Positions 1 through 64,000 of a stretch of 64,000 bases of DNA are shown piece after piece. The position numbers and the translations under genes are program-made. The stretch lies in the NCBI RefSeq assembly GCF_003073045.1, contig NC_037590.1, positions 7,032,016 through 7,096,015 of the forward strand. The letters are read 5' to 3'. A model generated the notes under the pieces. That model saw only the letters and a program-made list of their open reading frames with translations. It searched no databases and was not told where the DNA came from. Each line of letters opens with the position of its first letter. The first letter of the stretch is position 1. Source of the stretch: Pomacea canaliculata. Taxonomy: Eukaryota; Mollusca; Gastropoda; Architaenioglossa; Ampullariidae.

Positions 1-1808
1 GGGGTTGATGATTTCACCTGCTGGTAAATCTGTGACACACACAACAAAAGACATACCAAAGAATTATATTTGTTAGACTAGGTAAAAATGCATGCTCTTC
101 CAAATTTGAAACTTTTAAAAATTTTAACTTTTAAATTGTCACAGATTCTTTTTCACTTGACTCTATTATGTTTTTGATAAAATTAAATTATTTTTGGCAT
201 CCTTGGCTTCAAACTGTTGACAAAGAAATAAAAATCAGTGCAAAAAAGCAAAATCGGACCATGCTAGTGTTCCTTATTACAACAGCTTTATGGACTTTCA
301 AACTGTATATTCTCACTTATTTTCGTATGAACACCAAATACATGCTTAACTGTATCTAAATTATGCATGCACATTCCAAATTTATATTCTTACCTTTATT
401 ACTAGGAATACCAAATGTGTGTTTAACTGTGTCTAGATTATTTGGCAATCCAGGGGACTGGTCATATGATACCCCTAGTGGTGCACGGACATGTGATGCA
501 TATGCACTCTCCTTTCTATCTATAATTTTCTGCTGGAACACTGTCTTTGGTCTTGGGTGAACAAGCTCTCCAGATGTTAATGATGGATGAGTATTGACTC
601 CATGTCGCATTTCTGCTGCCCATTTAAGCTGTGGGTCATAAGTTTTGCCATAAAATACTCGAGACACTCCAACATCTGGACGGAATGTAGCTCGGAATCT
701 TCTTATAATGCTAGCACTTTCCGGCTGTCACAAAAACCAAAAACATATAATCATCAAGTTAAAGTTTTCTTTGCTAAGTATCATTGTTAACCTAAAACAA
801 AAAATCAAACAACTTAATTCCATTATTTTTTTCTAAGAAAAACCTGCTCTGCAAAGCATTCTTTCATTCTGAAAAAGCACCTTCTCTCTCTTTCTCTGCC
901 CTTCTACCCTCCCTTCTCTCTTACTATTTATCCCTTTTCTCCAAGCTCCGTTCTTAACAAGCAGTTACATCTCTCATGCCCCTGTCCTATCATTACCTTG
1001 TGTTCTGAAAAACCAGAAAACACAACCAAGCTCCTAGTCCGTTATTCGATGGATCATTGTTTATGAATATGCTTTTTTCTTTCAGAGTAATACTAACTCT
1101 AATCATTACTTTGAAGTCCAAAATTAAGCCTGGTTTGTCTTCAAAATAGTTATTTTTTTGTAATACAGATAAATTACCATACAGGCAGATCATGTTTTTT
1201 CCCACTCATTACAATTTTAATTTAAAACAAACAAGAAAAAAACTCACTCTTTTGTCTGGAGGCTTTAAACAAATTTCTACAGTATCACCAGTAGAGGTCA
1301 GCTTTCCAGCCTGGAATTGTAAAAAAGTAATAAAAATAAAAATATCTAAAGTAAGTTTAAGCACTATCTTCTGGGTTTTTTTTAAAGGGGGGGGGGAGTA
1401 AAATAAAACTTCTCATCTCCCAGGTGGAATGCACCAACAATCGTCACCCTTGTGGAACTCCAAGAATCCCTTCTTACAATAGTTTAATCATGGATCGTTG
1501 TCAAGTGTCATAATTTCTCAAATATATCTCTTTTTTTTAATTTCATTATATTTAAAAATTAATACCAATTATTGTCTTAATCCTCCCCTTGATTAGTCTT
1601 TTAACTATTGTTCAGTATTGCAACTGATGGTGACCTAGTAGGGAAGAAAATAATATTATTAGCTTTGTAACAAAACCTCCTAGTCTGAGGTGAAAGAATA
1701 AATAATAGTGACATTTACCGCTTTGATGGACGGCGTCATATCCTTGAATTTACCAGCATAAATACTGTGAGTATTAATCTCCGGAAAGCGAATTGTCTCC
1801 GTTGCCAT
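1..1808 (-). CDS. EFHB: EFHB/CFAP21-like EF-hand ciliary protein, N-terminal exons (partial, runs off left edge)
   Basis: Four exons read on the minus strand: 1719-1808 (start codon at 1808-1806, 30 codons), 1248-1310, 394-724 and 1-29 (continues outside). All junctions are GT-AG and the phases (0, 0, 1) join into one open frame of about 170 residues. The text begins MATETIRFPEINTHSIYAGK and includes VFYGKTYDPQLKW, RPKTVFQQKIIDRKESAY, RAPLGVSYDQSPGLP and DLPAGEIINP. I recognise these as the N-terminal region of EFHB, an EF-hand protein of the inside of ciliary doublet microtubules (CFAP21). The EF-hands themselves should lie beyond the left edge. It is divergently arranged with the Rab5 gene at 6305, as in vertebrates, which supports the call. 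A palindromic RFX-type site lies about 92 bp upstream of the start codon. The name rests on recalled similarity and on synteny. Confidence 0.75.
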
Positions 1809-1899
1809 TTTGTACGAAATGCTCAGCGACAAAATGAAACGAATTTTTGGCAAACTAGTGCCTTATTTTCGTAATCGACATCTGCGCTACGCCGTTCTC

Positions 1900-1914
1900 A
1901 TTGCTCCTAGCAAC
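1900..1914 (-). promoter_or_regulatory. RFX X-box-like palindrome upstream of the EFHB-like gene
   Basis: On the minus strand the 15 bases read GTTGCTAGGAGCAAT, two inverted half-sites (GTTGCT and AGCAAT) separated by three bases. The RFX consensus is GTNRCC-N(0-3)-RGYAAC, so each half has one mismatch. Ciliary genes typically carry an X-box within a few hundred bases of the start codon; this one is about 92 bases upstream of the ATG. Function is inferred. Confidence 0.45.
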
Positions 1915-3746
1915 TCGACGTAACAGGATATCCTGTGGCACGTCTTTTACAGATAATACTATTTGAGGTTCTGTTTAATTTAGGAACAAAAATAAAGAGA
2001 GCTTGTGGTATATAAAATATTGTTTTCAACCAGCTATCTATAAAAGAAGCTATAAATTATTTAACGTAAAATAATAATGTGTTTCGTCGGTTTATCAATA
2101 TGAAGAGTGTTTTCTCGTCACACTGCAAAAATGAGGCGATATAACTAGAGTGACATAATATAAAATTCTGTTTGGTCTTACTTTTTCTGCTATGTAAATT
2201 TATCGTACCCTCTCAGTTTCTTTTATTTCTTTGTTCATTGCTTTTTATCTACCGGAACACAACCGCAGAGTGCTGTACATTTAGCGTTATCGTGAACCAA
2301 ACAATTAATTTTCTTCTTATTGAAGTTATTAAATTATTAAAATAAATTACATCAAATATTACGGATAGGCTCTTTCAATAAACAGACTGTAATGCACACA
2401 TGAGGCAAGAGATGAAACTGCACTTTGTGGGTTGATGATTGGTATAACCACAGATCTCTAATAACTTCGTGTGGTCTGAGTAAAAAAAGATGACGTCATT
2501 AATGGGTACTCATGAGTGCATCATACGCAGGGTCTTATATTCATACGCATTTCTGAGCTCAAAGCATTTAAAAATAGTAATGTCAAGTATTAAATCATTT
2601 AACTATAATAATAAATTATACTGTTCATGTATGAAAGGTTGTGAGATTTTTTGAGAGTTGATCATGTGATATTTCAATGGAAATTCTTGCGCTACATACA
2701 TCGCGCAATCACATCCTCCTGTGTGCATACATTAGTCCTGTTTTCAGGAGGGTGGTTCTGCGAAACACAATCTCTAATATTTCGCTAAAGCTGCGCTGAA
2801 ATTGATCTGCTTACGTCTTAATTGTAGATTTGCTTCATATCTTAAGCAGGTAAGTCAATTTGAGAATTGATTCGCGAGAACAATGAACAGAAACTTTAAA
2901 ATGTCTCTTTTTGTGGAGGACGGTGAACAAAATGGCCGATGAATTTAGTTGTAGGCTTCCTTGTTTACATCACAGCAAATGCCTGTTACTCATTAGTTAC
3001 GGTAAAATTAGTTTTAAAAAACATAATTGGATATTGAGTCCTGTTAACAAAAGCATCTCTTCATAGTTTGATAATCATAGACGTGCTGTGTACTTGAACA
3101 TTATAAAATACTGTCACACTTATCAAAGAACAGACCATTTTTCACAATATTGTGCAAAGTCTACCACAAAACAGGTCTGTATAACTCTGTCAGCCTAAAC
3201 GTTACTCATTCAGTATTCTTGATGGTTGATAGCTAAGATCTTGGCAGAAGGTAAATGCGGGTTTCGTCACATATTGTTTAAGACAAAGGGGGTGGTGGCT
3301 TTTGCCCAAATATCAAGTAATTAATACGATCTGTAGTAAAGTAGGTGCGTCTAGGACTTAACATTTAGAAGAGCAGGTTTTTATTATTTGTTTTTAAGTT
3401 TTAAAACAGGTGTCTGTAATGTGCTAGTGTGAAGTTACTTGTAATTACTTGATCACTTGTTAAAATAAGGTTTTATTTCTGACAGAATAAACACAGCAAT
3501 CTTTATTAAATATCTGTATGGTGAATTTATTTTTTTCTAAAAAGCAGTTTTTCAGTGTCCTGTATGTATACTTTTTTTTTTTTTGCTTTTAATGGTTTTG
3601 ATTACCAATAATATTGTAGTGCATAGCTGTCATTAACATTTTTAAATGTTATTTAAAAGTATTAGCTTAAAAGTACACAGTTTTAAAAAAAAAATATTAT
3701 TAGCTGCTTAAACTTACTACATCACTTCACCCTCAGAATTAGTATA
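1915..3746. other. Divergent intergenic region between EFHB-like and Rab5 genes; possible 5' UTR exon
   Basis: No protein-coding gene was recognised here. A strong splice donor (AAGCAG followed by GTAAGT) at 2849/2850 could end a non-coding first exon of the Rab5 gene at 6305, making 2850 to about 6256 a 5' UTR intron. A 46-codon frame starts at the ATG at 2932 inside AAATGGCCGATGA, but it has no recognisable homology and may be a YY1-like promoter motif instead. The rest is AT-rich with homopolymers. cDNA would be needed to place the transcription start. Confidence 0.3.
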
Positions 3747-4431
3747 CAGTGGAAGCTTGGCTTGCGAACACCTTAGATAGTGAACTTTTCGGATAACAGT
3801 CAAAAATTTTGTTTAAAATTTGCACTGGATAGCGAACTTAATTCAGATACCGTACAGCCATGTCACCCACACGTGACCGATCATCATCTCAGACCAAGCA
3901 TCACTTGCGCTCGAGACACAGTTACGATCGTTATCTTTATCTGTGCGCATCTTTCTTACTTAGTGATTTTGTGCTTTTTTTTTTTTTTAAATAATATAGC
4001 CCTCAATCATGGCTCGAAAAAAGATTAAGAGCAATAGTAGCAAGGTAATGAAAAGGAACTGGCCCACAATTGAATTGAAAAAAAAAAGATTTTAAGCTGT
4101 GGAGGAGGCATGCATGTGTCTGATATTATCGCCAAATAATGGAAGAAGTAGAAAAGTTGTTGCTTGTGTATATAAAAGGGAAATAGAAGGTGTTAGCATC
4201 AGTGAGTTGTTCATTTGTGAGAAGACGCTGCAAATCTACGAAGATTATCAGAAGAAAACCCCAAGGACAAGTGCTGCTATATAGCCTGTAACTTTCATAT
4301 ATTAGCAAGTCTACAGAGGCTGGGAACCAATTAAATCTACTTCTTATGGGGAAAATTGTTTCAGATACCGAACATTTCAGGTACCGGCCAACTTTCCAGA
4401 ACAGTTTGTGGTCGTTTGCCAAATTCCGCTG
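3747..4431 (+). mobile_element. Tigger/pogo-like DNA transposon, internally deleted
   Basis: The element is 685 bp, bounded by TA target duplications (3745-3746 and 4432-4433), with inverted ends beginning CAGTGGAAGCTTGGCTTGCG on the left and ending near TTTGCCAAATTCCGCTG on the right. After the ATG at 4009 the frame reads MARKKIKSNSSKVMKRNWP, like the start of Tigger CENP-B-type DNA-binding domains. A second frame holds GVSISELFICEKTLQIYED and KKTPRTSAA, matching the Tigger (ICEKA...KKTPGTSA) segment just after that domain. The DDE catalytic core is absent, so it is non-autonomous. It probably lies in the 5' UTR intron of the first Rab5 gene. Confidence 0.75.
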
Positions 4432-4498
4432 TACAAGATGAAATTATGATTGTGCATGAGGCAGAGAGATCATGGTTCCTTGCCATGGTAACCTATTA

Positions 4499-4810
4499 CA
4501 GGCAGTCCTCGAGTTACGTCAGTCCCGAGTTACGATATTTCGTGGATACAACACATCTCCCATTTACTGTATAAAGCCTTGTTTCCACTTAAGTGGTTTT
4601 GTGTCGCAAACGTTGTAACGTGAACTTCATGTTTCATTTCACTGTTAAAAGTATTTCATATGTGTTTTTGATAATTACTGTGCTAGGATAGGATAAGTGC
4701 TTACAGTATGTTATTTACATACAGTATGTAGCATGTTATGACTTGCAGCGAAATTTGGTTTACAACGCGACGAAGGAATGGAACAATCGCTGTAAGTCGA
4801 GGACTGCCTG
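4499..4810. mobile_element. Short TA-flanked inverted-repeat element (pogo/Tigger-type MITE)
   Basis: A 312-bp element with terminal inverted repeats CAGGCAGTCCTCGAGTTAC at the left and the complement of GTAAGTCGAGGACTGCCTG at the right, flanked by TA on both sides (4497-4498, 4811-4812). The two ends match over about 19 bases with one or two mismatches. No transposase coding is visible. It lies 67 bp downstream of the Tigger-like element and has the same target preference. Confidence 0.8.
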
Positions 4811-5657
4811 TACTTATATCTTAACCCATTTTGCCAGGAAAACATGGGGAGGCAATTTTCATTACTTTTATTGCAAAGTTCAAACTTTCTCCTTTCCAAA
4901 AATGTGCGGGTTTCTTGGTCTTATGTTTACCTGAGAGGAGCAAGAATAAAAAAACAAACTTCACCCACTGTTGTCTTGACAGTCTTCAGTTATTAGCCAT
5001 TTTTTTTAATACTTATATTATTATGCAGTGCTCAGTGGGTTAATCCAAGCAAATGGTTAAAAAAAAATTGTATATTAATCTGTTCTCTGATTTCCTTTTT
5101 TCCTCTTTAGCATAATATTATATGCTTTTACATGAAGCCTGAAGCATAATTCATTAGACCACAATCATCAACTAATTCAGACATTTCTAAATCTTTAAAG
5201 TTAGGCATGTTATTTTTAATTTTAGATCCAAATTTTGAAATGAAAGTGTTTTACACTTAAAAGCATGAGTGATCAGTATGGTATGTTTTAAACTTTGTCT
5301 CACAATGAGTTCATTGTTTGCCAGTTGGGTGGGAAACAAAAACAGTCACTATTACTACTAATGCACTTTTTTTTTTAAGCAAAGATGTGGAACACTTCTT
5401 GGAAGGAGAATGTATGGGGCAACTATCTTTCATTAAAACTTGATTTAGCAGGAAGTAGCCTCCTGACTCAGTTTCCTGTGTTTGCATGACATTGATAAAT
5501 CTATTTCTGAGTCTTTGTTGATCAGCTCAGAGTTGCTGACAATCAAACACTACCATAAGCTTGTCACAAAGTCCATTCTTGATTTGGTTTTATATACTTT
5601 ATTTTTATAATAGTGTATGCATCATTTTAAAGAGAAAATTTTTTTTTTGTTTGCAGT
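4811..5657. other. No gene recognised
   Basis: AT-rich sequence between two transposon remnants. I see no coding frame with recognisable content, no RNA gene and no inverted repeat. If the Rab5 gene has a distant 5' exon this is intron. Confidence 0.5.
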
Positions 5658-6112
5658 TATTGGGTTTTACAAATAGTCATGATTCATTTTTGCATTAGAT
5701 GGTGCTAGTTCATTTTGGAAGTATTAGAGTCATTCACATCTATATTATTGTCTGTCAGCTGACAGTTCTAGCTTCATTATAAAACAAAAACTGAGTTATT
5801 TGAGTTTTGAAGATTTTACAACAAGAAGATGGAAGATCAAGCTGTAAATTTTCACCCTATTTTACTTCCACAAAGGGAAAAACATGCGTCAAGCTTGTGA
5901 AAAGTTTCGTCAAATTTGTATGCAATGCTGTACAAGAATATAAGTGCCAACAATGTTTCATGAAGTTACATGCTGGTGATTTCGATCTCAAGGATGCTTC
6001 TCTTGAGACTCACAGAGGTTGATGACGTCATAATTAAGACATTGGTCAAGTCAAACCCACATTTCATGACACGGGAGATTGCAGAAACATTGAACATTCG
6101 TTACTCAAAACA
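5658..6112 (+). mobile_element. mariner transposon, 5' half only
   Basis: The left end (near TTGGGTTTTACAAATAGTCA) aligns with the left terminal repeat of the mariner at 20674 and continues in parallel through a shared leader containing GATGGTGCTAGTTCATTTT. The coding part in shifting frames gives YKCQQCFMKLHAGDFDLKD and VDDVIIKTLVKSNPHFMTRE then IAETLNI, matching mariner N-terminal helix-turn-helix text (CQRWFARFRSGDFSLED; SDPHLTTRELAEKLNV). The catalytic half and right repeat are missing. It ends about 190 bp before the Rab5 start codon. Confidence 0.8.
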
Positions 6113-6304
6113 GAAAAATACATCGTTTAAAATTCGTTTATACTGTTAAAGAGGTTTTTATTTTAAAATCTCAGAGATTAGAAAGAAAAGACACTTTTGA
6201 GACTTTCTTTTTTTACGAAGATTAATGTGAAAGGTCTGTTTGATTTATGATGGCAGCTGATCAGCAAGAGTATTTAAGGAAAGGACAACAGAAAGGCACC
6301 ATCA

Positions 6305-9300
6305 ATGGCAGGTCGAGGAGGCGCACAGAGGCCTAATGGGGCAACACAGGGGAAGATATGTCAGTTCAAACTGGTTCTTTTGGGGGAGAGTGCTGTGGGA
6401 AAATCCAGTTTGGTTTTGCGTTTTGTCAAGGGACAGTTTCATGAGTATCAGGAAAGCACAATCGGAGGTGAGCTTCATGAGAGATTATTTTATATCATGA
6501 CAGTGTTTCTTTTAGAAAAAGAGGTTAAGTTTGTGAGAACGAACATTGACAATAATGCAATATCACTATACAATGTCATTCTATTTTAGTAGTATGGTGG
6601 AATATTTAAAAAATGAGATGTGCTTTTCAGTTTATGCAGATGTTGGCATTTGCTTTTGTAGGTATATTTTGAAAAGAAGGAGAAAAAAGATGTCCTTTAG
6701 CATTTGAAGGTTATGTTATAAAATATTATTTGAAGCGCATTATTTATCTAGACGAGTTAGCAAAACATTTCAGGAGTTGGGTAGGAAGGTTAAAGGGAAA
6801 AATAACTTTTCCCATCTTTTAACATTTTGGGTTTTAGGAATCAGTATAACGTTCTATTTTTCAGCTGCATTTTTGACACAAACGGTATGTCTGGATGACA
6901 CAACAGTGAAGTTTGAAATCTGGGATACAGCAGGCCAGGAGAGATATCATAGCCTTGCTCCAATGTATTACAGAGGTGCACAAGCTGCAATTGTTGTGTA
7001 TGATATCACAAGTCAGGTATGTTTAATAGAATGGTAAGTTAAAGCTTGGTAGGAGATATACCTGCATGTATAGCATAACCAAATGTTTATTGTACTAAAG
7101 CACAAATTCATTCTAGGCCTTCACTTTGAACTTGCTGGACACTGGTGATTTACTGTGTAATTCTGGCTGCTGTTGCGTTAAGAAATAAACAGGCCAAAAG
7201 TTGCTTGATTACTACTGTCATTTGAAGAGATCCCATGTGCTAAAAAAGAAGTGCAACTTGTTTATTCATTTGTGATATTGTTGGAGCATATTTTGGTGGG
7301 TTAATAAAGTAGAGTATTTCAGATAAAACTAAATGAAATTGAACACTGTGATTAGGTTATTATATTGACTGACTTTACCACTACATTCTGTGGTAATGTA
7401 AATGAACTGCTGAGTATATAAAGTTACAATTCAAAACACAGCCGCATAGGGAATAGCTTTTCTAATGACTGTATTTATAAATATTGAGGGACAGATAAAG
7501 CAACAATCCTGAACAAACATGTCAGCATTTGTGTGTACTATTTCTAATACTTCATTTTGATGCAATTTATTAAATAGGGATTACTAGGAAACTGTTTGCC
7601 TGTTTTGTGCCCCAAACATTTTAATATCGATAAGTTGTATATTCCAGGCTCCTTTGCATTGTTATGATTGACCCCTTGCTGTAAATTGTTACATCGCCTT
7701 GTAAGTGCATGATCATAAGAAAAGCTGATTTTGTTGGAAGGACACATTTGGACGAGCTAAGACGTGGGTAAAAGAATTGCAGAGACAAGCCAGTCCTAAC
7801 ATTGTCATAGCACTGGCCGGCAATAAAGCTGATCTAGCCAATAAGCGTATGGTTGAGTATGAGGTAAGGATTTTTTATACTTTTGTAGAAAAAAAATCCC
7901 TGAAGTTTTAAATGGGATATTATTTGGAAGTAAAAGAATTGCTGCAGTAAACTGTAAAAATAAAAAGTGTCTCAGATGTAAATATTTTTGTTGGTGTGCA
8001 TTGTAAGATGTGGCATATTACAGTGCTATAAATTGTTTCAAATTTTAGGAGGCACAAGCATATGCAGAAGAGAACAGCCTGCTGTTTATGGAAACATCAG
8101 CAAAGACAGCTATGAATGTCAATGATATTTTTTTGGCTATAGGTGAGTAGATGAGCAGGAAGATATTGATTATAAGATGTAATAAATGGAATGCTTTGAA
8201 TATTATTGCTTACAGACGATTGGCATGTCCTTTCTCAGTATCTGTAGGAGTCGGGAAAACTAAAACATTTATTATAAAAAAAATGATTTCCAGTTTCCAG
8301 AAGAATCATTACATTTTTCATTAAAATCAGAAAAAAAGGGGGGTATTTTTTTGCCAAATTTTGTAAGCAGTGAAATATAAATTTAAATGAGTACATGTTT
8401 CTTGTTTTAAAGGTGTCAGAAATGGACATAGATCCAGAATAGTTTTCTCTGCTATTTTGAATATTGATATTTATGCAGTGTCTTTTTGTTTGTACATTGA
8501 AGATGTTTGTACATTGATTAAGTCTGGCAAATTTTAAGAGGTGCTCCTTGCTGCAAAGAATGAAACTATCAAACACAAATGTTAGTTGGTGCACTGACAG
8601 TTAAAGGCAGAGATTGTTGTACGATCTGGTGGTATTATGCAAAACTTCATGGAAAGGTACCAGCAAAGTGTGCAAGAGCACGTGTGTAGACAGTGTGGAA
8701 CTTAAAAAAACTAACGGTTTGGAAACAGCCATCTAGAACGATAATGAATAGCGTTCAAATTGAGATTAGATGTACTCCACTGATTAGTTCTAAATTATGG
8801 GACAGAAGGTTGATGAAGCACTAGTACTTCCTACTGTGCCTTGTCACTGTCCTTGAAGGTTGAAAATAAAACCATGACAGTAAGGATATCCTAAGGCTGG
8901 GGCTATAACTGTTTTTAAATTTACCAACTGAGCATGAGAAGGTAAGGAATGTTTGTGTAGGTGTGCTCTTAAATTGATATCAAAGACTGATGCATGGAGG
9001 GCCTAGAGAGTTTAAAGGTGAGAGGGAAGTATGGCTACATTAGAGACAGTCACCATGTCTAAGAGCGAGTTAGGTTGTCATTGAAACAAAAGACAACTGT
9101 ATAGTGTATGAAAAATGTATTTAGACTGTTGGTAGTGACTGAATAATGTATGATGGCATATTACTAAATTACCATTTCATCTTTTTACAGCTAAGAAGTT
9201 GCCAAAGAGTGATGCAGGCAATGCAAATCAGCAGAGACAGCAGGGTGTGCGACTGAATAATGAACAGACCCAGCCGTCAGAAAGTGGTTGCTGCAAGTAG
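6305..9300 (+). CDS. RAB5: Rab5 small GTPase (first of two tandem copies)
   Basis: Five coding exons: 6305-6467, 6865-7016, 7741-7863, 8049-8142 and 9191-9300; 642 nt, 213 residues. Phases are 1, 0, 0, 1 and every junction is GT-AG. It is a near-canonical Rab5: P-loop GESAVGKSS at residues 27-35, switch region STIGAAFLTQT, switch [13 protein letters not shown] at 74-84 with catalytic Gln79, NKAD at 133-136, ETSAKT at 161-166, and a C-terminal di-cysteine (GCCK) for geranylgeranylation. Rab5 on early endosomes recruits effectors for vesicle tethering and fusion in endocytosis. Residue numbering matches human RAB5A at key sites, including Ala30 and Gln79. A mariner fragment lies just upstream, and the 5' leader probably includes a distant exon. 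Overlapping AATAAA signals at 10488-10497 suggest a long 3' UTR. Confidence 0.93.
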
Positions 9301-10500
9301 TCTTGCTTCCTGTCCCAGCAACTAACTTCAGGCCCATTTAGGGTGCATGGGGGTTGACATACTAGTAACCCCTTGTCATCTCATTGTGCGCGTATAGGAT
9401 CATAGACATGATCCAGAGACTGGTCATTTTTCTGTGCCAGCACAGTGCAGCTTGATGCCTGGGAATTGCTGCATCAAGTTTCACCCATTATTCTTATGAG
9501 AGCAAGGATCAGATTAAACTTCTAAAAAAAATCCTTTTGTCATTTGTCTTTCACTAATCCATTGCAGGAGGATCCTTACAGACCAAAAGTAGGGGAAAAT
9601 ACAAGCATCAAATCAAGGCATCAAGATAAGAAGGAACAAAAACTTGATTCACTTTTAGGTCTAGTTTATACATTTCTTTGTGGGCAGGTTTTATGCTAAT
9701 GCTTCTGTGTAGTAATATGTCATATTGTTGAAGAGACCAATTTTATTTTTTTTCCTGGGAGGGATTGGAGTCATTTTCAGCAGGCAAGCTTTATATAATA
9801 TATCATGCTTATGATAATTGTCAGGGTGGGGTGAAGGATAAGGCATCACTTTTATTTGATGCATCTGATAACAACTCTGCCTAAGTAAGCTGGGATATGA
9901 GAGTGGTCTGTGAGATGCTTCACAGGTGGTGTAATGGTGCTCCTGAGGGGATTTGAGAATAGTATTGTGAAGGTTATGTGAATTTTTTTTTCCAGATAGT
10001 GCTATTCTTTTTTCTTTAAGGTGTGTCAGTTCTACATGTTCAGCTCACGGGGGCCACTGGTTGCAGATTTGTGTTAAGCTTAACACTGTAGATAGAACTC
10101 AGTTTGTGATATATTTATGACACAGACTGTTAAAAATCACTAACATTTAGAAGCTTTTAATATTAACAGCTGTTTTCAGATTAAAAAATAAATAAAACAT
10201 GTGCTTCACCACATAAGAAAAGACTTTGAAAAAAAAGGTATTTTAGAGATGGATTTTTAGCGTTGGCATAGATGCCTAACATTTTGCAAAACAACCTGGT
10301 TGAAAATTCATTCTGTTTTGAGAGAGCAGAAAGCACTCATTCCATTGCTGGTGTATTTTGGGCAACTCCCCTCATTTTTCCCCCCTAAGTTTAAAGCTGT
10401 CTTCATTCTCTATGCCTTGTGTGTTATGTACAATATTCATAGGTTGTTTTGTTGAAGATTTTGGTATAAATCTCTTTTGTAGGCAGTAATAAATAAAATA
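9301..10500 (+). other. Probable 3' UTR of the first Rab5 gene
   Basis: Begins directly after the TAG stop. There is no coding content. The first strong poly(A) signal doublet lies at 10488-10497, so a 3' UTR of about 1.2 kb is the simplest reading. Later AATAAA motifs exist (for example near 14311 and 16024), so a longer form cannot be excluded. Confidence 0.45.
10488..10497 (+). terminator. Overlapping poly(A) signals for the first Rab5 gene
   Basis: Two overlapping AATAAA hexamers (10488-10493 and 10492-10497) lie about 1.19 kb after the stop codon. Candidate only, since several other hexamers follow. Confidence 0.4.
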
Positions 10501-13238
10501 AGCATTGCCAGGGATTATTTATGCTCTGATAGATGATGCTATGGTTTGGCAACCAGTGGTAAGACTGATATCTGCAGAGTCCTGTGGTTAAGAGATGCTT
10601 GTAAATTTTTCATCTAAATATAGCTCACTGGCCCATGCACTGGTGTACTTCCGTTGTTTATAAACTGTTGTGATATGGTAGTGATTTGAAAGATTATGCT
10701 ATGCTCATACGTTGTATATACCACTCATAATTATGTCTGTCATTTTATACCTGACATAAGAAGGCTGTATGAAAAGATGCTCATTGCTAGAAAGATGACG
10801 TATAAGGACTGCCCATCCTGATATGCTTATGGTCCAGTGTTCTAGAGTTCTGATCTGTGGCACATCAGAATTCTGTTGTTTGGGTCCTTCCATGATGTTT
10901 AGATTTTATATTTTGTTTGTTACAGGAATTATTTAAAATGCATTCATTGTAGTCTTTTGATGGGAAATTAAGTTCTGCATGTTTCTTTATAATAGCCTGG
11001 GAGAACTAGACTTTATAGTGGTTTAATTCTTTTCATTCCAACATTACTTTCAAAAATATTGGCAGTTCACTAGAATAAACGAAAACAATATTTAAAGCTC
11101 TTATCACCTGTCACTAGGAATCACTTTTAGGAAACAGCTGCCAGGAAATTAATTTTGTGATCCATTTGTTGCTTTCACTTAGTAGTCTGTGCACATCTAA
11201 AATACCTTTTTGTGTGGGTTTCATTGCTAAAAAGTTTGGTAAATGCATTTTTACCTTTTTTAATAAACCGACCAATGTCTCGAGCATAATTGCTCTGGTC
11301 TGTTGTCAGGCTTCTAGACTTGGATTCCCCATCATTGGCAATCTTGTTTCTTTGAAATTAAAGTAAATAGAAGAAATATATTACAGTTACACGTATCAGG
11401 AGTTATTAATAACACCTGGAGCTGAAATAGTAAGCACTGTCTTGAAAATTTTAGAACAGTTGGTTTTAATATCGTACTCATCCCTTGTGATATCCCCTTT
11501 TTTGGTATGCCATCGTTTGACTGGAGTGTAAAATGTTTGGGCACTGAGAGCTCATATTGTAAAGTTACTGTTTCAACATGGAAACTTATTTTGCACATTT
11601 ATAGGGGTTGAAGAGAATGGCATGCCCAGCATTGATTTTTGTCTCATTTGTATTTGATTTTTTTTTTTAAACTATTGAATGTAGGGCCCTAAAACATCAT
11701 ATTTTATCAGTCAAAGGTTAGGCTATATGGGTTGTACACCAATACCTCATTGTCTGTTTCTAATTTCTTTTTATAAGTTTTAATTCCACTATAATAATGG
11801 AAAATTCCAAACCTGTCCAGAATCTGTTCAGTCTTCTCGGAAGGATCACTAAGTAATTTGATGAACAAAATTTAAATGAAATAAAAAACATGATTAAAAT
11901 TCATTCTTTGTGGAAGAAGGGAAGAAACTACATTGTTTTCAAATGATGCCTAACTGATTTACAATTAGCTTGTGTTTGGAATCATTGTAGTTGCACTTAT
12001 TCTTTTTAATTGAGGAGGAGTGGGGAGTAAGGGGAGGGGTGTCTTGTTACCTTATTGCTAGCAATCATTGCTATAATTTTTAAGTGTAACAATAGCTTGT
12101 GAAACTAGTTTTTCTGGCCGTCTGCTCTTTCTCTGGTGCCTTTGTTTCTGTAAGTAGACCCCCATGCTTTAAATCATTGCTAAAAAGGATGGTACACTTA
12201 ATGATGTGCATCATTATTTTCGTTAGATGACTTGGTCTTGCATCAGCTGATCTTTATCTTTTTTTCACAAAACAGTAAAATAATAGGTACGTTTTCAATC
12301 AGGCTTGATTCACTTTTTATTTATTTCGTTGTGGACGCTTTTCCCCATCACTACGCTTATTCTTTTTTTGAATGTTTACTCTTCTGCTCTGTACTCACTT
12401 TAAACAGCATGTTTGGACAGCCACCATATTAAATAGATGATGGTAAAACAAGTATTGGAAGGAAAAACATTTAAAAAAAGGAGACAAAAGGTATGCTAAT
12501 GAGAACATACAAACCACAAAGTAAAATGCAAGTATGAGCAAATGGTGTGCCAAAAGCTGGATCTGCAGTGATCTTTAAAATAGAGCCTCTGTCATCGTTT
12601 ACTAAGATTCCTTAATTTTTCTCGCTTCATAACCCTCTTGGACCGTTGATGACCATGCAGAAAACTGTTCAGTCCAGCTTGAGTTTCTGCTTTCTTAGGC
12701 TGGATGTGCAAAAACCCTGATAGTGAGGTATTGGTGTATTTTGATGGCATATTCTTTCAGTTTTAATCCATGTGCTTGCATGTGTCTGTAATGGATGTCT
12801 GTTATTAGCATGCCATCTTTTACTAAGTAAGTTATAGACATTTCTTATGAATTGAATTGGCTTGGCAAGCATGGTAATCTATATAGTGTTAAAATGAAAA
12901 ACTTCTGATGATTGCACTTTCTGGTTTACTGAAACACTAACACTTTTCTTTTTAAAGTCAAAGTAAATTAGCAAATGATATGTATTCAGCATCAGATTTG
13001 CTCTTGGCTAAAAATAGAGGCAAATTACTGCACAACACCGGTAAAAAAAATATATATATATATTTTTCAAAGACATCTCCATTTTATGGATGATGGGTGC
13101 TGTTCTAAGGCCTTGAGGATTTTACCATTCCACACACTCCTTCCAGATATCTTGCCCATATTATGGATACTCTAATTAGAAAAACTTGGCAGAAGTTAAA
13201 ATAACAAAGTTTTAATGACAGTTATAAATGCTTAATTA
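10501..13238. other. No gene recognised (intergenic or distal 3' UTR)
   Basis: AT-rich, with no frame that looks like protein, no inverted-repeat element and no RNA gene that I can see. Short open frames here look random in composition. Confidence 0.5.
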
Positions 13239-13600
13239 GCAGTGAACAATGATAACCTTGCCACAAAGGTAGAGTATTTTCCTCTTTTTTTTCCCTTTCT
13301 CACTTTTTGGCAAGCACAGAAAGCCTTTGTATGTATATGGAGGAGGGCAGGGAAAAGGTCCAGCAAATCTGGGAAAGATTTCAGATGGATTGTCTTGTTA
13401 GCAGTAAACAATGATAACCTTGCCACAAACACTATGAAGGTCGAATATTTTCCTTTTCTCTCTCCCCTCCCCCCTTTTTTTCTCACATTTTTTAAAAATC
13501 ATGCACAGAAAGCCTTTGTATGTATATGGAGGAGGGCCGGGAATAGGTCTCTATCCAGCAAATCTGAGATTTCTGGATAGATTGCCTTGCTGTAAACAGC
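13239..13600. repeat. Local tandem duplication, two units
   Basis: Two units start near 13239 and 13400. Both contain ACAATGATAACCTTGCCACA, then a T-rich stretch, then CAGAAAGCCTTTGTATGTAT and ATGGAGGAGGG, then CCAGCAAATCTG. The units differ mainly by length changes in the poly-T/C stretch. Open frames running through them on both strands are by-products of the repeat. Confidence 0.85.
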
Positions 13601-16600
13601 TAGATTATGTTGTGGATTCATTATAGTACAGCTTTTTAGTTCCTCTACCAACCCCTATCAAGCTCCAGATATAAATATATATCGCTTGAATGAATGCAGT
13701 GTGTATGCAGAAATCTACATGTACGAGTGGTTCTTGCTGGGTATTAAAACATTTTGAGGCTTTAGCTCCGCATATATTTGAATACATGAAATATGTTTCC
13801 TCCTTCAGCTGACTTAATGGGGCTATAATTTTGAAATATTATCCGAGTACGCATGCAGGGACTACAACTTCTGTGTTCATTGTGTTGGGGTTGGGACACT
13901 GCAACATCAAGCAGTTGCTGTATGATTTTACTGAAGACAAGACTTATTAGCTTTTTAACACAATTTCTAAACTGGACTAAGATGAATTTTTTTTTTTCCA
14001 AAGGTGGGGAGGGTTATATAAATTGTAGCAAGTAGTAGAACTTGTAAAAAGTTTTGGTAGGAATTGATTTCTTCAACTCATCTTTGTATTCAGAAACATG
14101 CAAACATCTGCCAGCTGAACATTTAATGCATTACACACTTATTTTACTTGTGGCACACAGGAGTCTTTGATTGTGTATACACATTGAGTTGGATGTAAAT
14201 CATTAAATCATTACACAGAGTATTTGGTGTGGCATTCTTTTGTTACCAGTGTATGATTGCAAATTTTCTTTGATGATAACCCCTAGGTAGGAATTTTATG
14301 CAGAGACACAATAAATCCGAACAGAACTTTTAAAAAAAAAAACCCCTGTAAAATAAAGCTTGGATGCAGTGTTATGCTCCCATCTAATGGCAATGTTCTT
14401 TTGCATGTTTTCTGCAGAAATGGTAGAGAGGAAGCATTATACTAAGTAGGTTTAGAGGAGTTTCAAGGTAACTTGCTGGAGGAAAGTTCTTTTTATTGTC
14501 TCCACTGAATGACAGAGTCTTGATGCATAATGAGTACATGCTTAAAAAAAATGATGTTGAGGCAGAAGTTGACACTTCATTTACTCAAAGGATATAGTAT
14601 TGATACTGATTCCACCTTTGATATGTCCAGTAGCTGTCCTTCTGGGTATCACACCAATAGCTGAGCTGTCATCCTTACTATCTTTGTGAGACGGGACGGA
14701 GATCTCCAGTTGCAAAGAGATGGCTTATTATTCTTTTATGCTCTCCAAGACTTTGAGAGAACTTTGTAAAGACCTATATGCATGTAGGCATGCAAAGTAT
14801 GATGACAGATTTATGGCATGTTCAAAGAACCCAGTAACTTGATTAGTGTCACTTTTGACAGCCAGCAGTGACTAGTACTTTTCAATTAACAAATGGGTAA
14901 CACTTCTAAATTGAAGTGCAAGGCCACCTCAATTTTAAAAATTGAAAATACAGAAACGTTATTGAAATAAAAAAAAAAATGTTCCTTTTAGCTCAAATCT
15001 AAACTGAGCAACCTGTGTTTTAAAATATTTACCGACTTTGATTTAGACTACTTACACTTAATTGTATCTTGATTGGCTAGAATGACTTATAGTTGAATAG
15101 AAGGCATACTTGGGCCTTTGGCTGGAAGACTGCGTCCCACCCCTTTAGTAGTGAGAAGTTTATGAGTTATCAGGGAATATAAAGGAGACGGCTGAGTTCT
15201 GCCTCCCATGTATGGTCTACGCACGGTGAGCCCTTCTGTGTTGGCTGTCTCCTCTGCCTCCAAGCAATGAGACTATACGTTTTAGCAAGCACACAACGTT
15301 TCTTTTACAACGTAAATGAAATGGGGACCTTATTTTTAAATTTGACTTCGAAATGACATCAAATATGCAAACAGATCCATGGTTTTTCAGAATTAACCAC
15401 ATACTTTGTGTACGTCCGTGATTAAAAATTGGAGTATAATCTGACTCCATCACATGGTGCACTGCCTTATCCCAAATACCTGAAAAATTTCTGAAATACC
15501 AACACTCAAGCGCTGTCGTGAAGAAGGATTAACAGCGCCTCTTCCTTCTCTGAAAGACAGCGCCTCTTCATTCTTGAAAGCTGAAGTCTTTCTCTGTCTC
15601 CCATATACTTTTTCAGCTATTTTATTGATCCCATAGTGTGCTGTCCTCATTTATGTTTTTAACAACAGTTTATCAGTGAAAGACAAGACCAGCTTGTGTT
15701 GTATTCACCTGCTCCAAAGTTATTGGGACAGCTCAGTGTGATCTTAAGAGTCTGTATAACAGGTAGACACTTCTGAAAGTGAAATTATTCCCGATGACAG
15801 GCATGTCCTATCACGAGAATTTTTGTCAACTCGATCGGGCAGGCGATATACCTGCATGGATGACCAACAGATAAAGGCTGCCCTTTGTTGTTGAGACTTC
15901 TATACGCTACTGTGATTGTATGAGAGTTGAGAGTCTGTTTTGTGCAGCGGTTATGAATATGTTGTAGTATTGTTGTTTTGTTGTTGTGCTTCTGTTGAGC
16001 TGCCTCTTATTGCGCTCTGGGATAAATAAAGTCTTATTTGCTCTGAGCGAATTGCGCTGCAGAGCAGACGACGGAAGTGGTAGGGGGAGATTATCTTATC
16101 ATCAGAGGGCGTGCATGTAGCGAAGGTGAAAGGTTAGTGAAAGTCGTGTGGGTAGTACACAAATCATCAGTAGTCGTACACTATCATCTGTGCGAGTTTG
16201 GGTGTATCTTGCGATATTTATTTTCATTATATCTCAGTGAAAGTTACTTTTCAGAGGATACGTCTTTTGAGAAAGGAGACGCATTTTCCATTCGTGTGTG
16301 TCTAGAAGGGGGCGTTCACAGAAAGTCGTGTTTGTCAACTGACACTGGCAAGCATCGCATGATACTTTTCAGCAGGAAGGATGAATTAAAATTTGAAGTA
16401 TGTAAGTATATTAAATTGCCGTTTCCCCTTTTATTACCTTAATATCATTTTCTACCAAAAATGTAATAACAACTTATCGGAAATACAGATATTAAAGCGC
16501 AAAAAAAGAGGAAACCGGATGTGGAGAGACATGTTGCCATTGTTGAGTTTGTAAAGCGAAGTATCCTAAATTTGTATCATATCTGTATTACTATCAGATT

Positions 16601-18690
16601 TAGGTCGACTCTGTTTTGTCGCAGTTTTTAATATTAACATTAGAGATATACTGCAGTTATTGTGAATTACAGGCAATGTTGTATTGCAGAGACTTAAAAA
16701 AATCTAAAAGTCGATTGGTAGCATGAGTTCATCACGACTAAATCATCATGATGACTATATTGCATTGCCATTCTATTGATTAGGATGTTGATGTCATCCC
16801 ACCTTAGAACCAGTGATCAGTAAATGAGGGGAGGTGTGTAGTGTAGCCATCTTTTTGTGTTTTTATGCGTTGTAAAACACCACTCACAATTTTGAGCAAA
16901 ATATGTTATGTTAAAATGTTGACCAAGAGAAAAATTTACCAAAACCTTGTGGATACAACTAAAAATATGTGGGACCATACTGTAAACTTCTGTGTATGTG
17001 TGTGTCTCGAGCGGGCGGCGGCAAAGAGTATTGTCAATAATTAAAAAGCATTTTTTTTTAAAACAAAAGAGGAAAATGGAAAGAGAGAAACAATTGAAAA
17101 ATGGCTTTTTTAAGAATAAAACTTCATTTCACTTTTTGCAAAGTAAACAAAATTACAAAATATAAATGAAAATGATTTCCCAACCACATAAGATAATCAT
17201 TTGTTTCATGGAGGTCCAGTTTGCATTTGTTTGCCTATGAAGAATGTTCCCCCCCTTTTTTTTATCATACTCTACCAGAGCTCCAGTTCTCACATTGGGT
17301 GCTGAGAGGACATAAGCTTTGAAGGTGTATTTTTTTTTTTTTGGCCGTGCTTTGATAAACTATAGATTGAATCTTTAATAGTATCGTTTTCATTTTCTGC
17401 ATGCTTGTTTTAGATTCATTTTACATTATGCTAATGTTGGTTTATTTTCAATCCCAGTGATATCGAAGACAAACTTACAGATTCTGAGAAAAAGTTAGTG
17501 CAAATAAAACTGAGGGGAGGGGAAAAAATAACATAAAAGAAGAAAATGTCTGTTTCTTATTAAGAGAAGAGGCAAAGCTTACAACTGATGGCAACTGAAC
17601 CAGCATGGAAGAACATTTCAAAAGGCCCATAATATTTGCCTTTTAATTATTTTGTGGCATTTTACTCCATTGTGACTGTCATTAATTGGCAAAAGTAGGG
17701 TAATGAATGACAGTGATGCATTGTGGGAGGAAACTGATCATCAGCCTAGTAATATGCTGAAATTCAGACAAGCAGCATGTGAACATGTGTATGCAGCTGA
17801 CATAAGATTAGTCGTAGCTGTTGCACTGTTTTAAAACACAAAATACACTAGCTTGTACAGCATGCTAGTCACAGGCCAAAGCTCAAGTGCATGCTTACTT
17901 AAGTGTAGTAGGCAGAATATGAGAAAATAACAAGCATAGTGGAGAATACTTCATGATGTAGCTGCTGTTTTGTAGAGATTCAAGTCACAATCTCCTTTAA
18001 GATTTAAAGTACTGTGGAAGGTAATCAGTCATACTACTAATTATGGAACTTTCAAATGAACATTATGGCATATTTCTCTGTATCTGTAGATATTTTGTTT
18101 AGTGGTTATCACCTGTCACCAATACAGTAAGTGTTGACTTAGGTTCAGCTCTCCTTTCAGGCATGCAATTCTTTCTGCATGTGGCATCTGTTTACAGGGC
18201 TAGCTGCCTTGATGTGATATAGTTGCTGGCTTGGCATAAAACACCATTAACCTCCCCCTCCACCCTTGTTACACAGTTTACTTTAACTATTTAAATGATT
18301 AATACTTTAATAGTAAACAGTAATTATATAATTTTTTAATAAATAACCAAATGAAGTATGAAGTCCTTGCAGCAGTAGTTTTATAATTTTGTACAAGCTT
18401 TATTGATTTATTTGTGAGCTTTATGGTATGCATTAGAATGACTACAAGTAGATACAAGAAGAGATGTAGGTCTGCTATGGTTCCCATACACCACCAGAGG
18501 GGGCTGTGCAGATTGTTTAGAAAAGTACACAGATGAAATAATTTATAAATATATATTTTTTTTTCATTATGTTAGATTATTAGTAGGAATTTACATTTAC
18601 ATGTATGAACTCTTGATATAAATATTCTGCATATGAATATTCAAATATTTTTCATTTCTTACACATACCTGTGCTTTTTTTCTTACTATT
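13601..18690. other. Intergenic between the two Rab5 genes; possible promoter near 16050
   Basis: No coding gene was recognised. Around 16040-16130 the sequence becomes richer in CpG and contains an ETS-like ACGGAAGTGG, so a non-coding first exon or promoter of the second Rab5 gene may lie here. A 121-codon frame at 16077-16442 has no family resemblance and starts from a non-ATG codon. Just upstream, GGGATAAATAAAGTCTTATT (about 16019-16038) resembles a retroposon tail or a distal poly(A) site. A CTCF-like word, CCACCAGAGGGGGC, occurs near 18491. Confidence 0.3.
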
Positions 18691-18694
18691 ACAG

Positions 18695-18757
18695 AAAATG
18701 GCCACCATCTGATACTCGGGCTTTTGCATCACAACAAACCCACAGAGTACGCAGGAC
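18695..18757 (+). promoter_or_regulatory. 5' leader of the second Rab5 gene with a four-codon uORF
   Basis: A clear acceptor (CTTACTATTACAG) ends at 18694, so the first coding exon probably begins at 18695 after an upstream non-coding exon. Within this leader AAAATGGCCACC opens a frame of only four codons (Met-Ala-Thr-Ile, then TGA) in a good Kozak-like context. Such a minimal upstream frame could dampen translation. The acceptor use is inferred. Confidence 0.4.
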
Positions 18758-24102
<5,345 letters not shown>

Positions 24103-26088
24103 CTGCCCCAGTCATTGAATATAGATTGAGAAATGGTAGAGTGGGCTTTACCTACTTGATGAGCATTTCAAACAAGGCCAGAATTATCAGTGACAGCATC
24201 GCTTGTAAAGTATATTTATGTACAAACATGTCTTGTGTACTGTATTATGCAATAATCTGTTGCTTTCCAAAGAGTTTACAAAGACTGGTTGGCAATTGCA
24301 GCCATATTTGGTTTTGTAAAAATTAAAAAACAAAGAACTGGAATGTATCTGTCGTGGTGCAAAATCAAGAATTTAAAATAAGAACTTTCATATGGCATTG
24401 ATGAGGAGTTGAGATGGGCAAAATGATTCACTAACCAGACCATGGCAAGTTTTCATCCTACCCAGCCCAGTGAAACCTGTTCACTCTGGTTGCCTCACTC
24501 TGCCTGTGCCATGGAATATCATTTTACAGAAATGAGCATGCATTTCATCCTTTTCATAATTTCTTTTAGAAATGTAAACCATAATCTTCCTTGGAGGAAA
24601 TATGTTCCCTTCCCTTGTTCCCACATGTGATGTGTAGAAAACTTTTAGAGAGCACATCTGTTGACACCTAAACATCAAGTTTAGTAGGGTCTGCAGGTTC
24701 TGTGATCAGCCAGGAACTAATGTAATATTTTATGTTCATCTGTTTGTCTGTTTCATTAGTGAACTACTTTTCACTGCATGGTAGTTTTCTTAGGAGAATT
24801 TAGGATAGTTTTCAGTGATTGCACAAAGAAATTACTAAATCTTTGCTTGTGCCAAAGTGTTTGAGGCGAAAAATAGCAAACTTAATGGTTTTTTTTAAAT
24901 TTTGTTCTGTCAAATTCTGAGTGTGGGATGGATGTTTTGACCATCTCTAATAGTTAACAACAGTTTGTCACAGAACCTGCCCTTTGTGTCCTAATTTGCC
25001 TGCAAAAACTACAGGAGCAGAAGGCAGACCTCTTACTTGTCTTCCAGGCATGAGCTGACATGGCATTATTACCTGTGATGTATGTGGGAGAATTGTTTTC
25101 ATGAATGGACCAAGAAATAAGGACATATTGTTTTTGAAAAACACAGCGAATCGAGAATTATTGTTCTCAGGAAGTGTTTTGATAGGTGCAAGAAAGAATG
25201 GCTGATGGTTTTGAATATGTATCACACAATGTTTTAAGTAGTAGCTCTTCTTTCCAGGAAACACACTTCCTTTGGACATCAACAGCATAAAGCAGAATAA
25301 CAAATTTCTCTTGGTCACTGTCTTGACTTTTGTAGTTAACAGAACTATTTATCTGAACAGCTGCCTCTTTGTATAGTTAAATGGCTATTTTAGTAGGAAA
25401 TATGAAACAAGAAATAATAACAATACTAAAATACACAAATATAAATGAGTTAGTACAAAATTGTGGCAGTAATATTGTAAAAATGTACCGGGCTTTGCCC
25501 CAATCTTTGAAATTTTTTTCCCAAAACTAGGAAAAATACATTGGACTTTTTTTTAAAGAAAAAAGCAAGTTATTTTTCCCATGGATAGATCACCATCAGT
25601 CCATGCTAATGAAATTTGTGTGAGGCATATTGTTGTCGTGTATTTTTCATTCAAAAAGCCTAATTATTACAATAGACTGTACTATACTTTCTGTGCTCAC
25701 GCTGTGGTAACAAAAAGTACAATGCTCATTTTGAGGAAGAAAGGCATTTGGATCCCTTTAAAGACTGTAGATATACTCAGTATGTTATGTATATTTTAGC
25801 AGATGTAGTAGGGCACAGATGGTAGTATCCCAAAGATATTAAATGTGAACATTTCTTTTAGGACATCTCCAGAAGCTGTCCGTTTTCTTTTCTTCAAACG
25901 TAAGCAAAATACCTGTCTGAAAGCATTGATGCTTATGTATTTTAATATTTATTTTTCTGAGAAAACCATATTGAAAGGTTTTGCAGTGACAAATTTTTTT
26001 CAAATTTTTCAATTTTACATTAAAATGTCTGTATTTTTCGTTCATAAACTTTTGTGACATGACTTTGTGCTTTTTGTCTCCCTTTTTT

Positions 26089-26105
26089 GGGGTGGGTGGG
26101 TGGGG
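26089..26105 (+). promoter_or_regulatory. G-quadruplex motif with one-base loops
   Basis: The sense strand reads GGGGTGGGTGGGTGGGG, four G-runs separated by single thymines, followed by more G-runs to about 26128. Single-base loops give the most stable parallel quadruplexes. It sits just upstream of a candidate poly(A) signal, where G-rich elements can influence 3' end processing. Confidence 0.6.
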
Positions 26106-26180
26106 AAGGTTGTGAGGTGGGGAGGGGGGAAATGTAGAGAACATTCTCTCATAAACCTCGATAATTGATTGCATATTGGC

Positions 26181-26186
26181 AATAAA
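26181..26186 (+). terminator. Poly(A) signal candidate, Rab5-like gene
   Basis: AATAAA about 2.08 kb after the stop codon, 76 bases downstream of the G-quadruplex motif. Confidence 0.4.
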
Positions 26187-26409
26187 CTTAATTATTATCA
26201 AAAGTTTCATTTCACAGCAAACATGAAAACTGATGACTACACTTGCACGCGTGCTTGAAGACGCATGTATTTTTGTGTTTCCACCTACATTTGCTACAAG
26301 GAGGATGCTGGGAGGGGTGGGAGATGAGAATTATTTTGGGTTGGCATGTAGCATGTGCATTATTTAGGATTTTATGAGCTCAGTAAAGGAATCAGCAGCT
26401 GCGTAGGAT

Positions 26410-26638
26410 TTCACACAAATGACAAGATCCTGCCGACTGGGGACTTCGTCACTCCCACAAGAAGCTGGAGAGGTTGATTGGTGTTTTACACCGAGCCAGT
26501 CACTAAGGCTATATCACGGCAAAGTAAACAGATGTCACATGCAGAGAAACAACAGCGTGCCCGAGACGAGATCTGAACCCAGTGCCGTCAGTTCTTAGTA
26601 TTGGTTACAGGCGATAACCGTTGCGCCAGCGACCGCCC
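26410..26638 (-). mobile_element. tRNA-derived SINE
   Basis: On the minus strand the head starts GGGCGGTCGCTGGCGCAACG and has an A-box-like TGGCGCAACGG (26628-26618) and a B-box-like GGTTCAGATCT (26579-26569) at tRNA-like spacing. A body follows containing GGCTCGGTGTAAAACACCAA. This is the layout of RNA polymerase III SINEs. The 3' limit near 26410 is approximate. A related B-box segment occurs at 38590-38700. Confidence 0.7.
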
Positions 26639-29484
26639 AAAAAGCAGGCCAGAGAAGGGTTAAGACCACAACTTCTGTGCATGCTTTAACCAATCGCAGA
26701 TTCACTAATAAACAGTACGCGGAATACACATAAGTTTGAGAGATAAGGCGCACCCTGATTTCTGCAGGCAAAACAGATTTGCGAGGAAGTACATCACCTT
26801 CATAGCGGATTTTTTTTTAACCCCAGAGGTTTGCTGCCAAGCGCGTCCAGCATAAAAAAAAAAAAAATGATTAGCAGAAGGGAGAGAAGGAAGATCGTAG
26901 CAAAGGGGGAGACCCAGATTAACTTACATTGCGACGAAGTTTGAGAGACTGAGCTCTGTCGAGGCTCGGATAAAGGTGTGTGTGGGCAGGAGCGGCGACT
27001 GTAATTTTGTTTCTCGCTCGTTTCTGCTACTGACTGAATGTGCGAATTATCCACACACAATTAGCTCTCCAGAACAACAAAGCAAAAGCCTGAAAAAGAG
27101 AAGACATCCATTAAAACCTGAAACGTTTGCACATAAAACCGTTCGCTACCGTTACGATTCAGCCAGACCTGACGAGAAGGGGAGGGGCAGGGGGGTCTGG
27201 TATACCGGGGCCCGCTGCCGTGAAGTGAACCCGGCCTTGGTCAGTGGATTTTCTTCCTTCTCTACTTTTCTTTTTTCTTTTCCTCATTTACTAACCACTC
27301 ACGTGTAAACAACTATGCTCCAGTAGTGATGTAGATCCTAGTGCACGTGTCCTAATGTTAGCAGTCTATACTACGTTACTGAATGAAATGTATATATTGG
27401 CAATCGAATTGTAAGCATATCATTATACACTGGGAAAATAATTTATGATTACAAGAGGCTCGTGCTGGCTGTCGGTGGCCCTGGCTGCAGGGGCTTCAAA
27501 AACAGTCGCCAGCCATGCAGATAGTTGAGCGCTTAATAACGCGGTTACCTAACTCAGTCGAAAATTGGGGAAGCAGGGCGAAAGGAGTGTTAAGTGCACC
27601 GCTTCTTTTGAACCCACATATTCCCAAAGTCAACCCAGATTTTCTACGATGTTTGCGAAGTTCACGGAAGTCTGAGAGAGAAGGGCACCCCGATGTTTGT
27701 ACCTAGGGGTGATAACATCTTACTTATTTAAATATAAAATTTAACAAGAGAAATATGTGGTATCTGATACCTGACTTCCCAAAGACTGAAAAATTATAGA
27801 ACTATCTCTAACTTTACCGGTTAAGCTATTTGAAATATCGCATTTCGGTTGCATAACGTGAAAGCACAAACGACGGTCTGCGCATGTGTGGTGCAAATGC
27901 GTAGGAACAGAAATCAGGTGCTGCGGGAGGAAACTGCACCACGCTTCCATCTCTTCCGGCTGCCTTTTATTTGTTTGCTTTTTAGTTTATTTTAATTATT
28001 ATTCTTAAGCAGTCACGTGCTGTTCAGTTATGTTTCAGGTAAGTTTTACGTCAAGTGTGTAATTTGAGAGAGAAAGACTTATGGTGTGTGTGTCTCTTTC
28101 GCTCCTTAAAGAAACTAATTAATGGCGCTGGTACAGATGTCGATAGAGAGCTTGCCATAAAGATTCAATAGATAATGAGAGTTATTTTGTTCAGCCGCTT
28201 TACTTACCCATTGGGTGGAATTTCGGTTTGTTTTATATTTTGTGTTGCTTTTGAGTTTAGTCTTCGTCTTTGATTTGCGTGTGTGACTTTAGTTTTGAAT
28301 GTTTCTAATTATTCATTCCTTTTCTTTCTTTATACATTCTTCTTTCACCTGTATCATATTTGTCTGAGTATTTATAATTGTTTACATGATAAATGACGTA
28401 TAATCACAATTTAAGCATGCGTGTCTGTCTTCCTGATGATACTATCTTGTATAGTGGACAATAGTTCAGAACTTGCTGTACATTTCTGCATTCTTTAAAT
28501 TGTCTGTGAATAGCACGCCTTTACCTTGATTATCTTGCTGAATTGCTGTAATGGTCGGAGTATTGATGAGCTGATTAGTGCGGCCATGAAGTCACGTGAG
28601 TGCATTTTCAAACTCTTAATTCATGGTACAATAGCATCCTGAATCCTAAATACACGTTTTCTTGTGTTAGCAAAGTATCAACACAGATTAGATATCTATC
28701 CAAGACCGCTCGAAATCTTGATTATACCGTGGACGCATCTTTATCTCTGTAATCTCACGTCAATAGTGACTGTCGGTCCATCTTGATCTTAGCAGGATCA
28801 GTCACGTCCGACCCTTCCTGCCAGTTTCTGCCATCAAAAAGCTCCAGTCTGCTTTTGTGTGGTCCATTCGATCTGGGCTACAATGAATTAACTTTCTCTA
28901 TTCGTCGATCGTTCTAACCAACTACTGGAAAAATCTCAAAGGGCTCAGAATAATGCTTCCTCGACCTTTAAGATATATATATATATTGCATATTCAAGGG
29001 TACTACTCTGCCAACTCCTCAGTTTTACAACTTCATGGTGTCTGTTTGCTGACGCTTGTGTTTCTTGTACGGACTGTCGGTTTGTTTGCAGTCTTTCGTT
29101 CGCAGTGCACTGAGCTCGCATACATTCGAGGAAAGAAGCGTTACAAGTTACTACTAATAATTATGATAAATACAAAATTTTTAAAGTGCATACTCACACT
29201 CCTAAGGAGCATGATCCTAGCGCCTATAAGAACAAGAACGAGACATGGATAGCATACGAGGGACAGGAAAACGAACGAATAACATAAACTAAGAAAGAAT
29301 AAACAACAGTACTAATAACGAATAAAAACAAATACAGAAAACGAAAAGAGGAAACAAATAACAAGATCTGAGAGTATTCAGATAAAGATGAGCGGGGAAG
29401 GTGTGAAAAAAGGACGCATTATGGGAAAGGTTGTTAGGAGTAATGTTTACAGAAGAGGTGTGTTTTCAGTGCACGTGTAAATGA
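26639..29484. other. Intergenic before the astacin gene; signal-peptide exon not identified
   Basis: No confident coding exon was found. The astacin gene needs an upstream exon with a start and signal peptide, and it should lie here or in 29735-30033. One candidate is ATGTTTCAG followed by GTAAGT at about 28030-28038. Another is a hydrophobic frame at about 29030-29110 containing GVCLLTLVFLVRTVGLFAVF, but it has no good donor. Neither could be joined in phase. The region has purine-rich stretches and a polypyrimidine run near 27250. Confidence 0.3.
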
Positions 29485-29734
29485 CAGTGGCGTAGGAAGA
29501 TGTTCGGCGTTGGGGGGGCAAACTCCCTGCTGACAGTGAACGGCGTTCGCACTCGCACGGTGATGATCGTCTCCTCTCTACGTTCCCCTACCTTTCTTCT
29601 GTTCTTTGCTCTTTGTGAGGAATTACGTCTCAAATATTGGGGGGGCAAAAGGATATTCCTGCCCCCCCCCCCCTGTATTTTCCTTGGGGGGGGGGGCGGC
29701 TGCCCCCGCTGCCCCCCTGGTTCCTACGCCACTG
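29485..29734. mobile_element. Short hAT-like inverted-repeat element
   Basis: A 250-bp element with ends CAGTGGCGTAGGAA and the complement of TTCCTACGCCACTG, continuing into G-rich and C-rich inner arms (GGGGGGGCA and TGCCCCCC). The flanks share AATGA on each side, perhaps part of a longer target duplication. CAGTGGCGTAG ends are typical of hAT-type elements. No transposase is present. It contains long G and C homopolymers, which are prone to assembly error. Confidence 0.75.
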
Positions 29735-30033
29735 AATGATTCAATAGTGGGTGGGTGGTTGATATTATTGGCGGAGGTTTATGCACAGAGCATTTACAAG
29801 GGACATAAATGATTAAAGGTTCATCTAAAATATAGATATAGAACCTACGAGAAGGGCTAAAACATTTTGTACAAAGCTAACAAAGAATATTTATAACACG
29901 AAAGAACGGAATTTTGTCATTTTAATCAAGAACTAGTGATGAGAAATATTTTAGAGAAGCGATGAACGCATTTATATCTGAAGAGCTTATAAAAAGATCC
30001 AAACTTAATAAATTGCGTCTGCTCTCACATCAG

Positions 30034-33000
30034 CAACAGACGACCTGATGAAAGACGAAACTCACAGCTTTATTAGAGTCGACTTAGACATGGTCTTCGA
30101 CATCGGTCAATGGGAGATAATCACGAATCTGTAAGTATAGAGCAGTTCTTGTTTACTTCCCTTTCTGTAACTCATCACGAACTGAGTCCTGTATGGTATA
30201 GAGTAAAACAACAGAATGCGTACTGTAAATGCAGTAACGTGTGAGGAAAATGTTTATTCTCAGAATAAAAAGAAGCAGATATTTCTCATGTTATAAATGC
30301 TTTTGGTGTAATATTTATTGTGCGTTTATTTTTATTTAATTTCTTTCCTGTAATTGTCTGTCCTTTAGCAACAAAAGCTACAGCTTAAGTCCATCTTTCC
30401 AAGCTCGTCCTCCGAGAGGAAGCCTCAGGAAAGCCAATGATAGACCCAGGCGACAGGCAATCAAACATGGAGTTCAAGGGGCTAAGCCTTGGACCAACAA
30501 TGTCATTCCGTACGAGATTGATTATAGAGATTTCTGTGAGTAAGAAGTGAATTGGAATGGAAAGTAACCGGGGTCAGGGGTTATATGTACTGAGAATTAG
30601 CAAGCAGTCATGCTGTAGCATTTCAGTTGCTTATGACAGTGAGTTGAAGATGGTAGTCAGCAAAAATAGTTAATACATGGCAGAGATTTTACTATAATCA
30701 CCGTTTTACAGCTTCTGAGTCCACTCTTATTAGAAGTCACAGTTCATTCACCCGTTTCTGGTTTTATTTGAGGGTGACTTTTGGCGTTAGTGTGTCTTTA
30801 TGTACATGTGTGTTTCTATGGATATGTATAAGCACACATAACTGCGTGCGTGAAAATTTGTCAATGCATGAGTGTATGAGTAAGCGCATGTTCATAGGGA
30901 AGGAAAAGTGTGTATATGTGTGTGTGCATGACAGCAATAATTTCCTTTTAACAAGCCTCCCTTAATAAAGTTTTACATGTCTTGTCTTTGTTCACGGATT
31001 TTAGATGGCCGAGGCCTGCAGATAATCTACGATGCCATGGACTACTGGATGAGGTTCACTTGCTTATCTTTCATCCCAGCCACGTTCAACCACAAGAACA
31101 AAATTCGCTTTATAGATGGCGACGGGTAAGTTAATATGAATATCAGCTAGTTGCTTCCATCTTACACATACCTGACTTCAATTGGCACTTTCCTGAACTG
31201 TAGAGCTATATTGCTTATACTGTTCGGCATCTTTCTGGAAATCATCATGCGAGAAAGCCTTTATGACCATCACATGTCCCTTTTCATCGGTGAGAAGCAA
31301 ACTATATTGGCCTGATGGAAGGCACAACCAATAAACTGCAAGAAGTTACCAATAAACTGACAGACAGTGCAAATACGTATAGCATGGAGACCAGCATGTC
31401 AAGAGAACTTGGGAACTTCCCTTTCTAAAGTTGCCTGCTCCACGATAGACCTCCACATCAGGATTACAACAGCAACGACAGCAATAGACAGGATGTGACA
31501 AAGTAATACAATAAGGTTTGCTACCACATACAGACTATACAAGACTATTCCTCGTCGTTCTCATTCTTGCCTGTTTCTTTGTTCTTATTTTACAGATGCT
31601 GGTCACATGTTGGTATGCTTGGCGGCAGACAAGCGGTGTCGTTAGGACGAGGATGTTTACATGTAAGCGCCAAAAGAACTGTATAAATATATTCACTGAG
31701 TTGAACAATGGATATAATGTAAGGAAGTGTGGTATCATCATTATCGTCATTGCCATTATCACCAGCACATCAGCAGCAAACACAGCATCACCTTTGCTTT
31801 TGTTTTAAAGGTTACACCTAGGATGAGTCTGTCATTTAAATTATAAAAAAGACAAAGTCACACCCACCAAACTTATTTCTAGGTATGCAAATATTCACAA
31901 TACCTTAACTGCGATCTCGTTCTTGACATATGGAAGGAAAAAGGTGACTTCCTCTTTTAAGACGAAATAAGTTCCTTTAAATACATGTAGTTACGAGGAA
32001 ATATCAGTCTACATAAGGATCATATTTATAAACACACATCAGCAACACAGACTGGAGGCACCGCTGACTGTGACCCCGTGGATCCTACTACAATACTTAC
32101 TGGTGACTGTGACCCGTGGATCCTACCACAATACTTACTGGTGACTGTGACCCGTGGATCTTACTACAATACTTACTGGTGACTGTGACCCGTGGATCTT
32201 ACTACAATACTTACTGGTGACTGTGACCCGTGGATCCTACTACAATACTTACTGGTGACTGGTTCGTGCACCATGTGACGTACTCTGGAGGTACAGAGAC
32301 TGAAATACATGGATCCTAGTGTGACACACAGAATATACTGACGACTGTGGATTCCTCTGTGACGGGCAACTGACGGACTGTTGACGGACCCATTGATTTT
32401 GCGATGACACGTAACTAAGGTACACACTACTGATAGTGATTGTGACACATGGACCCTGTCGTCTTCTTGTTGCGCATGCGTGCTCCGTGCTGGTGGCAGC
32501 CAGGGGTCGTGGCTCACGAACTGGGACACGTCATCGGCTTTTTTCACCAGCAGTCGAGGCCAGATCGCGACGAATACATTCGCATCCACTACGAGAACAT
32601 CGCTAACCATCTGAAGGACAGCTTCACGAAGTTAAGTTGGGACAGAATCGCCGATCTCGGTGTTCCCTACGATTACCTCAGCATCATGCACTATGGAAGC
32701 AGGGTAAGACCCAGTGTTCAGCATGAACTGTTTCCGGTAACTGTATCACATCCATCTGTTCATTTTGTCCACCTGATGATCGTTAATAACAGTGTGACTT
32801 GTCGATTCGCAATTTTGTTTCGCAGGCTTTCTCGTATAATGGAAGGATCACTATAGAAACGCGAGATCGCTCCTATCAGAACCTGATCGGTAACAGGGTC
32901 GGCCTCAGCTTCCGCGACATCAAGTCCACCAACCTCCTCTATAACTGCAGGCCGAGTGAGTAAACAAATATCGGTACTGTTCTTCTCTAATTTGTGTTGC

Positions 33001-35541
33001 TCAGTGCTCTTGACCGAGTTTGAAAATATGTTGCTAAAGATTTTTCATATCTTTAAAATCTGTAACCAAACCGTTGCCTTGCCATTTCTATTAGCTGCTG
33101 GACTTTAAAAAGGCTGGTGTCATTAGGCTAAATATACATTTAGAACTAAATTCTTCTTAATGTTTTGATTCAAAAAGCAAATCCCTGTTCACCTGACATA
33201 ATGTTAGTCCTCAGATACGCTTAATTAAACCATGGTTCCAGTTCTCCCATTGGCTGAGGTCTTCACAACATCAGCGCATCCATGTACAATCCTGATTTGT
33301 ATTTGTGATGTCTGAGAATGGAAAAGAAGGGGGATTTTAGAAAATAGTAGTTTGCAGTGCTTTCATCAGTGATCAGAAAATAACTGCACCTTGCTAGTTT
33401 TTAAGATCAATGATGCATAATTTCACGACTAATAGGTAATTTTTCTTGCCAACAGTCTCTTGCCACCTGCGAGATGACGACTGTCCAGGTGAGGGGTTCG
33501 TCAGCAAGGACTGCAGCTGCTGGTGCCCCTCTTACTCGAGTGACAGGAGAAACCCTTACGTTGTCTGCACGCCAGGGGGCGAAGACGGCGACAAAAACAT
33601 TGATAGACATGGGATAGCTGGTGAGAATCGGGAGGGCTAGAAAAATTTACTGTCGAGGGAGGCGGACTTGGTGACTAGAATAACTGAGTGTTTGGAGACT
33701 TGGTGATATACAATAGTTTAGTGTTTTAGGTAGTTCGAGAACTCATTTACTACTCTATATCTGTTTGAGCTTATTTATTTGTTTATTTATCGTCTTGTCT
33801 CTTATCTCTGTCTACAAAAAGATGATACCTTTATCGAACATTGCATCTAATAGTCATGGAAGGTTGAATGCACCTTTTGCGGGTTGATGTTGTAGCGCAG
33901 GACCAGTGCTTTGATCAACACAAAGACTGCGATTACTGGAGGAACGAGGGACACTGCACATCCACTTCTTTTGGCTCATACATGGCCACCAACTGCAGAC
34001 GTTCCTGTGGGCTTTGCAAAACCTGTATGTATAATACTTACACTGTTGTGGGTGCTCTTAAAGATCTAGTGAGGTGCTAAATTTACACACGCCTTTGACT
34101 CCGTAGTCAGGGAAACCATCTGGAGGTTGATGCAGTACTACGCGTGTGCGGACGTTTTGTCGACTGGACGTTTCGCCGCCGGACGTTTCGGAGTCGGACG
34201 TTTTGCCGACCGGCGTTTCGCCGCCGGACGTTTCGTCGCATTATGTCAGAGAGAGAGAGCTTACTTACTTCTCAAAGAATGAAAGTAACTACTAGATTAC
34301 ACAATAATTCTTTATTTCAAACAAATTTTACACACAGACTTCACAGACAGTTCACTTTGATTGTCACAGATTATGCGCAACAGCTTTTAGAAAAAACATT
34401 GATACAATGGCGAGAGAAATGTGTGAGCTAACGGTTCACATGAGGAGGGATAGTGAGAGAGAGTTCACTGATACATTGATACAATGGCGAGAGAAATGTG
34501 TGAGCGAAGGGGCGTCCCACACTTGACTTCGGCTAAAGGTCCCGCGTGAAATGCCGAAATGAAGTGCCCCGCGCCGAAACGTCCGGCGGCGAAACGCCGG
34601 TCGGCAAATGGTCCGACTCCGAAACGTCCGGTGGCGAAACGTCCTGTCGGCAAAACGTCCGGCTCCGAAACGTCCGGCGGCGAAACGTCCGTCGGCGAAA
34701 AGTCCGTGTACCGTACTACGGATTTCCACCACAGTTCTTTGTCTAACAGACGATGATCTTTATTGAGCAATGAGAATAACACTGAACTTTTATCTCACCA
34801 CACTTTGCGGATCCTGTTCTATTTCATGGAGGGTTTAATGCACCTTTAACGGATTGATGTTGTAGCACAGGACCAGTGCTTTGATGAACACAAAGACTGC
34901 GATTACTGGAAGAACGAGGGACACTGCGGATCGTCTTCTTTCAGTTCATACATGGCCACTTACTGCAGACGTTCCTGCGGGCTTTGCCAAACTTGTAGGT
35001 GCCATACTTTTACAGCCAGAGCCGTTCTTCAAGGTTTAATGAGGAGTAAAATTTATAATTCTTATAAAACATCACCATGCACAGAAAGAGGTCAGGTACA
35101 CAGAATTGTAATTGAATACGTTTATACTGTGAAGTCTTAAAATCATTTGTTAATAAGGAGTCTCTGTGTACAAACGTGACGTCACGATTTTGACTTCTTT
35201 CTGTGCATGTTAAAAGGCTTCTGTCTCGAGAGTGGAAGGAAGGGTAATTACCCAGAGCTGGGATATAGTATCTTGGACTGAGATTTACATAGACATTTAA
35301 AAACAGTTTGCCCCCCACTTAAAAGTAGGTAGCTTATTTTCTGGTTTCTGAATTTCCAGCTACTGACTCACCTACTCTGCGAGTGACCACCCCTGAGCCG
35401 CTGGCGCCATGTGAAGTGAACTGCCATGACAGGCATGCAATGTGCCAGACGTGGGCACGAAGAGGAGAGTGTGCCATCACATCTGACTACATGCTCCAGT
35501 ACTGTCGAAGAGCGTGTGATGTCTGCTGCTCCTCGAAATAA
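30034..35541 (+). CDS. Astacin-family zinc metalloprotease with three ShK domains (5' end not found)
   Basis: Ten exons: 30034-30130, 30369-30535, 31005-31125, 31596-31662, 32500-32703, 32826-32955, 33456-33620, 33896-34024, 34866-34994 and 35360-35541 (TAA). Junctions are GT-AG and phases agree; at least 463 residues. Order: propeptide part with a basic cleavage site (RPRRQA); astacin domain starting near PWTNNVIPYEI; zinc motif HELGHVIGFFHQQSRPDRD (exon 5); Met-turn SIMHYGS; end RDIKSTNLLYNC; a six-cysteine linker with DCSCWCP; then three ShK domains (CFDQHKDCDYW..., CFDEHKDCDYW..., and a diverged NCHDRHAMCQTWARRGEC). It should be a secreted endopeptidase. Family members usually have Glu right after the third zinc His; here it is Gln. 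AATAAA lies at 36007-36012. The signal-peptide exon is missing from the model. Confidence 0.9.
32066..32260 (+). repeat. 38-bp minisatellite, about five units, in an astacin intron
   Basis: The unit GACTGTGACCCGTGGATCCT then ACTACAATACTTACTGGT repeats about five times with few changes (one extra C in the first unit; C/T variation in GGATCCT/GGATCTT). It lies in the intron between exons 31596-31662 and 32500-32703. High similarity between units suggests recent expansion. Confidence 0.9.
33846..35052 (+). repeat. Tandem duplication of a ShK exon with flanking intron
   Basis: Segments 33846-34085 and about 34829-35052 are alike across exon and both flanks: the lead-in (GGTTGATGTTGTAG against GGATTGATGTTGTAG), the whole 129-nt ShK exon, and downstream intron. 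The encoded domains differ at about nine of 43 residues. The copies are now separated by the 570-bp inverted-repeat element at 34143-34712. Confidence 0.9.
34143..34712. mobile_element. 570-bp inverted-repeat element with 8-bp target duplication
   Basis: Flanked by the perfect 8-bp repeat GTACTACG (34135-34142 and 34713-34720). The arms are inverted copies built of short direct units such as GGACGTTTCGCCGCC, so the left arm (34143-34232) and the longer right arm (34555-34712) can pair. The middle holds a 35-bp direct repeat (ATTGATACAATGGCGAGAGA...) at about 34399-34433 and 34474-34508. Eight-base duplications fit hAT or P type elements; the class is not settled. No transposase is encoded; open frames in the arms are artefacts of the repeat. 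Confidence 0.85.
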
Positions 35542-36832
35542 GCAAGATTACATATAACAACAACAGCGACATCGTGCATGCGCACTGCACAGCTTGCCCC
35601 AAGGACCTTCTGTCTAAGAAGATAAATGTGTCTTTGCCGGAACTGCACTCATGTAAACACGTCAACGAGGAAAGAGTTGTTCACAATGGGAGCCTGGGAT
35701 GATCCCCGAATGGTTAAAGATATTTTTGGTTGCTTAAGATGACAGTCCAGTCACACCAGCTTGTTTCAAGATAAGTAGCAAACTTGAAGGCTTGCGATGG
35801 TTGTAAGTGTGGAATTTGCAGTTTATGTCCGGTGCTTGTTTAATTCATATTTTTTCCTGCATGGTTCAGACTTTCGCCAGTCGTTGTTGCAATAATCATT
35901 GGTATAATGGTTTTTTAAAATGTGCATGTTTATGTAAAGCAAGGCCTTACAAGAGAATCATGATTTTCTCTTTTGATAATTGTGATTTTTGTGATGTAAT
36001 CAAGTCAATAAACATGTTTTTCGATAAAAGTAGATGCCGTTCTTGATCCCAAACCTCTTGTCAAAACGTATTCATGATTAAATTCAAGAAAAGTTCTTCA
36101 AAAGATGCAGATCAATTATTTGTCTTGAGGGCATGTTGCCGACATTTGCTCCTCGAGGAGTAACAAAGAATGAACTTGGTGGCATGTGCGAAAAATGTTT
36201 TACATCCACACCTTCATAAAGCACTAAATTTCACAAAACGTTTGCTAGAAATCCGAAAACTACGCACTTTGAAGTTACGGAACTGCTTTGGATGAAGATT
36301 CCTTTGTCTTGTTTATCCACATAACTATTGGCATGTTATAGGCTTTTTGATCCATGTAAATATATACGAGCATTCATGTAGCCGACTTCAAAATGCTGAA
36401 CTGGTTTTCTTAAAAAGAGAGGCAAAGCGAAGACCGAGAAGACCCCTCTTTTTCTCTCTCTCTCTCGATGGCATGCCTACTTCTCTGCCTCTATAACATC
36501 GATAGACGATAGCAACATAGTTATTGCCCACATATCTATAGCTACCACTCTTCAAGAAAGTACTTTGCATATGTAAGAAAATGAGCGGGAAAAGGGATCG
36601 GCACACCCATTGCTTATGCTGGTTATATGGACATATCATTAGTCAGCCTTAAGAATAACTGTCGTTTTTTCGGGGAAATCCCATTATACCACACGTCACG
36701 TCATTTCCCGCCACTGATGAAAGTATTAATTCACCCCGTGCAGCACACCTTCGCACTTTCATTCACGGATGTGCACGGAGCACAACTTACTCCTCAGTTT
36801 CTCCTGAACAACGCTGTAGCGGAATCGTAGAA
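35542..36832. other. Astacin 3' UTR, then intergenic
   Basis: The 3' UTR probably ends soon after AATAAA at 36007-36012. The remainder to the first receptor gene shows a short CT repeat near 36450 and no coding content that I recognise. No clear TATA box was found before the ATG at 36833. Confidence 0.45.
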
Positions 36833-39800
36833 ATGTGTCCGACAATAGTGAGTCTTTTTTTTTCTACAATTCCTGAATTTTATTATTTTCATGTTTTTGT
36901 AGATATTGCTTTCTTTAGTCAAAGGTTGATCATTCTTCATGTTGCTGTGGTTGCCGTTCGTAGCTTTATATATTATATTACACATCCAAATATTATATAT
37001 TGCATATTAACTGCAAAATATTCCTTTTCTGTGTGTTCTCATTCACTCATTTCTTTCCTGTGTAGAGTTTCATGTTGTGCAAAGTTTGCTATCCTTGAAG
37101 AAATATCTTTACAGCTGTCACTTTAAGGTTGTAAGAGGAGTAGCAATGATGTATGGATGCTGTAGTCTGAGCCTACAAACAGAATCTTGAATGGTTTTGA
37201 CATCACTTGTCAGTTGACTCCGGTTTATATGTTACTACTCCACTCTATTTCTCACTTTCTCTTTATGCGTTTGTGGTGGGTGTGCGTCGCTCTGTCTCTC
37301 AGTGGTGCAAATCAGTTAAGTGCTCACAAAACTATTTTCTGGTCCAAAAATAAAAGTCTGTTGTATGCGACAGGTACATCTGACATACCTGACATTGTTC
37401 GTGGCACACATCACTACACTTTGTGGCGGTTCCACAAGTCCGAGCTGGGACAACTGCTACGGTCGCCACTGCGAAGTGGGAGAGTACTGCGGCTTGCACG
37501 AACCATTCCGGAGTTGTCGCCCTTGCACAGTCGTCGCCGTCTGGTGCGACAACACGAAGTTTGTGGAGGAGAACTTCTCCCCGTGTCTGCAGACATGCAA
37601 GAGTGAGTCTCTAAAGTCTGTTTAAGTCTTGCTGATCATAAAAGAGCATAGCGATGACTGAGACCAAAATGAAGACGATGATCAAAGCCTCCATGACGAT
37701 GACAATAGAAATGTAGCTTTAGTAGCGGAGAATGCGAAATATTTGACTGGTGGGAGAAAAACAATTGAGGAGGATATTCGCGTAGTGCATTGGCAAAGAA
37801 TTCACGGATGTTCATCAACTGTTACAGATAGATGAGCCAACTAAATGAAAGTCAGTTGCTGGAGACAGATAAACCATTTACAAGAGCATTACATTTAGAG
37901 ATAGACGCATCAATCATATAAAAGAGAATATTGAAAGAGGAACCTATTAACAAACATTTACATTTGGATGCAATGAACCAGTCACATGATCGTCAACTAC
38001 TACAGACGAACCAATTACATGAACGAGGATTGTTAGAGATAGACCTACAAACCAAAATAACAATGTGGATATGGATAATATATATATATATTCAACTGTG
38101 CTTATCAATAATAATCTCTAATCATCACATGCTTTCCTGTCTTTGTGTGTGTTTTACAGTCCTCTTGTTGGAGTTACAGACTTCTCAGATTAGCAAAAAA
38201 ATACGCGAGCTACAGAAAAAAGAAGGAACTGAAGGTGAACATTTGCAAATACCTGACGCCCTCTTCTCTCTTTCGCATTTATCGTCTGTCTGTCCTCGGG
38301 TTCTTGTTCACATGAGTCCCATGAGTATATATGTGTGATGTATGTGTGCAGACTGTAGTGTACCGATGTCGTGTTGACCTCTGCCCACCCATGCAAGTTT
38401 ATGAGAAGTATGTTGCTGAATACGAAATATTTCCTGACGTGGTCTGCGACTACGTGCTAGAAATGGAGGGACAAAGCAACTGAAATGCACTTTGACCAGA
38501 AGAGAACGAGCTCAGGTTCTAGTTACGGGCTTCGTGCTCACCTGCTTTATTTAGTAGGAAAGTGCTTCCACCTTGAAGAGATTTCGCACTAGGGGATAGG
38601 GGGACCGGAGTACCCGGAGAAAACCCCCGACGCCCGTCCCTGCGGGTAGGTGTTACATACAGACAGTGTCCAGAGACGAGATGTGAAGCCTGTGTAACCC
38701 ACAAATAAATCTGTAGTCTTCATTCAGTGTGTTTAGTCAGTCGCAGTTTAAACACACATAATGCTTTGGCCTTAGTCGTCATTGTAATTCAGCTAATGAT
38801 TACGGGAAAGCCCGTAAGGGTAAACGGATCTGCGTCTGGTCATCATTACGTGGTGGTCATAATGAGCCATGTGGCTATTACCTCCCCATGCTCACCCAAC
38901 AGCTGCTCTGCAAAAAATAAGTAGCTTATCAGAGGAGAATGATGGTGGAAATAGATTAGAAACTGCCTTTCACATTTAGTACCATAGCAACAGTAAGACA
39001 CTTATATTCACTGTTCCTGCATCTTTTAGGCTGTGGGACACTTTACCTGACATTTTAACCTTTATGCAACGTGTTCTCGTCCTGCAGAGCCATGCGCTTG
39101 ACTCTGTTTTCCAGATGGAGATACGACAACTTGATTGCTTTTTTGTCTTGCAAAAATACAATGGTAATTTCTAGAAATAGTTCATACAGTTTTACTAATT
39201 ATTGCAGTCAATATTGCTTCTCACTGGCTTGCGTAAAATTCAGCTCGACAAGTAAACAGGGATCTGTACGGGAATTATGACACACGGGAAAATCCGATTT
39301 GAGCAAGTTTGACTGAGGATGGCGAATGTCTGCTGATGCTAATGTAGTCAACACGGCATTTAAGGCTGCAGGACGACTTTTACTCCAGGCTAAAGTCAAT
39401 AGGAAAACCCGATCTGAGTAAACGTGAGTAAGTATGACTCTGTAGCATTTTCTAATGTAAAACACACGTCATGCACCTTTGATACCTTCGGATAGTGGCA
39501 GTCAAAGGTCATATGACTCAGTGAGAGGAGCGGCTCCGTATGATGTCTTGGCTTGTTTTTAAGTTTTTGTCGCCCACAAGAATTTTTTCGTTGATGAAGC
39601 ACAGTCGACAGATGTGACAAAGAGACAACAATCATAATTTCAACCAAAATACACATCACCCGAGCTGTATCAACCTCCAGTCTGTTGAATTGACTCCGCC
39701 ATGACCATACCCTCCCACGTAAAACAACATCATCCCAACACCAAAAGTCGAGGATTTTATTATGGCTGAACCTTGTCTCTCCACAGTGGTCGAGCTGTCT

Positions 39801-41014
39801 AAAACAGATGCAAGGCAACAGAAGGGGGTGTGTTCTTACTCGGGACTCTGACAATAACAATATCCTGCACCAACTCGTCCTGTCCAAATCAGCTCTGGCT
39901 TCTCTCTTCACTGGCTGAGTCCAGTCTGCGGTCTCTGACTATCATTTATTTGCTGTTAACCTTCTAAAATTACTGTAATCGCCTCAGAAATAAGTTTCTT
40001 GCAATATAAAACTCTTTGGCCAAGCTTTGAAAACAAGTCACTCTGTTTCCGGCTAACCTCATCATATAGACTCCATCTCAACCGTCACAGCCTTTACTAT
40101 ACTTTCAAAAGATGGTGTAGCCAAGGGATTTGTGTTATCCACTTACAGATCAAAGATGATATCGAGATATTGATATCTTTTTTTTAGGAACTGATATCAC
40201 CCTCAAGGTTGCAGCTGGAATCCTGGCAGGAATTGTGTTTGTAGCAGTTGTGGTCTTTTGCACGATGAGAGTGCGCCGTCGTCGGGAAGACAACCTCCCG
40301 CTTCAAACAGCCACTGCATGTGAGCTCTTCTTCATTCTCTCACTTTTCGATGATAATGTAGATGATGGACTGTGTCTTGGCTTGGATGAGAGCGGTAGTT
40401 GTCTGTCGACCATTTATTGCTCGGTTGTGTCCGGGTGTGGTCAGATGCCGGAGAACCTGTTTATACGGGAGTGTCACGTGACGTCTGTTCTGTCTGGGAC
40501 GACCTCCCACAACTTATGAAATGGGGGTCAGGAATGTTCCAAGAATTTGACATCTTTGAAACAAATATAAGATACGAACAAGAACTTGTAACAAATATTA
40601 CATCTGAGCTTGTACAGAGCGGCACTCCAACTAAAACCAGGCTCAGAGCGCTTAACAAACACAAAGGACAGACTAAAATCCTGAGGTTCATAATCAGTTG
40701 TAGCCTAGGTGCTTAAAAGTAAAAGACCAAACCATCTTGAAAGCTTCTTTCCTTCCGCAGGTCGACGAAGACGCGGTCTCCGCGCCTTGTGGAACAAACT
40801 TCTCCGCAGCATGAGATGGCCGCGACGTCCACCCCAGTCACCTGTCACCTGCATGAACGACGTCGGCTACACGGTCGTGGCTCCTCCCCCTGATGTACAG
40901 AACCAGAGCGGCGACGACTGCCTGCAAAGTTCAAACAGGCTTGTCATTCCTAATGGTGGAATAGCTCACGATGCTGAAGACACTAAGGACTTCATCCTGA
41001 GTTCTGTCCCCTAA
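36833..41014 (+). CDS. TNFR-like (BCMA/TACI-type) single-domain type I membrane protein, paralogue 1
   Basis: Five exons: 36833-36847 (MCPTI), 37374-37602, 38160-38234, 40188-40319 and 40761-41014 (TAA); phases 0, 1, 1, 1; 234 residues. The signal peptide is split between exons 1 and 2 (VHLTYLTLFVAHITTLCG). The ectodomain has eight Cys: NCYGRHCEVGEYC, SCRPC, VWC and SPCLQTCK. The core C-x3-EY-x8/9-C-x-PC-x(n)-C-x(n)-C-x3-C resembles BCMA and TACI cysteine-rich domains (family call inferred). Exon 3 is a charged, helix-like linker (ISKKIRELQKKEG). Exon 4 holds the span LKVAAGILAGIVFVAVVVF followed by RVRRRR. The tail has an ITIM-like VGYTVV and ends with VIPNGGIAHDAEDTKDF, a motif shared with paralogue 2. 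It could receive a TNF-family ligand; no death domain is present. Confidence 0.72.
38590..38700 (-). mobile_element. SINE-like fragment related to the copy at 26410
   Basis: The plus-strand text GAGACGAGATGTGAAGCC matches GAGACGAGATCTGAACCC of the SINE at 26410-26638 (15 of 18), with similar sequence beside it (ACATACAGAC against ACATGCAGAG). The adjoining GGAGTACCCGGAGAAAACCC is a word I recognise from dispersed animal repeats. No A-box is visible, so the head is truncated. It lies in the intron between exons 3 and 4 of paralogue 1. Confidence 0.4.
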
Positions 41015-42861
41015 GTCTTCCTCTAAAACGAGAGAAAATGTCTCTCTGCACTTTTTTGTTGATCATCATCATTATCCTCCTCCTCCTCATCATCATCATC
41101 ATCATTGCTGTAATTGTTGTTATAATTACAGATTCGCCAGTCTAGGAAACATAACTTACAAGAACAGGGTGAGGTTTTGGAACAACTACCAGTTTTTTTT
41201 TAATGAAACGATGCGCTCTTTTTTTTTTTCGAAAACCGTGAACGTGTTTAAAACCAATCCTTACATTTTTTGTTTGCTTAATCTAAATTTCTGACAGAGC
41301 CGTTACCTACATTCTTATCTGGCCAGTTTTCTCGCTTGTTTGAATGAAATTCGTTTTCCTTATTTACATCTGTTTTATTAACTTTTCATTCATTTTAGGC
41401 TAGTATTAAAATTCATATCCGGACAAACTGTTTCAGCAGTACAGAAGAACTACATTTATTTACAAATGTATTTATAAAACTGGCGAGCTTTCATTTTGTG
41501 TACATTAGAGCTGGTCTCTAAACACATGGACGTGGCAATTAAGACTGGTTGTGACGAAAGATAATTAATTCTCTGTACGCGTCTGACAAAGGGAGAGAAC
41601 ATGAACAAGACTAGTGACTGGGTTGTGAGATTGTGTGTGTGTGCGCGCGCGGGCGTGCGTGCACGTGTATGGTGGCTGGATGGAAAGAGATTTCAAAAAA
41701 GAGAGACAGAGAGCATAAAGGGAGGCATGCATGCGCGCATCCAGATGATATATTTTTTTCGAGGGAACGAGGTGTATGAAAATGCTTTTAATAAAGGTTT
41801 GAAAAAAGTGACTCAAAATAAATGAACTTTATTGGGTGAATGAAGATGACAGCAATGGCATGATAAATTTTTATATTTATGTAAATAAAAAAAAGATCAC
41901 TGACAAGTGTGAGCGGCGAAAGAGAATCGGGTTTTATTGTTCTCTCGTTCTGTCACTCCTCTTGTTTCACTTTAAAAGAGAAGCGGTGGGGGTAGGAGAC
42001 CCAGACAGACGTGGAGGAGATCGGTCCACAGCAAGGTGGAGGCGGAGGCAGCCGGGATGACATCGACCCAACTGAAGAAGGACACTCATAACCTGATCCG
42101 ATGACGTGGTTGCGGCCCCACTCTCCCCTGGGGGGCAAACAGGACTAAGAAGAAGAGGTGGGAGTAACAGAAGCTTCTAGAAAGTATGACATCGACCGTT
42201 AGAATCCGGTTTACTGTTGACACAGTGAGGTGTTACTATAAATGTCTCGTGGGCCTGGGCCCTGTGACTTTAGAACTGGTAGACCCAAACAGCGAGCGAA
42301 CGAATAGGTAAGAGAGATGAATAATGTGTATACAAAACTGTATAAATACATTCACAACTACTTCTGTATTCTGTGATAACCTGTCATGGACATTATCCGT
42401 TACTACAACAGAGTACCTAACACTTACTTCTCCAAGTTTGAGATTTCTGTCATTTCAAGGGATGGCATCGTGAATGAAGATGTGGGGAGGAAATGAGAGA
42501 ACGACAGCTATGAGGCAGTGAAGGAAAGTCAGGTGGCTGGGACATGGTAATGATGGTAGATGACAAAGAACATTCGCGATTACATTCAGTAGAGGCAATA
42601 ATCACGTGTCTTCTTGCTTCAAACCTTTGTAACAAAGCGAGAAAAATTGATTACTCGGGTGGCCCTGGCTGCTCGACATGAAAGTACATGCACACGGGTG
42701 GGAATCCCCGATGTTGATCATGTGGCTTTATAAAGCAGAGCCACAGTCGGCTTGCATGTCTTGAGGCCGGTGACGATCGTCTGCTGTGGTTCGACGATAA
42801 AATCCTCTGCTCAACACTGCTTCAGCTTCACACCAACGTCTACCTTCAGTCGTGGTCCACA
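41015..42861. other. 3' UTR of paralogue 1 and promoter side of paralogue 2
   Basis: Non-coding. It holds a TCC/TCA trinucleotide run (41080-41105), a candidate poly(A) signal AATAAA at 41790-41795, and a GT/GC run at 41630-41670. Short open frames lack family features. Confidence 0.45.
42729..42734 (+). promoter_or_regulatory. TATA box of paralogue 2
   Basis: TATAAA within GGCTTTATAAAGCAGAG, about 130 bp before the start codon that ends exon 1. With a start near 42760 the first exon would be roughly 100 nt with only the ATG coding. Position fits; no transcript evidence. Confidence 0.5.
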
Positions 42862-44851
42862 ATGGTAAGAATGATTGTCTTCTTCGCTCACTCAAAGCTT
42901 CTTCCTGTTCCTCTGTCTTCTATCGCTGTTCCTCTTTTTTAAACGTTCTTGATGCCCCTCTTCAGAAGATTGAGATGACCAGTCGCTTTTAGCATCCTTT
43001 TAAATCACTTTTGACAATTATGTTGGCGTTAGTTTAGTTGTTTTCCTTTTCTTTGTTCCCCTTTTTTCTTTGTGATGTGTCTGGAGGTACCTAACTACCT
43101 AGAAATATCATTCACTGGCGGGTCCATACTTTGCAGATCTTACCCTCGAGCTGCAGGACACACCTGGTGTGTCACCATATACACCTGGCAGTGTATGTGA
43201 TGTTGTTATCGTTCAACACTGGGGTAACAGCGGCACCTGCACGTGGGGGGAAGTCCCGCAGCCCCAGCTGGGACAACTGCTACGGTCGGCACTGCGAGGT
43301 GGGGGAGTATTGTGGGTTGAACGAACCTTTCCTAAGTTGTCGTCCATGTACGCACATCGCAGTCTGGTGCAACAACACCAAATATGTCGAGGAGCATTTT
43401 TTCCCGTGTCTACAGACGTGCAAACGTAAGTCGATCATGATGATTGTTGGTAGTTACAACAACAACAGCAAAAAGCAAATTAGTAATAGTTATCTGTATC
43501 ATACATGAAAAATTCTACACGCAAAACAAAAATCCAAAATACGAAAAGAAATGAACATTGCACCTTTCTCGAAGACGCAGCAACCACTACCCTGCACAGT
43601 GTCCCTCTACTTCCTTGGAAGTGAAGTGCTGGTCGATGACAGTTAATTAAAATTAGTTAATTATTTCATTATTATTTAATTATTTATTATTTAATTATTT
43701 CATGTTCTAGCGTGTATTCATTCGCTCTTCAAACATTGAAAACTTTGACTTCAAGGAAAGTCTCCATTTTTACTTTCTTGCAGTGCTTCTTCTTGAAAAA
43801 ACGTTTTCCGGATTACTGAACAAAACATCCGAGCTGGAGGCCAGACTGAACGAACCGACAGGTGAGTGATTTTGAGGATGTGTCTCAAAGATGTGTGAAC
43901 ATGCAAGGCTGCTGGTGTATGTGTGGGTGAGTGAGGCTCGATCTGAATATTTATGGTACATATGAGAACACAAATTTAGTTTCTACTTCCTCGGAAAAGA
44001 ATTCCGACACAAGAAAATTAAATGTAAAACGGAAATCTCAAATGCGGATGGTTAGAGAATCAAAATCATTCTTTTTCAGAAGATAACACTATCCTCAAGA
44101 TTGCGGTTGGGTGCACAGGGCTGATGGCACTTATTGCACTGTTTGCTGTTGTCTTGGCATGTGTGACTGGAAGAAAACCTTACCGCCAGCTGCAGCATCC
44201 TCAGATGACAGCTATCGCACGTGAGTGGTTCTCCTTCAAGCAAAACTCATAAAGATGGCGCTGCTTACATACACACAGAGCTGAAGAGAGTCGGACAGTG
44301 TGCGTGGGTCATAATCTTGTCAGACACGTGAATGTGGGAGCATGTTGACGACAAAGACGACGACGACGACGACGAACAAGCAGACCAGCAGATGAAATAT
44401 TGAACCTCGTCTTTTCTATCTGACGATGCCTTTTCTGTCATCCATCATCAATTACGACATTATATCGTGACGTCATATCATCATCAATGTGCTGGTTGGA
44501 AAAAGTACGACACGAACATTTGTAACCTTGACGACAACTGCTCGTTATTTTTCTGGGGAAAACCGTTTATAAGTCTTTCTGTCTTCACCAGCGCCTGCCA
44601 GGAAGTCTGTGGTATTGCTGTTCAGCAAACATCTGTGCAGCATGACACGATGTTGTTGTCACAGACAGCCAGACATCCACCTGAACTCTCGCGGCCAACC
44701 ATACGGCCTCGCTGAGACGGCCATCAGAGAAACCATCGACGACGACGACAGAAGCTCCAACATGGTCATCCCTGGTGGCGGAACGGCCCATCAGCCTCAG
44801 GACGCCAGGGATTTCAACACAGACTCATCTCTTCTACATTTCTCTGTATGA
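42862..44851 (+). CDS. TNFR-like (BCMA/TACI-type) single-domain type I membrane protein, paralogue 2
   Basis: Five exons: 42862-42864 (only the ATG, then GTAAGA), 43137-43425, 43784-43861, 44080-44220 and 44592-44851 (TGA); phases 0, 1, 1, 1; 256 residues. The signal region includes HLAVYVMLLSFNTGVTAAPA. The eight-cysteine domain (NCYGRHCEVGEYC, EPFLSCRPC, VWC, FPCLQTCK) is almost identical to paralogue 1 and has an N-glycosylation site NNT. The linker exon (LLLLEKTFSGLLNKTSELEA) adds a second sequon, NKT. The span is ILKIAVGCTGLMALIALFAV. The tail has a cysteine cluster (CSMTRCCCH, possibly palmitoylated) and a C-terminal VIPGGGTAHQPQDARDF shared with paralogue 1. The V-x-Y-x-x-V motif is not kept (QPYGLA). 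Promoter TATA is at 42729. Confidence 0.72.
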
Positions 44852-47578
44852 ACTCTCAAAAAAAAAGTAAATTTCTCAACATTTACTAATGATCTGGTGT
44901 CCTCCATTTATTTCTTTAAATAGGGCACACATGCAATGTCTCGGACACGTTCACTAAAAATACTCCCTTTATTGTCATGAAGATGGGAGTTGACTAGGGT
45001 TTACACAGCTTGGTGTGTGGGTATGCTTGGAGAAAACCTCCAGTAACTTTTGTTCCCTCCACAAACTTGGATCTGTCTGTGTGCACATTGTGTGCTTTTG
45101 TGTTCTTCACTCACCTGCATTTGGACTGATATTTATTATATAAAACAGCTCATCTGATCACGCGCCGATATCGTATGTCCACATTATACGGTCAGACTAA
45201 GTTGTATGTTGGCGAGACAAGAAGTTGGTCGCTTGGATGTCAACCCAGATATCATTTAAACATTATATAAATGTTTACAAATAACCCCGTGTAGACTTTA
45301 TAGAATGTTTAAATTGTATCAGGGAAGAACTATGTAACTTAATGTGAACATGTCACATGTAGAACGATTTGATGTGAACACTTAAAACACAATACCTAGC
45401 TGTCTACAGAAGGTTGTTTGTTTATTTGTTTGAGTTGTACGCCTTGCTAGAAAATAAGGCTAGATCACGGAAAATACCAAGAAGAGCCAGTATGAGATAA
45501 TGTGTATAATTATGTTGTTAACACTTGAAAGACATGTTTATATGCTTTAGAGGATGCAGAGGATGTCTACACGTAAGAATGCTTTGTGTAAACATTTGTA
45601 TACAATTGTATATATTTGAAGTTTATCAATGTGCTTGGCCGGGCTTAGGTGAACGTTGTGTGAGCAGAGTTTGGGCAAAAGTACATGAAATGTATCTGAA
45701 TAATCTGTGTAAATACATGTGACAATGGTTGCTTTTGTAACATGCTGCATGTTTGGTCTCTGGTCATCTATCTGAGTGCTGACTTTGTGGACTAAAAAAT
45801 GTAATAAAATACTGAATTAAAATAAATAATGTAATGTGTTGAATGGATGAGCGACAGAGAAATGGATGAATGAAGTGTTTATACTTTGCTTCTTCGACAA
45901 TTTGAGACATCTATGTCTCAACTCCTCATTTTCGACTGTCTGACACAACTGCATCGCCATCAAACAATGTCCGACAATTTCACGAATTTCTTCTCTCCAT
46001 CAATAACAATCTGATGTATCTCACTCTCTCCATCAAAGACAATGTTGGGAGGCCTGACTTGTCCGCACTTTTGCAAAAACATTCATAAGAAAGATAACAT
46101 CAATAAGGCAAAAAAAGACAACAAAACAAAAAAAAACAAAACAAAAAAACACACACACATATGACATATGACGCATTTGTTGATGGCTACGTTTTTATTG
46201 CACTTTAGTTGAACATTGTGAAGGCGGCTGAAGATATCTCCTTACTCTATTTCAAAGATCGTGGTATTTCTAAGGTAGGGTTTTCAATAGTATTTATTGA
46301 ATTACAAGTCTGGCACGTATATCACATACATAAATGCATCAGCGATTCCTTCTTTTGGAGCTTCATTAAAAATGGTTAGTTACCAGTTTCAAGGACTGCA
46401 CGCTATTCTAAGAATGTTTCTTTGTAACCTCACATACTAATATATGATCATGTCTCACAAATGTGTACGTGACGGTTCTATAACAAAACAGCCAGTCATA
46501 CATAGTGACTCATCCGTTTATTGAGACCTGAAATATTTTCCTAGAAATATATGGAAACACCCCAATATAGATGCTAGTCGTCTGAAGGTAAACATCGTCA
46601 TACAGTTTCCAGGTGTGCATGAGAACACCTGACGGCGCTTACCCACCTAAACATCCTCCAGCCCCACCCCGTCAACAGTATGCGAGTCTCATGTACAGTT
46701 TGCAGAACTGGTGCTGGGTGGATGAGGTGTTCCTAAACGTGTACCCGGCATTATGTAAGAGCTCAAGCCTTCACCTGGAGATGAATGAATCAACTCGAGC
46801 TTAAGCCTTTCTATTCAACCCTCCTTGCGAGCGTGTTTGTTTGTCTGTGCGGGCATCATATGCATGCCTGTGTAAGAACTGCTCACCGCATGTTCATAAG
46901 CCGTTATCAGCAGCATCAGCTGCAAGCCTCATGTTCTGTTCGGCTTGATGTTTTTAAAAATATAAATAATAAGAACGAGAGGTTATCGGCATGAACGTTG
47001 ATTCAGCACAAGAAATCCCGAAATTAGTAAGCTAAAAAAAAAAAGTGTGTGTGTGAGAGAGAGAGAACTTTCCAGGAGCTCCAGTAACTGGTGACATCAT
47101 TTGACTCACCACTCACTGAACGATTGACTAGTGTTTGTGCCTCCATCTTCCTCTCCGTTTTATTTCTTGCCTATCAATGTATTTTCCTCCATATCTACTC
47201 CTCCAACCACACTGCGGACACATTTGATTTCAGAAAGCAAATAAGAGTGAGAGAAGAACGACTATACAGCTGACTAAAACCTTATCAAGTTATCAAGCTA
47301 ATTGTAATTATGACAATTTGACCATTTGAAGTTATTCTTTCTTGATCGCCTGTAATTCTAGTCACGATAGGAATTTTCTCACTAAACTTTCAAAACAATT
47401 ACCTGGCGATTATAAGGTTAAAGAACCTAGAGACGAGAATTTAGTCAGTTCTAAATAAAGATTATCGTGGATCGAGGTCTCGTCATTGAGGAAAAAACGG
47501 AAAATTCCGAAATTACACCGATGACACACCTACGCAGTCCTTGATGACGATAATTTCTCAAGCAAACAGGTAAACAAC
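44852..47578. other. 3' UTR of paralogue 2 and intergenic
   Basis: Non-coding. A poly(A) signal candidate AATAAA lies at 45803-45808, with more to 45835. A-rich and CA runs occur at 46120-46160. No exon of another receptor copy and no transposon ends were found. Confidence 0.45.
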
Positions 47579-47585
47579 TATATAA
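47579..47585 (+). promoter_or_regulatory. TATA box of paralogue 3
   Basis: TATATAA about 105 bp before the start codon at 47687. An ATG at 47590 opens a 31-codon frame ending just before the real start, but it lies only a few bases after the TATA box and would fall upstream of a normally spaced transcription start. Confidence 0.45.
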
Positions 47586-47686
47586 TCACTATGGCACTAG
47601 GTGGACCAGCAGCAGGCGGACCACTCACACCGACTGAGCACTACGTGGCGGAGGTTCAATCACACGATTTCTTCCAGCTTTAGAAG

Positions 47687-49767
47687 ATGGAGGTCAGTGA
47701 TTTATTAGGAAATTTGTTTGTAAATTTGACTCAAAATCCTTTTTAACATGATTGTCTCTGCATACATGAATGAGCATGAAAGTTTCTTTTCTTCTTGTGC
47801 TTTTCGGTCAGTTTACACATGAATGAGCATGAAAGCCTCTTCTTTGTGACTTGCTGTAACCCACGGGTATATATATAGAAAGGTAGTCCAGCGCTGTAAC
47901 CACACTCGTTTTGTTTCAGATTATGTCTGATTTACTGGAAATAGTTGTGGGTTGATAGCTGTAGCAATCATAGTGTAGTGTAGCTATGGGTATTCACACT
48001 CACGCCTGGTTGCATGCATACAGGTGTCACTGATAGATACGAAGCCCTCGCACCTGGTGGTGGTGCTCCTGGTGCTGACGGCACTGCAGCACTGCGTGGC
48101 GCAGGATGAGACTCCGACATTCAGCAACTGCTACGGGCGGCAGTGTGAAGTTGGAGAGTTTTGTAGTCAAAGTGAACCTTTCCACGGCTGTCGCTTGTGT
48201 ACCGAGGTGTCTGTCTGGTGCACGCAAAATATCAGTCATGTCAGAGAGAAGTTCTCTACCTGTCTGACTGTTTGTGAACGTAAGTCTTCTTCGCTTCTGT
48301 CCAGAAATGAATGAAATAGCGGGATGGAGAGAGAAGTGAGACAAACATTGACCAACATATTCACCCTGATGTTCGTAAGCAAACAAAGAAGAAATATGAG
48401 AAATAAAGGAAGGTAGCAGTCCCGAGGTATCACCGCCATACATCATCGTCCTCATTGTCATCATTTCATGGACTGGCTCTGTGCTCGCAATCATTTGTGC
48501 TTGTACATTTTTTTTAAAGCTTTACTTTCTGCTCTCTGTTCCAGTTTTACTTGCAAAACGTGACATCAAGACTATGCAAAGTGAGGATGGGAGAGATGAA
48601 AGAGAGCATAAGACACCTCGAATATACAAGGTTGGCAAATAAAATCAAAATCCGCTTTTAAGGACAATTAAACTATTTGTTTTTGGGTGTCGAATATCTT
48701 ATCCTCGTCTTCGCCTTACAGCAAAGAGCATGCTAAAACTGTCAACTGTGTGTTACTGGGTGGATGGGTAGGGGAGTGCTGATCCTGGCACCACGGGTTA
48801 TTGTGTGGAAAGACCTACTAGCTTGTCAAACGTTTAGATATGATTATCTATAATCTCACATCGGAAATTCCCGCAGTGCATAATGATGCGTTAAGCGACT
48901 CGCCCTGTATCCGGATGTTTACCGTGACTGCTCTCCAGGACACAATCACTGCTGTAGTAAACTCTGCATAGGTCACTTAATGACCTCGTGCTTGTCACAG
49001 TTTGATTTTGACTTCCTTCTGTAAGACTCCTCTGACAGGGCAGCTCTATACAAGTGCACTCTTATCATTGTCATGCGCTTTGAGTCCGGCTGATGTTGGA
49101 GAAAGGCGCTATATGAATTTCATTATCATTATTCACTGTCCACACTATGAATGTGCATGTTCCTCATACTGTGCATGTGCATGTTCATTGTTCACACCTG
49201 TAGGCAGACTGAACTTCGGGCTATCAATAGCTGCATACATTCTTCCGGTTGTCGGCCTCATCTTGGATGTGCTGGTGGACGAAACGGGGACATGGCATTC
49301 ACCTGAATCAACCACAGCAGACGGCATGTAAGAATTATTTTTTTTTAATGATAATAACTTTCAAGGGAACAATTAATTCACCTCTCCACCCGCCATCTCA
49401 CTTTGGGCTAAATCTTACGACCAACATTGGGAATGTCTTTTAACTTTCGCAGATTATGCTGACTTCTTTTGGGTGCCCCCATAGTTTGGAATTTATTTAC
49501 AGTTATGTATGGTCATGTTCAGTGTACATCTTGACTTTGTACACAGCTGTCAAGAGAACATCCCTGAAACGCGCGCTGAAGTCTCTGTGCTGTCAACCGT
49601 GTCCTCCCCACTGCACCCGACGACGAGACCACGCCCACCAACCCGTGTGCGACCCTGAAGCCCCGTCTGTCACCTATGACCTCGTTCCTTCATCCCAGAG
49701 CAGTGCAACGACAGCGGCACAGCAGCAACAGCAGCAACAGCAGCAGCGAATCCGGCAGCAGAAGTAG
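47687..49767 (+). CDS. TNFR-like (BCMA/TACI-type) single-domain type I membrane protein, paralogue 3 (divergent)
   Basis: Proposed exons: 47687-47692 (Met-Glu), 48024-48279, 48545-48580, 49204-49327 and a last exon from 49557 (or 49547) to 49767. The signal peptide is clear (HLVVVLLVLTALQHCVA). The domain keeps all eight cysteines (NCYGRQCEVGEFC, EPFHGCRLC, VWC, STCLTVC) and a sequon NIS. The linker is short (LLAKRDIKTMQ). The predicted span is FGLSIAAYILPVVGLILDVLV. The tail is basic and Cys-rich (SLKRALKSLCCQPCPPHC), has an ITIM-like VTYDLV, and ends in a CAG-encoded polyglutamine tract; the VIP-GG C-terminal motif is absent. The membrane exon ends in phase 2, so the obvious last acceptor (49546) would break the frame; the weaker AG at 49556 restores it. 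The 3' half of the model is therefore uncertain. Poly(A) signal at 51068-51073. Confidence 0.62.
49055..49135 (+). repeat. SINE/LINE 3' tail remnant
   Basis: Contains GCGCTTTGAGTCC and AAAGGCGCTATATGAATTTC then CATTATCATTATT. This GCGC...GCGCTATATAAAT...ATTATTATT pattern is the familiar 3' tail of many animal LINE/SINE families. A second copy with the same logic is at 62630-62720. It lies in the intron before the membrane exon of paralogue 3. Confidence 0.55.
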
Positions 49768-49964
49768 CCTCGCTGTCAGCTGAACAGAAAGATGGGGAGT
49801 TTGGGGTGTGGAGGAGGAAGGATGGAGACGGAAGCAGAAAGACTGCAGAGATTGCAGGACTGAAGTCAAGTTTAATAACCACAGTGATATCGCGTGTGGT
49901 GACATTCGGCAGGTTCGCGAGTGTGTGCGAGGACATGACATTTTCATTATTTTTGTTTTGTTTA

Positions 49965-50325
49965 TTCATTGTTACTCCCCGAGGCAGCAACACCACCTCC
50001 AGCGGACCCGGTATATGGCAGCACCCCGTCAGTTGGGCCCAGGTGGTTCCCACGTCCTTTGCCTCGCTCTCTACTGTTCTTTTCCAAGTCTGCTTTGGTC
50101 TCCCAACTCTCCTCTTCCCCTGAGGATTCCAGTCAAGTGCCTGCGTGGCAATGGTGTCAGCTGGTTTGTGCAGTGTATGTCCTATCCAGCTCCAGTTGTG
50201 CTTTGTGATGTCTTGTGGCATTCTGGTTGAATCTTTTCCACAGGCAGCTGTTGATCTTTTCAGGCCATCTTATTCCCAGAATATGGCGTAGGCATCGGTT
50301 GGCAAAGCTCTAGAGCTTGTTGTTG
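49965..50325 (-). mobile_element. LINE (non-LTR retrotransposon) 3' fragment
   Basis: On the minus strand, frames give FANRCLRHILGIRWPEKIN, then WSWIGHTLHKPADTIATQAL, DWNPQGKRRVGRPKQTWKRT and VESEAKDVGTTWAQL. This is the typical C-terminal text of LINE reverse transcriptase proteins (RCLRRIL..IRWPEKI; WIGHTLRKP...NPQGKRKVGRPKQTW). Upstream reverse transcriptase domains are absent, as expected for a 5'-truncated insertion, and the frame shifts between blocks. It lies in the 3' flank of receptor paralogue 3. Confidence 0.8.
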
Positions 50326-50365
50326 ATGGTGTTTATTTTTTTATTATTTAAAAAATCATATTTCA

Positions 50366-50595
50366 TTGAACTGGCCAGTCACTTTAGTTCATATTTTCAT
50401 TAAGTTGCCTAGTATTTTTGTTCACCCTTCGACTAACCAGCCAGTCATGTTTATTAATATTTCAGTAGACTGGCCAGTCACTGCTGACAATCCGATGAAC
50501 AAACAATTCATTTTTGTGCGCTGTTCGATGAACTGGTCAGTTATTTCTGTTTACATTTCCAGGTTGCCAGTCATTTTCATTTAAATGTCGATGTT
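50366..50595 (+). repeat. Degenerate 33-bp tandem repeat, about seven units
   Basis: Units of 30 to 34 bp start with AACTGGCCAGTCA-like words (ACTGGCCAGTCACT, AACCAGCCAGTCAT, ACTGGTCAGTTATT, TTGCCAGTCATTTT) followed by a T-rich half. Because 33 is divisible by three, one frame stays open with an 11-residue period (MNWPVTLVHIF, TNQPVMFINIS, VDWPVTADNPM). I treat that as a by-product, not a gene. Confidence 0.7.
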
Positions 50596-51067
50596 ATTTT
50601 TTGTCCCATAAATATCGCCAGTGTGGAAGTAGATCTTTCCTATTTATCATTATTTGGAACTGTCTTCAAGCTTTTTTTCTGTCATGGCCTTTACCCGAAG
50701 GATTTTTCACGTATGAATGCAGTTTATGATTCTTGTTTACCTTTCTCTGCAAGATGGTGAGTGAATGAATGAATCTATCATTGTTGTTTTATCCTTAATG
50801 CTCATGATTGAAAGTAAAGTGAACAAGAATTATTATTATTATTTCATTTTGTTGTCTTTTTTCAAAAAATAAATAATTCGAAAGGAAGCTCTATACTTCT
50901 TCAAAAGGAAGTTTGTCTCGTGATGCAAAGTGTTGTTGACAGCTACTCTATCTCTATCGCACAGGCACTACAACCACTTGACATTTGGAACTGGAATGGC
51001 AACTGTGCTAGTTAACACATCTATGTAAATATATTTTTATGTTAATCATGGGCCATAGCTTACACTG

Positions 51068-51073
51068 AATAAA
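51068..51073 (+). terminator. Poly(A) signal candidate, paralogue 3
   Basis: AATAAA about 1.3 kb after the stop, followed within 25 bases by a CA repeat. It would place the LINE fragment and the 33-bp repeat inside the 3' UTR. Confidence 0.4.
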
Positions 51074-53844
51074 GTCAGTCAAGTCTCTCTCACACACACA
51101 CACTTATTTTTAATGCCTGATGCCTTACTGGATTCACGGAGCATCCTCCCTGACCAGCTTCGCGAGGAGAAATGTTGTCTATACATAGAGGACAGGAGAG
51201 AAAACATTGATCGTAGGTTTCACCATCAGGTGTATTGTGTGTCGTGAGTAATTAACTGCATCTCCTTGACTGTTCTAACATTAACAAACCATAGGACACT
51301 TGCTGAACGGTCCATAAATTAACGAGATTTAGTTTGTAAAACTGCGAAGAAGGGCGTTAAGTGAAGATGGTGAGGAGCTGATAAAAACGGACATGAACCT
51401 CAGAGAGGAAGATACAACAATGAACAAATCTTTATTAACGAGGGTGACAGAATAATTTTGTTAAATTTTAGTCAGGTTAGTAGTAGTAGACCACTGAATC
51501 ACCCATGACTGTGGAAGTATTGGACTCTAATTCTGTATTTAAGGTAACTGTCTCCATTGAGCGGCCATCTTGAATAAGATAGAAAAAAAAAAAACAATGA
51601 AGGATTAAGATTATGCGAAATCACCATGATTTAGAACGCAATTCAGTATGGTCACAACATTCAGCAAATCCCTAATAATGGTGGAAAACCAGGATTCTTC
51701 TTCATCATATGCCAGGCAGCATCAGGCCTTGCACATCATGAACCTCAGTCCCGACAGCTACTCCGTCTTCACTGTTCCTTTAGTCCACGTCACACGGAGG
51801 ACAATGTCATCGATTTCACTCTCACACGTGTGACCGAAAAAGTAGCCATTGGACTAGAGATCCTTAGTGAAGCATCTGTAAATTATGAATCTTCTAAAGG
51901 CAAGCACCTACATGTAAATTATTTGCTGAGAGCACATGGGTCGACTTTACAAGTTCCTGGGTCCTGAAAATGCAACTTATGTGTTGTGCTTGAGGACGAC
52001 TTGCTTGACGACTCTTGGCTGTGAAAAGTTGGGAGTTTTTTTTTTTTAATTTTTTTTTTTGTTTTGTTTGTTTGTTTTGTTTTTGGTTTTTTTTTTTTTG
52101 TTTTTTTTTTTTTTGAGGGAGGAGGGGGCTCTGGCTGACACATCTGAATTCCAAAAGAACGAAAGATATATTTGTTATAACATAAGAATGCTCTTGTTGT
52201 TTCACACAGCGCTTCTAGAACATGTTTAAATTGAAATGCAATTACAGTCACAACTGGAGGAGACGACGATGAGAATAGAGAGGTAATCTTGTATAGACTT
52301 CTGTTTTTGAGTATTGAGTTTTATATGTAACTGAGAATACATGTATTTCATCCTCAAGAACGGAAATAGACACGAGAAATAAAACGGATATTGAAGGTGC
52401 CCTTCGAGGATTTTTTGTTGTTGTTGTTGGTGTGGAATGGCTTAAAAAGCGTCCTGGAGGCTCCAACGTGATGTCTTACAATTTTTGGCTTTTTCCAGAA
52501 ATCAAGTACACACTTTGAGGGATGACCTGCACAAGCGCGGTGGCGAGGTCATCACAGAAGTGAAAGAAGTTCATGTTCCCCTGCTTTTGTTAAATATCAC
52601 CTCTTCGTTTAAGGTTTCGGGGATGAAATGAAGGGAAATTTTAGTAAGATATTAATGTTTAACACGCGCAAGTTACAAGTCCACAGAAAAAGTCAACAGT
52701 TTAAATTATTATTATTTTTTTTTTAAACCTACCGTCGTAGAAGCCGGGCAGTCATGCAGCCACTTCGTGGCGGCTAACCTTTGTGCACCTTGTCAGCTCA
52801 TCTGTTGCAGGTGAATGATGATACTATCAGAGGAAACTTAAGGCCAACAGTAGCGGCATGTTCTGTAATCTACCTGATGAAGGGGTGGATGCACAAAAAG
52901 GCACTTGCCAGCAGCTGCGTGGCGATCTCCAAGCAGTAAACTTCTGCTAAAATACAACTATTTCACTTGATTGTTTCGCACTAACGTGCTGTGCATCTGG
53001 TCCCTGGTCGCCACCAGGTGACACGCAAAAAACAGACACAAAGAGTGTGTGAGTGGACGGGAAAGAAAGAAAAGAGAAAGAAAAAAAATCTTGTTCTTTC
53101 AATCAGGTAGCAGTCGCACAGCGGCCACAAAGTCGAAGCTGGACTAAACTTCAAAACAGACAGACAACCTTTCACTTCCAGCCTCTTCTACACGGTAAAG
53201 ATGCACAGGTAGGATCTCAGTCCTGTAAAGAACTTTGCGGTGGCAGGTCTCCTAAACGATTTGTGAATTAAACCCAAGTCCGTCCAGTGAACTTCTTGAT
53301 GGTCGTGAGTGAAAATTCGACTTGTCTGAAATAGAACCTTCTGAGCTGGCAATGATTAAAAGCTAGCAATTATTCACCATTTAAGATCACTACTGCTGAA
53401 AGGCTAAATAAAGACTAGGCATGATTTAAATCGAGATGAGAAGAAATATGTGGTCAGTCTAAATATGCTATAATTTTGACTGATTTTGTGATTTTATTAG
53501 TGTATTTTTAAAACGGCGAGGAATGAATCATGGCAACATCTTTCGATTTTTCTTTGAATTTTCGGACACGTTTAGCTTTAAATGTCTCGATACATAATTT
53601 ATTTCAAAAAAAAAATTATTTCTTTCTTTCTCGCTTAAGTTTCGTAATGCTAATTTGAGATGATTATGCGTGTAATTTGCGGTTATGAGTTATGCCTATG
53701 TTTTTGCTCATCTACGATAACAATGGCAGAGTTTAGTTCACGATAAAAGCTAAAGATGTAATCAACATCAAGAATTTTCTGTAAAATTTTGAGTTTTATA
53801 CACACACACACAGCCTTCTTCTCTTCCTTCCCCACTCCTTTTAG
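51074..53844. other. Intergenic, low-complexity stretches
   Basis: No gene recognised. It holds a CA run near 51094, a long T-rich tract at 52035-52115 and several A/T homopolymers. Open frames over the T-rich tract are compositional artefacts. Confidence 0.5.
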
Positions 53845-53948
53845 CCTCATACCTCGGGCCTTCTCGTGACCTGAATGAACCCTACCCAGGAGTCTACAGT
53901 GGAAACGGTGCTTGGTTTCCAGACCAGGGGACTTTCGGGAGCAGCTAG
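53845..53948 (+). CDS. Possible orphan terminal exon (unknown gene)
   Basis: A strong polypyrimidine tract and acceptor (CTTCCCCACTCCTTTTAG) ends at 53844. In phase 1 the following 104 nt encode SYLGPSRDLNEPYPGVYSGN then GAWFPDQGTFGSS and a TAG. Composition looks protein-like and phase 1 is the acceptor phase used by all internal exons of the receptor cluster. It may be an alternative tail exon of paralogue 3, a leftover of a fourth copy, or chance. No family was recognised and no upstream partner exon was found. Confidence 0.25.
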
Positions 53949-55875
53949 GAAAAGTTATTTATAGTCTTAAGGGATTTTGCCTGGGTGCGATGCCCCGAAC
54001 TGTTTGCCTTTCTTCCAGGCTTTGATGCTGTTTGCAGAACCGGTTCCAGCTTAGATAGCAGGGCGCCATTCGTCTACACCTGCGCCTCGCGGACGAACGC
54101 AGAAATTTTATCTTCCTTTCCCTTCCTTTGGTGTCGAAGACAGAAGAATCCTTACCCTGGCAGATGGCCAACTCACAAAAAAAAAAAAAAAAAAAAAAAT
54201 CACTTAGTCATTACATCGGCTAAGTAGACGGACTTGGACTAAGGTTTGAAAGAAAATTGTTTTTGAAACTTTTCCCTCGGCTCTGACTCAGGACCAAGGT
54301 TTACCCGAGTCTTAACATCCGGGTTCGGAGCTACCCTCGTTTTGAAAGTAGTGCGGTCAGTGCATGCAGACACTTGGCTGCAATGACAAAGGTGGAAGGG
54401 CGCGGAACGAGATTCCCAGTGTGGATGTCTGTTTGTGTGAAACCTCGTGCCTGATCCATCCCAGCATGCATGAGTTAGGATGACGGTGCATGAAGTAATT
54501 TCGAAATGACCACAAGGCTGGATGGAGGTAAGCGGTGGCCTGACTTTTGTACCTGCCTGCTGGCGGGTGCTGCGAACTTTCAATTTTACATGCAACTCTC
54601 CCTGTGATCTTTGCATGTTTACTGGATGCTTTTGTGTCGGACATATTTTCACGCTTCTGTAGATGGCGCTAACACTAGATTCCAAGAACTATACTGACAG
54701 GATGCTTCATGTGCACTGCGCCTTGGTATACTAAGGGAGGAGTGAGGAGGGAGGGATGAACCTAGGCAAAGTATAAAGCCATCGAGGGTTTATCGTGTCC
54801 AGTTCACAAGGAGATGCGAGGGGAGCATGGCAGTGTGTTGACATCACATCAAGACAGGCTAAAACTTCCAAACTACATTTGAAATTCATAGGGTAGTGAT
54901 GGGTGGGGAAGAGGAGTTAGTGCTTGGGAGTGAATATTGAAACTAAACTAGATTTTCGTTTCAGTATATTACTTTACGACTGTGAATTTTTTTTCGTCCA
55001 CCCATTTTGTCGATCACAGCAGTCTTCTTCAAGTACAGTAGATGTTTGTGATCATGGAATCTCAGACGTTTACTCTCGATGCAAAGTCTTCTTGGTGTCT
55101 TCTCTTCTATGTAAATAATTAAATAAAAAGTAAACAGAGCACAGAATTTTCGATGAAAGTAATTTGTTCACAAAATCTGAAGATATAAGAAGGACATCTT
55201 ACAGGAAAGAAATTCGGTTACAATTTTTATTCTTTCTGTATTTGTTGTGTTTGATTCTTTTGTAAATGTAATTCTATTTGAGATTATAATCCTTTAATGA
55301 AAGACAAAGGAAGGACGGGGTGGACAGATAAACGAACATGTATAAATAAGCAAACATGCTAACAAAAACGCCATCATATCTGTAAAACTGTCCGTAAATT
55401 GTAATGGGACTAAACGAAGATTAAATTACTTTCATTTTTCTCCTTTCTTTTTTACACTCTTCAGACACCAATATTAGTTTCCTTATTCTGTCAGTAATTA
55501 TTTTATAATTCCGTGTTTGAACTTTGATTTTACTTTTTATTCTTTTCTGCGTCATATCTGTTCAAGAGGTTGAAAGAAAAGCAGCTTTTGGTGTATAGGA
55601 AAAAAAAAAAGAATTAAAGACTGTATATGCTGTTTCTTCTCTCATGCTGGTAGCGACGACGAAAAGCAACGACCAGAAAATTCTTTATAATGGAAGCCAA
55701 AAATACAATAGAATAATACGATTTCTGAAGAATTCCTTGAAATTTTCAGTAGTTTGATTGATGTTTCAGATTATCCTGAAAGTAAAAGCAAAATACAATA
55801 CAATCATATAATCAAATGTCATAAACAGCCTTCATTTAACAAATTCTCTTGAATGTGGCTTGATTGATGTTCCAG
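53949..55875. other. Intergenic upstream of the GT31 glycosyltransferase
   Basis: No confident gene. A 22-base A run lies at about 54178-54200. GTATAAAG at about 54770 is a possible promoter for the downstream gene. A 148-codon minus-strand frame at 54239-54685 has no family features. A degenerate copy of the later acceptor region lies at 55755-55781. Confidence 0.4.
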
Positions 55876-57128
55876 ATGTTGCCTGAAACCGCGGCTGTTA
55901 GTACTCACGATACTGATGGTTGTGGTGGTGGTCTTGGCTGCAGTCAACCTTTACTTAAACTTGAGGAAACAGCCTTTTATGGGGACGTTCCCGGGCCACA
56001 ATTTCCCTGCCTTTCACCATTTTCCAGAAACAAAAACGACAAGGACACTAGCACCGAAAAGCCACACCACAACGCCGCCAAAGCCGCCCAAACCGCCAAA
56101 GCCGTCGACACCCAAACCTACGCCGAGGCCAAAGAGAATCCCGAAAGTTCCCGATAGACAAGCAGCTTCTGAACGCGGCGGCACAGATCCGCTTCAGTCT
56201 CGTGCCTCCCGTCCAGTCATTCCTAAACGATCCCTACTTCCAGATTGCCAGATCCGGGCAAGCATACTACAATCACTTTCGCCCTAAGGTCTTGATCAGT
56301 CCCTCGAAGGTGTGCTCTACCGCCAAGAAGGGATCACCATTGCAGCCCTTCCTGATGATTCTCGTGCTGTCCAGTTACAGATGCAGAGCCAAATTCGAAA
56401 GGCTGGCCATCAGGGCCACGTACGGATCCGTGGCCGAAGGAAACGCCTGGCCAAACAAAGAAGTGCCCGAGTCCGTCGGCCTCGTCTTTTTGTTGGGCAA
56501 ACCGCCGACGGTGAAGGCCCGTCGCCGACTGACCGCTGAGAGCCAACAATACGGTGATGTCATGATCGGGGACTTCACCGATACCTACGCCAACCTGACA
56601 CTGAAGGTTCTGTTTGGGCTTCGGTGGATGGTGGAAGCGTGCCCGCACGTGCAATACGTCCTGAAAATCGACGACGACACCTTCGTGAACATCCCACTGC
56701 TGCTGGCCTTTCTGCTTCACGGCGAAGACAACGCTATGTACGGACATGTCTACTTCTCCTCTCGAGTGTTCCGCGGAGGTAAATGGGCCGTCCCCAACAA
56801 TGTGTACCCTCTGGGCCTCTACCCTCCATACTTGTCTGGCACTGCCTACGTGGCTTCCATGGACGCCGTCAAGAAGGTGGTGGATGCCTCCGTCCATGTG
56901 CCCATGCTCCCCGTGGAAGATGCCCACGTCACGGGTATACTTCCTATCGTGGCCGACGTACGGCGTATCTCCACCTACGGCTTCACGCACGTGCTGGACC
57001 ACAAGCCAGACTTCTGTGAGTTCATGCTCAACAAACGCCTCGTGGGTAACCGAATGAGAAAGAAGGACAAGATCCATGCGTGGAATTTGATGAAGATTGC
57101 TGACCGGAGACATTGCTCCATGCAATGA
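55876..57128 (+). CDS. GT31 beta-1,3-glycosyltransferase (galactosyltransferase family), frame broken between stem and catalytic domain
   Basis: After an acceptor at 55875 one frame encodes a type II membrane anchor (LLVLTILMVVVVVLAAVNLY) and a proline/lysine-rich stem (PPKPPKPPKPSTPKPTPRPK). The catalytic domain lies in another frame from about 56150: AIRATYGS (RxxIRxTW-like), VFLLGKPP, YGDVMIGDFTDTYANLTLK, the metal-binding DDD in YVLKIDDDTFVN, YPPYLSGTAYVAS and PVEDAHVTGI, ending HCSMQ. These are the family's conserved blocks in order. GT31 enzymes add Gal or GlcNAc in beta-1,3 linkage in the Golgi. Total length (about 400 residues) is normal. A one-base shift near the junction separates the halves; because the catalytic half is intact, an assembly error in the C/A-rich stem is as likely as a real lesion. 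The initiating Met may be in an upstream exon or at 55916. AATAAA at 57177-57182 gives a very short 3' UTR. Confidence 0.82.
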
Positions 57129-57176
57129 TTGCTGGGGTGTGCCTGGCTGTCCGTGCAAGGATATTTCCCAAACAAT

Positions 57177-57182
57177 AATAAA
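57177..57182 (+). terminator. Poly(A) signal, glycosyltransferase gene
   Basis: AATAAA 49 bases after the TGA stop, the only hexamer close behind the gene. Confidence 0.6.
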
Positions 57183-58740
57183 TATTTTGGCAGGGTTTGT
57201 CTCCCATCTTGTGTGAGTGATTATGTGTGTGTGTGAGAGAGAGAGAATAAAGAAAAGTCAGAAACCTTGTTCACAAGCTTCAGGTCTTGACTTTTATTTT
57301 CATCTTTAAAACTCTCATCAGCTGTGAACCATTTATCATACCGTCCTGTGATGTAGAATAAAATTCGTCTACTTTTGCAGGAACTAACATGTTTCGTTTA
57401 CATTATTGTCATCATTAGGCTTTCACGAACTACTATCTAGTTTCTCTTCTTCAGTCCTATTAATTCACGTTTGAGGTTTCACGAGTAAGCTGGAGTGAGC
57501 ATGAATCTGATGCTTTGAGTGCGGATTGTTTGTGTGTCTTCGATTGCGTGCGTATATATGAGTGCATGTATGTGATAGTCCTGCACACATTAAATGGGGA
57601 GAAGATCGACACTCCTGAAATTTATGTCGTGTGTGTGTGCGTGACAAACAGGCAGGCGTGCAAACAGGGAACATGTAATTGCAAAAGTCAAGAACGTACT
57701 GACAAGGACTAAATGAGCGTTGTCTATTCTCGTCCCTGCCAGCAAAAGCTCATCACCATACGCATGCAAATTTTCATCTACAACTTGTTTTATTGTGTAT
57801 TTTAAGAGTGGTAATGAACTTGTGTATATGTGCATGCGCAGACCATGCCAAAATGGTCATTCCATCCCAGACATAGGGACATGCGACACCTGCGGACAGT
57901 CAGGGTAGAGGACAGGTAGGCTGGGATGTACACGTTGCAAAAGTGTTGAAACACTGTTTCTAAACTACCGCTTTAAGAATTAATAAAGGCTTGTTTTAAA
58001 GTTGATAATTTTATTCGTAGAAGACCAACATTGGATATTGGGGAATTTCTTCGACTTTCTGGCACCAAGCGCATCCGACGCGAAAATGATAACCCTAACT
58101 ATATAGTAACCACACATCCGTCTACCCACCACGCCGCCTACTCCATTAGGCCTGGGATTTGCATATTGCACAACAAAATTTGATTTCTCTACTTTGCTTT
58201 GGCATTCTTTCCCCTGAAATTTGTTTGCACGAAAAAGGAAGCAAATTATAAATAAATAATACTGACCAAGGCTGGGTCACTTCCATAGCCGTGGGCTCGT
58301 GTACCCTTCTCGTCAGGCCTGGGTACATGGAGGTCCGCCAAAGGAATATACATGTCCGTGGATACATGAAATGAATAAATGAATTATAACGGATTTTCGC
58401 CTGTTAGATAAGGCTTAGGACATTTTTGCAGACAACCATTAAGTCTACTATTCGATTCCGTTTGCATTTACATCCAAGTACATTATTATAATTCATCATT
58501 ATTTATTCTATTGTTGAACTATCGAGACCAGGGATGCATTATGCAGATTTTACTGAAAAAAATCGTTACCCTATAATTTAGTGTATAAACTATAAACAAA
58601 GTTAACATATTCTGTGAGGTAAAAGATTTTGTAAAAAAACCACTAAACTTTACAAAATTCGCTGATGTCCGCGGACTACGAATTAGCACGCGCACATGCT
58701 GCTCACATTTCTGAACTTACTTCCCTTGTCTACGCTCTTT
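57183..58740. other. Intergenic, no gene recognised
   Basis: Short GT and GA runs at 57220-57250, otherwise unique-looking AT-rich DNA. It becomes CpG-containing toward 58740, where the next promoter is proposed. Confidence 0.5.
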
Positions 58741-61700
58741 ACTGCGAAGTCTCTACAGACGCCGGCCATTTTGGTGCCATTGTAGAGGACTTGTGAGCTT
58801 CAGATTTTTGCAATTTTCCGATCAAGGTGATTGCTTGCTATTGTTATTGCCCACGGTGCTAAGAAATCTTCTGATTATAGAATGATTTTTGTTCTAAGCT
58901 TTGAACTTATAATCTGTTAAAAAATAAGTAGGTAGTTAATTAGAGTCAGCGAGGATCCGGAATAGACCGGAATGTCGCCCGCCGCTTGACGTTTGTTCTT
59001 GAACTGTCCTGCTAGCACATCGTGGGATTATGTGACATCTTTAAAGAATTATTGCTGGTGAAACACATTTTGATAAGCGTATAAATCAATTAAAAGTACA
59101 GTTAGAGTTGAAGAACACAAATTCGTGCTTGTGTTTTTAAGAGAATCGTATAATTAAACCTGTGCTACTCGCGCTGATTACTTGCCTTCTTTCTGGCTTT
59201 TCGTTTCCATTTCGTTCCTTCTCTCGTTGGTACTAAACAAATATGTATTTCCGTTGTTTATTTGTATTCTATGTCACATAAGCTGCAGAGAACATTTTAA
59301 ATTCTACTTGGTTCTCAGGACATAATATATATAATACACAAGTAAAATGAGCTAATAAAAACATTTGAGCATTTCATAAAATCGTGGCACATAAAAATTG
59401 TCCAGTGTGTTGCCTATTTGCAGTTTGATGCTACAGTGCAAGTGTAGCGAGACCCAACGACCTAGTGAGAATCAACGACTCCTCAAAATCTGTGCATGCG
59501 ATTAAGGTCACAGCTCATGGAAGTTTTTAAAGCTCATTTATAAAAGAAGCCTATTTAGACTAAACGTTCTCTTTGCTGATTGCAAACCGGTTTGTGAATT
59601 GTTTCAACATTCTCTTCGCCGATCATAAACAGATGTGAATAGTGTTTCGTTGGATACTACTGTGCGAGCGGGTGTTTGATCGTCTGTTAAAGAATACACT
59701 TCAAATCTATATAAAAAATAACATAAAGAAGCAAAACACATACAATTCACGCTTTATTTATGTGCTGGTTTGGACAAATAATACCATGAAAGTGTCTGCT
59801 AATCCATTCAGCAACACTACAAGACCCAGTGTCTGCATAAGGAGACATGGGTTCTGCCTGAGACAAATGCATGAAAATGTCTGTTAATCCTTCGAGATAT
59901 ATTTTCAGTAGAAGTCCCATTCAGCAGCACCACAAGACCCAGTGTCTGCATATGGACAGAGCATAAGGAGACGGTTCATGCACAGACCTCGAGTAGTTGT
60001 TGATTCTCACTAGGTTGTTGTGTCTCGCTACACCGACTCTTTGTCAAAATCTAATGTACACTTTTGCTATCATGTGTTTCATGCAAAATATGTAAACAAG
60101 TTGTGTAAAAAGAGTACAAAAAAGTGAGAAATATATAAACAGACGGCATCCTCTTATGAACTCCACCAAATGGGGTTTCTTATTTTTAATTCCTGTGTCG
60201 CCTTTTGACCGATTTTAAAGGCATTCTAACATGTGTTTACTTATTGTTTATAGTGCAAAGTGTTCTTGCTTAAAGCACTTTCTCAAAATTGTGTTTTGCC
60301 CTGTTTTTGTTAAGTCTGCTTCACTGCTAAAATCACATTTTTTTTGCATACACCAACAATCTTGTGGCCAGAGAAAAGATTGTCTTAGATACCAAGTTCA
60401 GTCATTGTAACTTACACTACAAATCTAGAAATGAGAAACTCCTTTCTGCTGCTTTCTGTCAGATTATAAATAAATATTAGAGGCACTTGGATGAAAATTT
60501 ATACAAATGAGTACAAAAAGATGGAAGCATGTAAATACATTTTCTTAATGCTCTCTCAAGTTCCTCTTTTAAGTGATGGCAAGAGATTTATTTAGATCAT
60601 GCAGTTTGTTAAAATGTTTTATTTTGATGATGTATAAAGACTTGTGAAATTATTACGCTATATGCTGGTGAAAAAACCATTTAAAAAATTTGGCAGACTT
60701 TTTTTTTTTTCAGACTATGCCATCCTGAGCAAGTTTGGAGTTTAGATTACAAGTATCATCATGAATCAATATCCAGGTTTTGTACCTATGATGGTACCAC
60801 AACCTTACATGGTTGCTATGCCAACAGCAATTCCTATGTCAGCAGGTCACCCTGGTTTGCCTCAGGTAAAAATGCTAAAGAAATTTACAGTCTTATTTGA
60901 CATTTATGTATAGTTTTCAGAAGCTGCTTTTTATTACTCATCACAATCATTAAAAAAAAATTCTGAGTCTTTTGCCAATGCAATGTCTTTGGCAGTGTGC
61001 AATATTAACAACATTTTAAAGAAATGCTGATCTAGTTTTGTGCCAAAAGATATATGGCATACCTTAAACATAGCTTTTGGCTTTATTCATTTAAAAAGTG
61101 CTTGCAGTGTTGGACCCCTTAGTGCAGGGGTGCCCAACCTACAGCCCGCTTATTTTAACCAGACAACATAATTTCATTTTTAACATGATAATTTCATGAT
61201 TCTTGCAAAACCACCATGTTCTGGCCCGTGAGATTTTATATTATGTCTAGTGCAACCCTCAGGCGAGAAAAGGTCGGGCACCACTGCCTTAGTGTGTTTG
61301 TTAAACTTGCTTTTGTAAGTAAACTCTGCTCTTTGATTTGTCTTTTTTCTTTGTGTTCACTTAAATGCTTCGTCGACGGCATATAGCCTTAGTTGCTGGC
61401 ATGGCATTATACACAATCACTTAAATGCTTCGCATTTTGTAGCGTATTTTCTGCAAATGTTCGCTACTATTAGTACTAAATATTTTAATCAACCTCTTAT
61501 ATGGTGTTGGCCTTTCAGACCTGAATCAGGGTGATGGAGGATTGCTTTGTTGTGTACTTGATTGATAAAGAGAATCTGGGCTGTCATCTTAAAACAGGTG
61601 CTACACCCACAGGTTGCAGCTGCTCACATGGCTGGTGCTCCTGTTATGCCATCAGTTATGGCAGCTCCTGGCATGGTTCCAGGCGTGCGGCCAGGACAAG

Positions 61701-63375
61701 TGGGCCCTGGAGTAGGACCTTTAGGTGTTCATCCTGTTCAGCCTCCAATGTCTGTTCCAACAGCAGCAGTCATCCCGCAGTTATCAGCTGTTGCTGCTGG
61801 CCAAGAACTTAAAAAACGGCCTTATGACTCAGATCGAGGAAAAGGGTAAGTTTGACTTTATATGAGGTAATGTAAACCATTTAATTTTGCTTTTGAGAAG
61901 GTACTTACTAGATATAAAGGAAAATCATTGAACCCTAGCACACTAGTGGTTGCACAAAGTACACTGTGTTCCAATATTTACACCTATTAACCTGCAGTAT
62001 AAACAATAATCATTAACACTATTTTACAGAGCATTTCGTCAACAGTATAATTCTCAAGAATAAAAAATAGTTTTTGTTGTAATAAATACAGATATGAGAT
62101 GGTAACAAAATAAAACAGCCCCCGTATTGAAAGTAGGTCATGAAGCAGAAATGTAACATTATTTACATAATATACACAAATGATCTGGTTTTATCATCAT
62201 CTTATGGATCTACATCTTCCTCTTTGTGCTGGATTGCCTATGGCTTTCTGGCTTTTTCCTTATGGAAAGGACAGACTAATGGTCTCCATATCCTGTCACT
62301 GTTCACTTCTACAATTGTTGTGCATCCAGATAGTGCTGATAAACACTTGCTTACATGATGTCATTGTTTGGTTCTGTTTCTGCTTCCTTACTTGCATACG
62401 TTAAGGAAACATTTGGACAGCAGATAATTATATTTAGATCCATAGTCTGACATGATAGATTGAGGTGCTTTCCCTTTTGCTTGATCATCTTGCTGCATTC
62501 TTCTTAAGAGAAACTGACTATTGCCACATTGTGTCACATCACCGCTTTATCATGTTTTGCTTCTTTATTGGACTGTTATTTGATCTTCCTGTACAGTTTA
62601 CTAAGTTTTTTTTTATGTATAGGTAACTATACTTTTCAAGTGTACTCTTATTACTGTAAAGTGCTTTTAGTCCTGTTACTGGAGAAACTCAAAGGCACTA
62701 TATAATAAATGAGCTATTATTAAAATCTATGAAACTGAGTAACCAGCAGCTGTTTTTAAACAGCTCTTGACCAACAGACTTGCTGCTTACTTTCGGATAT
62801 AACAAAATACCTGATTGGTTGACAATTTTAGCTCTTTGAGGGAAGTTTTTCACAGTAAAGCAATCCAGTAGCTGATAGGTTCTTACCTTATATATTCATT
62901 TTCATGCAGCACAGTGTATTTTGTTCCAGTAAGCCAGTTCGCATTGCAATGCAAAGCAGTGACTGTGTCAAGATGCTTGTTTTTGTGGGAGCTAATATAA
63001 AGAATGAATTAAGGAATTCATACCATACAAAAGTCTTAGCAGCCAAGAAATGCAAGGTCAAAATTAGTTTGTAAAATATGGTTTGATGTACCAAACCAAT
63101 AAACTAGATGCAAGACGAAAATGTGACTGTCTGCTGTTAGACAATTCAAGTCTTTGGAAAGAAAAAACAAATTTTAGAGCTTTTTCTTGAATATCAGAAA
63201 AACAGATTTCATGTCCATTTCGAAATTTTGTTTTTAGAGGTGGAGGTGGTCGCTTTAGTAATCGTTGGCAGTCTTCAAACCCAGAGCTGGATGTTGATGA
63301 ACCCACCATGGATGACTCACTATGTGTGCTTGACCACTTCAATTCTGATCTCCATCTTCAGATTGATCCAGACGG
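58741..63375 (+). CDS. hnRNP U-like protein, N-terminal exons (runs off right edge)
   Basis: Proposed non-coding first exon about 58741-58826 (donor ATCAAG/GTGATT, with a YY1-like GGCCATTTTGG), then 60715-60865 (ATG at 60761), 61598-61845 and 63238-63375. Coding phases 0 and 2 agree; 163 residues are visible. Residues 1-35 are Met/Pro-rich (MNQYPGFVPMMVPQPYMVAM). Exon 3 is Pro/Gly/Val-rich and ends KKRPYDSDRGKG. Exon 4 has GGGGRFSNRWQ, an acidic stretch and SLCVLDHFNSDLHLQIDPDG, which matches the start of the SPRY domain of hnRNP U proteins (VCLDTYNCDLHFKISRD). Those are nuclear RNA-binding proteins with SPRY and P-loop kinase-like domains. An in-frame TAG 18 bases before the ATG shows that no SAP domain is encoded upstream in this transcript form. 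Confidence 0.65.
59442..60033. mobile_element. 592-bp element with about 40-bp terminal inverted repeats
   Basis: The left end GTGTAGCGAGACCCAACGAC then CTAGTGAGAATCAACGACT pairs with the complement of the right end (AGTTGTTGATTCTCACTAGG then TTGTTGTGTCTCGCTACAC) with few mismatches. Inside are two copies of CAAGACCCAGTGTCTGCATA (about 59820 and 59933). No transposase and no clear target duplication were seen, so the superfamily is open. It lies in the first intron of the hnRNP U-like gene. Confidence 0.75.
61125..61286. mobile_element. 162-bp hAT-type MITE with perfect 8-bp target duplication
   Basis: Ends CAGGGGTGCCCAACCT and the complement of AGGTCGGGCACCACTG, flanked on both sides by CCTTAGTG (61117-61124 and 61287-61294). 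The 8-bp duplication and CAGGGGTGCCCAACC ends are classic hAT features. It lies in an intron of the hnRNP U-like gene. Confidence 0.88.
62630..62720 (+). repeat. SINE/LINE 3' tail remnant
   Basis: AAAGTGCTTTTAGTCC, GGAGAAACTCAAAGGCACTA and TATAATAAATGAGCTATTATT form the same tail pattern as at 49055-49135, more decayed. It lies in the intron before exon 63238 of the hnRNP U-like gene. Confidence 0.45.
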
Positions 63376-64000
63376 GTAAGGAATCCACGTTTCTTCTTTT
63401 TTTTCTTTGGTTTGTTTTTGTATTGAAATGATGCTTTACAGCTGCACATACTGCCTTTGCATATGTGCATCTTAGTATACTACACACATAGATTTCTACC
63501 AACAGCTTGTGCCTTTAGCTGCAGCTAATTTCTTTGTGTTATCACAATTTTTCGATAGCCTGAAACACCAGTTTTGGTAGGGTTACCTGTTGGAAATGGT
63601 GTGCATTGTATTATTTATAAGCAGTTTTGTACATTTTAGAGGTGGTGTATTGATTTGTACACTTTACAGTGGTATGTCTGGGTAATCTTGGTATATCTAA
63701 GTAGCTTATCTTCACTATGCTTGAGGTAATGCATCATAATGCATGAGATTTATATTACAGCAGATGAGTGCAGTTACATGTCAGTGAGAGTCATCACTTA
63801 ATGTAGATAATGGCAGCAGCTGCTGATTGATGGAGGTCGCCTACAGCATATATAAATCACTTTTTATATACTTGAATTTTTTTTATTTTTTTTTTAATCT
63901 TTCAATTTGTTTTGTTGGAGTGATTGTCCTATATACAAAATTGCATCCATATCCATGGTAGATTTTCTTCACTCAGATTTTTCAGGTACAGATGTGATGA

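What the first reader, a model, noticed from the sequence alone, without database searches (positions are those of the whole stretch)
36833..49767. Tandem cluster of three BCMA/TACI-like single-domain receptors in an invertebrate
Three genes share the same five-exon plan and the domain pattern NCYGRxCEVGE(Y/F)C, EPF, CRxC, VWC, CLxxC. The core cysteine spacing and the Glu-Tyr/Phe after the first core cysteine recall BCMA and TACI, receptors of BAFF/APRIL, while two extra N-terminal cysteines and a signal peptide set them apart. Invertebrates have many TNF ligands but few described receptors of this compact type. The array could be an expanding immune receptor family, possibly diversified in tails more than in ectodomains.
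Basis: partly seen in the sequence, partly recalled or inferred. Interest (0 to 1): 0.8.

Follow-up and report, generated by a model that had tools for sequence, protein, structure and literature searches.

The report
Snail Grindelwald-like TNF receptor gene cluster
Three neighbouring snail genes, with seven relatives elsewhere on the same chromosome, look like small cell-surface receptors of the TNF type that most resemble the fly receptor Grindelwald, and they are a different set from the snail's own BCMA/TACI-like genes.

Summary
The three genes are real. Their cysteine-rich exon is under purifying selection (A/B dN 0.07, dS 1.96). A phase-1 transmembrane exon follows in A and B; in C its join to the tail is unresolved. 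The assembly fits Pomacea canaliculata. Seven more copies lie 3 Mb away, giving ten. A compact TNF-receptor type is supported, but BCMA/TACI is not the closest class by sequence. The domain has eight core cysteines; its cysteine plan and the aromatic residue before Cys3 match Drosophila Grindelwald, the only PDB sequence (of 177,635 distinct) that the ten-copy profile reached at E up to 10 (E 0.31, weak alone). Grindelwald outscores 2000 of 2000 full shuffles; BCMA, TACI and Fn14 do not stand out. As a control, a third cluster of seven six-cysteine domains is assigned to BCMA/TACI by the same procedure. The classes are not sharply apart: one six-cysteine domain also matches Grindelwald. Low-confidence models give a hairpin plus helices, and all entries listed by the structural second look were BCMA, so fold evidence supports a TNFR-type domain without separating the two. 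Likely mechanism: trimeric TNF ligands cluster these receptors and recruit TRAF; ligand and signalling are inferred.

The parts
37365..37602 (+). Copy A, CRD exon from an in-frame ATG to the donor (true exon start unresolved)
   Evidence: hydrophobic N-terminus
37455..37598 (+). Copy A, eight-Cys domain, spacing 4,5,8,2,6,12,3
38160..38234 (+). Copy A, candidate Leu-rich stalk exon (LLLELQTSQISKKIRELQKKEGTE), phase 1-1
   Evidence: inferred from splice sites
40188..40319 (+). Copy A, TM exon, phase 1-1, basic stop-transfer RVRRRR
40761..41014 (+). Copy A, candidate tail exon; C-terminal NRLVIPNGGIAHDAEDTKDF resembles B
43251..43425 (+). Copy B, conserved part of the CRD exon to the donor (exon start unresolved)
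43278..43421 (+). Copy B, eight-Cys domain, spacing as A
43784..43861 (+). Copy B, candidate Leu-rich stalk exon, phase 1-1
44080..44220 (+). Copy B, TM exon, phase 1-1
44592..44851 (+). Copy B, candidate tail exon
48105..48279 (+). Copy C, conserved part of the CRD exon to the donor (exon start unresolved)
48129..48275 (+). Copy C, eight-Cys domain, spacing 4,5,8,2,6,13,3
48545..48580 (+). Copy C, possible short stalk exon
   Evidence: weak
49204..49327 (+). Copy C, TM exon candidate (124 nt; found by the relaxed rule only)
   Evidence: absent from the strict scan
49547..49767 (+).

Best explanation
The three genes, with seven paralogues 3 Mb away, encode small type I membrane receptors whose ectodomain is one TNFR-type domain with eight core cysteines, of the Grindelwald kind: a two-disulfide beta hairpin (X2) followed by a two-disulfide helical module (C2). 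Most likely a trimeric TNF-family ligand binds three receptors through the hairpin and the helical face, as Eiger does with Grindelwald, and the clustered tails recruit TRAF adaptors. Steps shown here: the gene family, its eight-Cys frame, constraint on the CRD exon, a TM exon after the CRD, and sequence closeness to Grindelwald beyond cysteine positions. Steps inferred: disulfide pairing, fold, ligand class, trimeric binding, TRAF signalling, an immune role.
For: The ten-copy profile against all 177,635 distinct PDB sequences gives one hit at E up to 10, Grindelwald 6zsy, with the eight core Cys in register. BCMA, TACI and Fn14 chains are in that library. HMM bits without null2: Grindelwald 27.0 (reached by 0 of 2000 full shuffles in each of two runs; by Cys-fixed shuffles 11 and 18 of 2000), against BCMA 10.2 (Cys-fixed 342 of 2000), TACI 9.5 (310 of 2000), Fn14 6.1 (975 of 2000). 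Sub-profiles agree but more weakly: the window three give Grindelwald 14.9 bits, Cys-fixed 14 and 21 of 2000. Spacing: Grindelwald 4,6,6,2,3,11,3; A and B 4,5,8,2,6,12,3; G, I and J 4,6,6,2,6,8-10,3 once their first interval and the extra Cys are set aside. An aromatic residue precedes core Cys3 in 10 of 10 copies, where Grindelwald Phe46 packs between its modules and is needed for Eiger binding (PMC8024323, passages and section 8 part 1). Control: the six-Cys cluster at C1:1.836-1.887 Mb, by the same procedure, hits BCMA (best E 2.5e-4) and TACI (E 0.028) and not Grindelwald. Strict TM exons lie within 3 kb downstream of 8 of 10 CRD exons, against 5 others in 308 kb of strand sequence. Both AF2 models have a hairpin then helices. 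Ligands exist: 13 TNF-domain matches over cut-off (two with an internal stop), six within 39 kb on C6.
Against: The PDB E-value of 0.31 is not significant alone; copy A alone, a six-copy profile and the G/I/J profile found nothing; hhalign gave probability 17% with E 0.0014 over 36 columns. The Grindelwald sequence as query found none of the ten copies; it found a six-Cys domain, L033 (E 0.18). L033's own PDB search hit only Grindelwald, E 0.0062, and L033 also beats its shuffles on the ten-copy profile (17.0 bits; Cys-fixed 5 and 2 of 2000), so Grindelwald and L033 lie between the classes. For E/F, G/I/J and A/B/C/D/H sub-profiles Grindelwald is reached by 64, 84 and 42 of 2000 Cys-fixed shuffles. 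Spacing differs at Cys5-Cys6 (6 or 7 versus 3). Models are of low to middling confidence (pLDDT 53.7 and 67.8); Foldseek gave no significant match and VIA-align listed BCMA, not Grindelwald. Eiger-contacting residues T51, E52, H66 and N67 are not generally conserved (by eye). No TRAF-like motif occurs in the A and B tails. No transcript evidence.
Confidence: 0.62

Rival explanations
1. BCMA/TACI-type receptors in the strict sense: the genes belong with BCMA and TACI and gained two N-terminal cysteines.
For: All entries listed by the VIA-align second look of both models are BCMA; Cys4-x2-Cys5 and Cys7-x3-Cys8 are shared with BCMA and TACI; on the window-three profile BCMA gets 7.7 bits, reached by 67 of 2000 full and 191 of 2000 Cys-fixed shuffles, a faint signal.
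Against: No Pfam BCMA or TACI match in the window copies at E up to 10; on the ten-copy profile BCMA and TACI are reached by 342 and 310 of 2000 Cys-fixed shuffles; no D-x-L motif in A, B or C; a separate six-Cys cluster of the same genome does match BCMA/TACI.
Confidence: 0.15
2. A lineage-specific cysteine-rich receptor family unrelated to TNFRs that converged on a similar Cys frame.
Against: Agreement beyond cysteines with Grindelwald, the aromatic position, secondary-structure order, TM architecture, and only TNFR entries among the VIA-align rows listed.
Confidence: 0.18
3. Dickkopf-type cysteine-rich proteins (Wnt pathway).
For: Below-threshold Dickkopf_N matches: copy H E 0.0027, copy F E 0.035, copy C E 0.37.
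Against: All are below the 25-bit curated cut-off and cover about half of the domain; the genes have TM exons, and Dickkopf proteins are secreted (recalled).
Confidence: 0.04

Closest known systems
Grindelwald (Drosophila TNFR; PDB 6zsy, 6zsz, 6zt0)
   Same: Single small ectodomain domain, eight core Cys in the same order, Cys4-x2-Cys5 and Cys7-x3-Cys8, aromatic before Cys3, hairpin then helices predicted, single TM.
   Different: Cys5-Cys6 spacing 6 or 7 instead of 3; ligand-contact residues not generally conserved; no TRAF-like motif in the A and B tails; ten copies; six of the ten copies carry extra Cys.
BCMA, TACI CRD2, Fn14
   Same: Compact CRD architecture; entries listed by the structural second look of both models are BCMA.
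   Different: Six Cys in BCMA and TACI CRD2, D-x-L motif in those two, and on the ten-copy profile their scores are often reached by Cys-fixed shuffles.
Six-Cys cluster of the same genome (C1:1.836-1.887 Mb)
   Same: Small CRD exons clustered on the same chromosome.
   Different: Six Cys; profile matches BCMA and TACI; gives 4.4-14.4 bits to the ten eight-Cys copies; some domains lie in pairs about 840 nt apart and may be two-domain receptors.
Canonical TNFR_c6 (PF00020) receptors
   Same: Superfamily level only.
   Different: None of the 49 PF00020 places at E up to 1 lies in any of the three compact clusters.

Membership tests
Grindelwald-type TNFR | Eight core Cys in the order of Grindelwald with Cys4-x2-Cys5 and Cys7-x3-Cys8 | tested here: met
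   10 of 10 copies; extra Cys in E, F, G, H, I, J; Cys5-Cys6 spacing differs
Grindelwald-type TNFR | Aromatic residue before Cys3 (Phe46) | tested here: met
   10 of 10 copies
Grindelwald-type TNFR | X2 hairpin plus C2 helical fold | tested here: inconclusive
   Right order of elements but pLDDT 53.7 and 67.8; rows listed were BCMA
Grindelwald-type TNFR | Sequence relationship to Grindelwald | tested here: inconclusive
   Only PDB hit, but E 0.31; 0 of 2000 full shuffles and 11-18 of 2000 Cys-fixed shuffles; Grindelwald query missed all ten copies
Grindelwald-type TNFR | Single TM with cytoplasmic tail | tested here: met
   Strict TM exon in 8 of 10 copies, relaxed in C and G; no transcripts
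Grindelwald-type TNFR | Binds a TNF ligand | not testable with these tools
   Ligand genes are present
Grindelwald-type TNFR | TRAF2 and Veli binding in the tail | tested here: inconclusive
   Six of ten tails scanned (A, B, D, E, F, J): PxQx[TSD] four times in D, E, F against 0.79 expected, P 0.009 before correction for four motifs; none in A, B, J; Veli site not tested
BCMA/TACI receptors | Six-Cys CRD | tested here: not met
   At least eight Cys in 10 of 10
BCMA/TACI receptors | Match to Pfam BCMA-Tall_bind or TACI-CRD2 | tested here: not met
   No hit at E up to 10 in the 3 window ORFs or in the 6 other copies scanned (D, F, G, H, I, J; E not scanned); six-Cys cluster hits in 4 and 3 of 7 at the same limit, best E 5.8e-4 and 0.0043
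BCMA/TACI receptors | D-x-L hairpin motif | tested here: not met
   Absent from A, B, C; D-x-L strings in D, E, G, I lie outside the hairpin tip (positions by eye)
Canonical TNFR_c6 | PF00020 match | tested here: not met
   the Grindelwald ectodomain itself has no Pfam match

The most novel reading that the evidence does not exclude
Grindelwald-type (X2+C2) receptors are not a fly peculiarity but a separate receptor class of protostomes, missed by the standard TNFR model, which in this snail expanded to ten copies in two clusters beside a BCMA/TACI-like cluster on the same chromosome, to pair with an expanded set of TNF ligands.
Probability: 0.4. Interest if true: 0.72.

Novelty: new variant of a known kind. 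Interest (0 to 1): 0.55.

Why it matters
[quoted passage not shown] I infer that searches by the usual CRD tend to miss the Grindelwald kind. If this family is what it seems, a mollusc holds ten such receptors plus a cluster of seven BCMA/TACI-like domains, none of them among the PF00020 matches, and ligand-receptor pairing in a lophotrochozoan becomes testable with a small defined set.

Tried and rejected
Copy A alone, a six-copy profile and the G/I/J profile against the PDB gave nothing. Pfam gave only sub-threshold Dickkopf_N matches and one Opy2 match. Weak genome matches outside the clusters were read and dropped as not CRD-like: L006, L007, L032, L034, L038, L040, L044; four further places (two, two, E 0.52 to 3.7) were not read. 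One minus-strand hit of the eight-Cys pattern in cluster 2 is a cysteine-rich low-complexity ORF and was dropped. The six-Cys profile also listed three short venom peptides in the PDB at E 0.07-0.5, taken as chance. Foldseek gave no useful match (7ksp, 4fz1, 5eiu, E about 7-9); Grindelwald was not among the VIA-align rows, which only re-examine Foldseek's 7 and 12 top chains. A tree of the ten copies with Grindelwald has weak support (A/B 89, E/F 79, G/I/J 97, others 35-75; Grindelwald falls beside E/F/G/I/J at 60) and was not used. Motif counts for [PSAT]x[QE]E, PxQxxD and PxExx[FYWDE] are at chance. Literature: searches; I saw no report of a mollusc Grindelwald relative in the listings, of which (20 of 537; 10 of 26; 12 of 50) were partial. 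Passages only were read of PMC7674686, PMC12843592, PMC6129957, PMC9334734, PMC4979521 and PMC6684607, and of PMC8024323 passages plus part 1 of section 8. Subscription papers on mollusc TNFRs are mostly not held.
Full report
What is there. The window lies on a 45,418,568-bp contig of a 440,159,624-bp, 24-contig assembly. The published Pomacea canaliculata assembly has 440.1 Mb, 14 chromosomes and a longest scaffold of 45.4 Mb (PMC6129957, passages), so the golden apple snail is very likely; this is an inference from size. The pattern is not chance, and A against B shows dN 0.072 and dS 1.96, with differences at codon positions 1/2/3 of 5/4/22.

Gene plan. In A and B the CRD exon ends with a phase-1 donor and is followed by a short Leu-rich exon, a TM exon and a tail exon, all at phase 1. 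A strict rule (acceptor, donor, phase 1-1, hydrophobic 20-mer) finds a TM exon within 3 kb downstream of 8 of the 10 family CRD exons and only 5 elsewhere in 308 kb of strand sequence; C and G have one under a relaxed rule. The first exon and the TM-tail joint of C remain open. Tails of A and B share a C-terminal block (27 columns, 56% identical, E 2e-4 in a local search).

Family size. Searches of the genome with A, D, H, G, E, C and J and a pattern scan give ten copies: A, B, C in the window; D 10095951, I about 10102227, E 10118233, F 10126225, G 10137618, H 10145128, J about 10156283 on the same contig. Counts from these searches are lower bounds. E/F also show constraint (dN 0.157, dS 1.58).

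What it is. The spacing of A and B is 4,5,8,2,6,12,3; Grindelwald has 4,6,6,2,3,11,3; BCMA has 12,2,3,8,3 and TACI CRD2 14,2,3,6,3. Grindelwald's ectodomain has eight Cys in four disulfides, an X2 hairpin followed by a C2 helical module, a combination its authors call the first example, with Phe46 packed between them and needed for Eiger binding (PMC8024323, passages, section 8 part 1). All ten snail copies have an aromatic residue at that place. The profile of ten copies reaches a single PDB sequence, Grindelwald, E 0.31; smaller profiles reached none. That alone proves little. Shuffle tests add that the score exceeds every one of 2000 full shuffles in each of two runs and all but 11 and 18 of 2000 Cys-fixed shuffles, while BCMA, TACI and Fn14 are reached by 342, 310 and 975 of 2000 Cys-fixed shuffles. 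Sub-profiles of the family give Grindelwald weaker margins, 8 to 84 of 2000 Cys-fixed shuffles across five sub-profiles.

An internal control. The Grindelwald query itself led not to the family but to a six-Cys domain at C1:1.836 Mb, L033 (E 0.18). That domain belongs to a cluster with seven such domains, some in pairs about 840 nt apart, so perhaps five genes, three with two domains if a stop-bearing fragment (L049) is counted. Their profile reaches BCMA (best E 2.5e-4) and TACI (E 0.028) in the PDB and not Grindelwald, with three venom peptides as further weak rows, and members hit the Pfam BCMA and TACI models in 4 and 3 of 7 cases at E up to 10 (best 5.8e-4 and 0.0043). So the same procedure does recognise BCMA/TACI relatives in this genome, and it sorts the window's genes elsewhere. 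Against too sharp a division: L033 alone matches Grindelwald at E 0.0062 and beats its shuffles on the ten-copy profile (17.0 bits; Cys-fixed 5 and 2 of 2000), and the six-Cys profile gives Grindelwald 21.4 bits (63 of 1000 Cys-fixed shuffles reach it) and copy F 14.4 bits (20 of 1000).

How it probably works. By analogy with Eiger and Grindelwald, a ligand trimer would bind three receptors and gather their tails. The genome has 13 TNF-domain matches over cut-off, two with an internal stop, and six of the 13 lie within 39 kb on C6. Tails of D, E and F hold PxQx[TSD] strings resembling TRAF sites (4 observed in six tails, 0.79 expected, P 0.009 uncorrected); A, B and J hold none. The ligand, the adaptor and an immune role remain inferences. 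Residues of Grindelwald that touch Eiger are not generally conserved, so the ligand cannot be named.

Verdict. A real, constrained gene family; TNFR-type single-domain receptors with fair confidence; of the Grindelwald kind with moderate confidence; not BCMA/TACI in the strict sense. None of the 49 PF00020 matches at E up to 1 lies in these clusters. In the held library I saw no description of Grindelwald relatives in molluscs (listings partly capped).

Noticed in passing
C1:1836013-1886850 (L051-L057): Third cluster: seven six-Cys CRDs whose profile matches BCMA and TACI; a stop-bearing fragment lies at C1:1879675 (L049). Pairs at 1874101/1874941 and 1885898/1886734 are about 840 nt apart, which would fit two-domain receptors like TACI.
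   Followed up: partly
C8:8016117-8016230 (L050): Another six-Cys-like domain with a hydrophobic start, E 0.325 to the six-Cys query.
   Followed up: no
C6:16151921-16190842: Six TNF ligand domain matches over the Pfam cut-off within 39 kb.
   Followed up: no
C1:10102227, 10137618, 10156283: Copies I, G, J have ten Cys, with two beyond the Grindelwald frame including a CC pair; E, F and H have one extra Cys.
   Followed up: partly
C1:10099239 (candidate tail exon of copy D): Tail holds PAQCTD, resembling the TRAF-binding PxQxTD of TANK (recalled).
   Followed up: partly
window 40913-40993 and 44738-44815: Similar C-terminal tail block (VIPxGGxAHxxxDxxDF) in A and B, with no other match in the window or the second cluster; function unknown.
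   Followed up: partly
window 32446-32853: Astacin metalloprotease exon, Pfam E 1.3e-26.
   Followed up: no
window 56052-57128: Galactosyltransferase (PF01762) gene, Pfam E 5e-40.
   Followed up: no
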